DNA of 48,173 bases from Quinella sp. 1Q5. GTDB lineage: Bacteria > Bacillota > Negativicutes > Selenomonadales > Selenomonadaceae. Where the stretch lies: assembly GCA_014764605.1 (NCBI GenBank), contig JACXWG010000004.1:1-48173 (forward strand), given 5' to 3'. The notes under the pieces were generated by a model. That model saw only the letters and a list, made by a program, of their open reading frames with translations. It made no database searches and was not told where the DNA came from. Within the stretch, counting starts at the first letter, position 1; each line of letters opens with the position of its first letter. Positions 1 through 48,173 of the stretch are shown piece by piece. The position numbers and the translations under genes were made by a program.

Positions 1-12
1 AGTCAGATACAC
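1..12 (-). CDS. Possible start of a minus-strand gene leaving the window
   Basis: A GTG codon at 12-10 (minus strand) follows a strong ribosome binding site at about 20-31 (complement of cacctcccttcg). A TATAAT-like -10 element lies further upstream at 42-37. I see no convincing -35 element at normal spacing. Only four codons are inside the window, so the product cannot be named. The call rests on the ribosome binding site alone. Confidence 0.3.
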
Positions 13-70
13 AAAATTCACCTCCCTTCGCGGAGTATTATATCAAGAATTGTAAAGAAAGGAAGTGAAA

Positions 71-115
71 GTGCGGCTTCCTCCCCATAGCTAAAGCAAG
101 GGGTATCCGCCGCAC
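71..115 (-). repeat. Fold-back element resembling an IS200/IS605-type end
   Basis: A two-step hairpin is seen: outer 7-bp arms GTGCGGC (71-77) and GCCGCAC (109-115), symmetric 5-nt internal loops, and inner arms CCCC (83-86) and GGGG (100-103). On the minus strand the loop contains GCTTTAGC. Such CTTTAG-loop hairpins with a GGGGAGG tail are common at the right ends of IS200/IS605 elements, where TnpB guide RNA scaffolds also end. No transposase gene is visible, so it is at most a remnant. The 3' end of the HNH pseudogene runs into this hairpin, and its stop codon lies in the loop. Confidence 0.35.
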
Positions 116-694
116 CCGCTTTGATGAATAATGCCGCCCGCGTCCGGATAAATCTTGCCAAGTTGAATATCGCTAATGCTTGCTTGAGAAACACCGAACG
201 AATCAGCCAGCTGAGTTTGTGTTAAGCCGAGGGGATTAGCTTGTATCGGACTTGTTCGTTGGTAAACTTTGCAAGAGAGGAATTTTCGCCTGAAGGTCTT
301 AAACCTGTAATGACGGCGTGTCGCTGATTATCTGAAGGCGTGCACCATTCGAGATTCGAGACGTGATTGTTAAACTTGTTGCCGTCAATGTGATTGACTT
401 GTGCTTTTTCTTCAGGGTTAGGGATAAAACATTGAGCTGCGAGCCGATGAATACGAAACGGCTTTATTTTCTTCTCTGTGCGAAGTTGAACGTACAAATA
501 GCCATGTTGATTGAGCTGTGGTTTAAGAATCTTCACCTTGCCTTTATGAAAAGATTTAACTCGCCCAAAGTTGGAGACTTGATAGCCGCTGAAGTCCTTC
601 CAAAGTTCGCCGACGAGGTCGTCGAGCTTCATCAAGGCATCGTAGGCGGGTTTGGCTTGTTCGTAACGGCGGGTTCACATTCTTTTTTATTCAT
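91..694 (-). pseudogene. HNH homing endonuclease with NUMOD4 and C-terminal HTH, frameshifted
   Basis: The central frame (635-222) encodes a NUMOD4 motif (LWKDFSGYQVSNFGRVKS) followed by an HNH core (VNHIDGNKFNNHVSNLEW), typical of phage-borne free-standing homing endonucleases. The frame closes early at 222. The expected C-terminal helix-turn-helix (LTQTQLADSFGVSQASIS, then YPDAGG) continues in the next frame to a TAG at 91-93, so a small indel near 235-245 has broken the gene. Upstream, a good ribosome binding site and ATG at 694 open in another frame (MNKKECEP), suggesting a second indel. The gene points against the phage genes, as expected for an intruding selfish element. HNH identity is secure. 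Calling it dead assumes that no recoding occurs. Confidence 0.8.
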
Positions 695-732
695 AAAAAT
701 CACCTCTTAGAGTATCACGAAAGGAGCTAACG

Positions 733-1043
733 ATGACGATAGAAATAGGCATGAATCAGACGCCGTGGAAATTGATTCCGACGACGCCAGCCGAAGAGAT
801 AGCTCAGTGTATTAAATGCCTGCTTACGACCGCCAAAGGGACGGTTTTTTTTTTCGCGATTTCGGCGTAGATATGGAGCTAATCGACAAACCACTGAACG
901 TGGCTCAACAGAAATTTTTATCGGAAGTGGTTCGGCAAGTGGCGAAATATGAAAGTCGCGCCCGCGTAAAAAGCATACGTTGGCAAGGCGACGGAGCCGA
1001 CGGAATCTTAAAACCAGTAATAATTTTGGAGGTGCGAACATGA
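733..1043 (+). CDS. Phage baseplate wedge protein, gp25/gpW family, with poly-T frameshift
   Basis: The N-terminal frame starts at ATG 733 after AAGGAG and reads MTIEIGMNQTPWKLIPTTP, then AAKGTV-like family sequence, ending at TAG 868-870. The rest of the family (RDFGVDMELIDKP, and a C-terminal YESRARVKSIRW) continues in the -1 frame to TGA at 1041-1043. The switch falls in ten T residues (845-854). A -1 slip at T_TTT_TTC (849-855) joins the halves into a 103-residue protein of normal length. It could be recoding, transcript slippage, an inactivating indel or a homopolymer sequencing error. In P2-like phages this gene sits beside baseplate J. Here it lies upstream of the head protease and overlaps its start by ATGA. 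Confidence 0.75.
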
Positions 1044-1744
1044 TTTTGGACATATTCGAGACTATAAGTCGAGAGACGGAGGCGCGGGTAACATACCTGC
1101 TGGCAAACGCTCGTGACGACGTGACAGTTAGGATAAACAGCGGCGGCGGGGAAATCGTGCCGGCATTGAGCATTTACAACCAAATCAAAGAGAAGAAATG
1201 CAACGTAGAGATATTGGGCTTAGCGGCGTCAGCGGCGTCAATGATTGCCTGCGCGGGCGTGAAAGTCTCAGCGGCGGCGAATTCGCTATTCATGATTCAC
1301 GCCCTGAAAACCATGCTGATTGACCACTACAGCAAGCAAGATTTGGACAAGCTCTCGAACACGCTTAGCAAATACGAGGAAAGTGTCTTGATGGCGTATC
1401 GGACGAAGGTCGCGAATTTCCAAATGCCGAATGAGGAAATCTGGTTAAGTGCCGCCGAGGCGAAGTCGATTGGGTTCGTCGACACAATTATTGACGAAGT
1501 GCCAATTACAATGAACGCGGGCATGACGTTCATAAATTCGATAGCGTATGACGTGGGCAAGGTAAAGGGCTTAGCGGAGCGACTGCACCCGACGCCCAAA
1601 ACGGACGCGGCACTAGAGCAGGTTTTAAACCTAATCAAGGACCAGATGCAATCGGGCGCGCAGTGGGTCGGCAGTCAAACGCCGCCCACGCCGGAGGAAA
1701 TGAGGATTAAAAAATTGGTAGCATATGCAAACGGGGTGATTTAA
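1040..1744 (+). CDS. Phage head maturation protease, ClpP-like (S14)
   Basis: Predicted 234-residue serine protease that would process the scaffold or capsid proteins during prohead assembly. The ClpP-type core is visible: INSGGGEI near residues 32-39, the nucleophile motif GLAASAASMIACAG with Ser64 aligning to ClpP Ser97, and the catalytic His87 in SLFMIHA. A C-terminal tail beyond about 180 lacks recognisable motifs. The start at 1040 is chosen because GGAGGTG lies just upstream and the ATG overlaps the previous stop as ATGA. The decoration and capsid genes follow immediately, the usual head-module order. The portal and terminase would be expected further upstream and are not in the window. 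Confidence 0.88.
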   Translation: MILDIFETISRETEARVTYLLANARDDVTVRINSGGGEIVPALSIYNQIKEKKCNVEILGLAASAASMIACAGVKVSAAANSLFMIHALKTMLIDHYSKQDLDKLSNTLSKYEESVLMAYRTKVANFQMPNEEIWLSAAEAKSIGFVDTIIDEVPITMNAGMTFINSIAYDVGKVKGLAERLHPTPKTDAALEQVLNLIKDQMQSGAQWVGSQTPPTPEEMRIKKLVAYANGVI

Positions 1745-2146
1745 GTGAAGTACTATGAAGAAGTAGCCGGTTATGAGGAAGACGGCTTGCTAGCCGGAGT
1801 AAACATAGCGGCGATAATTCACAACGTGAAAGTGACGACGCCGGTGATTCGTGGACACCTTCTCTGCAAAGGGGAAAACGGTTGGTCGCCGGTGGAGGCG
1901 AACGCGGACGCACAAAAGCCGTTGGCAATCGCGGCGACGTTCTTTAATCCGGTCGGGGACAACAATATCACGCAAGCTTACGTGTCTGGCGTCTTCAATT
2001 TGGAAAAGGTGTATATCGGAGCCGACCCGCCCTATTCCTTGGGCGAGGTAGACAAAGTGACGGTGTTAATCGGCGAGGAACTCGACTTTGAGGCGTTCGC
2101 GGAGGCATTGCGCAAAGAAGGCATATATTTACAGGGGGTGAAGTGA
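1745..2146 (+). CDS. Phage head decoration protein
   Basis: 133 residues, starting at a GTG directly after the protease stop, with GGGGTGA upstream. Position between a ClpP-like protease and a gpE-family capsid gene, plus size and sequence style (HNVKVTTPVIRGHLLCKGEN, then a run ending in a C-terminal VTVLIGEELDFEAF), fit the lambda gpD-like head decoration proteins that stabilise the expanded capsid. No catalytic motif is present or expected. Assignment rests mainly on context and overall resemblance. Confidence 0.7.
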   Translation: MKYYEEVAGYEEDGLLAGVNIAAIIHNVKVTTPVIRGHLLCKGENGWSPVEANADAQKPLAIAATFFNPVGDNNITQAYVSGVFNLEKVYIGADPPYSLGEVDKVTVLIGEELDFEAFAEALRKEGIYLQGVK

Positions 2147-3199
2147 ATGCAAGCATTTGCGCTAACAGAGACGTACCAACTGCTGCAAGCGATAGAGCAG
2201 ATTGACCAGCCGACGACGTTCCTGCAGAGCGTTTTCTTTTCAGACAAGGAAGTAACGATGCAGGACGTGTTAGCGGTGGAATTTATTAAAAAGCACAGAA
2301 GGCTTGCGCCAATGCTGGTAAAGGGCGCGGGGGCGTTGAACATGAGCCGGGAAAAATCGACGGTGAAGTTGTGGAGACCGCCGCTAATCGGGTCGCGCAG
2401 GACAATCGGTTTGCAGGACATTTCAAAGCGGATAATCGGAGAAATGCCGGTAATATCGACGATGACGCCGGAAGAACGCGCCTTGAAAATGCAGGCCGAC
2501 GACCTTAAAGATTTGCTGAACATGTTAGTGAACAGACGCGAAGCAATGGCGGCAAGTCTCTTAACGACGGGCACGATACCGATTCGGGGCTTTGCGGACG
2601 ACGGGACGCTAGCCGAGGAAGAAACGCTAATCCTAGATGAAGATTGGGTGGTAAGTGTGCAAACGCCTTGGAGCGACGAAGCCGCCACTATCTACGATGA
2701 TTTAAAGGCAGCAGTCGATTACATAGCGGAGGAGACTGGCGTCCTAGCGGACGTAGCGATATGCGGGCGGAATATCGAAGGCTATCTACTAAAGAACCTG
2801 CAATTCAAGGAGTTTGCAAAGTATTTCCGTGAAAGTCTAGCGATGATGAGCTTAGAGCCGAAATTCCAAAGTCCAAACGCCCGCCGCCTCGGCACGATTA
2901 GTTCTTTGGGTTTGGAGGTTTATAGCTATCTGGGTTCCTATGTTGACGACGTGAGCGGCACGACCAAACGCTACATTTCCGACGACATGATAATAATCGG
3001 CAGTAGTAAATCTGGTAAGGGCGTCTTCGGCAGGGTTGATTTAATGAAGGACGGACAGTTTCTTAGCTATAGTTCAGAGGCAGTGCCGCAATACACTTTC
3101 AACAACGATAATCAGACGACGAGCCTTAGCGTTTATAGTCGCTACTTGCCGATTCTCGAAGTGGTGGATAGCGTTCGTTGCTTGAAGGTGGTGGATTAA
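2147..3199 (+). CDS. Phage major capsid protein, gpE family
   Basis: 350 residues, the normal length for lambda gpE-type capsid proteins of the HK97 fold. Recognisable stretches are the N-terminal FLQSVFFSDKEVTMQDVLAVE, the central RREAMAASLLTTG and the C-terminal SLSVYSRYLPILEV region. It forms the icosahedral shell. The ATG at 2147 directly follows the decoration gene stop and has AGGGGGTGAAG upstream. It lies in a tightly packed head operon. Confidence 0.88.
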   Translation: MQAFALTETYQLLQAIEQIDQPTTFLQSVFFSDKEVTMQDVLAVEFIKKHRRLAPMLVKGAGALNMSREKSTVKLWRPPLIGSRRTIGLQDISKRIIGEMPVISTMTPEERALKMQADDLKDLLNMLVNRREAMAASLLTTGTIPIRGFADDGTLAEEETLILDEDWVVSVQTPWSDEAATIYDDLKAAVDYIAEETGVLADVAICGRNIEGYLLKNLQFKEFAKYFRESLAMMSLEPKFQSPNARRLGTISSLGLEVYSYLGSYVDDVSGTTKRYISDDMIIIGSSKSGKGVFGRVDLMKDGQFLSYSSEAVPQYTFNNDNQTTSLSVYSRYLPILEVVDSVRCLKVVD

Positions 3200-3406
3200 A
3201 TGATAGCCAAAAAGAGCATCATTATAAATGGCGTGCTTTATCGGCGCGGGCAAGAGATACCGATTGACGAACCGACGCCCATCACGCCGCCTGAACCCGA
3301 ACCGCAACCGCAACCTGAACCGCAACCTGAACCGCAACCTGAACCGCAACCTGAACCGGAAGTCGAAGAGGAAATCGAGCCTGTGGAGTTGCCGAAACTG
3401 AAATGA
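3200..3406 (+). CDS. Small phage protein with Pro-Glu-Pro-Gln repeats
   Basis: 68 residues. The first 25 (MIAKKSIIINGVLYRRGQEI) resemble the short head-associated proteins that often follow capsid genes. The second half is a low-complexity acidic and proline-rich tail of PEPQ repeats encoded by a 12-bp tandem array. It starts at the ATG overlapping the capsid stop and ends in an ATGA overlap with the next gene, so it is translated in the head operon. Function unknown. A flexible linker on the head or neck is plausible. Confidence 0.65.
   Translation: MIAKKSIIINGVLYRRGQEIPIDEPTPITPPEPEPQPQPEPQPEPQPEPQPEPEVEEEIEPVELPKLK
3311..3358 (+). repeat. 12-bp coding tandem repeat, four perfect copies
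   Basis: Four perfect units of caacctgaaccg, with degenerate half units on both sides, encode the QPEP repeats of the small protein at 3200-3406. The array length is a multiple of three, so unit gain or loss keeps the frame and only changes linker length. Confidence 0.9.
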
Positions 3407-3765
3407 ACTTCAAAGAGGCAATTAAAGCAGACCTAGATATTTTCGTCGAGACTGAAGAATTCGCCGAGGAAGTTTTAATCGACGGGATAAAATGCAAGGC
3501 GCAGCTCATGGTTCATACGGCCGATAAAAGCAATCGGCAGAATGAGACGTTTCCTGGGCTACACGGCGAGTTCACGGAAATATTTTTCAAGACTGAACCT
3601 TACCTAGCCGAGCATAAGAAATTGCCGCACAGAGGCGACATTACGCTAATAAATGGTAAGCGTTATGAAGTCGTCAAAGCGGAAGATGAGTTGGGGCTAA
3701 TGCATTTAATTCTTAGTTCATACAGGGCAAATAAGCCGAGGGTCGGTGATAGACGTGTTGATTAG
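3403..3765 (+). CDS. Phage head-tail connector or neck protein, putative
   Basis: 120 residues, overlapping the previous gene by ATGA. No strong motif. The layout (N-terminal MNFKEAIKADLDIFVETEEF, a strand-rich centre and the C-terminal RGDITLINGKRYEVVKAED) looks like small head-closure proteins in which a loop-strand segment reads GD.I.I.GK.Y.V. Its place between the capsid and a gpZ-like gene supports a head-closure or stopper role. Moderate to low certainty of the exact role. Confidence 0.55.
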   Translation: MNFKEAIKADLDIFVETEEFAEEVLIDGIKCKAQLMVHTADKSNRQNETFPGLHGEFTEIFFKTEPYLAEHKKLPHRGDITLINGKRYEVVKAEDELGLMHLILSSYRANKPRVGDRRVD

Positions 3766-4255
3766 AATCCTGCCTTCAGGGCACAAGGAAGTTGTGCAGA
3801 CGCTAGACCCTTCGCGGATAAAGCCGCGGCTGACGGCGGCAATCCGAAAAGCCCTAAAGGAAGGCAAGAGCCTAGGCGATAAAGAAGTCAAGGCGCGTTA
3901 CATACGAGATTTAAAACCGATGGGCAAGATAAGGAGTCGGGCGGCGGGCTTGATGGGCTACTTAAAAATCAGCGGCAGTAGGAACCTTATCAAGCGGTTC
4001 AGAGTGACGCCGTCGACCAGACCTCCCCATCGTCCGCTAGGCGGGTTGTTCGTGCAAATCGTTCGCGGGCAGGGCGGGATGTTGCCGCATGCCTTCATAG
4101 GAAAAGGAGACGTCTGGGAGCGGACGGGTCGCGAACGTCATAAGATTCACCGATTGACGACAGTGAGTTTGCCTGGCGGTTGGGGTCGCGTATCAGCGAA
4201 GGTTGAAGAGGCAATCGCCCGCCACTTAGAAAAGAATTTATCAACAATAATGTAA
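3746..4255 (+). CDS. Phage minor tail protein, gpZ-like
   Basis: 169 residues when started at GTG 3746. A second GTG at 3755 is possible. Basic protein with a C-terminal LPHAFIGKGDVWERTGRERH segment followed by a short hydrophobic-Pro run. This pattern (AF, a gap, V.R.GK.R..I) is characteristic of the lambda gpZ / minor tail protein Z family, which helps complete the tail-to-head joint. It overlaps the previous gene by 20 nt, indicating coupled translation. Confidence 0.6.
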   Translation: MIDVLIRILPSGHKEVVQTLDPSRIKPRLTAAIRKALKEGKSLGDKEVKARYIRDLKPMGKIRSRAAGLMGYLKISGSRNLIKRFRVTPSTRPPHRPLGGLFVQIVRGQGGMLPHAFIGKGDVWERTGRERHKIHRLTTVSLPGGWGRVSAKVEEAIARHLEKNLSTIM

Positions 4256-4268
4256 GGAGAGATTAAAA

Positions 4269-4550
4269 ATGGTAGGACAGATTAAGCTTGAGCAATTCAA
4301 AAGGTTAGAGGCAATGCCGCAGGATTATCAAAGTGCGTGGGACAGCGTTGAGTGGGACAAGCTCACGGGCGCGAAGTACAAAGCGGTCTTGTGCGCAGGC
4401 GAACAGCTCGTTCACGGCATGAAGCGGTTCTATATCGCTGAACAGACCCTTTCCGATGCGAACGCCACGCGGCATTTAGTGCGGATTGCAATCTTGGAAG
4501 TTGACGGGGAATATCTCCTCAGCACCAAAGACTTCATGGTCATCTTATGA
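4269..4550 (+). CDS. Phage protein of unknown function
   Basis: 93 residues beginning MVGQIKLEQFKRLEAMPQDY, with TAAGGAGAG upstream and an ATGA overlap with the next gene. No recognisable domain, signal peptide or membrane segment. Its position between a gpZ-like and a tail-terminator-like gene suggests a neck or tail-completion role. I do not recognise the family. Confidence 0.5.
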   Translation: MVGQIKLEQFKRLEAMPQDYQSAWDSVEWDKLTGAKYKAVLCAGEQLVHGMKRFYIAEQTLSDANATRHLVRIAILEVDGEYLLSTKDFMVIL

Positions 4551-5002
4551 CGCCGGCACGATTGGTAAGCGAACTTGCGAGGCGGATAAAGGAGGTCGCC
4601 GCGCAGGTTCGCCTGCCTTTGGAAGACGACGAGCACTTAGTCGAAGTGGAAGTCTTGGAGAATTACCTGCCGGAAGATTTATTCGAGAATACAAGTTACG
4701 TGCCGTTCGTGTTGGTTGAATTCTTGGAGGTATCGGACGATTTAAAGGAAGGTTCGACGGCGCACATCGGGCTGACAATCGGCACCTATTCAGAAGAGGA
4801 GGACGGTTGGCTAAGAGCGTTTCATTTAATGCAGGTGATTCGGCAAGACTTACTTGAGAGGCGGGTCATAGCGAAGAGGTTCAGATTGGAAAGTGCCCGT
4901 TGGCAAGCCCCCGATACTCAGCCCGCGCCTTTTTATTATCTGGTCGCGGAATTGACCTTTAATATCTTTCAACCCCTTGAACAAATCGGGCAGGTCTGCT
5001 AA
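4547..5002 (+). CDS. Phage tail terminator / completion protein, putative
   Basis: 151 residues. N-terminal amphipathic helix (ARLVSELARRIKEVAAQVRL), a central strand pair with FVLVEFLEVSDD and HIGLTIGTYSEEEDGW, then FHLMQVIRQDLLERR and a final APFYYLVAELTFNIFQP strand. This helix-strand plan and the P-YY-AELTF ending match tail-terminator/gp37-like proteins. In P2- and Mu-like phages such a gene is followed by the tail sheath and tube genes. Here it is followed by a terminator and a damaged region. Confidence 0.6.
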   Translation: MTPARLVSELARRIKEVAAQVRLPLEDDEHLVEVEVLENYLPEDLFENTSYVPFVLVEFLEVSDDLKEGSTAHIGLTIGTYSEEEDGWLRAFHLMQVIRQDLLERRVIAKRFRLESARWQAPDTQPAPFYYLVAELTFNIFQPLEQIGQVC

Positions 5003-5013
5003 AATCGCAAGCG

Positions 5014-5082
5014 AAAAGCCGCCCCGCGGACAAAGGCAGAGGCGACTTTTCAGGAGAACGCCGCAAGGCGTTTTTTCTTTTT
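5014..5082 (+). terminator. Two consecutive intrinsic terminator hairpins
   Basis: First hairpin: arms AAAAGCCGCC (5014-5023) and GGCGACTTTT (5041-5050). Second: AACGCC-GCAA-GGCGTT (5057-5072) followed by a T-rich run to 5082. The second is a typical Rho-independent terminator. It would end head-operon transcription here and, with the opposite A-rich side, could also act for the minus-strand remnant that ends at 5081. Confidence 0.75.
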
Positions 5083-5470
5083 AGAAATGGGCGTCGAGGA
5101 GATTAGCGGCGCGAATTAAGATTTGTTGACGTTCGGGGCAAGGCTCCATTTTGTCAGCGATAGTAATGAGTTTATCGACGAGAGGGAGCGCGGGCAAAGC
5201 GGGCGTGGGCAGTTCGCTTACGGCAAGAACTAAGGCGCGACAAGCCTCCTCAAAAGACGTATTGAAGAATTCGCCTTCGAGCCGCTGATTATCGAACTTG
5301 TCATGCAATGCCTTTTCAAGCGTGGCGGCAGTCTCTTTGCTCATAAGGACGCTGTTATAAATGCGTTCGACTTGTGCGCCACTTTGACGTTCGACCATTC
5401 ACGCCCGCTCCAAGATGTCGCTGGTCATGCCGATTTTGGTCGTGGCGTTGCTCATGCCCAGCACGTAAAC
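5081..5470 (-). pseudogene. T5orf172 (GIY-YIG-like) domain protein, truncated and with a nonsense codon
   Basis: Two in-frame pieces match the start and end of one T5orf172 domain. VYVLGMSNATTKIGMTSDIL (from about 5470) ends ERA at an in-frame TGA (5401-5399). The frame then continues with MVERQSGAQVERIYNS, later EKALHDKFDNQRLEGEFFNT. A CGA-to-TGA change would explain the stop. The reading frame begins abruptly after a TAA at 5473-5471, close to the 58-bp repeat at 5499, so any N-terminal domain is gone. Such domains occur in phage regulatory and Bro-like proteins. It lies antisense, where sheath and tube genes would be expected. Confidence 0.7.
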
Positions 5471-5498
5471 TTACCCAATCGCGGAACTACTCGAAGTG

Positions 5499-5556
5499 CT
5501 TAGGCTAGTCAAAAAGAGCTTTTACAAGCTCCCGCCTTTAGGCGTGGAGTTTTTGA
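5499..5556 (+). repeat. 58-bp direct repeat, copy 1 (double hairpin)
   Basis: Identical over 58 bp to 7291-7348, with unrelated flanks on both sides. It contains GAGCTT-TTAC-AAGCTC and then CTCCCGCC-TTTA-GGCGTGGAG followed by five T residues. The CTTTAG-type loop and G-rich closing arm recall right ends of IS200/IS605 elements. It would also work as a terminator. The right edge abuts the surviving end of a tail tube gene and the left edge lies near the truncated T5orf172 frame, so it marks a rearrangement junction. Confidence 0.85.
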
Positions 5557-5614
5557 ATACTCGGTGAACGGCGAAGATATTTTCGATGACGTGAAAGGAG
5601 CCTTAGGATTATGA
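5557..5614 (+). pseudogene. C-terminal remnant of a phage tail tube gene
   Basis: The open frame entering from the repeat reads EYSVNGEDIFDDVKGALGL and stops at TGA 5612-5614, overlapping the next ATG as ATGA. The NGxD...LGL ending resembles the C-terminus of P2 FII-type tail tube proteins, and the place directly before the tail assembly chaperone is where a tube gene belongs. All codons upstream of the 58-bp repeat are missing. The resemblance is short, so identity is inferred from ending plus position. Confidence 0.6.
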
Positions 5615-5868
5615 TTGACTTTAAGAAATTGGAAGAGGGTTTAAATAAACTTAGCGGCTACGATTTACTTTCGCTTGAGCAGGAGGAGCGCATTGCTGGC
5701 AATACCACTTTGGAGCTATCAACGTCGAAGAGTTTCCAAGCGCGACTTGCGGCGAAGGCTTTGAATATGAACGTTCACGACCTTAAAGCCCTGCCGCTTC
5801 GCGAATTCAACGCCGTTTGCCTGCAGGTTTTCTCTTTTTTAAACGAACCGGTACCGCCGACGACATAA
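5611..5868 (+). CDS. Phage tail assembly chaperone, short form (gpE-like)
   Basis: 85 residues (MIDFKKLEEGLNKLSGYDLL to NEPVPPTT). The core SFQARLAAKALNMNVHDLKA followed by LREFNAVCLQVFSFL matches small myophage tail assembly chaperones that coat the tape measure protein during tail assembly. The ATG overlaps the tube remnant stop, with AAAGGAG upstream. Near its end lies a -1 slippery site that yields a longer form. The tape measure gene, normally next, is displaced by 1.5 kb of antisense genes. Confidence 0.8.
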   Translation: MIDFKKLEEGLNKLSGYDLLSLEQEERIAGNTTLELSTSKSFQARLAAKALNMNVHDLKALPLREFNAVCLQVFSFLNEPVPPTT

Positions 5869-5996
5869 AAAAAATCGCTCTCCAGCTGAATCATGCGGGC
5901 TGGAGCGATACTGATTTTTGGATGAAGCAGCCTCTTTATTCCTTAGGCGGCTGGTTGAAATGTATAAAGCAGATAATTAAAGCTCGCCGTCGATGA
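5611..5996 (+). CDS. Tail assembly chaperone, frameshifted long form (gpE-E'-like)
   Basis: A -1 shift at T_TTA_AAC (5838-5844) moves translation from the 85-residue frame into a second frame that runs 51 more codons to TGA 5994-5996, giving about 128 residues. The extension (KRTGTADDIKKIALQLNHAG, then W..KQPLYSLGGWLKCIKQI) has the 'plxxLxxWl' character of gpE' / gpGT extensions. Programmed -1 frameshifting in this gene is conserved in long-tailed phages. The heptamer is in the correct phase. The extension overlaps the end of the antisense HTH gene by 20 nt. Confidence 0.8.
5838..5844 (+). promoter_or_regulatory. -1 ribosomal frameshift heptamer TTTAAAC
   Basis: The zero-frame codons are TTT TTA AAC, so T_TTA_AAC has the canonical X_XXY_YYZ phasing. 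The downstream sequence includes a GC-rich ACCGGTACCGCC stretch that could pair, and a hairpin-like TCCAGCTGAATCATGCGGGCTGGA (arms TCCAGC / GCTGGA) about 35 nt beyond. Confidence 0.8.
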
Positions 5997-6885
5997 CGCG
6001 GCGGACGACGCTTTGTGGAAAACCAATCGTCTTAGCGATAATTCCTGCGCCGTAGCCTTGAGAGTGGTAACGATAAATCTGCTCGCGGATTTGGTCCGTC
6101 AGCTCCTTTTTCTCCTTAACCGGTTTGAAATCCTTAACCCAATCGGCGATGGTGGCGCGATTGATGCCGTAAATCTCTTCGAGTTGCCTAAGCGACTGTC
6201 CGGATTTGAAAGCGGCGATGATTTCCTGCTTAGTATCCTCGTCGACGCGCCGCCGCAATTGAATTCCCGCTTCCGCGAGCACGTTCTTTATCGTGTCACG
6301 GTTCAGGCTGAAACGCTCGGCCATTTGCCGAACCGTCAAGCCTTCGTCGTAAGCCTCGATGATCGCTTCCTTCAGATAATCCGCCACTTCAAGCGCGGGT
6401 TTGCCGCGTCGCGCCGGTTCCTTGCGCATTTCGCGGATAACGTAACTTATCGCGGCGACGCTCACGCCGTATTTCTCCGCTAACGCTTCGCGCCCGTGGC
6501 CTTCCACATACGGCTTGTATTCCGCCATGATTGCCGCTTTTACTTCCGGCGTCAACTTCGTCCGCCGCGTCGCGCTCTTGGCTATGCACTTTTGCACCGT
6601 GCCGATTGATACCCCGTATTTCTCCGCCAACGCCTTGACGCCATGCTCCGACGAATTAGGCACGTATTCCGCCGCGATTGCCTCTTTGACTGCAGCCGGT
6701 ACCCGCTCTTTGATCGGATGAATCTTCCCGCCTACATTTTTATACGTTTCGCCGTGCACGATTGATTTCATCACGTCCACGCTCACGCCGAACTTTTCAG
6801 CCAGCACTTTCAATCCACGCGCCGCGTCCCCGGCTACGTAATTTTCTCGGCAATAAATCACTTGCTCTTCAGTCAGTTTCCTCAT
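5977..6885 (-). CDS. Protein of six tandem HTH units (HNH-type HTH without nuclease)
   Basis: 302 residues, ATG at 6885 with AGGAGGATAGCG upstream. Almost the whole chain divides into six HTH units at roughly 1-60, 61-108, 109-165, 166-215, 216-260 and 261-302. Each has the form 'aI.aeY....g...LAEKYGVS..tI..vi'; examples are LKVLAEKFGVSVDVMKSIV, VKALAEKYGVSIGTVQKCI, REALAEKYGVSVAAISYVI, VRQMAERFSLNRDTIKNVL and LRQLEEIYGINRATIADWV. Unit 1 ends YKNVGG, like the HTH tail of HNH endonucleases such as the pseudogene at 91-694. No nuclease or recombinase motif is present. A multi-site DNA-binding protein is inferred. It lies antisense between tail chaperone and tape measure, downstream of a small cysteine-motif gene that overlaps it by 17 nt. 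Confidence 0.8.
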   Translation of the reverse strand: MRKLTEEQVIYCRENYVAGDAARGLKVLAEKFGVSVDVMKSIVHGETYKNVGGKIHPIKERVPAAVKEAIAAEYVPNSSEHGVKALAEKYGVSIGTVQKCIAKSATRRTKLTPEVKAAIMAEYKPYVEGHGREALAEKYGVSVAAISYVIREMRKEPARRGKPALEVADYLKEAIIEAYDEGLTVRQMAERFSLNRDTIKNVLAEAGIQLRRRVDEDTKQEIIAAFKSGQSLRQLEEIYGINRATIADWVKDFKPVKEKKELTDQIREQIYRYHSQGYGAGIIAKTIGFPQSVVRRVIDGEL

Positions 6886-7054
6886 CGCTATCCTCCTGTA
6901 ATGCCTTCAAAATCCCAAGCCTCTTTAGCGGCAACTCGCACATGAACGCCGACGGGCACTCCAAACATTTCCCGTATTTCGGATGCGTCTCGTCGCCCGC
7001 TAGACAGGCGTTTATCGGGTCGTCCTCTTCCGTCAAATTCTTATACCTCATCAA
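6869..7054 (-). CDS. Small CxxC-motif protein of the antisense cassette
   Basis: 61 residues if started at TTG 7054, or 60 from the adjacent ATG. AAAGGAGGGG lies upstream, closer to the TTG. The centre GKCLECPSAFMCELPLKR has three closely spaced cysteines plus an earlier ACLAGDE cysteine, as in a small metal-binding knuckle. The acidic C-terminus (EDSDEETD) overlaps the start of the HTH-array gene by 17 nt, indicating coupled translation. A related C..CP pattern appears in the product of 7330-7526. Function unknown. Confidence 0.6.
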   Translation of the reverse strand: MMRYKNLTEEDDPINACLAGDETHPKYGKCLECPSAFMCELPLKRLGILKALQEDSDEETD

Positions 7055-7290
7055 ATATGCGCCCCTCCTTTAAATGGTATCGCCCGAAGGCGAGCGGGCA
7101 TAATGTCTGATAAAAGAAAACAGACCGCCGCCCGCTAGCGTTGCAATCCTTCGCCAATGTTATCCTGCGGTTTTTACTTGCAACACTGTTCCTACTGCTC
7201 AGAACTGTTTAATCACAAGCCGTAGAGCGGCAGATTAGGATTTACGTCCGCCGGTACCTATCTATTCGCAGGTAACGTAGTCAGTTAAGA
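7055..7290 (+). other. Structured non-coding stretch upstream of repeat copy 2
   Basis: No gene is supported here. A nested stem is visible: GCGGGC (about 7092) pairs with GCCCGC (about 7133), enclosing GTCTG/CAGAC around an A-rich loop. The stretch runs into the 58-bp double hairpin at 7291-7348. Length (about 240 nt plus repeat), heavy folding and a CTTTAG-loop hairpin at the 3' end are reminiscent of the guide-RNA (omega RNA) end of an IS200/IS605 tnpB element without its gene. No TnpB reading frame is found, so this is only a structural resemblance. Confidence 0.3.
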
Positions 7291-7348
7291 CTTAGGCTAG
7301 TCAAAAAGAGCTTTTACAAGCTCCCGCCTTTAGGCGTGGAGTTTTTGA
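7291..7348 (+). repeat. 58-bp direct repeat, copy 2 (double hairpin)
   Basis: Same 58 bp as 5499-5556, same orientation, no mismatch. The left flank is the folded stretch 7055-7290. The right flank is the coding end of the minus-strand gene 7330-7526, whose last six codons lie inside the repeat. Together the two copies bracket 1.73 kb holding the tube remnant, the tail chaperone, the HTH-array gene and the CxxC gene. Confidence 0.85.
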
Positions 7349-7526
7349 TCGTCGTCGAAATAGCCGCATTCGCCGAATAGACTTTTGGGGCATCTCATGC
7401 ACTCGCCAGGGCAATCCGCCGGTATTCTTTCAGGGTGCAGTTCAATCTTCTCCCGACGCGCCGGCAACCCGTACCAATCGCAATACGGCTTCTCTCCTTC
7501 CAATGCTTTTAGGTAGTACCAACTCA
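7330..7526 (-). CDS. Small Cys-rich protein, C-terminus supplied by the 58-bp repeat
   Basis: 65 residues from ATG 7526, with AAAGGAGATGATAAA upstream. MSWYYLKALEGEKPYC is followed by a cysteine cluster ADCPGECMRCPKSLFGEC, a probable zinc or metal knuckle. The final DQKLHA is translated from repeat copy 2, so the native C-terminus was probably lost at the repeat junction. The start lies only 26 bp from the divergent tape measure ATG, so no room is left for a separate promoter. Transcription must enter from inside the tape measure gene. Function unknown. Confidence 0.55.
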
Positions 7527-7552
7527 TTTTATCATCTCCTTTGGTGAACGTT

Positions 7553-10500
7553 ATGAGCAAAACAAGAACTATCAGCTTCGTAATCGACGGCAAGGACAAT
7601 CTAAGCGGCGTTTTGGCTCGTGCCGTGGGCAACGTTAAAAAACTTTCCGACATCAACAAATCCTTAAACGCCAAAGCACTTGCTCAAGCGACCCGCCTTG
7701 CCAGTGCCCAAGCCGCACTTCAAAACCTCCACTCTTACCGCAAACTCCAACAGGCTCATCTTCAAGCTCAAAAGTCCTATCTGACTTTAGGGCAGAATAT
7801 GGGCAAACTCTTCGCCCAACGCAAAGCCGAGCAGTCGCAACTTGACGACATGCAAAAGGCTTATGCAAAGCTCAAGGACGCTTACAAGGCGAACTGGCGC
7901 AATATGGGCACGCAAGCCGCTCAGACTATGAAGGAGCAAATCCGCAATGCTAATCAGGAACTCAAAGCCCAAGCTAAAGTCATTGCGAATTTGGATAGGG
8001 CTTATGATTCGTCGTCGGCGTCCATCACAAAGCTTAAGGCGCGACTTGCCACTCAACAAAGCCAATTAACGCAGGCTCGGCAAGGATTGCCGGCGGGCGT
8101 GCTTGCCGCTCACGAAATGCAACTCCGCGCCCAAATCAACCAGACAACCGCCGCCCTTAACAGAGAAATCGCCGCCCTTGAACGTCGTAATCAAGTCTTC
8201 GGCAACTTCAGCCAGCGTCAACAGGATTTATCCAACGCGTATTCGAACATGCAAGGCGCACTCGATACCGCGCAGACGTTGATGAATCCTTTCAAAGACG
8301 CCGCCGATAATGCCATGACTTTCGAAAAGGCTATGAGTAGGGTTAAATCCCTAACGCAGATGCGCAATATCCGTTCGGGCAACTTCGCGCAGGTCGCCGC
8401 CGACATGAAAGAATTGACTGCCCAAGCTGAAGCCCTCGGTATGACGACAGAATTCACCGCTACTGAAGTTGCTCAAGCTCAAGGCTATTTTGGGATGGCG
8501 GGCTGGGATAAACAAAAGATTTTATCCGTCATGCCCACAGCCTTGGACCTTGCAAGTATTTCCGGCGACCACAACTTAGCGCGTACTGCCGATGTCCTTA
8601 GCGACATGATGACGGCTTTTGGCGTCAAAGCGGGCGAAGGTTACAAACTCGCGGGCGGCAAGGTCGTTGACGGCGCGAAATATTTCGGCGACGCTTTTGC
8701 TTATGCCGTGACCCAATCGAATATGGACAGAGAAACCCTTTTCGAGGCTTGGAAGTACAATGCGCCCGTTGCTCGCGCCATGGGATTAAGTTTAGGCGAA
8801 ACCGTTGCTCAGAATATGATACTGGCTGGCGCAGGTATCAAAGGGTCGATGTCCGGCACTTCACTTAGACAATTTTGGGTTAGGATGTCGGCTCCGCCAA
8901 AGGCCGCTGCTAAGTCACTCGAAGAATTAGGATTTGCCGCTAACGACGCCGCCGCGCAGGTCGCCGAAACTCAACTTGCTATGCAAGAGGCTGGCGTTTC
9001 GATGGACAGCGACTGGTTCACTAAGTTTGAGGCGATAGGAAAGTTTTATCAGGAGCAGAAAGCCGCCGGACGTGACATGACGGGTTGGCTTAAAGGACTC
9101 ACTGGACAAACGGCTCTCTCGGGTGTCATGAGCCTCTTTGAACCGGGCAAGCTTGAAGAGATTAAGCGTTATAAAGAAGAAATTGATTCGGGGTTTGCGG
9201 GCGGCTGGGCGGCTGATACCGCTAAAATCATGCGCGATAATACCCAAACCACGATTGACTACATGACAAGCGCATTGGACGCCCTTCAAAAGGCGGGCGG
9301 CGATGCTCTACTTCCTTCTATTCGTGGCATTGCTGAAAGTATCACTCCTTTAATCTCGTCTATGGCGCAGTGGACTAAACAGAACCCCGCTGTCGTCCAA
9401 GGATTGGCCGCTGTTGCGTCCGTGGCGTCCACCGCGATAGTTTCTATAGCTGGATTTTCCCTCGCTATGGCGGGCCTCAGATTCGCTCAGGCGGGACTTC
9501 AAACTGCGGGCGAACTTTTTACTTATTTAGGGACGAAGGCGACTGCCGCAAGGGGTGCAATCGTAAGGTTCGCCGCAACTGTAGGAACGGCTCTGTCGGG
9601 CTTGACGTTATCGGGCGCGGTCGCTGGCATGAAGGCCTTCGGTGCCGCAACGCTCGCGGCCGCCCGCGCAGGTTTAGCTTTTATGTTCACGCCGATTGGT
9701 GCTGCGCTTACTGCAATTGCCGCCGCCGCTTACTTTGCTTATCAGAATTGGGATAGAGTCTCCGCTGCATTCTCGACCCTAGGAAGTGCATTAAGTAGTT
9801 CGTTAGGTCCTGCCTTCTCGAATTTGGGAACGTCGGTAGGAAACTTGATGACGGCTCTTAGTCCTTTGGCGGGCGTCTTTGAAACCTTAGGCGGCGTGAT
9901 TGTCAGCGTCTTTGTCGGCGCACTCGGTACCGTCGGCTCTTTGTTAAGTGGTTTAGCTGTCTTGCTCACGGGCTTGTTTACGTCGGTTATCGAATTCGGT
10001 ACCGGTGTCGTCGACGCCTTCGGCAAGATTAAGGACGGCGACCTTTCCGGCGCGTTGGATTCTTTGAAAGAGCACGCCGCGTCTTCGGCCGATTCTTTTA
10101 AGAACGCCTGGTTAGATGCCGCCGCCGCCGTGAAGTCTGGACTGCAAGGGACTGATGCCGCCGTTCAAGCCCTGTGGACGCAACCTGCCCTTGACGTTTC
10201 AAGCCGCGTCGCCATGGGCGCAAGTGCCCTGCCGACCTCGTGGGGTCAAGTCGACGCGTCAACCATCGTTCAACCGATTGCTGACGCCTCGTCTCAAGCC
10301 GCTGACTCTCTCAATCAAGTCCAAATGCCAGCCGCCGCCACTGGTCAATCACTCCTGCCTTTGCCGCCCGCGATTGACGGCGCAACTAACTCTTCTACTC
10401 AACTTGCTACTGCTCTTCCCGCCCCCATTGACGGATTGTCCGCTTTGGGGCCTGCCGCCTCGTCGGCTGCTGGTGCTCTTGAAGCCGCCGCCGCTCGCAT

Positions 10501-10873
10501 TAACAGTATTCAAATCAGTGTTCCACAGGTCAACTATATTCCTATGAACATTCCCGTTGCTCCTGCTGGCAAGGGCTTTGCTAAAGGCGGCTTCGTCTCT
10601 TCCACAACTAACTTTTTCGCCGGCGAACACGGCGCAGAATCAATTATCCCGTTAAATCGTTCCCAACGTTCCTTTGACCTCTGGCAAGAAACCGGCGACC
10701 TTTTGGGCTTCAATCAAGGCTCTTCGCCCATTAATATCTCTTTGACTTTCCATATCCAAGGCAATGCCGACGTTCCTACTTTTAAAAATGAAGTCGTGCC
10801 CCTTATCCAAAAAACTTTTGCTGAACAACTTGCCGATTTCAATCAAGAACGCAGAAGGAGGTCTTTTGTATGA
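7553..10873 (+). CDS. Phage tail tape measure protein (TP901 family)
   Basis: 1106 residues from ATG 7553 (GGTGA upstream; TTG 7541 and GTG 7544 are in-frame alternatives). Order of regions: an Ala/Gln-rich coiled-coil N-terminus (about 20-230); a TP901 core (about 255-480) with MTTEFTATEVAQAQGYFGMA; hydrophobic helices around 610-740; a Ser/Ala-rich linker; and a C-terminal GAESIIPLN motif before the last 60 residues. It sets tail length and is threaded through the tail tube. In the usual order it follows the tail chaperone directly. Here 1.5 kb of antisense genes intervene. The coding strand is strikingly pyrimidine-rich compared with the head module. Confidence 0.92.
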   Translation: MSKTRTISFVIDGKDNLSGVLARAVGNVKKLSDINKSLNAKALAQATRLASAQAALQNLHSYRKLQQAHLQAQKSYLTLGQNMGKLFAQRKAEQSQLDDMQKAYAKLKDAYKANWRNMGTQAAQTMKEQIRNANQELKAQAKVIANLDRAYDSSSASITKLKARLATQQSQLTQARQGLPAGVLAAHEMQLRAQINQTTAALNREIAALERRNQVFGNFSQRQQDLSNAYSNMQGALDTAQTLMNPFKDAADNAMTFEKAMSRVKSLTQMRNIRSGNFAQVAADMKELTAQAEALGMTTEFTATEVAQAQGYFGMAGWDKQKILSVMPTALDLASISGDHNLARTADVLSDMMTAFGVKAGEGYKLAGGKVVDGAKYFGDAFAYAVTQSNMDRETLFEAWKYNAPVARAMGLSLGETVAQNMILAGAGIKGSMSGTSLRQFWVRMSAPPKAAAKSLEELGFAANDAAAQVAETQLAMQEAGVSMDSDWFTKFEAIGKFYQEQKAAGRDMTGWLKGLTGQTALSGVMSLFEPGKLEEIKRYKEEIDSGFAGGWAADTAKIMRDNTQTTIDYMTSALDALQKAGGDALLPSIRGIAESITPLISSMAQWTKQNPAVVQGLAAVASVASTAIVSIAGFSLAMAGLRFAQAGLQTAGELFTYLGTKATAARGAIVRFAATVGTALSGLTLSGAVAGMKAFGAATLAAARAGLAFMFTPIGAALTAIAAAAYFAYQNWDRVSAAFSTLGSALSSSLGPAFSNLGTSVGNLMTALSPLAGVFETLGGVIVSVFVGALGTVGSLLSGLAVLLTGLFTSVIEFGTGVVDAFGKIKDGDLSGALDSLKEHAASSADSFKNAWLDAAAAVKSGLQGTDAAVQALWTQPALDVSSRVAMGASALPTSWGQVDASTIVQPIADASSQAADSLNQVQMPAAATGQSLLPLPPAIDGATNSSTQLATALPAPIDGLSALGPAASSAAGALEAAAARINSIQISVPQVNYIPMNIPVAPAGKGFAKGGFVSSTTNFFAGEHGAESIIPLNRSQRSFDLWQETGDLLGFNQGSSPINISLTFHIQGNADVPTFKNEVVPLIQKTFAEQLADFNQERRRRSFV

Positions 10874-11064
10874 CTTACGTTACTGTCGCCGGCGATTCTT
10901 TCGACCTTGTCGCTAAAAAGACTTTAGGCTCGGAATATTTCACGCCCAAACTCATAAACGCCAATCCCAAATTCATTACCACTTTTATTTTTCAAGCGGG
11001 CGTCGAACTTCAAATCCCTGAAATAAAGACGGCTAAACAATCAATCTTGCCGTGGCAGAATTAA
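10870..11064 (+). CDS. Phage tail protein gpX (LysM-like)
   Basis: 64 residues, overlapping the tape measure stop by ATGA. MTYVTVAGDSFDLVAKKTLG, with a later LINANPKFITT and VELQIPEI, is a single LysM-like fold typical of P2 gpX, a small tail protein lying between the tape measure and gpD genes. Size and place match. Confidence 0.8.
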   Translation: MTYVTVAGDSFDLVAKKTLGSEYFTPKLINANPKFITTFIFQAGVELQIPEIKTAKQSILPWQN

Positions 11065-11153
11065 TCTGCTAAGATACGCACGAGTTCCCGCTCTTTTGGC
11101 TTTATCTCACCGCCATTGTAGCCGGAACTTAAAAAATTTACAAGGAAATAATT

Positions 11154-12119
11154 ATGCTCCATTCAGACGTTAAAATCTTACTCGAAGGGCGCGACATAAC
11201 CCGCGATTTGGAACCGTACCTCCTAAGCGTCACTTACAAGGACGCCCTAAGCGGCGAATCAGACGTTATCGAAGTCGCTCTGCAGGATAAGAATCATGCG
11301 CTGATTAATAACCCGCCGCCGCGCGGTTCCAAACTCAACGTCGTTATTAATGACTTCGACCTTGGAGCCTTTGAAATCGACGAATACAACCCCTCGTCGC
11401 CGCCTTCGGTTATGCGCGTCAAAGCCAATTCTATCAGCCAGAATAGCGGCTTGCGGCAAGTTGACGAGTCGAAGGGTTGGGAGAAGGTCCTTCTAAGCAA
11501 AATCGCCAAAGACATCGCTGAAGCCTCGAATATGGAACTTTTTTATCAAGCTGATTTCGACCCCGAAATCAATCGCGCCGAACAGCAAGAACAATCCCGC
11601 TTAGCCTTCCTCGAAAAAATCTGCGCGGACCACGGCCTTATCGTAAAGATTGCCGACGGCAAATTAATCGTCGTCGAAGAATCAACCCTTGACGCCCAGG
11701 AACCCATTACAACCTTGACTTGGGATGACGTTTCCCACTTCGACGCCAAAGCCACTCTCAACGAAATTTATAAGGAGTGCAAAGTCAATTACTCTGAGGC
11801 TAAGCAAGCCAAAACTTTTTCAGCAACCGCTACTGACCCTACCAAGTCAGAAGGCCGAACCCTTAAGATTAATAAACGCGTGACTTCGCAGGCCGAAGCC
11901 GACCAATTGGCTAAGCACGAACTGCGCAAGAAGAATAAGGAAGAGTTCAGCGTTAATCTTACCTTGCCCCTAGACCTTAGACTTTTGGCGGGTGTCGTCG
12001 TCAATCTCGATTTCGGATTTTTTAACGGCAAGTGGCTCATCGATGAATCAACTCATTCAGTTTCAAATAGCGGCTCTCAATCGCGAATCAAACTTCATAG
12101 GGTGAATCAAAATGCTTAA
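11154..12119 (+). CDS. Phage late control / baseplate hub protein gpD
   Basis: 321 residues from ATG 11154 (AAGGAAATAATT upstream). The opening KILLEGRDITRDLEPYLLSV and the EIDEYNPSSPPSVMRVKANS segment are typical of P2 gpD-family hub proteins. These sit at the tail end of the tube and connect to the spike. The 3' end overlaps baseplate J by 8 nt. In P2-like gene orders spike gpV and wedge gpW lie nearby. Neither is between D and J here, and the gpW-family gene is instead at 733. Confidence 0.85.
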   Translation: MLHSDVKILLEGRDITRDLEPYLLSVTYKDALSGESDVIEVALQDKNHALINNPPPRGSKLNVVINDFDLGAFEIDEYNPSSPPSVMRVKANSISQNSGLRQVDESKGWEKVLLSKIAKDIAEASNMELFYQADFDPEINRAEQQEQSRLAFLEKICADHGLIVKIADGKLIVVEESTLDAQEPITTLTWDDVSHFDAKATLNEIYKECKVNYSEAKQAKTFSATATDPTKSEGRTLKINKRVTSQAEADQLAKHELRKKNKEEFSVNLTLPLDLRLLAGVVVNLDFGFFNGKWLIDESTHSVSNSGSQSRIKLHRVNQNA

Positions 12120-13218
12120 ACCGGATTTGAACTTCATAGATTTGAACGTAGACGAACTAGAGGCTCAAGCCAAAAAAGTCGTCGAAGAAACTTTAGGGCG
12201 TTCAATCGCGCCCGCCGACCCCGTCTTTTTGTTAGTCAAAAGTTTTTTAGCACTTATCGTTAATTTAGCCTCCCTCTTAAACTTTTGCGCCCGCCAGAAC
12301 TTATTGCCATTTGCTGGCGGGCCTTATCTTGACGCTCTCGGTACTTTGGTCGGCGTCGAACGTATTCCCGCCACTTATGCCCAATGTGCCGTTCAGATAA
12401 ATCTTTCTGCCCCTAGGCAATCTTCAACCGTCATCAGGCAGGGTACCCGTATCACCGCCGATAATCAGATTTTCTTCGCTCTTGATGAGGAAGTCGTCTT
12501 CCTGCCCGGCGAAGTCACTAAGGAATCAAACGCCACTTGCCTTTCAATCGGCGAAATCGGTAATGGCTTCGCCGCCGGCGAACTCAATCAGATTGTCGAC
12601 AACCAACCCTTCCTGCTTAGTATCGTCAATACGACGACCTCCGACGGCGGAGCCGATATCGAAGACGACGAACCCTTTAGAGATAGAATCCATATCGCCC
12701 CGGAAAGTTTCGCCTGCGCGGGGCCAAAGGGCGCATATATCGCACGAACTAAGGAAGTCTCTTCCCTTATTGCCGACGTCGCCATTGGTTCTTCAAGCCC
12801 CGGCCACGTCGATATTTATCTTGTCATGCAGAACGGCCAACTACCTTCCGACCAGATTATCAATATGGTTCAGGAACATCTTTCCGCCAAAACTGTCCGA
12901 CCTCTTAATGACATCGTCGCCGTTCACGTCCCTAATCAAGTTTCTTACAATCTAGACGTCACCGCTTACATTTCTAACGACGATTCCGCGCAGGCCGCGC
13001 AAATCATTTCCAAGGCTGAACAGGCTGTCGACGACTTCATCTCGTGGCAGGCCTCCAAAATTGGCAACGATTTAAATCCCTCCAAACTCATTAGCGCGTT
13101 GATGAACGCCGGAGCTAAACGCGTCGAAGTCATTTCCCCAACTTTTACCGTCGTCGATGATATTTCCGTCGCTATCTGCGCCAATCGTCAACTAAATTTC
13201 CTTACTGAGGATTCCTAA
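12112..13218 (+). CDS. Phage baseplate assembly protein J
   Basis: 368 residues. Typical gpJ features are the N-terminal LLNFCARQNLLPFAGGPYLD with a downstream LGTLVGVERIPA, the mid-protein QGTRITADNQIFFA, and GPKGAYIARTKEVSSLIADV. It forms the baseplate wedge in contractile tails. The start at 12112 lies within the end of gpD, indicating coupled translation. This gene is strong evidence that the tail is of the contractile type. Confidence 0.92.
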   Translation: MLKPDLNFIDLNVDELEAQAKKVVEETLGRSIAPADPVFLLVKSFLALIVNLASLLNFCARQNLLPFAGGPYLDALGTLVGVERIPATYAQCAVQINLSAPRQSSTVIRQGTRITADNQIFFALDEEVVFLPGEVTKESNATCLSIGEIGNGFAAGELNQIVDNQPFLLSIVNTTTSDGGADIEDDEPFRDRIHIAPESFACAGPKGAYIARTKEVSSLIADVAIGSSSPGHVDIYLVMQNGQLPSDQIINMVQEHLSAKTVRPLNDIVAVHVPNQVSYNLDVTAYISNDDSAQAAQIISKAEQAVDDFISWQASKIGNDLNPSKLISALMNAGAKRVEVISPTFTVVDDISVAICANRQLNFLTEDS

Positions 13219-13219
13219 C

Positions 13220-13852
13220 ATGATTGACATTTACAACGCCTCCTTAGCCGATATCCTTCCAGAGTCTTTGAAGGCCGATAAACAATTCGTCGCAATCGCT
13301 AACGCCCTCGACCCGCTTCTTAAAAAATTCGCACGCAATACTAGACTTGCTATGCATATCCCACGACTTGATGAGATAACCGGCACTCTCCTTGACGTTT
13401 TGGCCGAGCAATTCCACGTCGACGTTTATGATTCCGTTAATCTCGACGACTTCCAGAAACGCAACCTTATCCGCCAATCTATCGCACTTCATCGTTATAA
13501 AGGTACTGCTTGGGCAGTCGAGGCCGTCGCCGAACAATTTTTTGGAAGCCCGATAGTCGAAGAGCTAGAGGGCTTTTTATTTCGGATTAAGACGAAGGAA
13601 TACATAGCCGCGCCGGAAGCCTTCGCGACTTTTCGCCGCATGATTATGGACGCTAAGCCCGTGCGTAGTTGGTTCATGGGCGTCGATTTGGACCTTAGCC
13701 CGCCGCCGACGACGTTGCGCATTGCTAAGCCTATCGTCGCTGATGGCCGCGTTAATATCGATTTCAGACGCCCGTCCGGTTCCAAAGTCTTAGTTCGCCT
13801 CGGCTCGCCAATTATCGTTTCCGGCTCCGTTACCATTTTTCCAAGGAGTTGA
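13220..13852 (+). CDS. Phage tail protein I (baseplate)
   Basis: 210 residues directly after J. The family pattern is clear: LADILPESLKADKQFVAIAN, then LDVLAEQFHVDVYD and RKG-like IALHRYKGTAWAVEAVAEQF. gpI joins J in the baseplate and anchors tail fibres. The C-terminal 35 residues (PIVADGRVNIDFRRPSG) are an added strand-rich tail. It is followed four bases later by a tail fibre gene. Confidence 0.87.
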   Translation: MIDIYNASLADILPESLKADKQFVAIANALDPLLKKFARNTRLAMHIPRLDEITGTLLDVLAEQFHVDVYDSVNLDDFQKRNLIRQSIALHRYKGTAWAVEAVAEQFFGSPIVEELEGFLFRIKTKEYIAAPEAFATFRRMIMDAKPVRSWFMGVDLDLSPPPTTLRIAKPIVADGRVNIDFRRPSGSKVLVRLGSPIIVSGSVTIFPRS

Positions 13853-13856
13853 TTTT

Positions 13857-15104
13857 ATGACTGTCGATGAAATAATCGCCGGCTTGAATTTGACTGAAGC
13901 GCAGGTTGCCACAATCAAACGCAATCTGGCAATGGTCGATTCCAATCGCTTGCGGAGTTTAACTGCCGACGTTTCACGCGCCGAGCAAGGTTCAGTCATG
14001 ACCCGCGCAGGTTTAAATATTTTGGCTAAAGGTATTGCCGGCAAGCCGATTGTTTACACCAAGGCGGTTATCGGCGATTCCATGCGTAACGGCGAAGTCG
14101 TCGAATTAACCGACGCGCAGATTGCCGAACTTACAGACCTTATTAATCCCCTTGAGGAACTGCCGCTCGTCGATTTCAAACACGTTGGCAACGGGCAAGT
14201 CGTCGTGCAGGCTCTCCTTCAGAACGCCGACTTCCAAGACGGCTTCTTCTGCCGCGAATTAGGCCTCTTCGCCGAAGACCCCGATACTAATCAAGAGGTT
14301 CTTTATTCCTACAGAAACACCGGCCTTGTAAGCGGCTATACGCCCTCCGGCGGCGGCGCAATGCTCCTTAACCTCCTCTTAAATCTCGTAACCGTCGTCG
14401 ATAACGCCCAAAATGTCACCGCCGTCCTTGATGTCGCCTTGCTTTACATCTCTCATGCACAATTCTTAGAACATATCAATTCCACAACGCCGCATCCAAA
14501 TCTGCAGCTGATAACCTTAGAAGACGTCGACGAACAAATTCAGACCGCTGAAATTATTCAACACTTGCAAAATCAAATGACGCAGGTCGAAACGAACGTC
14601 GCCAATCTCTTTATGCAACTCGGTTCCCCCGATGCTAACCTTTTGATTTTCGAGGACTTTAAGGATTTGCAAGGCATCGACAACCTGAAAGTTAAAGTTT
14701 TAAATGCGGCGAACGGCTCGGCTGAAGTCTATGTCGAAAGTCTTGACGGCATTCAAAATGGCATTTACTACACCCTTTCAGACGGCGTCCGCGCTCAATA
14801 TATCCGTTCCAAGGCGACCGCTTCTAACGACGGCTCTTTTTCCGTCATCTTCGTCGAGCCCGTTACTAAAAATTTCAATCTGAATAAGACTTACCTTTAC
14901 CGCTCCACCGCGATTATCGGCGACGGGCAAGCGGGCGGCTCTTCCAATGAATACGAATCAACCTTCGCGCCAGATGACATTTTCAGCGGCGTTTCCTCTT
15001 CGACGACCAAAACCATTTCTTTGAACACTAAGCAATCAAATGCTGCGAACTTCGACCTCCAAGGCGACGGCGCGTTTGACGCTAACGGCTTTTTCACACT
15101 TTAA
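13857..15104 (+). CDS. Phage tail fibre protein (tail-collar type N-terminus)
   Basis: 415 residues, with AAGGAGTTGATTTT upstream. Residues about 45-200 resemble the tail-collar fibre domain found after gpI: VMTRAGLNILAKGIAGKPIV, then ..VIGD.. and FFCRELGLFAEDP. A helical linker (about 225-255, IIQHLQNQMTQVETNVANLF) and a C-terminal strand-rich region follow. The N-terminus would attach to the baseplate. The C-terminal part is the more variable, host-facing end. No chaperone gene follows directly. Confidence 0.75.
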   Translation: MTVDEIIAGLNLTEAQVATIKRNLAMVDSNRLRSLTADVSRAEQGSVMTRAGLNILAKGIAGKPIVYTKAVIGDSMRNGEVVELTDAQIAELTDLINPLEELPLVDFKHVGNGQVVVQALLQNADFQDGFFCRELGLFAEDPDTNQEVLYSYRNTGLVSGYTPSGGGAMLLNLLLNLVTVVDNAQNVTAVLDVALLYISHAQFLEHINSTTPHPNLQLITLEDVDEQIQTAEIIQHLQNQMTQVETNVANLFMQLGSPDANLLIFEDFKDLQGIDNLKVKVLNAANGSAEVYVESLDGIQNGIYYTLSDGVRAQYIRSKATASNDGSFSVIFVEPVTKNFNLNKTYLYRSTAIIGDGQAGGSSNEYESTFAPDDIFSGVSSSTTKTISLNTKQSNAANFDLQGDGAFDANGFFTL

Positions 15105-15116
15105 GGAGTTGATTTC

Positions 15117-17147
15117 ATGGCTTACGACATAATAGCCGCCCGCGGCTACGGCTCCGCCGAACAAGGCGACGCCACTAATCCCGCCACTATCAATCATTAC
15201 GCAAGCGTTTCGGCTATCGACACTTCCGCACAAACTATCACCGTTGACGACGCTACTAATTTTACTCAAGGTACCGAAATCATGCTGCATATAAGCGGCT
15301 TGCGCTCCGCCGACGGCAATAAAGCTTATCTCGGCAGGTACAAGTTCGCTAAAATCATGTCCGTCGCCGGCAACGTCCTTACTTTGTCCGTTAAACCCCT
15401 TAATCTCACTGTCGAATACTACTTTTATCAAGCAATCACCGTACCGCATTACAAAACTTTGACGATTAGTCAGACTGTAGAGCCGCCCGCCTTCCAAAAC
15501 GGCGTCGGCGGCATTTTGGTTTTCAAAGCCCATACCCTCAACATGAGCGGCGCGATTAATCTTGTGAATAAGGGCTTAACCGCTGATTCGCAACGCCCTT
15601 GGCTTACTCACGAAGAAGACGGCATTCGCGATACTGATAAATTCGCCGGCTACGAGAATTACGAAACCGCTTACAACTTCACGCTCCAAAAGGGCGACGG
15701 CTCCTGCCTTATCATCGCTAAGGAAATTAATTTCGAGTCGACCGCACGCATCGGCAATCCCAATTACTCGGGCACGGGGCGTTGTCGCGGCGCGGACGAT
15801 TCTATCGGTAAGAATTCCGAACTGACGAACATCGGCGGCTCCTCTATCTTAATCGTCGCCCCTGAAATCGAAGGCTTTTCCTCTTACATTATCAGCAAAT
15901 ATCGTAAAAGTTCCCTCTCGGCGGGCAAGGGTTTGGCGCGTGCTTATATCGCTACCGAACGCATGCTGACTTTCGATGAAGGGCTTTACGCCACAGATAT
16001 TATTTCCACGCCCGAACGATTATCTAAAGATACCTTGATTGACGGGTTCGGCGACGGTTCCACGGGTGCCGCCTCCTCTAAGGATATTCAGCAAAATTCC
16101 TACGCCTTTATTTCTACCATTTACGGTTCGACTTATCGTTTAATTAATATAGACCAAAACGGCAAAGCGAAATTCACACCCGGGACGCTCGTTATGATTC
16201 AAGCCCTTTATAAGGACACTTCTGACCACGTCGGTCGCTTTTTCGTTGATAAAATCGTCGACGTCAAAAACGATAGCAACGGCAACCTCAAAGCGATTAT
16301 CCTGAATAATAACCCGCAAAAGCTCCAAATCCCTAAATTCGACCCCACACATTACTACTTTCAAGCTATCGCTATCCCGCAATATTCGAGTTTCAGCGCA
16401 AGCAATTTCAAAACGCCTAAGTATGAGAATCACCGAGGCGGCGTCTTCGCTATCGCCGTTAATGGTACTTGCGACCTCTCCGATAAGACGATTGATGTCA
16501 TGCGAAAGGGCGGTTCTAAGTATTTTTCCCAAATAACTAATGCCTCTATGAAAAACCGATTGCCCGTCGGAGAAGGGCACGGTTCCGTTTTTATTTTGGC
16601 GAAAAAATTAATCGTCAATACGTCAACGAGAATAGGGGCGACTTATTCTGGGAATTCTTTCGGCGGTTCAGAAAGTGGCTATATGGGCAAAAGGAGCTTG
16701 TCGGCTAGTGATATTTATGACGGGTACGGCGGCGGCGGTTTCCGCGCAGGTCAGCAATATTACGGTCACAACGGCGGCTATTTCTCCAATGCGACGGAAA
16801 TTTATTTGAGCGGTACGGGCGGGCATCAGGGCGCAAGTATTTTTATCGTCGCCGGGGAGATTGACGGTTTGTCTTTAGATTGTCTGTCGACTGGCGGCGC
16901 AGGCGGCTATGGTGGTAGCGGTTCAGCTGCTCAAATCACTGCTGGTGAGGCGGGCGGTTGCGGTTATGGCGGCTCTGGCGCGAAGAATTCCTACAAAGGA
17001 ATTTTCGGCGGATATGGTGGCGTTCACGGCGGTGGTTCGGGCGGTTCTTCTCGCTCTGGTAATCTTTGGGTTAATGGCGGCGGGGCCTCTGGTTTCTGCG
17101 TCATCTACGCCAATAAGGCTACTAATCAAGACACCACCAACTTATAA
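15117..17147 (+). CDS. Large tail-associated protein, internally duplicated, glycine-rich C-terminus
   Basis: 676 residues. Two related halves are seen. Residues about 35-300 and 345-660 each contain a 'FTQGTEIMLHISGL / FTPGTLVMIQALY' start, a 'YYFYQAITVPHYKTLTIS / YYFQAIAIPQYSSFSAS' segment, a 'GGILVFKAHTLNMSGAI / GGVFAIAVNGTCDLSDK' strand and an 'ILIVAPEIEG / IFIVAGEIDG' strand. The last 120 residues are a Gly/Ser-rich stretch like polyglycine tips of phage adhesins. This suggests a receptor-binding adhesin. It follows the tail fibre with the same AAGGAGTTGATTTC site. No firm family assignment. Confidence 0.65.
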   Translation: MAYDIIAARGYGSAEQGDATNPATINHYASVSAIDTSAQTITVDDATNFTQGTEIMLHISGLRSADGNKAYLGRYKFAKIMSVAGNVLTLSVKPLNLTVEYYFYQAITVPHYKTLTISQTVEPPAFQNGVGGILVFKAHTLNMSGAINLVNKGLTADSQRPWLTHEEDGIRDTDKFAGYENYETAYNFTLQKGDGSCLIIAKEINFESTARIGNPNYSGTGRCRGADDSIGKNSELTNIGGSSILIVAPEIEGFSSYIISKYRKSSLSAGKGLARAYIATERMLTFDEGLYATDIISTPERLSKDTLIDGFGDGSTGAASSKDIQQNSYAFISTIYGSTYRLINIDQNGKAKFTPGTLVMIQALYKDTSDHVGRFFVDKIVDVKNDSNGNLKAIILNNNPQKLQIPKFDPTHYYFQAIAIPQYSSFSASNFKTPKYENHRGGVFAIAVNGTCDLSDKTIDVMRKGGSKYFSQITNASMKNRLPVGEGHGSVFILAKKLIVNTSTRIGATYSGNSFGGSESGYMGKRSLSASDIYDGYGGGGFRAGQQYYGHNGGYFSNATEIYLSGTGGHQGASIFIVAGEIDGLSLDCLSTGGAGGYGGSGSAAQITAGEAGGCGYGGSGAKNSYKGIFGGYGGVHGGGSGGSSRSGNLWVNGGGASGFCVIYANKATNQDTTNL

Positions 17148-17193
17148 AAAAAGAGACGCCCCTAAGGTCGCCTCCGAAAAGCAATTTTTTTTT
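17148..17193 (+). terminator. Possible terminator after the adhesin gene
   Basis: Short imperfect stem around GAGACG...CGCCTC (17153-17175), then an A-rich stretch and nine T residues (17185-17193). Hairpin quality is modest, so termination may be partial. Confidence 0.4.
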
Positions 17194-17195
17194 AC

Positions 17196-17219
17196 CAATC
17201 ATCATTCCGAGGGAGCCGC
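17196..17219 (+). repeat. 24-bp inverted repeat, left copy
   Basis: Perfect inverted match of 24 bases to 18551-18574, ending sharply on both sides. It lies in the intergenic gap between the adhesin gene and a block of four small genes, and stands just upstream of the ribosome binding site of 17244. Confidence 0.85.
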
Positions 17220-17243
17220 ATTCCAAAGAAAGGATGATTCACT

Positions 17244-17459
17244 ATGGCTTTTAACTTCGTCCTGAAGAAAACCGCCACGCTGACTGCTACGCTTGCCGGC
17301 ACGACTAATCAGCTTAAAATCCCCGGTTGCTATTCCGGCGAAACTTCTGCCGATAACGCAGTCGCGCAGGTTAATAAAATCCTCGCAATCGGCGGAAAAG
17401 CAATCGTAGCCGACAACAAATCTAAGCTCACTGTCGAGAAGGGGGTTGAAGAAGTATGA
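17244..17459 (+). CDS. Small phage protein, DUF1659-like
   Basis: 71 residues, AAAGAAAGG upstream. MAFNFVLKKTATLTATLAGT leads a chain with a 'VAQVNKILAIGGKAI' helix. It resembles the short DUF1659/DUF2922 proteins that occur in pairs in Firmicutes, but the match is by eye only. It overlaps the next gene by ATGA. It is the first gene of the block enclosed by the 24-bp inverted repeats. Function unknown. Confidence 0.5.
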   Translation: MAFNFVLKKTATLTATLAGTTNQLKIPGCYSGETSADNAVAQVNKILAIGGKAIVADNKSKLTVEKGVEEV

Positions 17460-17713
17460 CTTACACTATCACGCTCGGCTTGAGTTATGAAGGCACGAAC
17501 TTCACCCGCGAATTCAAAATCCCCGACGTTTCTGAAATCGACGCCGCTATTGAGACCGTCCGCCAAAAGGTTAAGGCTTTGAACGCCGCCATTAGCGGCG
17601 ACGACGCCTTGAAAAACTTCTTCCGCGCCGATGACGCCGATGACAATTCCGGCTCTCTCAAGAAGATTTTCTCCTGCAATATCCGCAACGACCAAGAAAC
17701 GACCCTTATCTGA
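17456..17713 (+). CDS. Small phage protein, DUF2922-like
   Basis: 85 residues. A two-strand start (TYTITLGLSYEGTNFTREFK) with a helix (IDAAIETVRQKVKALNAAIS) and an acidic linker. This strand-strand-helix plan is that of DUF2922-type small proteins, though the match is weak. It is coupled to the previous gene by ATGA. Function unknown. Confidence 0.5.
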   Translation: MTYTITLGLSYEGTNFTREFKIPDVSEIDAAIETVRQKVKALNAAISGDDALKNFFRADDADDNSGSLKKIFSCNIRNDQETTLI

Positions 17714-17728
17714 AAGGAGGATTTCACC

Positions 17729-18289
17729 ATGCCTAAAACTTCCCTTATCGTTACCACTAACAACTATCTGTCTGACAATGTTCAGCAACTCACGATTACC
17801 GACGTCAATCCCAATGCGGTCGCCAATGACCTTAAGACCTTCGCGCAGATGACCGCCAACCTTAGCAAGGATTCCTACGTCAAAACCGAACGCATTGAAA
17901 AAAGCGACCTCGACGGCTCCTTGCCCCAAAGGAATCCCGTCATCAAAATCAAATCTTACACCTTCGACGGTACCAATACTGTCAGGATTAAAACTTCCGA
18001 TATTACCAATTCTTCTGGGCGGCTCACTCTGGCTACTGCTTTCGATAAACAAGCAACCACTGATAACTACATCTACCCGCAAGTTTCCTTCGCGAACATC
18101 TCCAATCCTAACGTCACTTTAGGCATTTCTTCCACTTCGTGGTACGCCTCTAAACCCGAAATCGTCAATATCGGTATTTTGTTCAACGTAATCGAGCCTG
18201 TTTCTTTTGATTACATCGTCGATTTCCCCGAATTGGACGGGTTCGCTCCTTATCACGTCGTTATCCCCATTGAAGTCGAAGAAGAATGA
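17729..18289 (+). CDS. Phage protein of unknown function
   Basis: 186 residues, start ATG 17729 with AAAGGAGGATTTCACC upstream. The first 60 residues (TNNYLSDNVQQLTITDVNPN, then a helix with a terminal LSKDSYVKTERIEKSDLD) look like the small proteins next door. The remainder is strand-rich with PQVSFANISNPNVTLGISST. A minor virion component is possible. I recognise no domain. Confidence 0.5.
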   Translation: MPKTSLIVTTNNYLSDNVQQLTITDVNPNAVANDLKTFAQMTANLSKDSYVKTERIEKSDLDGSLPQRNPVIKIKSYTFDGTNTVRIKTSDITNSSGRLTLATAFDKQATTDNYIYPQVSFANISNPNVTLGISSTSWYASKPEIVNIGILFNVIEPVSFDYIVDFPELDGFAPYHVVIPIEVEEE

Positions 18290-18300
18290 GGTGATTAATC

Positions 18301-18543
18301 GTGGCTGACATCATTACTACTAAAAAAGTCTTGCAAAACGTCTTCACTTTCGCTGACGGCGATACTCGCACCGTTAATATCCCCAATCCCAAGGATAATT
18401 TGACTGCTGAACAGGTTCAGGCTTGGGCGGATTTCGCCGTTCAGAATCAAATCCTCATCGGCGACAAGACCGCCGCCGCCCTCACGGGCATTCAATCCTC
18501 CAAAATCCTCGATGTCACTTCTACTGACGTAGACATTTCCTAA
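18301..18543 (+). CDS. DUF2922-like small protein
   Basis: 80 residues from GTG 18301 (GAGGTGATTAATC upstream). VFTFADGDTRTVNIPNPKDN is followed by LTAEQVQAWADFAV, the typical DUF2922 arrangement of a hairpin with 'dPk..LT..eV' and a helix. Function of the family is not known. It is the last gene before the right 24-bp repeat. Confidence 0.6.
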   Translation: MADIITTKKVLQNVFTFADGDTRTVNIPNPKDNLTAEQVQAWADFAVQNQILIGDKTAAALTGIQSSKILDVTSTDVDIS

Positions 18544-18550
18544 CCTCTGC

Positions 18551-18574
18551 GCGGCTCCCTCGGAATGATGATTG
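18551..18574 (-). repeat. 24-bp inverted repeat, right copy
   Basis: Reverse complement of 17196-17219 without mismatch. The two copies enclose 1331 bp with four complete genes and no broken frame at either edge. Confidence 0.85.
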
Positions 18575-18589
18575 CTAGGAGATGACTTT

Positions 18590-20089
18590 ATGCTTACTTC
18601 AAATACTATTCGTTTCGCCACTGACACTTTCGGCGCGGCGGTCGTTTTCAATGAAGAACCTATCGATTCGACGCCGGACCCCGACGCCCCGGATGACCCT
18701 ATTCCAGACGAAGAGCAGACCTTCATGAAAACCGCCTTCCTCGTCTCGAAGGTTCCTTTGGATTGTTCGCAGAAATCCGCCGTCGATTCGTTCGTCATTA
18801 CCGGCAACGAGCCTGCTGGTTCCCGCCGCCGCCTTATCTTTATGGTCGACGACGCGCTTTTCAAATTCAAAAACGGGCGACTTGCCACCTACAACGACCA
18901 AGGCAATTTCGATGACGTCATCAAATACGGCAATAAGGTTGATGTGTTAACCGCTTTGCCCAATGTCAATGATTTCGTCGGCAAGAAGATTTATCCGATT
19001 ATCGCCATGCAAGCCCCTTCTGACGCAGAAGAATTCCCGACGATTAAAATCGGTTTGGTTACTCGCGCCACTTCCGAACAGTTGACCGATTCGCAGGATA
19101 GCCCCGTTTACGAATTCGATTCCACACAGACCATTTCCGCTATCACGCCCAAGATTAATACTCAAGGCGCAGGCTCCGTTCAAATTACCGCTCGCCTTCG
19201 AAAGGGCGGTTCGTGGTCTTCCTTCATGAGCTTAACCAATGCCGTCGACAAAGACGCCGACGCTATTCAATTCCGCATGAATTATTCCGTGACAACCGTC
19301 GGCTCTGATTCCGCGCAGGTCGAATCAATCACAGTCAAACACTCTTCCGGCGCGGCTCTGGTTACCGGCAACGTCGCCAATCTCTATTCTGTCGTCGCTG
19401 ATTATACCGTTCCTCTGAAAAGTGCTTACTGCCTCGTCCGTCATGACCCCTTGGTCGATGCTAAAATCGAAGCCTACGTTAATTTCATGCCCAAACCTAA
19501 GCATCGCGAATTGATTCAAATCGCCACCGCTACTGGTTCCCAGCAACAAATCTCTTTGAACGACGAAAATATTGTTGCCTCTTCTATCAACATTTTTGTT
19601 AATGGCGTCCCCTTCTTCGATTTCGATTTCTCAACCGAGACTTCAACTATTATCCTGACTGCCACCCGCAATGCCGTCATTACCGCTTCTTACGATTACG
19701 ATTCCGGACAAGAATCATGGCTTCAGATGAACGCCGATGATTCTCAACCCTATAACGACGACGACGGCACCTATTCAACCCGTTTTACTTTTTCTCAAGA
19801 GACCGAAGGGCTAACCGTCGCCAATATCCGTATCCGCCTTTTAAGACTATCTGGTTCATCACGTGGCAAACTCGGTACTGCTACTGGCAAAACTCAACTT
19901 TTCTCCTTAAAACACAAACCCGTTCCTAGCTCCATTACTTTTACCGAAGACGTTAAACATTCCTACGACGAATCAACCGCTATCCTCTCGTGCGTCGCCC
20001 CTAAGAATACTCCTATCTTCATCAATTACGATTACCTCGGCGAAGCTCCAGTCGTTTATTCCTTCGCCGCTGGCTTTTCCGCCGCTTAA
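18590..20089 (+). CDS. Large phage structural protein, unknown
   Basis: 499 residues from ATG 18590 (TAGGAGATGACTTT upstream). An early acidic Pro/Asp linker (PIDSTPDPDAPDDPIPDEEQ) separates a short N-terminus from strand-rich domains. The pattern of repeated beta segments and a late SINIFVNGVPFFDFDFS suggests a fibre- or baseplate-attached virion protein. No enzymatic motif is visible. Its place after fibre genes and before another large protein and the holin supports a tail-tip role. Confidence 0.55.
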   Translation: MLTSNTIRFATDTFGAAVVFNEEPIDSTPDPDAPDDPIPDEEQTFMKTAFLVSKVPLDCSQKSAVDSFVITGNEPAGSRRRLIFMVDDALFKFKNGRLATYNDQGNFDDVIKYGNKVDVLTALPNVNDFVGKKIYPIIAMQAPSDAEEFPTIKIGLVTRATSEQLTDSQDSPVYEFDSTQTISAITPKINTQGAGSVQITARLRKGGSWSSFMSLTNAVDKDADAIQFRMNYSVTTVGSDSAQVESITVKHSSGAALVTGNVANLYSVVADYTVPLKSAYCLVRHDPLVDAKIEAYVNFMPKPKHRELIQIATATGSQQQISLNDENIVASSINIFVNGVPFFDFDFSTETSTIILTATRNAVITASYDYDSGQESWLQMNADDSQPYNDDDGTYSTRFTFSQETEGLTVANIRIRLLRLSGSSRGKLGTATGKTQLFSLKHKPVPSSITFTEDVKHSYDESTAILSCVAPKNTPIFINYDYLGEAPVVYSFAAGFSAA

Positions 20090-20102
20090 AGGAGGGTTCC
20101 TC

Positions 20103-20291
20103 ATGAGCATCATAATCAAACGCCCTTTAACCCCTGAACAGCTACAGAATTTGAATCAGCCTTCCGCGCAGGCTAAGCTTCAAGCTATCGAGGACTTCAT
20201 AAACTACGCCGGACTAAAACTCTTGGAATTGGAGGCTAAACAAGATGACGCACTATCACCCATACGACCCGCTGTCGACTATACGTGTTAA
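20103..20291 (+). CDS. Small phage protein, overlaps the next gene
   Basis: 62 residues (MSIIIKRPLTPEQLQNLNQP...), AAAGGAGGGTTCCTC upstream. Mostly helical and charged, ending VDYTC. It overlaps the next gene by 47 nt in another frame. That suggests coupled translation. Function unknown. Confidence 0.5.
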   Translation: MSIIIKRPLTPEQLQNLNQPSAQAKLQAIEDFINYAGLKLLELEAKQDDALSPIRPAVDYTC

Positions 20292-21555
20292 GGAAATAGT
20301 TCCCGTCATAGACGCTAAGGCTATCCTACGCCATATCCCTAAAAAAGGCTCCATTCATATCTACGGCTTCAACGAAACCAGTTCCGATGAGCCGCAGGAT
20401 AATCAATTCTTCTGCGACTACGCCTTAGATAGCCTCTATCGTGATTCTAATCGCGTCCTAGTCTTCAACCCCACGCTCGCTGACCAAAATCTTGTCGTCG
20501 ACTATATCGCAATCGGTACTGTCTTCACCTCTGACGACGCCAACGAAATCAAAGCCCATTTGGAGAATCAAAAAATTCACGGCGGCGGCTCTTCCTTCCA
20601 AATCGGAGACGGATTTTATCGCTCCAACCAAGAATCGGCTGGTATGTTCTTAAGGGATATGGCTGACGAACCTGTTCTCAATTCTCGCGCCCTCTTCCAA
20701 GCCCTTAAACGTTTCCCCATGTATAGCTACGACATTGAAGAAGGCGTCAATCAAGGTTATTTCGCCGTTGAAACTTTAGAAGACAACTTCGTTCGCTTCG
20801 TCAAAAGGGCTTCCCGCCATGGCGATTTAATTTCCTTCTATCAAGAACCCAATTCTGGCGGCTTCTTTGATGAAGGTTGGGCTTTTCGCACTAACGATAA
20901 ATGGATTATCCTCGGCTACTATAAAGACCGCTACGCCGTGGTTACCGACGAGGAATGCTGGAGTTCCATTAATCCTTTGCTCACAATTAAAGACAGGCAA
21001 AAGTTAGACTCCATTAACGCCCAAATCGATGCTTGGCAATACAAAGGCAAGTTCAATAACCGCCCCGATTCCTCCGATGAAGACGATACCGACATTGCCA
21101 TTTACAATCAGTGCGAAGACAACGACACTTTCCCTGACGGCTCCTCCCCAGAGGTCGGCTATTACTCTTTGCAAGATATGCCCTTCACTTATTCCGATAT
21201 GGCTTTTCACAATGACGACTTGCTCTTTTATCTGCCGCTTGCCAACGGCTCAAAAAAATGGTTCGTCATGCAAAGTGCCGCCAATTATCGCGATTATTAC
21301 ACCTACCGCCACCCGACTATCTTGCCCGATTATCCTGCTCGCGGCACCGAGAACACAAACGACAAGCGTCCCCCTGAGGGCAATCTCTGGTTCGATGAGG
21401 ACGGCAAACTTCATCTGGCCGGAAAGGATTATAATCTTTACACCTTCACGCCAGACCCGCCCGCTAATCGTTTTTCTGCCAATCTTTCCTTGACTGAAAA
21501 CGACCGCAAGCTTTTAGATTATCTTCATCAAAAATTTGATTCCGAAATCCCTTAA
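20245..21555 (+). CDS. Large phage structural protein, unknown
   Basis: 436 residues from ATG 20245, inside the preceding gene. Features: many Asp/Tyr/Phe and Gly-Gly, a repeated FFDEGWAFRTNDKWIILGYY-like strand pattern, and a C-terminal GNLWFDEDGKLHLAGKDYNL segment. The last phrase resembles phage fibre C-terminal text-like motifs describing a beta-hairpin. A tail-tip or fibre-related virion protein is the likeliest role. Not recognised further. Confidence 0.55.
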   Translation: MTHYHPYDPLSTIRVKEIVPVIDAKAILRHIPKKGSIHIYGFNETSSDEPQDNQFFCDYALDSLYRDSNRVLVFNPTLADQNLVVDYIAIGTVFTSDDANEIKAHLENQKIHGGGSSFQIGDGFYRSNQESAGMFLRDMADEPVLNSRALFQALKRFPMYSYDIEEGVNQGYFAVETLEDNFVRFVKRASRHGDLISFYQEPNSGGFFDEGWAFRTNDKWIILGYYKDRYAVVTDEECWSSINPLLTIKDRQKLDSINAQIDAWQYKGKFNNRPDSSDEDDTDIAIYNQCEDNDTFPDGSSPEVGYYSLQDMPFTYSDMAFHNDDLLFYLPLANGSKKWFVMQSAANYRDYYTYRHPTILPDYPARGTENTNDKRPPEGNLWFDEDGKLHLAGKDYNLYTFTPDPPANRFSANLSLTENDRKLLDYLHQKFDSEIP

Positions 21556-21568
21556 GGAGCTGATTACC

Positions 21569-21787
21569 ATGACGGAAGAATTTGTTGCTAACACTCTCGC
21601 TAATATCGGCGTCCCCACTGCTCTTTGCTTCTATTGCCTCTTCGTCTTAAATAAATCTGTCAATCATCTCTCCGACAAAATCGATAAGATTTCCGATAAG
21701 TTCGAGCGGTTCTTCATTCAAACTAGCCAGCTCATCGACTCCGTTAAAGCCCTCGAAAACGATATCCGCTCCTCGCGAAGGAGTTGA
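21569..21787 (+). CDS. YvrJ-type holin-like membrane protein
   Basis: 72 residues from ATG 21569 (AAGGAGCTGATTACC upstream). One membrane segment (about 10-29, LANIGVPTALCFYCLFVLN) is followed by a charged amphipathic helix with LSDKIDKISDKFERFF. This matches the short YvrJ family seen at the lysis end of Firmicutes phages. A lytic enzyme would be expected next and is absent. Confidence 0.7.
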   Translation: MTEEFVANTLANIGVPTALCFYCLFVLNKSVNHLSDKIDKISDKFERFFIQTSQLIDSVKALENDIRSSRRS

Positions 21788-21792
21788 TTCTT

Positions 21793-21825
21793 ATGCGTCG
21801 AAGTCCCTTTAATCATTGCCACTAG
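21793..21825 (+). CDS. Ten-codon open frame behind a phage ribosome binding site
   Basis: GAAGGAGTTGATTCTT followed by ATG is nearly the same site used for the fibre and adhesin genes at 13857 and 15117. The frame has only 10 codons (MRRSPFNHCH) and its stop lies inside the terminator hairpin. It may be the surviving start of a deleted next gene such as an endolysin. Confidence 0.35.
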   Translation: MRRSPFNHCH

Positions 21826-21846
21826 CCAGTGGCTTATTTTTTTTTT
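21818..21846 (+). terminator. Intrinsic terminator closing the tail/lysis operon
   Basis: GCCACT-AGCC-AGTGGC stem (21818-21833) followed by TTA and a run of T residues to 21846. Strong Rho-independent terminator. Confidence 0.85.
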
Positions 21847-21853
21847 CATTTCC

Positions 21854-21883
21854 TTGACTTTCCTATTGACAACGTGCTATATT
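21854..21883 (+). promoter_or_regulatory. Promoter of the GT9 gene
   Basis: TTGACT (21854-21859), 18-bp spacer, TATATT (21878-21883). It lies between the phage terminator and the ribosome binding site of 21912, so the glycosyltransferase has its own promoter. Confidence 0.65.
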
Positions 21884-21911
21884 GCGGAAAATTTATTGTA
21901 GGAGGAACCGA

Positions 21912-22973
21912 TTGAAAATCCTAATCGTCAACCTTATGCAAATCGGCGACTTGGTCCTTACGACCCCTGTCTTTAGGGCTATCAAGTCTGCATACCCAGA
22001 TTCTTTCTTAGCCGTTGCCGTCAATCTCCAATTCGCCGACTTGGTCAAATTCAATCCCTTCCTCAATCGTATCTTCACCGTCGATAAACATTCTTTGAAA
22101 TCTTTCCTCCATACCGTGAACGATATCCGCAAGGAACACTTCGACTTGTGCTTGAACCTTAACCGTTCAGAACGCGCTTCCGCGCTGGCAGCACTCTCCG
22201 GTGCAAAGCGCATCTGCGGCTACGCTAAGCCCGGTTTCTCTCTCTTCTTTGATTCCGTCTCTCCTAACCTTAAGCGCGTCATCCATCAAGTCCAGTCCCA
22301 TTTCAAAGTCCTCGTCGCCGCCGGTTTTGCTCCGCTTCCTATCCCTAAATCCGACGTCTTCTTAGGCGATACTCACCTTAACATCTCCCTTCCTAATAAT
22401 ATCGTCGCCTTCAATGTCGGGGCTTCTTGGCCTTCCAAACGTTGGCTCCCGGAGTTTTTCGCCTATGTCGCCAACCAACTCATCTGCCGCGGCTTCACCG
22501 TCGCCTTCTTAGGTTCCAACGCCGACGCTCTCATCGTTAAACAGGTCACCAACCTTATTTCGCCTTCTCTTCGACTTCTCGTCTTTACCGGTAAGTTTTC
22601 CCTCCTGCAACTTGCCGCTTTCTTCGACCACTGCAGACTTCTCATCTCTAACGATTCCGGCCCTCTTCATATCGCCGCCGCTAGAAACCTACCTGCCGTC
22701 TCTATTTTCGGCTCTTCCCCTGTCATCGGCTTCAAACCTTGGCTCTATTCTCACTTCTTAATCAAATCCCCCGCTCCGTGTCACCCCTGCTACTTGCAAA
22801 ATTGCCCTCTTCAAGGTAAGGACTGTTTGCGTTGTATGAAATTAATTTCTCCAGAAGTCGTCTTGAAGTATTCACTCGAATTACTTTCGTCTTTCGATAA
22901 ACCTGCCAAAGACCTTCCGCAAATCCAAGGAGCTTATGATTGTAAAGTTATTGACTTGGCTAAACAGAATTAA
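21912..22973 (+). CDS. GT9-family glycosyltransferase (heptosyltransferase-like)
   Basis: 353 residues from TTG 21912, directly after TAGGAGGAACCGA. N-terminal LIVNLMQIGDLVLTTPVFRA and the C-terminal LLISNDSGPLHIAAARNLP motif are hallmarks of ADP-heptose:LPS heptosyltransferases (WaaC/WaaF/WaaQ family). These add sugars to the lipopolysaccharide core at the inner membrane. A cysteine-rich tail (CHPCYLQNCPLQGKDCLRC) may bind metal and is a feature of some family members. It is a single-gene unit between the prophage terminator and ligA's terminator. It may be a chromosomal core-LPS gene or a prophage-borne surface-modifying gene. The sugar and acceptor cannot be told from the sequence. Confidence 0.82.
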   Translation: MKILIVNLMQIGDLVLTTPVFRAIKSAYPDSFLAVAVNLQFADLVKFNPFLNRIFTVDKHSLKSFLHTVNDIRKEHFDLCLNLNRSERASALAALSGAKRICGYAKPGFSLFFDSVSPNLKRVIHQVQSHFKVLVAAGFAPLPIPKSDVFLGDTHLNISLPNNIVAFNVGASWPSKRWLPEFFAYVANQLICRGFTVAFLGSNADALIVKQVTNLISPSLRLLVFTGKFSLLQLAAFFDHCRLLISNDSGPLHIAAARNLPAVSIFGSSPVIGFKPWLYSHFLIKSPAPCHPCYLQNCPLQGKDCLRCMKLISPEVVLKYSLELLSSFDKPAKDLPQIQGAYDCKVIDLAKQN

Positions 22974-23014
22974 AAAGAGACCGTACAGAAAAATCAGCGC
23001 GGTCTCTTTGTTTT
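22974..23014. terminator. Bidirectional terminator between GT9 and ligA
   Basis: Arms AAAGAGACCG (22974-22983) and CGGTCTCTTT (23000-23009), ten perfect base pairs. T-rich on the plus side and A-rich on the other, so it can serve both converging genes. Confidence 0.85.
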
Positions 23015-25020
23015 TACTCAGCCAACATTTTCTCGAAATCTTCTTCACTAAGAATCTTAATGCCAAGTTCCTCCGCCTTAGAAAGTTTGCTACCTGTCTT
23101 CTCGCCCGCGATAACGTAATCAGTATTTTTGCTAACAGAACCTTTAACAAGCCCGCCGCGTTCAATGATGAGTTTGCTTGCCTCGTCGCGTGTGAACTTT
23201 TCAAGCTTGCCTGTGAGCACAAAACTTTTGCCCGCCATCGCCGACTCAATAACTTTTTTCTCCTCTTCCATTGTTAAGCCCGCCTCCTTAAGTCCGTCGA
23301 GAATTTTAAGATTGTCCGCGTCATCGAAAAATTCCTTAACATGCCGCGCCGTAATTCCTCCGATGTCTGGCACCGCTTGCAATTCTTCTTCCGTCGCCTT
23401 GGAAAGTTCGCTAAGCCCGCCGAAGTGTTGAATCAAATCACGAGCCGCCGCACTTCCCACGCCGAATATCCCTAAGCCCGTCAGCAATTTGGCGGGCGAA
23501 TTTTTTTTGCTTTCCTCTATCGCCGCAAGTATTTTATCCGTCGCCTTAGCCAACCCGAAGATTTTCTTAGCAAGCAATTCTTCGCGCCGTGTGTAAAGTT
23601 TGTACACGTCAGCAACCGTTTTAATGAATCCTTCTGCAATGAGTTTCGGGATAGAAGTTTCGCCTAGCCCGTGAATATCCATTGCAGTGCGTCCGACGAA
23701 GTTAAGCAAATGATTCTCCAACTGCGCGGGGCAATTCACATTGACGCAACGATAATCGGCGGCGGACTCTTCGCGCTCCAACTTGTGATTGCAAACAGGG
23801 CACGTATCAGGGATTTTGAACGGCACGGAATCCTTTGGACGCTTGCTCACGACGACGCCACTAACTCGCGGGATAATCTCGCCCGATTTGTAAACCTTAA
23901 TCGTGTCGCCAATGCGTATGTCAAGTTCGTCAATAAAGTCTTGGTTGTGCAAAGTCGCCCTCTCAACTTTAGTACCGTTCAAGCTCACCGCGTCAAAGAC
24001 TGCAGTAGGAGTGATTCGACCCGTGCGCCCCACGCTAAGTTCAATGCGGCGTAAAATTGTCTCTCGTTCGTCAGGCGGATACTTATAAGCCACTGCCCAA
24101 CGCGGAAATTTGCTCGTCGCGCCGAGTTGCTCGCGCTGTGCAAAGGAATTCACTTTAACAACTGCGCCGTCAATGTCATAGTCAAGACTTGCTCGCCTCT
24201 GTCCAATCTCCTCTATCGCCCGCCAAACCTCCTCGAATGTCTTGCAGACTTTGTACGCGTGAATAATCTTTATCCCGTTGCGCGTCATAAAATCGTAAGC
24301 CTCGACGTGACTTTGAATATCGACGCCCTCGACCTTCTGCAGATTGAACACGAACATTGATAGCCGCCGCTCCTTAACAATCCTGCTGTCAAGTTGGCGT
24401 AGTGTGCCCGCCGCGCAATTCCTTGGGTTCGCAAACGTCTTTAAGCCAAGCCGTTCTTGCCGTTCATTAGTCGCCGCAAAGTTCTGCCGTGTCATATAAA
24501 CTTCGCCGCGTATCTCTAAATATTTCGGCGCGTCCACCAGCTGTTTAATCACGTCATAAATCACGCGGGCATTTTCCGTGACATCCTCGCCTTGATGACC
24601 GTCGCCGCGTGTGATTGCTTGAATGAACTGCCCGCCCTCATAACGCAGAGCCAACGATAAGCCGTCAATCTTCTCCTCAACGACGAATTCTGACGAATCA
24701 AGCTTTGCAATCGCGTCTTTGATGAAGTCTTCCACTTCCTCGCGGCTGAACACGTCCTGCAACGACAGCATCGGCACATCGTGCGCGACAAGCTTGCCTG
24801 CCTCCCGTCGTGCACTGCCTCCTACTAGTTGCGTCGGTGAAGTCGGCGTGATGAATTCCGGATAAGCCGTTTCTAACTCTTTTAGCCGCGTCATGAGTTT
24901 ATCGTATTCGTAATCGGAAATCTCCGGCGCGTCCAGTTCGTAATACTTTTTATTGTGCCGCCGAATTTCCTTGCGAAGTCTCAAAAGTTCCGCCTTGACT
25001 TGAGAAATCTCCAAAGTCAT
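23014..25020 (-). CDS. ligA: NAD-dependent DNA ligase LigA
   Basis: 668 residues, normal length. Seals nicks in replication and repair using NAD+. Seen in order: Ia/adenylation domain with the nucleotidyl-lysine Lys117 in EEKIDGLSL; the OB domain; a four-cysteine zinc finger around 405-430 (CPVCNHKL ... CVNVNCPAQ); helix-hairpin-helix repeats (GLGIFGVGSAAARDLIQHFG); and a C-terminal BRCT domain (about 590-668, GKSFVLTGKLEKFTRDEASK). ATG 25020 follows TAAGGAGGCG. It is 7 bp downstream of pcrA, the classic Firmicutes pcrA-ligA unit. Confidence 0.97.
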   Translation of the reverse strand: MTLEISQVKAELLRLRKEIRRHNKKYYELDAPEISDYEYDKLMTRLKELETAYPEFITPTSPTQLVGGSARREAGKLVAHDVPMLSLQDVFSREEVEDFIKDAIAKLDSSEFVVEEKIDGLSLALRYEGGQFIQAITRGDGHQGEDVTENARVIYDVIKQLVDAPKYLEIRGEVYMTRQNFAATNERQERLGLKTFANPRNCAAGTLRQLDSRIVKERRLSMFVFNLQKVEGVDIQSHVEAYDFMTRNGIKIIHAYKVCKTFEEVWRAIEEIGQRRASLDYDIDGAVVKVNSFAQREQLGATSKFPRWAVAYKYPPDERETILRRIELSVGRTGRITPTAVFDAVSLNGTKVERATLHNQDFIDELDIRIGDTIKVYKSGEIIPRVSGVVVSKRPKDSVPFKIPDTCPVCNHKLEREESAADYRCVNVNCPAQLENHLLNFVGRTAMDIHGLGETSIPKLIAEGFIKTVADVYKLYTRREELLAKKIFGLAKATDKILAAIEESKKNSPAKLLTGLGIFGVGSAAARDLIQHFGGLSELSKATEEELQAVPDIGGITARHVKEFFDDADNLKILDGLKEAGLTMEEEKKVIESAMAGKSFVLTGKLEKFTRDEASKLIIERGGLVKGSVSKNTDYVIAGEKTGSKLSKAEELGIKILSEEDFEKMLAE

Positions 25021-25027
25021 CGCCTCC

Positions 25028-27271
25028 TTAAAGCTTAGTAATCGGAGCCGCCTTGAGTCCCAAAACTTTTACGCCGCGTTCGGGATTGACAAAAGAAATC
25101 GTAATCGTTTTGCTGTCAACCGCCATGACCGTTCCCACGCCCCAAAGCTTATGACTGATTATGTCGCCCACTTGGAAAGTCTCTGGCGGCGTCGAAGGCT
25201 TTTGCTCGAAGGGAATTACCTTCGCGGAACGATGAGCCGTCGGCGGTCTGTAGCTTGACTTTGGCGGCGATTTTTTCTTCCTGAAGCCTTGCGGTATATT
25301 GCCGAAGTATTTAACATAATCTGAGGGAATCTCCTGGACGAATCGCGAAATATTTTGCGATATTGTTTTGCCAAAGAACATTCGCCTTTCCGCCGCCAGA
25401 AGATAAAGTTTCTTCTTAGCACGCGTTAAGGCAACATAGCAAGCGCGCCGCTCCTCCTCCAATGCCGAGGGAATTTCCAAAGAGTTTCTGTGCGGGAAAA
25501 GCTCTTCTTCCAAACCCACGACGAACACAACCGGGAATTCCAAACCTTTCGCCGCGTGCACTGTCATTAACCTAACGCGGGATTCTTTTTCGTCAATCGT
25601 GTCAATGTCGGTTATCAAGGCGACGTGATTTAAAAAGTCTCCAAGCGTGGCTTCGGGATTCATCTCGGCGAATTCTTTTGCGCTATCAATGAACGCGCCT
25701 AAGTTTTCTTCGCGTGAAAGACCATCCCGCTTGCCTTCCTCGCCACCACTGTGAAGCATTTTAATATAGCCTGACTCATTCATCACTAGATTTATCAGCT
25801 TATCGACGGTGCAATCTCTTGCCGACTCTGAAAAACTCATCATCATTGCCGCGAACTTCTTGACGCCTGCGCGGAACCGTGAACTAAGTCCTTCCACTTG
25901 AGCTAAGAGCTTGTCATCGGAAACGACTTCAAAGATTGATAGCCTCTTAAATGTCGCGAACTGCGCAAGCCTAGCCACGCTCGTGGAGCCTAGCCCGCGT
26001 GCCGGTACGTTGATTATCCGCCTAAGGTGCAAATCGTCTCGCGGATTGGCGATGACGTGCAGATACGCTACGATGTCTTTTATCTCTTTGCGGTCGTAGA
26101 ACTTCAGCCCGCCGATTACGATATATTTTATGCCTTCCTGCATGAACCTTTCCTCGAATAGCCGCGATTGTGCGTTCGTGCGGTAGAGTATCGCAATCTC
26201 ATTGTAACGAAAATTTTCCTGCTTAACGAGCCGCTGAATCTCTCCCGCCACAGTCGCCGCCTCTTGCTTATCATTGTCGCAGTTGGCAAAGATAATTTTA
26301 TCGCCGCCTTCGTTCTGCGTCCAAAGATTTTTAGGCTTGCGGTCGATGTTGTTCCGAATAACTTCATTAGCCGCGTTTAATATGGTCTTCGTCGAACGAT
26401 AATTTTGCTCCAACAAGATGACGCGTGCCCCAGGATAATCCCGCTCGAAGTTTAGGATATTACGCATGTCCGCGCCCCGCCAACCGTATATCGATTGGTC
26501 AGCGTCGCCAACTACGCAAAGATTTTTATACTTAGCCGCCAAAAGCTTAGTCAACACATATTGCGCAACGTTCGTATCTTGATATTCGTCAATCGAAATG
26601 TATTGGAACCGCTCCTGATACTTCGCCAACACGTCGGGATAATCTTTGAAAATCTTCACCATGACAAAAATTAGGTCGTCGAAATCCAATGCGTTATTTT
26701 CCTGCAACTTCTTCTGGTAAAGCTTGTAAATCTCTTGGACGTTTACCCGAAAAAAGGGGCTCTCGTTGCGAAGGACTTCGACGCAGTGTTCAGGGTCAAT
26801 CAGATTGTCCTTGAAAGCAGATATTGTTAAGTTCACGTTGTCGAAGACGGACTCGGCTAGATTTAGTTCCGCAATACACTGCTTGATAAGGCTTTTACTC
26901 TCGCCCGCGTTGAAGATTGCAAAGTTCCCGTTGTATTTGCCAGTTATCTCAATCTCCCGCCGAAGTAGCCTTGCGCAAAAGGAATGGAACGTACTCAATA
27001 TGATATTTCTTGCCCGTTCGCCGATTAATTTTTCTGCGCGGGACTTCATCTCATTAGCCGCCTTGTTCGTGAAGGTTATCGCCAAAATATTCCAGGGCGA
27101 AATCCCTTGCGCAATCAAGTTCGCTATTCGGCAAGTCAAAACTCTCGTCTTTCCAGAACCAGCCCCCGCCATGACTAAAAGCGGTCCTTCAATGCAATTA
27201 ACCGCCTCTTGCTGTTCGGGATTCAAATCCTCAAAAATCTTCGTCGTGTCAAAAAAAATTTGCTCGTCCAA
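25028..27271 (-). CDS. pcrA: ATP-dependent DNA helicase PcrA (UvrD/Rep family)
   Basis: 747 residues. SF1A 3'-5' helicase for repair and replication-fork maintenance. Motifs: Walker A GAGSGKT (36-42), motif II DEYQDTN, motif QSIYGWRGAD, QNYRST, and motif V/VI region TVHAAKGLEFPVVFVVG ... YVALTRAKKKL. The C-terminal about 50 residues (VGDIISHKLWGVGTVMAV) form the RNA-polymerase-binding Tudor-like domain. The TTG start at 27271 is chosen because AGGGAGGTGCTCCT sits directly upstream and no better ATG is in frame. It has its own promoter and is followed by ligA. Confidence 0.95.
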   Translation of the reverse strand: MDEQIFFDTTKIFEDLNPEQQEAVNCIEGPLLVMAGAGSGKTRVLTCRIANLIAQGISPWNILAITFTNKAANEMKSRAEKLIGERARNIILSTFHSFCARLLRREIEITGKYNGNFAIFNAGESKSLIKQCIAELNLAESVFDNVNLTISAFKDNLIDPEHCVEVLRNESPFFRVNVQEIYKLYQKKLQENNALDFDDLIFVMVKIFKDYPDVLAKYQERFQYISIDEYQDTNVAQYVLTKLLAAKYKNLCVVGDADQSIYGWRGADMRNILNFERDYPGARVILLEQNYRSTKTILNAANEVIRNNIDRKPKNLWTQNEGGDKIIFANCDNDKQEAATVAGEIQRLVKQENFRYNEIAILYRTNAQSRLFEERFMQEGIKYIVIGGLKFYDRKEIKDIVAYLHVIANPRDDLHLRRIINVPARGLGSTSVARLAQFATFKRLSIFEVVSDDKLLAQVEGLSSRFRAGVKKFAAMMMSFSESARDCTVDKLINLVMNESGYIKMLHSGGEEGKRDGLSREENLGAFIDSAKEFAEMNPEATLGDFLNHVALITDIDTIDEKESRVRLMTVHAAKGLEFPVVFVVGLEEELFPHRNSLEIPSALEEERRACYVALTRAKKKLYLLAAERRMFFGKTISQNISRFVQEIPSDYVKYFGNIPQGFRKKKSPPKSSYRPPTAHRSAKVIPFEQKPSTPPETFQVGDIISHKLWGVGTVMAVDSKTITISFVNPERGVKVLGLKAAPITKL

Positions 27272-27296
27272 AGGAGCACCTCCCTTTCAACGAGCA

Positions 27297-27325
27297 ATTA
27301 TATTTTGTATGTCGTTTTTTATCAA
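27297..27325 (-). promoter_or_regulatory. pcrA-ligA promoter
   Basis: Minus strand: TTGATA (27325-27320), 17-bp spacer, TATAAT (27302-27297). Near-consensus sigma-70/sigma-A promoter about 25 bp upstream of the pcrA start. Confidence 0.8.
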
Positions 27326-27393
27326 GCTATCCTATTGAGAACCGTCAATGCGCGGTCATTGAGTCCGAATGATTGAAGACTGCGGCGCGTCCA

Positions 27394-27416
27394 CTGGATG
27401 CAACGTTCACGTTGCT
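27394..27416 (-). repeat. Short hairpin repeat at the 3' end of the ABC exporter gene
   Basis: Reads AGCAACGTGAACGTTGCATC on the minus strand, a 7-bp stem GCAACGT/ACGTTGC. Almost the same sequence lies at 41965-41986 at the 3' end of the LonC-type gene. Both begin at the stop codon. No T run follows, so it may protect mRNA 3' ends rather than terminate. Confidence 0.5.
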
Positions 27417-29140
27417 CAAGCCGCCGTATTGGTTGATAAGTTGTAATAGACGCCGCGCCGAGCCATTAAGTTTTCGTGCGTGCCCTCTTCAGTGATGTTG
27501 CCGTGTTCGAGGACGAGAATCCGATTTGCACTGCGAACCGTCGCCAGTCTGTGTGCAACTGTTATCGTCGTGCGATTCTCGGAAAGTTTCTGCATTGCAC
27601 GTTGAATTTGGCGTTCGGTCTCGTTATCAAGCGCGGAGGTTGCCTCGTCTAAGATTAAAATCTTCGGGTTGCGCAGAAACATTCTAGCGATTGCAAGTCG
27701 TTGCTTCTGCCCGCCGCTTAGTTTAACGCCACGTTCGCCGATGAAGGTATTGTAACCGTTAGGAAGGGCGGAAATAAATTCGTGAGCCTCGGCAAGCTTC
27801 GCCGCCTCAATAATTTCGTCGTCGGTGGCGTCCTCTCTGCCATAAGCGATATTATCCTTGACGCTCGCGGAGAAAAGGAACGTGTCCTGCTGAATCATGC
27901 CGACTTCACGGCGTAGGCTGTCAGTCTTAACTGTCTTAATATCGCGCCCGTTAATCGAAATCGTGCCGCCGTCTAGGTCGTACATGCCCAAGAGCAGTTC
28001 GCACAAGGTAGTTTTACCGCCGCCCGTCATGCCGACTATCCCGACGTGTTCGCCAGCTGCTATGCTTAGGTTGAAGTCGTTAAAAATTTGTGCGGAGCCT
28101 TCGTAGCCAAAATTCACGTGGGAAAACTCAATCTCGGAGGCAGTCTCAAGCTTTGCAACGCGTTCGGCGGATAGTTCGCTACTTTCGGGCAGGTTCATCA
28201 GTTCGCGATAACGTTCAACGCCCGCCATGCCCCGTTGATAAATTTCCGTCAACATCATCAGCTGAAAGACCGGACGCATACACAGCATCATATACAGCAG
28301 GAATGCAACTAAGTCGCTGATTCGCATTTGCCCAAGACTTATCAACGCGCCGCCTAAGATGATTATCGTTAGGTTCATGACGTTGGAGAAAAAATCTATG
28401 CCGCCGTGAAGCTTGCCGACCGTCTTAAAGGAATTCTTCTGCACAGTCAAGAGTTGTTCGCCCGCGCGAAGCATTTTATCAAGTTCCTTGTCCACGTTGC
28501 TGAACACTTTGACAAGGCGAATCCCCTGCAAGCTCTCGGCAATCTGTCCGCTTAAGTCGCCGGTGTTCTCCCGTGCCTGCATGAACATTTTCTTCATATC
28601 GCGGTTAAGTCGGAACGTCTGCCACGTCTTGAAGATTAAAAGAGCCGTAACAACGATTGCAAGTTGCCAGTTCAGGTAGAATAGCAACGCGACCGAGCCG
28701 AGCATTGTGATTGAGCACGTGATAAGCAGATGTGGGATTGCGAACATAAGCCCGCCGACTTCCGCAATGTCATTGACGAGTCGCGATAGGAGCTGTCCGC
28801 TTTGCGCGTTGTCGTAGAACGAATAGCCCATTCTCAGCAGGTGGCGGAAGAGTTTTTCACGCATTGCAAATTCAATCTTAGCACCCATGCCGCGTCCGAT
28901 GACTTCGACTTTGTAGTTAAGGAAGTAGTTCGCCGCGTAAATTGTAAGTAGCGCACCCGCCGTCAAAATCATTTCCGACGACAGCCCGTGCGGTAAAAGC
29001 TCGTCCATGACGTGACGAATCAGCATTGGCGACAAAAGCCCAAGCCCCGCCCCCATTAAAGAGCCGATTGCCACGAACGTAAACGCTTTTTTGTGCGCCG
29101 CGTAACTCTCCGCAAAAAATTTCAGCTTGTCCTTAAGCAT
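27416..29140 (-). CDS. ABC exporter, fused permease-ATPase (MsbA/multidrug type)
   Basis: 574 residues from ATG 29140 (AAGGAGGGATTGCGA upstream). One half-transporter that acts as a homodimer in the inner membrane. N-terminal six-helix domain (about 15-305), then the nucleotide-binding domain with Walker A GMTGGGKTTL, signature LSGGQKQRLAIARM, Walker B ILILDEATSALD and switch His in TVAHRL. Substrate cannot be read from the sequence: lipid, drug or peptide. It is the second gene after marR, 24 bp away, which suggests a drug-responsive exporter controlled by that regulator. Confidence 0.9.
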   Translation of the reverse strand: MLKDKLKFFAESYAAHKKAFTFVAIGSLMGAGLGLLSPMLIRHVMDELLPHGLSSEMILTAGALLTIYAANYFLNYKVEVIGRGMGAKIEFAMREKLFRHLLRMGYSFYDNAQSGQLLSRLVNDIAEVGGLMFAIPHLLITCSITMLGSVALLFYLNWQLAIVVTALLIFKTWQTFRLNRDMKKMFMQARENTGDLSGQIAESLQGIRLVKVFSNVDKELDKMLRAGEQLLTVQKNSFKTVGKLHGGIDFFSNVMNLTIIILGGALISLGQMRISDLVAFLLYMMLCMRPVFQLMMLTEIYQRGMAGVERYRELMNLPESSELSAERVAKLETASEIEFSHVNFGYEGSAQIFNDFNLSIAAGEHVGIVGMTGGGKTTLCELLLGMYDLDGGTISINGRDIKTVKTDSLRREVGMIQQDTFLFSASVKDNIAYGREDATDDEIIEAAKLAEAHEFISALPNGYNTFIGERGVKLSGGQKQRLAIARMFLRNPKILILDEATSALDNETERQIQRAMQKLSENRTTITVAHRLATVRSANRILVLEHGNITEEGTHENLMARRGVYYNLSTNTAA

Positions 29141-29164
29141 TCGCAATCCCTCCTTGCCAACGCG

Positions 29165-29617
29165 TCAATAGAATTCGTCTTCGGTCTCCTGTTCGATTAG
29201 TTCAGTCAGGCGTTCAGAAATTTTTTCCAAACACTTCTTGAGCGTCGCTTTTTCTCTTGCGTTGAGGTCAATGAACAGTTCATTATAATCGGGTTTGTGC
29301 AGATGGAAAATTTCGCCCTTTGCAGTCAATTCTATGATGAGTACCCGCTTATCCGTCTCCGAACGATGCCGCGTAATATATCCGTTAGCCTCCAGTTTCT
29401 GCAGAAGTTCGCCTAACGATTGCGGACGAATATCCAAGATGTCACCGAGTTCCCTTTGACTTATGCTACGCCTTTTCTGCAATGCCGACAAGATACGCCC
29501 TTGCCCCTGCCGCGGGTCTAAGCCACCGAAGTTTTTTCCGTACCAAACCATATGATAGCAACGCATTAGATGATGCGTCTCAAGTAAAACGTCCGTCAAG
29601 TTGTCCTTTTCTGCCAT
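29165..29617 (-). CDS. MarR-family transcriptional regulator
   Basis: 150 residues. Winged helix with GRILSALQKRRSISQRELGD, a recognition helix in IRPQSLGELLQKLEANGYI and the wing TRHRSETDKRVLIIELT. Start ATG 29617 follows AGGAGGTCGTTAGTAA. It heads a two-gene unit with the ABC exporter, the usual arrangement for an autoregulated repressor released by a small molecule. A palindromic site lies within its promoter. Confidence 0.92.
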   Translation of the reverse strand: MAEKDNLTDVLLETHHLMRCYHMVWYGKNFGGLDPRQGQGRILSALQKRRSISQRELGDILDIRPQSLGELLQKLEANGYITRHRSETDKRVLIIELTAKGEIFHLHKPDYNELFIDLNAREKATLKKCLEKISERLTELIEQETEDEFY

Positions 29618-29659
29618 TTACTAACGACCTCCTGAATTTCAAACTGCCTTGCAAGCCGT

Positions 29660-29688
29660 ATGGTACAAGGTACCTTAGCTTTAGTCAA
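29660..29688 (-). promoter_or_regulatory. marR promoter with AAGGTACCTT operator
   Basis: Minus strand: TTGACT (29688-29683), 17-bp spacer, TACCAT (29665-29660). The perfect 10-bp palindrome AAGGTACCTT (29667-29676) sits between -35 and -10, where a bound MarR dimer would block RNA polymerase. The -10 is poor, so assignment is moderate. Confidence 0.6.
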
Positions 29689-29752
29689 TATGATTTGGGA
29701 ACTTCTAACTAAGTTTAACTTTGTGCTAAGATAGCGGCAAGGAGTGATTGTA

Positions 29753-30634
29753 ATGAAACCATGTGAATTTTGTCCGCAACGTTGCAAAGTCGACCGCGTG
29801 AAGAAGTTGGGCTTTTGCGGGGCAGGGGAAAATTTGCGCGTGGCACTCGTTAGCCTGCATAAATGGGAAGAGCCTTGTCTTGTCGGCGAACGCGGAGCCG
29901 GTACAATTTTTTTCTCGCACTGCAACTTGAGATGCGTTTACTGTCAAAACTTTGTAATTAGTCACGAGGGCTTCGGCGCAGAGGTTTCAGTTGAGCGGCT
30001 TGCGGAAATTTTCATTGAACAACAGGAACGCGGCGCGGCTAATATCGAACTCGTGACGCCGACGCATTACGCCGATAAGATCTGTCTGGCGATTGACCTT
30101 GCCAAAGCTCGCGGGCTTAAATTGCCGATTGTCTGGAACTCTAACGCCTATGAAACTTTGGAGACGCTAGAGACTTTGCGCGGGCGTGTAGATGTCTTTT
30201 TGCCCGATTTAAAATACTTCGACGACACCGCCGCCAAAACTTTTTCCAACGCCCCGAATTATTTTTCCGTAGCTTCCTCCGCGATAAAGAAAATGTTTGA
30301 GCTGGTCGGCTCCGCGCAGATTGTCGATGGGCAGATGATTCGCGGAGTTATCGTGCGTCATTTAGTCTTGCCGAATTACAGACGCGACGCCATTAAGATT
30401 ATCGATTGGCTTTATGAGACGTTCGGCGATGATATTTTTATCAGCCTTATGAATCAGTATATGCCGCTTTATCGTGCCAAAGAGTTCAAAAAAATAAGCC
30501 GCACGCTCACGACTTTTGAATATAATTCCGTCGTAGAACATGCGGTTAAGCTTGGAATAAAGAATTGTTTCGTGCAAGTCGGCAAGACCGCCGATGAAAG
30601 TTTCATTCCGAATTTCAATCTGAACGGCGTTTAA
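29753..30634 (+). CDS. Radical SAM protein, PflA-like
   Basis: 293 residues from ATG 29753 (AAGGAGTGATTGTA upstream; GTG 29744 is an in-frame alternative). An N-terminal cysteine set MKPCEFCPQRCKVDR with GFCGAG, then the radical SAM triad in SHCNLRCVYCQNF (CxxxCxxC) binding a 4Fe-4S cluster. Family resemblance is to uncharacterised pyruvate-formate-lyase-activating-enzyme-like proteins, which make an S-adenosylmethionine radical. Target unknown. It is divergent from marR. Its TAA overlaps the stop of the opposite gene within a TTAA. Confidence 0.85.
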   Translation: MKPCEFCPQRCKVDRVKKLGFCGAGENLRVALVSLHKWEEPCLVGERGAGTIFFSHCNLRCVYCQNFVISHEGFGAEVSVERLAEIFIEQQERGAANIELVTPTHYADKICLAIDLAKARGLKLPIVWNSNAYETLETLETLRGRVDVFLPDLKYFDDTAAKTFSNAPNYFSVASSAIKKMFELVGSAQIVDGQMIRGVIVRHLVLPNYRRDAIKIIDWLYETFGDDIFISLMNQYMPLYRAKEFKKISRTLTTFEYNSVVEHAVKLGIKNCFVQVGKTADESFIPNFNLNGV

Positions 30635-32913
30635 GTATCGCTTCTGTGTGGTTGCCATTCAACTTGCATTTTGATTTCTTCGCCCGCTTTTGTCTCCAGA
30701 GTGTATCTATAAGGTTCATTGTGCCAAGCAGACGTTAGGGTGTCGAATATCGTTTTGCCGTTAATTGTCAGCTTAGTGTAGTCTATCCAATAGGGAATGC
30801 CTTTAGTTTTATCTTCAGGACTGCGAATATCTATTCCCCTAAGCAATAACTGAATTTTTCCATCCACTGTAGCTTTAGCGGTGAAGTTCAATTCCCCCGC
30901 ATAGGATTGAATTACGTAACCAATGCCGTTCTTCTGGAACCAGCTGGGTTTACTTATACTTGCTCTATTGTCAGCCACAGAAATAATTTGAAATTCGCCT
31001 TCAGTCGTCATTAGCTTAACATCTATTCTAGCAGTGATATACGGTCCGAACTTGTTAGGTGTTTGCGAGACCTTATTCATTGTCGCGAAGTTTGTAATTT
31101 CTTCGTTATTAATTATAGCGAAATCTTGCTCAATGAAACGTTGCATGTCTTGATACGGTGAATGGTTGCGTTGACTTATTTCCACGTCTTCTAAAACTCT
31201 AGTGACACCTAAAATAGAATATGCACATCGGTCATACCCAAAATTACGAGCATCATAATCCTTTGCCGCATGTCGATAGAGTTCTTCATCAAAATAGGAA
31301 GTGAATAAGCCAAAGGTACGGCTCGAATCAAACATCGCTTTTAGGCAAGTTTGTTGCAAACCTCTTGGAATACTTTGATTGTTGCGTCCAAAAGTGAGAA
31401 ATTTTTCCGCTTTCTTGTCATGCGGCTGTAAATGAAATACCCCCCCCCCGGTCAACCTATTGGTTGTCACGCGGCGAGGGAAGCGTTCGTTTATCTTCTT
31501 TGCGTATTCGATTGTTTCAGGCGCAATGGAACGTTTGCTATCAAATGGGAATTTCAAAAGGTCGGGAGTGTAACGAGTAAATAGCAAAGTTATGAGTAGA
31601 TTGAAATCTAAACAGTCAGAGGCATTTATGCGCAGAGTGCGCACTTCAGGATCAAGTGCTGGCGCAAAGCGAATGTTACCTCTTAAATAGTTACACACAA
31701 TATCTTTTCCAAAGTGCTGTCGACTATGCGTTTCGTGATGTAATACTTCTAGAGTATTTTTAAAATCTATATCTTCAACTTTATGTTTATCACGAACAGC
31801 ACAAATAGTTGATTGAAGAATATTTTTTATCGAAGCGGATAGTTCTTGTGCCAAATAGTTAGGATAAGGGACTGTCTTCCAAGCAAATTTTCTCATAAAT
31901 TGTTCTAATGACATCTGCCAACAGTATCTAAGCGTCTCTCCACACCCTCCGCAAAGCGAGTATACCTTATTAATATTTCTCGATGAAAAATAAATCTTAG
32001 GAAGATTGCTAAAAGTTCGATTAACATATAAATCTACATTAAAAGCATCTTGAAGACTGTAATTCAAAGATTGATTTGGTGGAAGCGGCTGATTTAATTT
32101 AAAGCCGTAATGATCGGCTATTTTAGAAGCAATCGCATAATCTTCTGCTAAAGTGTGACGTGTTCCCTTAATAGAATAAATTTGTATCTTATTAAGGTCA
32201 ATGCCTGAATTCAAAAGAAGAGCAAAAGAAATGCGAGTATCAAAGCCGCCCGATAAATCGGCTGTAAAAAATTTTGTACGTTGCGTTATATTACGAAATA
32301 CGCTACCCCAGAATTCAACCCAGCGATCCAAAATATTTATGCCTTCTTTAGAATCAAGTGGAATCATATATTCTCTATAATTAATAATTTCAGTCTCAAA
32401 GATTTTTTTTGCGATATCAATATGGATAATCGTACCTCTGTCGAGTAGTTGAATTTCATTAATAATGGTATCCGAGTATGTAAAACTGCAAAGAGCTTTT
32501 GTTACTATGTAATTAGCGTAGTCACGGTTCACAGTCAGCGGATATTTAAACTTAACGTGGTCAACTAAGCGAAAGAACGAATTACTTAACGCAAAGTAAT
32601 CACTGTAGCGGAAAAGATATATGCCCCACGAGCCGTTCAAGTCCTGCTTAATTGTAATCTTGCCATCTTTGACATCAATATAAACATAACAACCACGTCC
32701 GTCCAAATCTGCGATTGCTTCGGGCGTCAAATTATCGTCCTCGTAAATGCCCGTGCGTTGAACTGAATAGCCGTAAAGCTTCGGGCGCACTTGCGAGAGG
32801 CTATCCGAGTCGATGAGGAAGAATTCTTTTTCTACGTCGAAATAGTTGACGTTGCTCTTCTCGAACTCTGTGACTTTCTCCAAAAGCTTTTTATGTTCGT
32901 TAGCGTTTATCAT
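30631..32913 (-). CDS. Asparagine-synthase-like protein with C-terminal beta domain, G10 tract
   Basis: 760 residues from ATG 32913 (AAAGGATG upstream). The N-terminal about 130 residues look like the glutaminase half of AsnB but lack a catalytic N-terminal Cys. The synthase half has the pyrophosphate loop FTADLSGGFDTRISFALLL (SGGxD present, then Thr). A strand-rich C-terminal domain (about 610-760) is extra. Such ATP-dependent amide-forming enzymes act in peptide, antibiotic or surface-glycan pathways. The substrate is unknown. Ten G residues in a row in the coding strand (31449-31440, encoding TGGGV) are a candidate phase-variation tract. The gene and panD are clearly more AT-rich than their neighbours, hinting at transfer. 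It has its own promoter. Confidence 0.75.
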   Translation of the reverse strand: MINANEHKKLLEKVTEFEKSNVNYFDVEKEFFLIDSDSLSQVRPKLYGYSVQRTGIYEDDNLTPEAIADLDGRGCYVYIDVKDGKITIKQDLNGSWGIYLFRYSDYFALSNSFFRLVDHVKFKYPLTVNRDYANYIVTKALCSFTYSDTIINEIQLLDRGTIIHIDIAKKIFETEIINYREYMIPLDSKEGINILDRWVEFWGSVFRNITQRTKFFTADLSGGFDTRISFALLLNSGIDLNKIQIYSIKGTRHTLAEDYAIASKIADHYGFKLNQPLPPNQSLNYSLQDAFNVDLYVNRTFSNLPKIYFSSRNINKVYSLCGGCGETLRYCWQMSLEQFMRKFAWKTVPYPNYLAQELSASIKNILQSTICAVRDKHKVEDIDFKNTLEVLHHETHSRQHFGKDIVCNYLRGNIRFAPALDPEVRTLRINASDCLDFNLLITLLFTRYTPDLLKFPFDSKRSIAPETIEYAKKINERFPRRVTTNRLTGGGVFHLQPHDKKAEKFLTFGRNNQSIPRGLQQTCLKAMFDSSRTFGLFTSYFDEELYRHAAKDYDARNFGYDRCAYSILGVTRVLEDVEISQRNHSPYQDMQRFIEQDFAIINNEEITNFATMNKVSQTPNKFGPYITARIDVKLMTTEGEFQIISVADNRASISKPSWFQKNGIGYVIQSYAGELNFTAKATVDGKIQLLLRGIDIRSPEDKTKGIPYWIDYTKLTINGKTIFDTLTSAWHNEPYRYTLETKAGEEIKMQVEWQPHRSDT

Positions 32914-32935
32914 ACACATCATCCTTTCTGAACAA

Positions 32936-32964
32936 TTTATATCACACGGCAAATAACTTGTCAA
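32936..32964 (-). promoter_or_regulatory. Promoter of the asparagine-synthase-like gene
   Basis: Minus strand: TTGACA (32964-32959), 17 bp, TATAAA (32941-32936). The -35 emerges from the T run of the panD terminator. Layout and much of the sequence repeat those upstream of panD. Confidence 0.8.
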
Positions 32965-33000
32965 AAAAAGAACAACAGCCCCATTCACAAGTCGGAGCTG
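32965..33000 (-). terminator. panD terminator
   Basis: Minus strand: CAGCTCC (33000-32994) pairs with GGGGCTG (32982-32976), followed by GTTCTTTTTTT. Standard intrinsic terminator, fused to the next promoter. Confidence 0.8.
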
Positions 33001-33028
33001 CTAAATTTTTAGGGATGAAGAAATTCAT

Positions 33029-33412
33029 TTAACCAATTTGACTTTGTTCCTCAATATAACGTATTTCCATTATTTTATTGTTATTGTCAACCATCACAAC
33101 CGACGGAATATAATTTCTAGCTTCAGTTTCATCCATTAATGCATACGCCATAATAATTACTATATCTCCAAGCTGAACAAGGCGAGCGGCTGCACCATTC
33201 AGACAAATTACACCAGAATTTCTTTCGCCAGGGATAACATAAGTTTCAAGACGTGTTCCGCTATTATTATCGACGACTTGCACTCGTTCATTTGGTAGAA
33301 TATTCGCCGCTTCCATTAATGCTTCATCAATCGTTATACTGCCCATATAATTCAAATTTGCCTCGGTAACCGTTGCACGATGAATCTTACTTTTCAACAT
33401 TTGTAAAAACAT
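33029..33412 (-). CDS. panD: Aspartate 1-decarboxylase PanD (proenzyme)
   Basis: 127 residues from ATG 33412, the family's usual length; a longer frame to 33496 lacks PanD character. Converts L-aspartate to beta-alanine for pantothenate and coenzyme A. The start [20 protein letters not shown] and self-cleavage site Gly24-Ser25 (GSITID), which creates the pyruvoyl cofactor, are in canonical positions. The [18 protein letters not shown] segment is typical. panB and panC are not adjacent. It stands as a single-gene unit between two near-duplicate punctuation modules, in AT-rich DNA. Confidence 0.95.
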
Positions 33413-33518
33413 CTGATCTCTATCTTTCAAAATAATGTTACAACCAATTATTGAAATTGAAAACAATACCTCAACTGTTGACAGCCTCAAATACATACGA
33501 AGAATTAAATGCTTTTAA

Positions 33519-33547
33519 TTTATATCACATGGCGTGTGATTTGTCAA
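33519..33547 (-). promoter_or_regulatory. panD promoter with ATCACA-N5-TGTGAT palindrome
   Basis: Minus strand: TTGACA (33547-33542), 17 bp, TATAAA (33524-33519). The spacer carries ATCACACGCCATGTGAT (33540-33524), a 6-bp inverted repeat with 5-bp gap that could be an operator. The copy upstream of the next gene keeps only one half-site. The start of panD is about 107 bp from the -10, leaving a long leader. Confidence 0.75.
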
Positions 33548-33590
33548 AAAAAAACAACAGCCCCGTTTGAATTCGGGACTGCTGAACTTT
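33548..33590 (-). terminator. ald terminator
   Basis: Minus strand: CAGTCCC (33581-33575) pairs with GGGGCTG (33564-33558), followed by a T-rich run that merges into the panD -35. Confidence 0.8.
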
Positions 33591-33636
33591 TAAGGATTAT
33601 CGAGTATTTTATTGGGAAGTGTCATCCCATTAAGAT

Positions 33637-34758
33637 TTACGCGAGGAACTTTGCAAAGTCGACGTATTCAATGCCGAGAGCCTCCGCTACGTTCTTATTG
33701 GTGAGGTTGCCGCCGATTGTGTTTAGACCTTTGGCAAGTCCGGGGTCTTCTTGGCAAGCCGCCTTCCAACCTTTAGCCGCGATTCTAAGGGCATAGGGCA
33801 AAGTCGCATTGGTAAGGGCAAGCGTTGACGTTCTGGAGACCGCGCCAGGAATATTGGCAACGCTGTAATGAATGACGCCGTGTTTAACAAAAGTCGGATT
33901 CGTGTGCGTGGTGACCTTATCGCAAGTGGCAATGGAGCCGCCCTGGTCAATCGCAACGTCGATGATAACCGAGCCGCGCTTCATAGTCTTAACCATGTCT
34001 TCAGTCACGAGCTGAGGAGTCTTCGCGCCGGGGATAAGAACCGCGCCAATTAAAAGGTCAGCTTGCTTAGTCCATTGCGCGATATTGTAGCTGTTGCTCA
34101 TGACAGTGCAGACGCGTCCGCCGAAGATGTCATCAAGATAACGGAGCCGCTCAATCGACAGGTCGATAACGGTGACACGAGCACGCATACCAACTGCAAT
34201 CTTAGCCGCATTAGTGCCGACAACTCCGCCGCCGATTATGACGACTTGACCCGACGCCACGCCACTTACGCCGCCGAGCAAAACGCCTCGTCCGCCGTAT
34301 TGACTTTCAAGGAACTGTGCTCCGAGCTGAACTGCCATACGTCCCGCAATCTCACTCATTGGAGCCAGCAAAGGTAAGCTTCTGCCGTCACGACCGACAA
34401 CCGTTTCATACGCAATGCCCGTGACTTTTTTATTGAGCAAAGCTTTGGTAAGTTCTGGTTCGGGCGCAAGGTGCAGATATGTAAAGAGAATTTGTCCTTC
34501 GTGAAAGAGGTCGTATTCAGGCTCAAGCGGTTCTTTAACCTTTATAATCATTTCCGCCGCGTCGAAGATTTCTGTCTTGTCCGCGATAATCTCCGCGCCG
34601 ACCGCCTTATAATCGTCGTCCTCAAAACCAGAGCCAATGCCCGCCGTCTTCTCGACAAGGACTTTATGCCCCGCCTTAACGAACGCATCAGCCCCCGCCG
34701 GCGTCAAGCCCACGCGGTTTTCATTGTCCTTAATCTCTTTCGTTACGCCGATAATCAT
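33637..34758 (-). CDS. ald: Alanine dehydrogenase
   Basis: 373 residues from ATG 34758 (AGGAGGTATGGCAGT upstream), the family's usual length. Interconverts L-alanine and pyruvate plus ammonia with NAD(H). Seen: N-terminal [20 protein letters not shown], catalytic-region [15 protein letters not shown], and the Rossmann motif [20 protein letters not shown] followed by VIDLS. C-terminal [20 protein letters not shown] is characteristic. Own promoter and terminator, so a single-gene unit. Confidence 0.95.
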
Positions 34759-34792
34759 ACTGCCATACCTCCTATAAAACTCTTTGCAACAC

Positions 34793-34820
34793 ATGATACA
34801 CACGCTAAAAGGATTGTCAA
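34793..34820 (-). promoter_or_regulatory. ald promoter
   Basis: Minus strand: TTGACA (34820-34815), 16 bp, TATCAT (34798-34793). The -35 overlaps the last codons of pgeF. Confidence 0.7.
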
Positions 34821-35650
34821 GCCGACTTCAGAGCAATCAACGCGGCGATTCGTCCCGTGCGGTCAAGTCCTTTCCTCTGCGCGGCGCGGTAGGAGAAATA
34901 CCACGAACTTTGACAACAGGTGCACTCGTTCGCCACGTCGATATTTTCTTCAAGCACGCCGACTTCAAGGAGCTGTAAGACATTCGCTTGCCACAAGTCC
35001 AGATAAATTTTCCCGTCGCGATTAATCAACAGCTCGTCATGATTTTTAGGGAACGCCGCCTTGCATTTGTCGATAACCTCGCCGCCAACCTCGTAGCAAC
35101 ACGAACCGATTGAAGGCGCAATCCCTATCAGGCAATCCTTAGGACGCGACCCGAACTCTTCACGCATCTTAAGCAAAGTCTTCGCGGCAATCTTCTTTAA
35201 CGTCCCCTTCCAGCCGCCATGAGCCAATCCAATCGCGCAGTTCTCAACGTCTACAAAGAAAATCGGCACGCAATCCGCAAAGCACAACATCAACGGCAAG
35301 TTCGGCGTGTTCGTGATAAGCGCGTCAGTTTCGGGTATCGAGTCAGCGTAATTCGCACAGCCGCACCCACGATAGTTTTCGTCAACGCGGAAGACTTTAT
35401 CTCCGTGAATTTGATTAGGCGTGACAATATCTGCAAGATTAAAGCCTAGCGACTGAACAAACCTTTTGCGATTGGCAAGGACATCATTAGGGAAATCGCC
35501 GACGTGCAACGCAAGATTCAAGCTGTCAAAGGGCGGCTTACTCACTCCCCCAAAACGCGTCGACACCGCATGAGCAATCAAATCCTCAGGGAACGAAGAG
35601 AACTTCCCGTGCCAAAGATTATTCTCCGTGCGTTTCAAAAAGTAGCTCAT
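34817..35650 (-). CDS. pgeF: Peptidoglycan editing factor PgeF (YfiH/laccase-domain family)
   Basis: 277 residues, ATG 35650 with GTAGGAGGAAGATAT upstream. Family members are purine-nucleoside- or peptidoglycan-precursor-acting enzymes; E. coli YfiH keeps wrong amino acids out of UDP-MurNAc peptides. The metal-site pattern is present: [22 protein letters not shown] and [14 protein letters not shown] (His and Cys ligands). The C-terminal [14 protein letters not shown] motif is typical. It ends a surE-led gene group. Confidence 0.9.
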
Positions 35651-35661
35651 ATATCTTCCTC

Positions 35662-36837
35662 CTACGGTAATTCGGGTAAGTTGCGGGCAATCGCCGAGTT
35701 GTGAACGATTTCTTCTATCCTCTGGTCAAGGACAAGTTCTTGCTTATGCAAACTCGCCGCCTTGTCTAAGTCCGCCGCGCTATTGTCCATTATGCCCTTG
35801 ATATACGACTGCCAAGCAAGGATTGTAATTCGCGTTGACTCCTGCCGCAAACTCGCTAGGAACTGTGCGCCCTCTGGGATTGGAACTTCATCAAGCTCCG
35901 CCTGCCGACTCTCTAGCGAAGGTATTATCGTGTTGGTTATGTAGTTTGACGCCTCCGCCCGCTGATTGGCTAGCATGATTCCATATGGCGACCTCTGCAT
36001 TGATATAAAATTATCCTGCTGTGCCCTGAACGTCTGGTTATACCGATAAACGATTGCCTCCGTGGCGTCAATGTAATCCGCCAAATTCTTCTTGAGTATC
36101 GGCGAGACCGCGTCGAGATAGCCACGATAGTTATCGACTCTTACGACCTTCCAATCACTGCCGCCAAGATTGAACGTCAAGCCGGGGAACTTTATCTTGC
36201 GCCCGAAAAGTTCAAACTCATTGCCGCCGACGTTGAAGCTCTCGTTCGCCAAATCTTTCAACGTAACCTTTAGTGTGAACGGAACCTGCGAATACTCTTC
36301 GACGATTGCAAAAGTTGCTGTCGCCTCTTCGTCGTGATGAGTTACCTCTTCCAAATCAATAAACGCCGTGTGCCGAATCAAAGACCGGTCAAGCAGTAAA
36401 TCATAATCAATGCCCAGTTGTCGCCCCTTTAGGATTTCGCCCGGCAACGTCCATTCCCGCTTATCAATGTAGGTGTTGAGAACCTTAACCGCACCTTTGC
36501 ACATCTGCCGCCTAATCAGCACATAGAAATTTTCAAACAAGCTCCGCTCGGCATCTGAAAGTTGCGTGTCGTACTTGAATAGGTCGCTGGTTAAGTCATC
36601 ATAAGCCGCAAGCGTGATTGAGTCTAAGTCGACGTGACGGCGGAAGGTGTTCGCGTCGCCCGCCCGGTAAGCCTCGACCATCTCGCGCATTGCGTATTCG
36701 GGCGTCTTCGTGTAAATGGAAAAATACAGGAACGCCCCAATCACAGCCATGACTAGCAGTGCCAATGCAAATAACTGCTCGCGCCTTCGACGTCGTCTGC
36801 GCTCTGCAAGTCGTTTCCTCCAAGTGTAATCGTCCAT
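35662..36837 (-). CDS. Membrane-anchored protein, DUF2939-like
   Basis: 391 residues from ATG 36837, just after the surE stop. A very basic N-terminus (RKRLAERRRRRRRE) precedes one membrane helix (about 22-42, LFALALLVMAVIGAFLYFS), so the bulk is outside the cytoplasm. The segment TPEYAMREMVEAYRAGDANT followed by FRRHVDLDSIT resembles DUF2939, a domain of unknown function. The rest is strand-rich, then helical. It sits between surE and pgeF with tiny gaps, so it is probably cotranscribed. Function unknown. Confidence 0.7.
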   Translation of the reverse strand: MDDYTWRKRLAERRRRRRREQLFALALLVMAVIGAFLYFSIYTKTPEYAMREMVEAYRAGDANTFRRHVDLDSITLAAYDDLTSDLFKYDTQLSDAERSLFENFYVLIRRQMCKGAVKVLNTYIDKREWTLPGEILKGRQLGIDYDLLLDRSLIRHTAFIDLEEVTHHDEEATATFAIVEEYSQVPFTLKVTLKDLANESFNVGGNEFELFGRKIKFPGLTFNLGGSDWKVVRVDNYRGYLDAVSPILKKNLADYIDATEAIVYRYNQTFRAQQDNFISMQRSPYGIMLANQRAEASNYITNTIIPSLESRQAELDEVPIPEGAQFLASLRQESTRITILAWQSYIKGIMDNSAADLDKAASLHKQELVLDQRIEEIVHNSAIARNLPELP

Positions 36838-36839
36838 CG

Positions 36840-37595
36840 TCAACCCCTGAAGATTTTACGCAACTCAACAATCGCCTCGTAGTCGGCGGCGTCACAGTGG
36901 AGCGGCGTCACAGAGGCAAATCCACGTTCGGCGGCGTAAATGTCAGTGCCTTCGCCTGCGTCAACGTCGCAAATCGTCCCGCCGATACGGAAGAAAGCTC
37001 GCCCCTTGCCGTCCGTGTGGCTCGTGAACGCATTGATATAATCCCGCCGTCCTAATCGGGTGCTCGCGAACTCTATCTTATCTGTGCGAAGTTTCTTAGG
37101 GAAGTTCAGATTGTGCAGGAAGGGTTCGGGCTTTAGGGCTAAAAGCTTTTCCAAGTAGTCAATCGTCGCCGCCGCGCAGGTGTCAATGGGAATCGCCGAA
37201 TCTTTGTTACGAGATACGGCAAGGGACGCTATGTCATGAAGGAAGCCTTCCAAAGCCGCGCCAACCGTGCCCGAATACAAAACGTCTGTGGCAAGGTTCG
37301 CGCCGTCGTTTATACCGCTTATGACCGCGTCGAACTTGTCGTCGTTGCTCATGCCCTCCAGGTAAATCTTAACGCAATCAGTCGGCGTGCCGTCAAAAGT
37401 CCAAGCCACATAATCGGGTTCGTCAAAGCGTCGGTATTCAATCTCGCGCAGGACGCTAAGGGCGTGACTCATGCCGCTTTGCTGATTGAACGGGGCGGCG
37501 ATTACGACGTCATGTCCACGGCGTTTAATCTCCTGAGCCAAAGCCCAAAGTCCTTTGCCGTGTATGCCGTCGTCGTTCGTCAATAAAATCCTCAA
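36840..37595 (-). CDS. surE: 5'-nucleotidase SurE
   Basis: 251 residues when started at TTG 37595, giving MRILLTNDDGIHGKGLWALA with Asp8-Asp9 in canonical place. GAGGTG lies six bases upstream; a GTG at 37604 is in frame but too close to that site. Metal-dependent phosphatase acting on nucleoside 5'- and 3'-monophosphates. Other motifs: APFNQQSGMSHALS, YSGTVGAALEGF. It heads a surE, DUF2939-like, pgeF unit. Confidence 0.93.
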   Translation of the reverse strand: MRILLTNDDGIHGKGLWALAQEIKRRGHDVVIAAPFNQQSGMSHALSVLREIEYRRFDEPDYVAWTFDGTPTDCVKIYLEGMSNDDKFDAVISGINDGANLATDVLYSGTVGAALEGFLHDIASLAVSRNKDSAIPIDTCAAATIDYLEKLLALKPEPFLHNLNFPKKLRTDKIEFASTRLGRRDYINAFTSHTDGKGRAFFRIGGTICDVDAGEGTDIYAAERGFASVTPLHCDAADYEAIVELRKIFRG

Positions 37596-37622
37596 AAATA
37601 TCACCTCAATGGTTCGCCCGCC

Positions 37623-37650
37623 TTGCCAAAAATTTCCGTTGTGATAAACT
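37623..37650 (+). promoter_or_regulatory. Possible promoter of the PagL-like gene
   Basis: TTGCCA (37623-37628), 16 bp, TAAACT (37645-37650), about 28 bp before the start codon. Both hexamers are imperfect. Confidence 0.5.
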
Positions 37651-37678
37651 GATTAAAACGTTCAAGGAGGCGCGATGT

Positions 37679-38245
37679 ATGAAAAAATTTTTATCGTTGC
37701 TTATGATAAGCCTGATGACTTGCGGCGTTGCCAGTGCCGAGGAAAGAATCTTCGACGACGCCAACGAAATTCAGCTGGAATATCTTGAAGGCAAAACGTT
37801 CAGTCAACGCCACGTGAACAATTACAACGTCCATTACTTCGAGAAGGTCACCGATAACGGCGTGATAAGTTATTGGCGCGGGTTGACCTTCACGCGGGCA
37901 TTAGGCTACACTAACCCTAATAAAGATGGCGGCGTTCACCACGACAGCCAAGGCGTCGGATTGGGTCCCGCGTTCATGTTGCGTTGGGATAAAAAAGTTT
38001 CTGGTAAACTTCACGGCTCGTTAGATTTTTCCGGTTCGTTTATGCTTTACAACAAAGCTCACCCCTACGACGGTCGCGCCTATGGCTTTTTATGGCGATT
38101 GGGTCCGCGCCTCACGTGGCAGTTTCGCGAAGAAGATTCAATCAGTTTGGGCTATTTATTTAGCCATTTTTCCAACGGTTTACGCAGGCACAACCCCGGC
38201 TATAACACGCTAGGCTTTTCAATCGGCTACACTCACAGCTTTTAA
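37679..38245 (+). CDS. Lipid A 3-O-deacylase, PagL-like outer membrane protein
   Basis: 188 residues. A clear signal peptide (MKKFLSLLMISLMTCGVASA, cleaved before EE) leads to an alternating beta-strand barrel ending in Phe, the usual outer-membrane export signal. The motif YLFSHFSNGLRRHNPGYNTL contains the His-Ser pair and the NPG.N motif of PagL/lipid A deacylases, which trim a fatty acid from lipid A and change outer-membrane properties. ATG 37679 has AAGGAGG upstream. It is a monocistronic gene whose stop shares TTAA with ftsY on the other strand. Confidence 0.8.
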   Translation: MKKFLSLLMISLMTCGVASAEERIFDDANEIQLEYLEGKTFSQRHVNNYNVHYFEKVTDNGVISYWRGLTFTRALGYTNPNKDGGVHHDSQGVGLGPAFMLRWDKKVSGKLHGSLDFSGSFMLYNKAHPYDGRAYGFLWRLGPRLTWQFREEDSISLGYLFSHFSNGLRRHNPGYNTLGFSIGYTHSF

Positions 38246-39153
38246 AGCCCGAAAAGAGCATCGGCGAATTCCTTAGCATTGAACGGACGCAAGTCATCAA
38301 GCCGTTCGCCCACGCCAACCCACTTGACTGGAATATTGAGTTGCTCCTTTATGCCGATAATCATTCCGCCCTTAGCTGTGCCGTCAAGCTTGGTTAGGAC
38401 AATGCCCGTTATGCCCGCCGCCTGTGAGAACAACTCCGCTTGCCTTAACGCATTCTGTCCCGTCGTGGCGTCTAGGACAAGTAAGACTTCATGCGGCGCA
38501 CCGTGTATGCCCTTGCCGAGTATGCGATTAATCTTCTTAAGCTCTTCCATGAGATTGAACTTGTTCTGCAAGCGTCCAGCCGTGTCGACTAACAGCACAT
38601 CAATTTTTTGAGCAACGGCACTTCGGGCGGCGTCAAGAGCTACGCTTGAGGGATTGGAGCGTTCGGAATGCTTGATAAACGCCGAGCCAGTCCGATTAGC
38701 CCAAATCTCTAACTGGTCAATCGCCCCAGCGCGGAAGGTATCAGCCGCCGCCATCATGACGCTTTTGCCCTGAGCTTTATAATACGCCGCAAGCTTGCCA
38801 ATGGTCGTAGTCTTGCCCGCCCCGTTTACGCCAATCATCAGAATCACTCGCGGCGGGTCGACGTGGATAATCTCGCCTTGCTCTTCCGTTAGAATCTCCC
38901 TAATCTGATTCGAGAAAAAGTTCTTAACGTCGTCGGTTGAATTAATCTCCGCCTTGCGAACACCCTTGCGAAGTCCGGCAATCAATTTCTCCGTCGTAGC
39001 CATGCCCACATCCGAAGTTATCAAAGTTTCCTCCAGCTCGTCAATCAAGTCGTCATCAATCTTCGTCGAGCCGTGGAGGATTTCGTCTATCTTATCAACA
39101 AATTTCTCGCGAGTCTTCGCTAAGCCCGCCTTGAGTCTGTCAAAGAATCCCAT
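38242..39153 (-). CDS. ftsY: Signal recognition particle receptor FtsY
   Basis: 303 residues from ATG 39153 (AAGGAGGA upstream); a second ATG six bases earlier is too close to that site. Receptor of the signal recognition particle for cotranslational membrane targeting. NG domains are visible: N-domain helices, then G1 GVNGAGKTTTIGKLA, DTAGR, and TKLDGTAKGG. The acidic A domain is short, as in many Firmicutes. In many genomes ftsY follows smc; smc is not in view, and the next gene upstream codes elsewhere. Confidence 0.95.
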   Translation of the reverse strand: MGFFDRLKAGLAKTREKFVDKIDEILHGSTKIDDDLIDELEETLITSDVGMATTEKLIAGLRKGVRKAEINSTDDVKNFFSNQIREILTEEQGEIIHVDPPRVILMIGVNGAGKTTTIGKLAAYYKAQGKSVMMAAADTFRAGAIDQLEIWANRTGSAFIKHSERSNPSSVALDAARSAVAQKIDVLLVDTAGRLQNKFNLMEELKKINRILGKGIHGAPHEVLLVLDATTGQNALRQAELFSQAAGITGIVLTKLDGTAKGGMIIGIKEQLNIPVKWVGVGERLDDLRPFNAKEFADALFGL

Positions 39154-39189
39154 GACCATTCCTCCTTGCCGAGTATTTTAACAAGTTGC

Positions 39190-39843
39190 TTATCGTTTGT
39201 CTAACTTCTTTGCTAAGGTGTTGCCGACGAACTGCACCGCCTGAACCAACACAATCAACACTACGACAGTTGCTAGCATGACTTCGGGGCGGAACCTTTG
39301 ATAGCCGTAACGAATTGCCAAATCACCCAAGCCGCCGCCGCCGATTGCTCCAGCCATTGCCGATTCTCCGACCAAAGCAATTATAACCGTCGTCAGCTGT
39401 GACACGATACCGGGCATTGCTTCCGGCAAAAGGACGCGGCTTATAATTTGCAACGGCGTAGCCCCCATTGATTGAGCCGCTTCCACCAAACCGGCAGGAA
39501 CTTCCTTAAGCGACGTTTCCACTTGCCGCCCGATAAACGGTATTGACGCTATCACGAGCGGGACGATTGCCGCAGTCGTTCCTATCGCACTGCCTACGAT
39601 AAATCTTGTTAAAGGTATGATTGCCACCATGAGGATTATAAACGGGATTGAACGCACCGCATTGACGACCGAACCGACCGCTTGATTGATAACGACGTTT
39701 TCGAGGATTTGCCCCTTAGCTGTCGTGTGAAGCAATACTCCCAGCGGAACCCCAATTGCCGAAGCGATTGCCATACTCACCACGACCATATAAATTGTCT
39801 CGCCGAGGGCTTTACTTAGTAGCGGCAGGACTTCTGCGAACAT
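39190..39843 (-). CDS. metI: Methionine ABC transporter permease MetI
   Basis: 217 residues, ATG 39843 preceded by GAGGTGATTGGCT. Five or so membrane helices and the EAA loop EAAQSMGATPLQIISRVLLP that contacts the ATPase. It overlaps the end of metN by 32 nt. Imports methionine with MetN. The substrate-binding lipoprotein MetQ is not next to it. Confidence 0.92.
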   Translation of the reverse strand: MFAEVLPLLSKALGETIYMVVVSMAIASAIGVPLGVLLHTTAKGQILENVVINQAVGSVVNAVRSIPFIILMVAIIPLTRFIVGSAIGTTAAIVPLVIASIPFIGRQVETSLKEVPAGLVEAAQSMGATPLQIISRVLLPEAMPGIVSQLTTVIIALVGESAMAGAIGGGGLGDLAIRYGYQRFRPEVMLATVVVLIVLVQAVQFVGNTLAKKLDKR

Positions 39844-40873
39844 AGCCAATCACCTCCACTCGAACATCTTCGCCGCCTAAGAAGGTCAGCGCACTTTGAA
39901 TCACTTCATCTTCACCACTCAAGCCAATGATGAATCGTCCGAAGGGCACGCCGTGTATCTCGTCTAGGTTGCCGAAAAGCATCGTGCATTCCAAGCCTTT
40001 GCAACTGCGAACCATCTTAGCTAAAACCGGGTCATCAGCACGGTCGCCCAAGAAAACCAATCGGATTAAAAGAAGACTATCGGGTGTTCTGTCCTGTGAA
40101 ATTTCATTGCCACGGAAGGCGGCTGGTAAATCGTTCGACAAGAGCACGCTGATAAATTCTTTAGTGATTCGGTGCTGAGGATTCGTGAACACGTCCAAGA
40201 CCGAGCCGCGCTCCGCAATGACGCCGTCGCTAATGACTGCCACCTTGTCGCAAAGCTCCTTGATAACTTGCATTTCGTGAGTAATGACGACAACAGTTAG
40301 CGACAGATTGTGATTGATGACTTTGATTAGGTCTAGGATTGATTTAGTCGTTTGTGGGTCGAGGGCACTGGTTGCCTCGTCGCAGAGTAAAACTTTAGGG
40401 TCGTTGGCTAGGGCGCGGGCAATGCCGACGCGCTGTTTCTGTCCTCCGCTAAGCTGAGAGGGATACTGATTAGCCTTGTCGCTCAAGCCGACCAGTTCAA
40501 GGAGCGGACGAATCTTTTTATCTATGTCAGCCTTACTCGTGCCAGATAGTTTCAGCGGGAAGGCAATGTTATCGTAGACAGTCGCCGAACTTAAAAGGTT
40601 GAAGTGCTGGAAAATCATTCCGATAGACTTGCGAGCCTCCCGAAGCTGACTTTCCGTCAAGGTCGTCATGTCTTGCCCGTCGACTATGACTTTGCCCGCC
40701 GTCGGTCGCTCAAGCATGTTAATACATCGAACGAGCGTCGACTTGCCCGCACCCGATAGACCAATTATCCCGTAAATCTCGCCGCGTGCAATTTCCAAGT
40801 CAATACCCTTTAGCGCGTGCACCTTGCCCGACGTGCTGTCGTAAATCTTTTCAATGCCAGAGAGTTTTATCAC
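39812..40873 (-). CDS. metN: Methionine ABC transporter ATP-binding protein MetN
   Basis: 353 residues from GTG 40873 (AAGGAAG upstream). Walker A GLSGAGKSTLVRCINMLERP, signature LSGGQKQRVGIARALA, Walker B VLLCDEATSALDP. The last about 90 residues are a NIL regulatory domain (LIRLVFLGDRADDP ... VIGYV) that senses methionine and feedback-inhibits uptake, so methionine is the likely substrate. It lies 4 bp after the ROK gene and is probably transcribed from that gene's promoter. Confidence 0.93.
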   Translation of the reverse strand: MIKLSGIEKIYDSTSGKVHALKGIDLEIARGEIYGIIGLSGAGKSTLVRCINMLERPTAGKVIVDGQDMTTLTESQLREARKSIGMIFQHFNLLSSATVYDNIAFPLKLSGTSKADIDKKIRPLLELVGLSDKANQYPSQLSGGQKQRVGIARALANDPKVLLCDEATSALDPQTTKSILDLIKVINHNLSLTVVVITHEMQVIKELCDKVAVISDGVIAERGSVLDVFTNPQHRITKEFISVLLSNDLPAAFRGNEISQDRTPDSLLLIRLVFLGDRADDPVLAKMVRSCKGLECTMLFGNLDEIHGVPFGRFIIGLSGEDEVIQSALTFLGGEDVRVEVIGYVRRSPAATK

Positions 40874-40877
40874 AAGC

Positions 40878-41771
40878 TCACTTCCTTAAATGACGATACA
40901 AAGCCCCTAAAAGATTTGCGTCGTTGTGGTACTTGCAAGCGACGACTTCAGGGCGCGGCAGATAGGGCAATGCGTTTCGGCGAAGCTCATCTATTTTATC
41001 TTGTACGGCGTCAATAAAACTTTGTTGTTCACTAATGCCGCCGCCGAGTGCAAACCTTTTCGGGTCGAAGAGCATTTGCAGATTGAAAATTTTAACCGCT
41101 ACGCCATGTGCAAACTTATACAGAGCCTCCAACATGTCATCATCGTTATCGTTAATCAGATTGAAAATCATCTCGCCAGTCACGTCTTCGGGCGGCAGTC
41201 CTAAAATCTCTGCGCAATGTCTTTGGAAAGCAACCGCGCTTAAATCTTTGCCGTAAATGTTTTCCTCGTTCATCGTGGCATCGATACTCTTTAACGTGAA
41301 GGCGACCTCTCCGGCGCAATGATGAGCCCCGCGATAAATTTCCCGATTGTGAATGAACGCCCCGCCAACCGAACTACCGAAGACCAAAACGAACGCGTCC
41401 TTAACGTCAGTCAATCTACCCGACTTGACCTCGGCGAGTGCCGCGCAGTTAGCGTCGTTCTCCACCGTCACGGGCACGCCGCACATATTTTGAAGCTCCT
41501 CGGCAAGGCAATGACCGTTGCTGAAGTCGAGTAGCCCGCTTGATATGCAAACGCCTTGTTCCGTATCGATAAGTCCCGGCATCGACAGCGCAAGCCCTTC
41601 CACGTCTTCATTGGCTTTAAAAATGTTCGTCAGGCTTATCAAAAAGTCTTCATGGCTTTTCCGCTCTGTCGGTATCTTATCCCGCTTGAGGATTTTAAAA
41701 GAACGTGCTCCTGTCACGACCGCATATTTAGTGAACGTGCCTCCGACATCTATCGCTAAAAATTTCCTCAT
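40878..41771 (-). CDS. ROK-family sugar kinase-like protein
   Basis: 297 residues. N-terminal phosphate loop AIDVGGTFTKYAVV, LALSMPGLID, and NDANCAALAE with the catalytic Asp are typical of ROK kinases (glucokinase, N-acetylmannosamine kinase). The usual ROK zinc motif CxCGxxGCxE is absent; only HHCAGEVAF is seen in that place, as in a zinc-free subgroup. No DNA-binding N-terminus, so an enzyme rather than a repressor. First gene of a unit with metNI. Confidence 0.85.
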   Translation of the reverse strand: MRKFLAIDVGGTFTKYAVVTGARSFKILKRDKIPTERKSHEDFLISLTNIFKANEDVEGLALSMPGLIDTEQGVCISSGLLDFSNGHCLAEELQNMCGVPVTVENDANCAALAEVKSGRLTDVKDAFVLVFGSSVGGAFIHNREIYRGAHHCAGEVAFTLKSIDATMNEENIYGKDLSAVAFQRHCAEILGLPPEDVTGEMIFNLINDNDDDMLEALYKFAHGVAVKIFNLQMLFDPKRFALGGGISEQQSFIDAVQDKIDELRRNALPYLPRPEVVACKYHNDANLLGALYRHLRK

Positions 41772-41802
41772 CGTGCTTGCCTCCCAATTTACTTTGGCGT
41801 AA

Positions 41803-41831
41803 ATTTTAACAGTTCAAAATTCTTTTATCAA
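41803..41831 (-). promoter_or_regulatory. Promoter of the ROK-metNI unit
   Basis: Minus strand: TTGATA (41831-41826), 17 bp, TAAAAT (41808-41803), about 30 bp before the ROK start. I see no methionine riboswitch fold in the short leader. Confidence 0.75.
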
Positions 41832-41900
41832 CCGACCCATAACCTCCACGACAACATCAGCATTAAAAATGAAGTTAATGACCCGATGGCTTGCAGTTGA

Positions 41901-41930
41901 TAAAAAAACCGCCTCCACGTCGGGAGCGGC
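41901..41930 (-). terminator. Terminator of the rplI-lonC unit
   Basis: Minus strand: CCGCTCCC (41929-41922) pairs with GGAGGCGG (41916-41909), with one bulge, followed by seven T residues. Confidence 0.75.
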
Positions 41931-41964
41931 TTTTAAATTTATTGACTTCTAATCGAAATGCCCG

Positions 41965-41986
41965 CTGGATGCAACGTCAAGTTGCT
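41965..41986 (-). repeat. Short hairpin repeat at the 3' end of the LonC-type gene
   Basis: AGCAACTTGACGTTGCATCC on the minus strand, nearly the same as 27394-27416. It overlaps the last codons and stop of the protease gene. Function unknown. Confidence 0.5.
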
Positions 41987-44013
41987 TTACTCGTCAGCAT
42001 TTCGAGTTCCTCTGGCGTTACCGTCGTCGAGGAAATCTTTTTTATCTGCTCGTCTTTGTCGAGTGAAACTTTTTCTTCAAGTTCAGGCTCATCGATTGGC
42101 TCGGCGAAAATTCTTTTGAACGCCTCCTCCGCCGTGTCTACTGCGAATATCTTTAAGCCGAGATGACCTTTTGGAATGTCTTTAGCGTTCTCCTTCGGGA
42201 TAATCAACGTCTTAATACCCGCCTGCTTCGCGCCATAAGCCTTCTCGAAGACGCCGCCGACGGGTCGAACCTTGCCTTGCAAAGAGATTTCTCCAGTAAC
42301 TGCCACGTCTTGACGAATCTTTTTACCGGTGACTGCGCTGACCAACGCCACGAGTATCGCCGTGCCCGCGCTCGGTCCGTCAATATTTCCGCCGCCGATA
42401 ACGTTTATGTGTACGTCGTAGTCGTGAATGTCCTTGCCTGTCACGCGCCTTAAGACACTTGCCGCATTGAACACAGAGTCCTTAGCCATGCTGCCCGCCG
42501 TCTCGTTGAAACGTATTGTGCCTTTGCCCTTTTCCGCGTCAAAGACAACTGCTTCAATCTCAATCACCGAACCGATAAAGCCACTCACGCCCAAGCCGAA
42601 GATATGACCAACTGCCGACTTACTCGACGCCTTCTTTGTGACGTATTGATAAAGGCGACTGACTTGCGCGACCTCGTAAACGTCCTGCTTAGTAATTTTA
42701 ATCGGGCGGTCTATGTGCAAGACTTTATCTTCTGCGCGGTCTAGGGCTAAGCTGTAGGCATCGGCTAGGATATTAATTGCTTTACGCCCTTCAATCGTGT
42801 ATTCGCTGATGATTTCAGCTAATCTGTCCTCAAGCTCGACATTGAGTTTTTTAGCGGCGTTCAGGACAATCTCGACGATATGCGCGGGCGTCAACGGCTC
42901 GAAGTAAATTTCAGCACAACGCGAACGCAACGCCGGATTAATCGCCGAGGCATCGCGGGTCGTCGCTCCGATTAAAACAAAGTCTGCGGGGGCTCCGTTC
43001 TCGAAAAGCATTTTGACATACGGCGGAACGCGTTCATCGGTCGGGTCGTAGTAGCTTGACTCGAAGTAAGCGCGCTTATCCTCCAAAACCTTAAGCAATT
43101 TATTCTGTAGCATGATGTCCATTTCGCCAATCTCGTCGATAAAGAGAATGCCGCCATGCGCGTCCGTGACAAGTCCAGGCTTAGGTTCGGGAATGCCGCC
43201 TTCCGCAAGTTGCTTTTGTGCGCCTTGATAAATCGGGTCGTGCACAGAGCCGATTAGAGGATTAGTCACGTCTCGCGGATCCCAACGTAGCGTCGTGCCG
43301 TCCGTCTCAACGAAAGGTGCGTTCTCCTTGAAGGGGCTAAGTTCCGTACCGCGCACAGCTTCAAGCACGAGCCGAGCCGCTGTAGTCTTGCCAACGCCAG
43401 GCGGACCGTAAAGGATTAAGTGTTGCGGATAGGGCGACGCGAGCTTTGAACGCAGAGATTTAATCGCCCGTTCCTGTCCAACGATTTCTTCCAACGACTG
43501 CGGGCGCAAGAGTTCCATAACCGACTGCGTGAGGTGAACTTCTTCCAATTCTTGAAGTTCTTCGCGCTTCTTTTTATCGTGCGGCGACTCGTCGGCGGGG
43601 TTCTCTTCCTTTAGTATCTGCAGGCGAATATCCTTTACGTAGTCTTGATGCTCCTTCTCCAGCTTCTCGTTAAGTTTGCGTTCGATTTTGTCTTCAATCT
43701 GCCGACGCGCTATGATGTCCGCGAGCATTTCTGAGACTAGAAGAACTTGCCCTTGAAGTTCGGAACGCTTAGGCGGCGGAGATAGCGTGGGATTCTCTTC
43801 TAGGATTCTTCGGAGCGCAAGAATTCTTTCTGAAGGGTCGTGCGAGCGCATATAGCGGAGCGCGTCCATCTTACCGGCCTGCAGAACCAATCTATCAGAA
43901 CCCATAACGTCGACGAGGATTGCATACAGTGCGGAGATTTCCCTATCAATGTCTGTCTCGTGGCGAGGTTGCGGCGTATTCTTCTTGCCGAAAAATTTTT
44001 TAAAGAAGCTCAT
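41977..44013 (-). CDS. lonC: Lon-family ATP-dependent protease, LonC/LonB type
   Basis: 678 residues. An N-terminal helical region (about 1-150) replaces the long LonA N-domain, then the AAA+ module (LILYGPPGVGKTTAARLVLE, Walker B GGILFIDEIGEMD, IGATTRD) and the serine protease domain with the Ser-Lys dyad region GGGNIDGPSAGTAILVALVS. No membrane segment of the archaeal LonB kind is seen. Closest by eye to the spore-associated LonB/LonC branch of Firmicutes; the length favours LonC. Its ATG overlaps the rplI stop as ATGA, so it is cotranslated with the ribosomal protein. Confidence 0.85.
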   Translation of the reverse strand: MSFFKKFFGKKNTPQPRHETDIDREISALYAILVDVMGSDRLVLQAGKMDALRYMRSHDPSERILALRRILEENPTLSPPPKRSELQGQVLLVSEMLADIIARRQIEDKIERKLNEKLEKEHQDYVKDIRLQILKEENPADESPHDKKKREELQELEEVHLTQSVMELLRPQSLEEIVGQERAIKSLRSKLASPYPQHLILYGPPGVGKTTAARLVLEAVRGTELSPFKENAPFVETDGTTLRWDPRDVTNPLIGSVHDPIYQGAQKQLAEGGIPEPKPGLVTDAHGGILFIDEIGEMDIMLQNKLLKVLEDKRAYFESSYYDPTDERVPPYVKMLFENGAPADFVLIGATTRDASAINPALRSRCAEIYFEPLTPAHIVEIVLNAAKKLNVELEDRLAEIISEYTIEGRKAINILADAYSLALDRAEDKVLHIDRPIKITKQDVYEVAQVSRLYQYVTKKASSKSAVGHIFGLGVSGFIGSVIEIEAVVFDAEKGKGTIRFNETAGSMAKDSVFNAASVLRRVTGKDIHDYDVHINVIGGGNIDGPSAGTAILVALVSAVTGKKIRQDVAVTGEISLQGKVRPVGGVFEKAYGAKQAGIKTLIIPKENAKDIPKGHLGLKIFAVDTAEEAFKRIFAEPIDEPELEEKVSLDKDEQIKKISSTTVTPEELEMLTSKAT

Positions 44014-44456
44014 GACTCAACGACTTCAACTTTAATCTTCGTCGTGACTTCGGGGTGGAGCTTAATGACAGCGTCATAGACACCCGCGCCAGTCACGTCG
44101 CCTTGAATGGAAATCTTGCGCTTGTCGACGTTTAGCGAGTGACTATCCTTTAGAGCTTTAGCGACATCAGAGCCAGAGACTGAGCCGAAAAGTTTTCCGT
44201 CCTTGCCGATACGCACGGGGACTTTCACGGAGATTTTCTCCAGTTGTGCGCCGAGGAGCTTAGCCTCGTCCGCTTCTTGCTGAGCCTTGCGAGCTTTGCT
44301 TTCCGCCCTGACCTTAGCCGTGTTGAGATTCGCGGCGTTCGCCTCCACTGCCAATTTCCGCGGCAAAAGATAATTGCGCCCGTAGCCGTCCGACACTTCG
44401 ACGACTTCGCCCTTTGCGCCAACCTTCTTAACGTCTGCTTGTAAGATAACTTTCAT
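44010..44456 (-). CDS. rplI: Ribosomal protein bL9
   Basis: 148 residues, AGGAGGCATTCAAC upstream. N-terminal MKVILQADVKKVGAKGEVVE and GYGRNYLLPRKLAVEA signature, a long connecting helix (about 45-75) and C-terminal domain with HPEVTTKIKVEV. Binds 23S rRNA in the large subunit. First gene of a unit with the LonC-type protease. Confidence 0.97.
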   Translation of the reverse strand: MKVILQADVKKVGAKGEVVEVSDGYGRNYLLPRKLAVEANAANLNTAKVRAESKARKAQQEADEAKLLGAQLEKISVKVPVRIGKDGKLFGSVSGSDVAKALKDSHSLNVDKRKISIQGDVTGAGVYDAVIKLHPEVTTKIKVEVVES

Positions 44457-44485
44457 GTTGAATGCCTCCTAATTAAACTTGCGCC

Positions 44486-44514
44486 AGTCTATCAAAAATC
44501 GTGCGCTTTGTAAA
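44486..44514 (-). promoter_or_regulatory. rplI-lonC promoter
   Basis: Minus strand: TTTACA (44514-44509), 17 bp, TAGACT (44491-44486), about 30 bp before the rplI start. The -10 is imperfect. Confidence 0.6.
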
Positions 44515-44531
44515 ATATTTTGTGCAGAGCG

Positions 44532-44560
44532 TTGACCAAAGTATGTTTGTGAAGTAAAAT
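44532..44560 (+). promoter_or_regulatory. glpABC promoter
   Basis: TTGACC (44532-44537), 17 bp, TAAAAT (44555-44560), about 47 bp before glpA. Back to back with the rplI promoter. No clear operator palindrome seen. Confidence 0.75.
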
Positions 44561-44606
44561 TTCATAAAAATTTTTCAGGAGAGTTTCAACAAAGTAGGTG
44601 AGAAGT

Positions 44607-46220
44607 ATGGAAAAAACTACAGTCGTTGTAATCGGCGGCGGCGCGACGGGTTTGGGCATTCTGCGCGATTTATCAATGCGCGGCGTCAAAGCACTGCTCG
44701 TCGAGAAAAATGATTTGGTCAACGGCGCAAGCTCGCGCTATCACGGACTGCTACACAGTGGCGGGCGGTATGCCGTTAAAGACCAGGAAGCCGCCAAAGA
44801 ATGCATTATCGAAAATCAAATCATGCGTAAAATCGGCAAGTCGTGCGTCGAACCTTGCGGCGGTATGTTCACGCGCTTGGACATTGACGACCCTGCTTAC
44901 GAGGAACTTTGGGTTAAAGGTTGTGCGGACAGCGGCATTGAAGCGACGCCCATAACTTTAGACGAAGCTTTCAGATTAGAGCCGCGACTTTCAAGAAAGC
45001 ACGTTAAAAGCGCGTATCTTGTTCCCGACGCGGCAGTCGACGGCTTCCGCATGGCGTGGCAACTTATCGACTCGTCGAAACGATACGGCGGGCAGGTCAA
45101 GACTTACACCGAAGTTATCGGCTTCGATAGCGTAAACGGAGAACTGCGCGGCGTTAAAGTTCGCAACCAATTCACTGGCGAAACTTACGAAATCGGCTGT
45201 GACATCGCGGTCAATGCGGCGGGCGGCTGGGCTGCTTTTGTCGGAAAACTCGCCGGCGTCGAAATCGGCGTTCAGCCGGACAAAGGAACTTTAATCGCGT
45301 TCAATCAGCGCATCGTCAATCACGTCGTCAATCGCTTACATAAATCTTCCGACGGCGATATTTTTGTTCCGCACGGCTCGATAACGATTCTAGGTACTTC
45401 GTCAATGAGCGTGCCCGACCCAGAAGATACTTCAACTTCCCGCGCTGAAGTTGAGAGCCTTTTAAAAATCGGCGAACAAACTTTTGAGGACTTACGCGAC
45501 TTTAGAATTTTGCGCACCTTCGCAGGTTCCAGACCGCTTTACATTCCGCCGGGTGGCGCGGTTGGACGTTCGGCATCTCGTGGTTTTGCTATCGTCGACC
45601 ACGCGCAAGACGGCTTGAAAGGCTTGTTTACAATCGTCGGCGGCAAGTTCACGACCTATCGCCTTATGGCGGAAAAAATGTGCAACCAAATCTGCGCCAA
45701 ACTCGGAAATAATACACCTTGCCGGACGGCTGAGGAACCCCTCGTCGAAGAAGTTTCGCAAGCTGATATTGACCGCGCCAAGAAATTTTTCCCGTCTTAC
45801 GGCGTTAAGCTCGCGGCAACTCGTTTAGGCGTTGACCGTTTCAAAAAAGTTGTTGCGCGTCTGGAATCTGACCCAGAAAGCCGCGAATTAGTTTGCGAAT
45901 GCGAAAATGTTACCCGCGCTGAGGTCGAAGAAATTTGCAAGGACGATACAAGCTTTATCGTTAATGACGTTAGACGCAGGACGCGAATCGGCATGGGCAC
46001 TTGTCAAGGTAACTTCTGCGCTCTGCGGGCGGCGGCAATTTTTGCTGACATGGGCGTCGAATCAACCGCTAAAGATTCACTTACCCGCATGGAAGAATTT
46101 TTGCAAGGACGTTGGAAAGGTATTCGACCTGTGCTTTTAGGGCGCACGCTTCGTGAAACCGAAATGACGCGCTCGATTTACGAACTTTCCATGAACCTGA
46201 CGGAGGTGTCGCCACAATGA
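44607..46220 (+). CDS. glpA: Anaerobic glycerol-3-phosphate dehydrogenase subunit A
   Basis: 537 residues from ATG 44607 (GGTGA upstream; GTG 44598 is an alternative). FAD-binding catalytic subunit oxidising sn-glycerol-3-phosphate to dihydroxyacetone phosphate. Seen: Rossmann motif VVVIGGGATGLGILRDLSMR, SSRYHGLLHSGGRYAV, and a C-terminal BFD-type iron-sulfur domain (about 425-475) with CECENVTRAEVEEICK and MGTCQGNFC cysteines. Coupled by ATGA to glpB. Confidence 0.95.
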   Translation: MEKTTVVVIGGGATGLGILRDLSMRGVKALLVEKNDLVNGASSRYHGLLHSGGRYAVKDQEAAKECIIENQIMRKIGKSCVEPCGGMFTRLDIDDPAYEELWVKGCADSGIEATPITLDEAFRLEPRLSRKHVKSAYLVPDAAVDGFRMAWQLIDSSKRYGGQVKTYTEVIGFDSVNGELRGVKVRNQFTGETYEIGCDIAVNAAGGWAAFVGKLAGVEIGVQPDKGTLIAFNQRIVNHVVNRLHKSSDGDIFVPHGSITILGTSSMSVPDPEDTSTSRAEVESLLKIGEQTFEDLRDFRILRTFAGSRPLYIPPGGAVGRSASRGFAIVDHAQDGLKGLFTIVGGKFTTYRLMAEKMCNQICAKLGNNTPCRTAEEPLVEEVSQADIDRAKKFFPSYGVKLAATRLGVDRFKKVVARLESDPESRELVCECENVTRAEVEEICKDDTSFIVNDVRRRTRIGMGTCQGNFCALRAAAIFADMGVESTAKDSLTRMEEFLQGRWKGIRPVLLGRTLRETEMTRSIYELSMNLTEVSPQ

Positions 46221-47410
46221 AAACTTCTGACGTTATCATAATTGGCGGCGGACTTGCCGGACTTATGGCGGCGGCAGTCGCAGCTTCTCGCAAACAAAAA
46301 GTCACTGTATTAACTTACGGTTCAGGCTCCTTGCCTTTGGCTAGCAGCGCGATTGATTTCGGTTCGCTTGAAAATTTGCCCACTCATCACCCCTATAAAA
46401 AAATCGGTCTCAAATCTTGTGACGCGGCGGCGAAATTTCTGCTCGACATTGCCGCGCAGGCTAATCTTCCTTACTTAGGCTCCGTCAGTAAAAAAATTCC
46501 TATCGTTACTGCTGTCGGCACTCTGAAATATTCCGCGCTCGTTCCCGAATCTATGAACGCCAGCAACCTTGCCAACAAGAAAAAAATTTTCGTCGCCGAG
46601 ATTAAAGGCTTGAAAGATTTTTATGCCAAAATGCTTGCCGACAATCTCAAAAAATATTTCCCCGACAAAACTTTTGAAATCGTCAAATTTGATTTGCACA
46701 TGCTCGGCGGACGCGACATCACTTGCATGGACGCCGCACAACTTCTCACCGACAACGAACAACCTTTTGCCAATGAACTCAAAGCTTTGAACGCGACCGT
46801 TGACGACGCAATTATCATTCCGCCGATTTTGGGCGTTGCCGGCAATTTTTCTCGTGACGTTGTACAAACTCAAATTCGCGCTCAAATCATAGAGACAACT
46901 TGCTTGCCACCTTCGCCGCCGGGTATCAGACTTCAACGCGCCTTCATGAAATACTTGCAAGCTTCCAGCGTCAGATTTTTCGAGAATTCCAAAGTTATTC
47001 GCGGCGTTACGGACGGCAGAAAAGTTACTGGCGTCGTCGTTGAAACCGTCGTCCGCGAAAAAGTTTTCCCTGCGCGGAAGGTAATTTTAGCGACAGGCGG
47101 TTTTTACAGCGGTGGAATTACAATGCGCGACTTTGACCAACCTCGCGAGCCGATTTTTGACTTGCCGGTTTTCTTCCCGACTGGCGAGGATTTTTGGAGC
47201 AACGCAAAACTTTTCAGCGACAAGCCTCAAGGTTTTTCTACAACCGGAATTCTCACAAACGATAACTTAAATCCGATTGACGCGGACGGCAAAGTTTTGT
47301 TCGACAATCTGCACGTTGTCGGCGCAAATCTCGGCGGGTGCGACAAAATCTTTGAACGTTCAGCAGGCGGAATCGCAATTGCGTCTGCTTACAAGGGGGC
47401 GACTTTATGA
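46217..47410 (+). CDS. glpB: Anaerobic glycerol-3-phosphate dehydrogenase subunit B
   Basis: 397 residues. FAD/FMN-binding subunit with N-terminal VIIIGGGLAGLMAAAVAASR and a C-terminal GFSTTGILTNDNLNP ... GGIAIASAYKGA region. Carries electrons between GlpA and the membrane subunit. Overlaps glpA and glpC by ATGA on both sides, the tight three-gene order of E. coli and Firmicutes. Confidence 0.93.
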   Translation: MKTSDVIIIGGGLAGLMAAAVAASRKQKVTVLTYGSGSLPLASSAIDFGSLENLPTHHPYKKIGLKSCDAAAKFLLDIAAQANLPYLGSVSKKIPIVTAVGTLKYSALVPESMNASNLANKKKIFVAEIKGLKDFYAKMLADNLKKYFPDKTFEIVKFDLHMLGGRDITCMDAAQLLTDNEQPFANELKALNATVDDAIIIPPILGVAGNFSRDVVQTQIRAQIIETTCLPPSPPGIRLQRAFMKYLQASSVRFFENSKVIRGVTDGRKVTGVVVETVVREKVFPARKVILATGGFYSGGITMRDFDQPREPIFDLPVFFPTGEDFWSNAKLFSDKPQGFSTTGILTNDNLNPIDADGKVLFDNLHVVGANLGGCDKIFERSAGGIAIASAYKGATL

Positions 47411-48173
47411 GCGACACCACTAAAGCAATCTTCACGGGCGATCATTGCTTATCGTGTACGAGTTGCATGGCTAATTGTCCTGTCATGGCGGCTATCAAAG
47501 ACTATCGCGGTCCTAAACTTGTCGGTCCGGCTCATGGCAGAATGCACTTTTCGCAGGAAGATATTGAAGAGAGCCTCAATTATTGCTCCAACTGCAAGAG
47601 TTGCGACCGCGCTTGTCCTTCTGGCGTTGCCGTTTCAACCCTCAACATGTTGCAACGCGCCGAATACTACAAAAAGCATGAGCACCTGCGCTCCGAAGAT
47701 ATGCTTGCTCACGGCGAGCGCATGGCTAACTTAATCCGCAAAATTCCTTTCGGCGCGACATTCTCCAACTTGGGCATGAGTATCGGCAAAGCTTTAGGCG
47801 TATTCAGCGCACTTGGCATCGCCGGCGAACGCAATATGCCCGCCTACGCCTCCACGCCATTTAAGGAAAGTTTCAGCTCTATCAAGCAACCGGCGTCGAC
47901 TAAAAAAGTCGTTCTCTTCACTGGTTGTTTCATCAACGACAATGAACCGCAAGTCGGCAATGCTTTCGTCAAAGTCCTCAACGCCAATGGTTACGAAGTT
48001 TTAATCGACAAGCAGTTCAAATGTTGCGGTTCGCCCCTTGTTGTCACCGGCTTTTTAGACGAGGCTCGCCAACACGCCGATTTAAACGTTGCCAGGATTC
48101 TCGACTGGAAACAAAAAGGCATTCCAGTTGTTACACCGTGCACCAGTTGTTCTCTCATGCTTAAGGAAGAGTA
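47407..48173 (+). CDS. glpC: Anaerobic glycerol-3-phosphate dehydrogenase subunit C, cut by window end
   Basis: First 255 residues. Two 4Fe-4S motifs, CLSCTSCMANCPV (about 14-26) and CSNCKSCDRACPSG (about 60-73), then the first CCG domain with FTGCFINDNEPQVG and FKCCGSPLVVTG, and a TPCTSCSLM near the cut. It anchors the GlpAB dimer to the membrane and passes electrons to quinone. The rest lies outside the window. Confidence 0.93.
   Translation, partial: MSDTTKAIFTGDHCLSCTSCMANCPVMAAIKDYRGPKLVGPAHGRMHFSQEDIEESLNYCSNCKSCDRACPSGVAVSTLNMLQRAEYYKKHEHLRSEDMLAHGERMANLIRKIPFGATFSNLGMSIGKALGVFSALGIAGERNMPAYASTPFKESFSSIKQPASTKKVVLFTGCFINDNEPQVGNAFVKVLNANGYEVLIDKQFKCCGSPLVVTGFLDEARQHADLNVARILDWKQKGIPVVTPCTSCSLMLKEE

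Follow-up and report, generated by a model that had tools for sequence, protein, structure and literature searches.

A six-unit helix-turn-helix array without a nuclease domain at the tail-gene site of a Quinella prophage

Cbp1 is reported to dock three helix-turn-helix (HTH) units 5′ to 3′ along the CRISPR repeat and to alter transcription (PMC10883916). In a second report, the C-terminus of an HNH endonuclease is presumed to be its DNA-binding part (PMC12724721), and in a phage paper the expression "six helix-turn-helix" refers to six separate proteins (PMC7019070). In a literature search on tandem HTH arrays associated with homing endonucleases, nothing fitting was found among the titles listed. 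The locus described here belongs to Quinella sp. 1Q5 and was analysed as a stretch of 48,173 nucleotides, hereafter the window, in which one gene encodes the following chain.

5977..6885, minus strand: six-HTH array gene, 302 aa (open reading frame with ATG start, AlphaFold2, dN/dS)
6724..6879, minus strand: unit 1 (residues 3–54), HNH-tail type, ending TYKNVGGK
6562..6711, minus strand: unit 2 (residues 59–108), HNH-tail type, lowest conservation
6415..6561, minus strand: unit 3 (residues 109–157), HNH-tail type
6247..6393, minus strand: unit 4 (residues 165–213), resolvase/HTH_7-like
6118..6246, minus strand: unit 5 (residues 214–256), HTH_28/HTH_23-like
5980..6114, minus strand: unit 6 (residues 258–302), HTH_38/Sleeping Beauty-like, highest conservation

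The first-pass annotation had described this product as six HTH units with no nuclease domain, and both parts of the description are borne out by structure prediction and profile searches. In the AlphaFold2 model built on a five-sequence alignment, the window copy has 18 helices that make up six tri-helical units, located at residues 6–15/25–32/36–44, 64–73/80–90/94–105, and 113–122/132–139/143–154 for units 1–3, and at 169–180/185–192/196–205, 216–227/232–239/243–253, and 264–275/280–287/291–298 for units 4–6; far from most units lacking an HTH fold, all six are predicted to have one. The mean pLDDT is 75 and the pTM is 0.26, so the fold of each unit is predicted but the mutual placement of the units is not. 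Similarly, the copy from genome G057, 50% identical to the window copy, is modelled with 18 helices (6 × 3) at a mean pLDDT of 72. Pfam assigns HTH_28 (65 bits) and HTH_23 (54 bits), both above their cut-offs; the matches listed (25 of 61 Pfam families) do not include a nuclease family. Against the HNH family phrog_59, three stretches of the array are matched, the best of them at the tail of the profile (248–322), whereas a true HNH neighbour matches profile positions 135–315. The array has the tandem HTH tail of a free-standing HNH homing endonuclease, of U1/U3 type; a nuclease domain was not found among the matches listed, and the six tri-helical units use the whole chain. The Mu Mor/C late activators (PF08765) are matched at 34.6 bits (cut-off 24.9), with the best stretch restricted to profile positions 66–106 of 107, so the part before the HTH is uncovered and the domain is incomplete. 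Foldseek gives zero matches in the PDB at E ≤ 0.001 and 24 viral matches in BFVD at E up to 0.001, several of them unnamed. The predicted pI is 9.2–9.4 in all five copies of the array.

The unit starts are spaced 44–56 residues apart, and profiles made from single units pick up other units of the same chain: the unit 3 profile finds unit 2 at 6e-17, that of unit 2 finds unit 3 at 9e-11, and that of unit 5 finds unit 4 at 5e-11, while unit 6 is the outlier, with a best cross-match of 6e-5 by the unit 1 profile. Of the 200 shuffled sequences that served as a control, 14 were matched by at least one unit profile at the lax cut-off of 0.01. Conservation is uneven across the five copies. Unit 2 is the weakest, with 3 invariant columns of 50 and a length 6–8 residues shorter in three copies; unit 6 has 26 of 45 invariant columns, and units 4–6 together form the better conserved half, at 58–72% identity to the window copy. 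It had been proposed that the recognition helices differ between units, and the unit comparison agrees. Those of unit 5 (5 of 11 residues invariant) and unit 6 (5 of 8) are the most constant, and those of units 2 and 3 contain zero invariant residues, which suggests a fixed core site with a drifting edge.

The unit profiles were also run over 987 stop-to-stop ORFs of at least 90 aa from the fetched loci, ten loci that duplicate array loci being left out. Matches were found in 33 ORFs. All six unit types are present only in the five arrays; the other 28 ORFs have one to three units, and the best profile for every segment in them is U1, U2, or U3. No segment best matched by units 4–6 was found in the other fetched ORFs of the genus. 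A crude motif test marked 19 of these 28 ORFs as HNH, and Pfam run on all 28 (E 0.01) gave NUMOD4 or HNH_3 in 26. The two remaining ORFs are L095:1567-2007(-), which encodes 146 aa with U1 + U3 and lacks a NUMOD4/HNH match, and L014:201-587, which encodes 128 aa and lies close to a contig start; each may be either a broken gene or a small array without a nuclease. Array residues 3–114 align with the tail of a NUMOD4 + HNH_3 protein from genome G013 at 46% identity (E 1.9e-15), the start of the array coincides by eye with the start of the HNH tail, and the tail of the L094 HNH protein has the order U1-U3-U3. From this homology together with the unit scan, units 1–3 and the HNH tails share ancestry. 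The motif YKNVGG at the end of unit 1, pointed out earlier as an HNH-tail feature, recurs in the HNH tail at L072:16212-17153. The direction of descent, probably from tail to array, is suggested by the many tails and few arrays. The earlier proposal that the array is derived from homing endonucleases is supported for units 1–3 but not for units 4–6, which are absent from all other fetched ORFs of the genus and resemble the HTHs of resolvase, transposase, and Tc1 type.

Full-length nuclease-free arrays number five, in 4 of the 66 genomes of the genus: the window copy, a second one elsewhere in that genome, on contig C86 (62% identity), and those of genomes G004 (61%), G021 (60%), and G057 (50%). 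All five have six units and no nuclease, which speaks against the possibility that homologues are always fused to a nuclease or recombinase. A profile search of 189 genomes of the family in 30 genera, which include the 66 genus genomes and 123 others without an array, found no full-length array outside these four genomes, and an order-level search of the same number of genomes (189) added no further copies. In a phylum search with units 4–6, 9 of 398 genomes besides the window's own were matched, mostly over unit 5 and in frames of 65–113 aa (one of 236 aa); these matches are read as generic HTHs. Two pattern-limited scans of viral contigs found no relatives. The reading frame is open in all five copies, and dN/dS is 0.16–0.23 in the computable pairs (5 of 10), among which there is no G057 pair because dS is saturated. 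Between the C86 and G004 arrays, the differences by codon position are 19/10/48, so that the third position accounts for 48 of 77.

The gene lies in a tail module, and the neighbouring features are as follows.

5611..5868, plus strand: tail assembly chaperone, left neighbour of the array (phrog_3140)
7541..10873, plus strand: tape measure protein, right neighbour of the array (named by length, place, and conservation)
6869..7054, minus strand: small Cys-motif ORF (C-x2-C-P-x4-C, motif by eye), its 3′ end overlapping the array start by 17 nt
7330..7527, minus strand: second Cys-motif ORF (MSWYYLKALEGEKPY...), its 3′ end entering a HEARO element; start picked to resemble the ORFs of C86 and G021
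222–635, minus strand: NUMOD4-HNH_3 gene, broken where its HTH tail begins (Pfam)

In the window, G004, and G021, the array is antisense between the tail assembly chaperone on one side and the tape measure gene on the other. Thirteen chaperone loci, in 13 of the 66 genomes, were surveyed. The array is present at three; an antisense Cys-motif ORF without an array occupies the same site at two (G025, G038); the chaperone adjoins the tape measure at six (G061 by eye, G036, G024, G020, G017, and G013, of which G017 and G013 are apparently the same phage); and other content without an array is found at two (G007, where the contig ends soon, and G016). Another antisense ORF found at this phage site, L085:2024-2302(-), has a repeated DGYDRxGYD-type motif. 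A promoter-like site ahead of the array gene group was not found in 4900–7800, where 4 such sites occur against 2.4 expected and the sole minus-strand one falls inside the array gene.

A Cys-motif ORF stands directly upstream of the array in four of the five copies, with a stop-start overlap of 17 nt in the window and 8 nt in both C86 and G004, and with a 10-nt gap in G021. This coupling, together with the array-free antisense Cys-motif ORFs that G025 and G038 have at this site, would fit a two-part targeting device in which the array brings a co-translated Cys-motif effector, probably metal-binding, to a DNA site. Gene coupling, however, need not mean protein interaction; the G057 array has no Cys ORF ahead of it, and a HEARO element lies between the two Cys ORFs of the window. 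The Cys ORFs also lack a significant family: those of G025 and G038 match zero Pfam or PHROG families at E 0.01, that of C86 matches zero Pfam families, and those of the window have insignificant PHROG matches only. Such a device is considered unlikely, if worth keeping in view. L088:6394-6858(+) and L089:6293-6874(+), like the window ORF 6869-7054(-), lie antisense between the genes for tail chaperone and tape measure and encode a small protein in which C-x2-C-x4-7-C motifs recur (by eye); these two have no Pfam or PHROG match at E 0.01.

Homing genes share the site as well. A NUMOD4/HNH_3 gene starts 2 nt behind the array stop in C86 and G004, and in G004 a second one overlaps the upstream Cys ORF by 8 nt. 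Together with the HNH-tail type of units 1–3 and with Caulobacter phage C1, where the array-like gp458 overlaps gp457, whose N-terminus carries an HNH-like motif by eye, this arrangement would fit an array that acts as the DNA-addressing or control partner of an adjacent HNH endonuclease, finding or sparing its site. An HNH gene does not directly adjoin the array in three of the five copies (window, G021, G057), however, the nearest same-strand one being about 680 nt off in G021 and 5.3 kb off and broken in the window; moreover, the array and the neighbouring HNH protein of G004 have recognition helices that look different by eye, and the tail of the C86 HNH gene is cut off close to the contig end. 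An accessory role in homing is therefore rated rather unlikely. C86 is a contig of 5,160 bases with a TnpB element upstream of the array, and its HNH gene (L071:4602-5156) is truncated at the very motif where the window gene 222-635(-) is broken.

The element that splits the two window Cys ORFs was identified as follows.

7140..7349, minus strand: HEARO (IscB-type omega-RNA), 128.6 bits against a cut-off of 83
5442–5557, minus strand: truncated second HEARO copy, 27.5 bits, below the cut-off

The upstream HEARO is part of a repeated element about 290 bp long (7059–7349), and the two copies have a perfect 58-nt stretch in common. An RRXRR/IscB gene is not found beside it, the genome's only RRXRR match lying at C39:4986-5507. 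An array that replaces IscB in a HEARO-linked system was considered and rejected: the four other array loci (2.9–3.9 kb each) gave no HEARO match at E up to 1, the short HEARO-like pieces near the C86 and G021 arrays flank a TnpB gene at both ends (in C86, TnpB by Pfam), and an element 88–94% alike is present on four other contigs of the genome. On the first of these grounds, the window HEARO is treated as a separate insertion. HEARO matches occur at 7 places in the window genome (6 above cut-off) and in 14 of the 66 genus genomes (13 above cut-off); an RRXRR (IscB) match is absent from 9 of the 14 HEARO-bearing genomes (MAGs are incomplete). Genome G027, with 24 HEARO matches against 5 RRXRR matches, would be a good place for testing trans-acting omega-RNAs. 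No literature on standalone HEARO/IscB was found.

The G057 copy stands apart, on a 17-kb contig in which no tail genes were seen; its two neighbours there are a CheX-like gene, so named by eye, and a heptosyltransferase. The latter gene has a counterpart in the window.

21900–22973, plus strand: heptosyltransferase, beside a tail-fibre gene (named by eye)

It adjoins the tail-fibre gene in the window, G004, and G021, and its relatives are 75% (G004), 66% (G021), and 60% (G057) identical to the window protein, against 45–47% in four other genomes. The orientation of array and heptosyltransferase relative to each other is the same in the window and G057; in G004 they are on separate contigs. 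Possibly the heptosyltransferase is prophage cargo that alters the cell surface, or else a host gene. The G057 locus looks as if a prophage had lost its intervening genes and kept the array, a reading based on one MAG that is 59% complete; heptosyltransferase homologues occur in 59 of the 66 genus genomes, so the neighbourhood may be due to chance. DNA common to the G057 array flanks and the phage loci reached 26.3 bits at best, a level also seen when the upstream flank was block-shuffled 50 times (mean 24.8, max 28.2 bits), and a candidate operator is therefore absent from this comparison.

The window prophage is itself defective, judging by its gene content: comparison with G004 and G021 proteins did not find a sheath gene and recovered nothing of the tube gene but its last residues (E about 0.01, in the right place). 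The gap at 5002–5611 contains a truncated GIY-YIG-type gene, 85% identical to residues 177–307 of the G004 one, as well as the truncated HEARO copy; the 58-nt repeat in this copy may have been involved in the tail-gene deletion. The decay of the surrounding prophage, the clear tail homology, and the poor conservation of unit 2 are what a non-functional relic of a homing-endonuclease tail would lead one to expect. A frame kept open in five of five copies at 50–62% identity, low dN/dS in the computable pairs, and units 4–6, absent from HNH proteins and yet better conserved than units 1–3, argue against a relic, which is regarded as very improbable.

The reading tentatively favoured, though short of probable, is a non-catalytic, sequence-specific protein that binds a long DNA site, most likely a regulator or silencer; DNA binding, one continuous long site, a regulatory role, and expression in the lysogen are what we infer. 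A free-standing NUMOD4-HNH homing endonuclease would have been the source of units 1–3: its tandem-HTH tail would have split from the nuclease and been joined to three further HTH units (4–6). The resulting gene would be part of a moron-like antisense gene group at a tail-module site that is also home to homing genes. The six units would probably lie along one long site, roughly twice the Cbp1 footprint by analogy, anchored mainly by units 1 and 4–6, with unit 2 close to being a spacer. The genes that the protein regulates or silences may be its own, those of the prophage, or those of related phages entering the cell. A more specific version, given rather little credence, has the nuclease-free array of six modules, with its homing tail, carry the Cys-motif protein to one long site for silencing or immunity; in the immunity variant, as doubtful as the version to which it belongs, the carrier genome would be spared neighbouring HNH genes or related phages. 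The favoured regulator would show a route by which the DNA-reading tail of a selfish nuclease becomes a separate, selected DNA-binding protein.

Compared with described proteins, the array is homologous in units 1–3 to the tails of NUMOD4-HNH endonucleases (phrog_59), but these have 1–3 units and no segments of unit 4–6 type. It matches phrog_323, the T5 D5 family, at E 4e-12, the annotation of D5 being DNA-binding and needed for late transcription; kinship with T5 D5 was rejected, the direct profile comparison being not significant (hhalign prob 17.6) and D5 having one unit-like segment by unit profiles. The first-pass annotation had called for nuclease-free proteins with at least four such units, and one was found, the hypothetical protein gp458 of Caulobacter phage C1 (UTU08144.1), which has 252 aa and in which the unit profiles pick out five HTH segments, one of them, the second, weakly (2e-3). 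The profile alignment with the array covers 225 columns (prob 96.9, E 1.7e-10), and no nuclease is among its 18 PHROG matches, apart from HNH families matched over single HTH segments. The gp458 gene overlaps by 4 nt that of gp457 (L108:365-1444(+)), which Pfam identifies as an RNA ligase and whose N-terminus contains a C-x2-C...HH...HH stretch. Unlike the array, gp458 has five units, is 21% identical, and belongs to a giant phage. WWT40160 of Staphylococcus phage PT1-1 has three HTH segments, with nuclease not detected. Nuclease-free tandem-HTH proteins are thus a kind already known, and the six-unit family of mixed origin is a variant of it.

Cbp1, the CRISPR repeat-binding protein of the Sulfolobales, resembles the array in consisting of tandem HTHs and nothing else. 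Its profile NF040595 matches array residues 171–288 at 65.2 bits, below the curated cut-off of 140 bits, and Foldseek pairs the array with PDB 2lvs, which we take to be Cbp1, at prob 0.97 but E 0.23. Unlike the array, Cbp1 is archaeal and has three units, and the match covers under half of the array. If the six units read one multi-turn site, the differences between units in HNH tails and arrays would reveal how HTH modules combine, and if long-site reading holds, the array would offer a bacterial equivalent of the archaeal Cbp1 that is simple to study by experiment.
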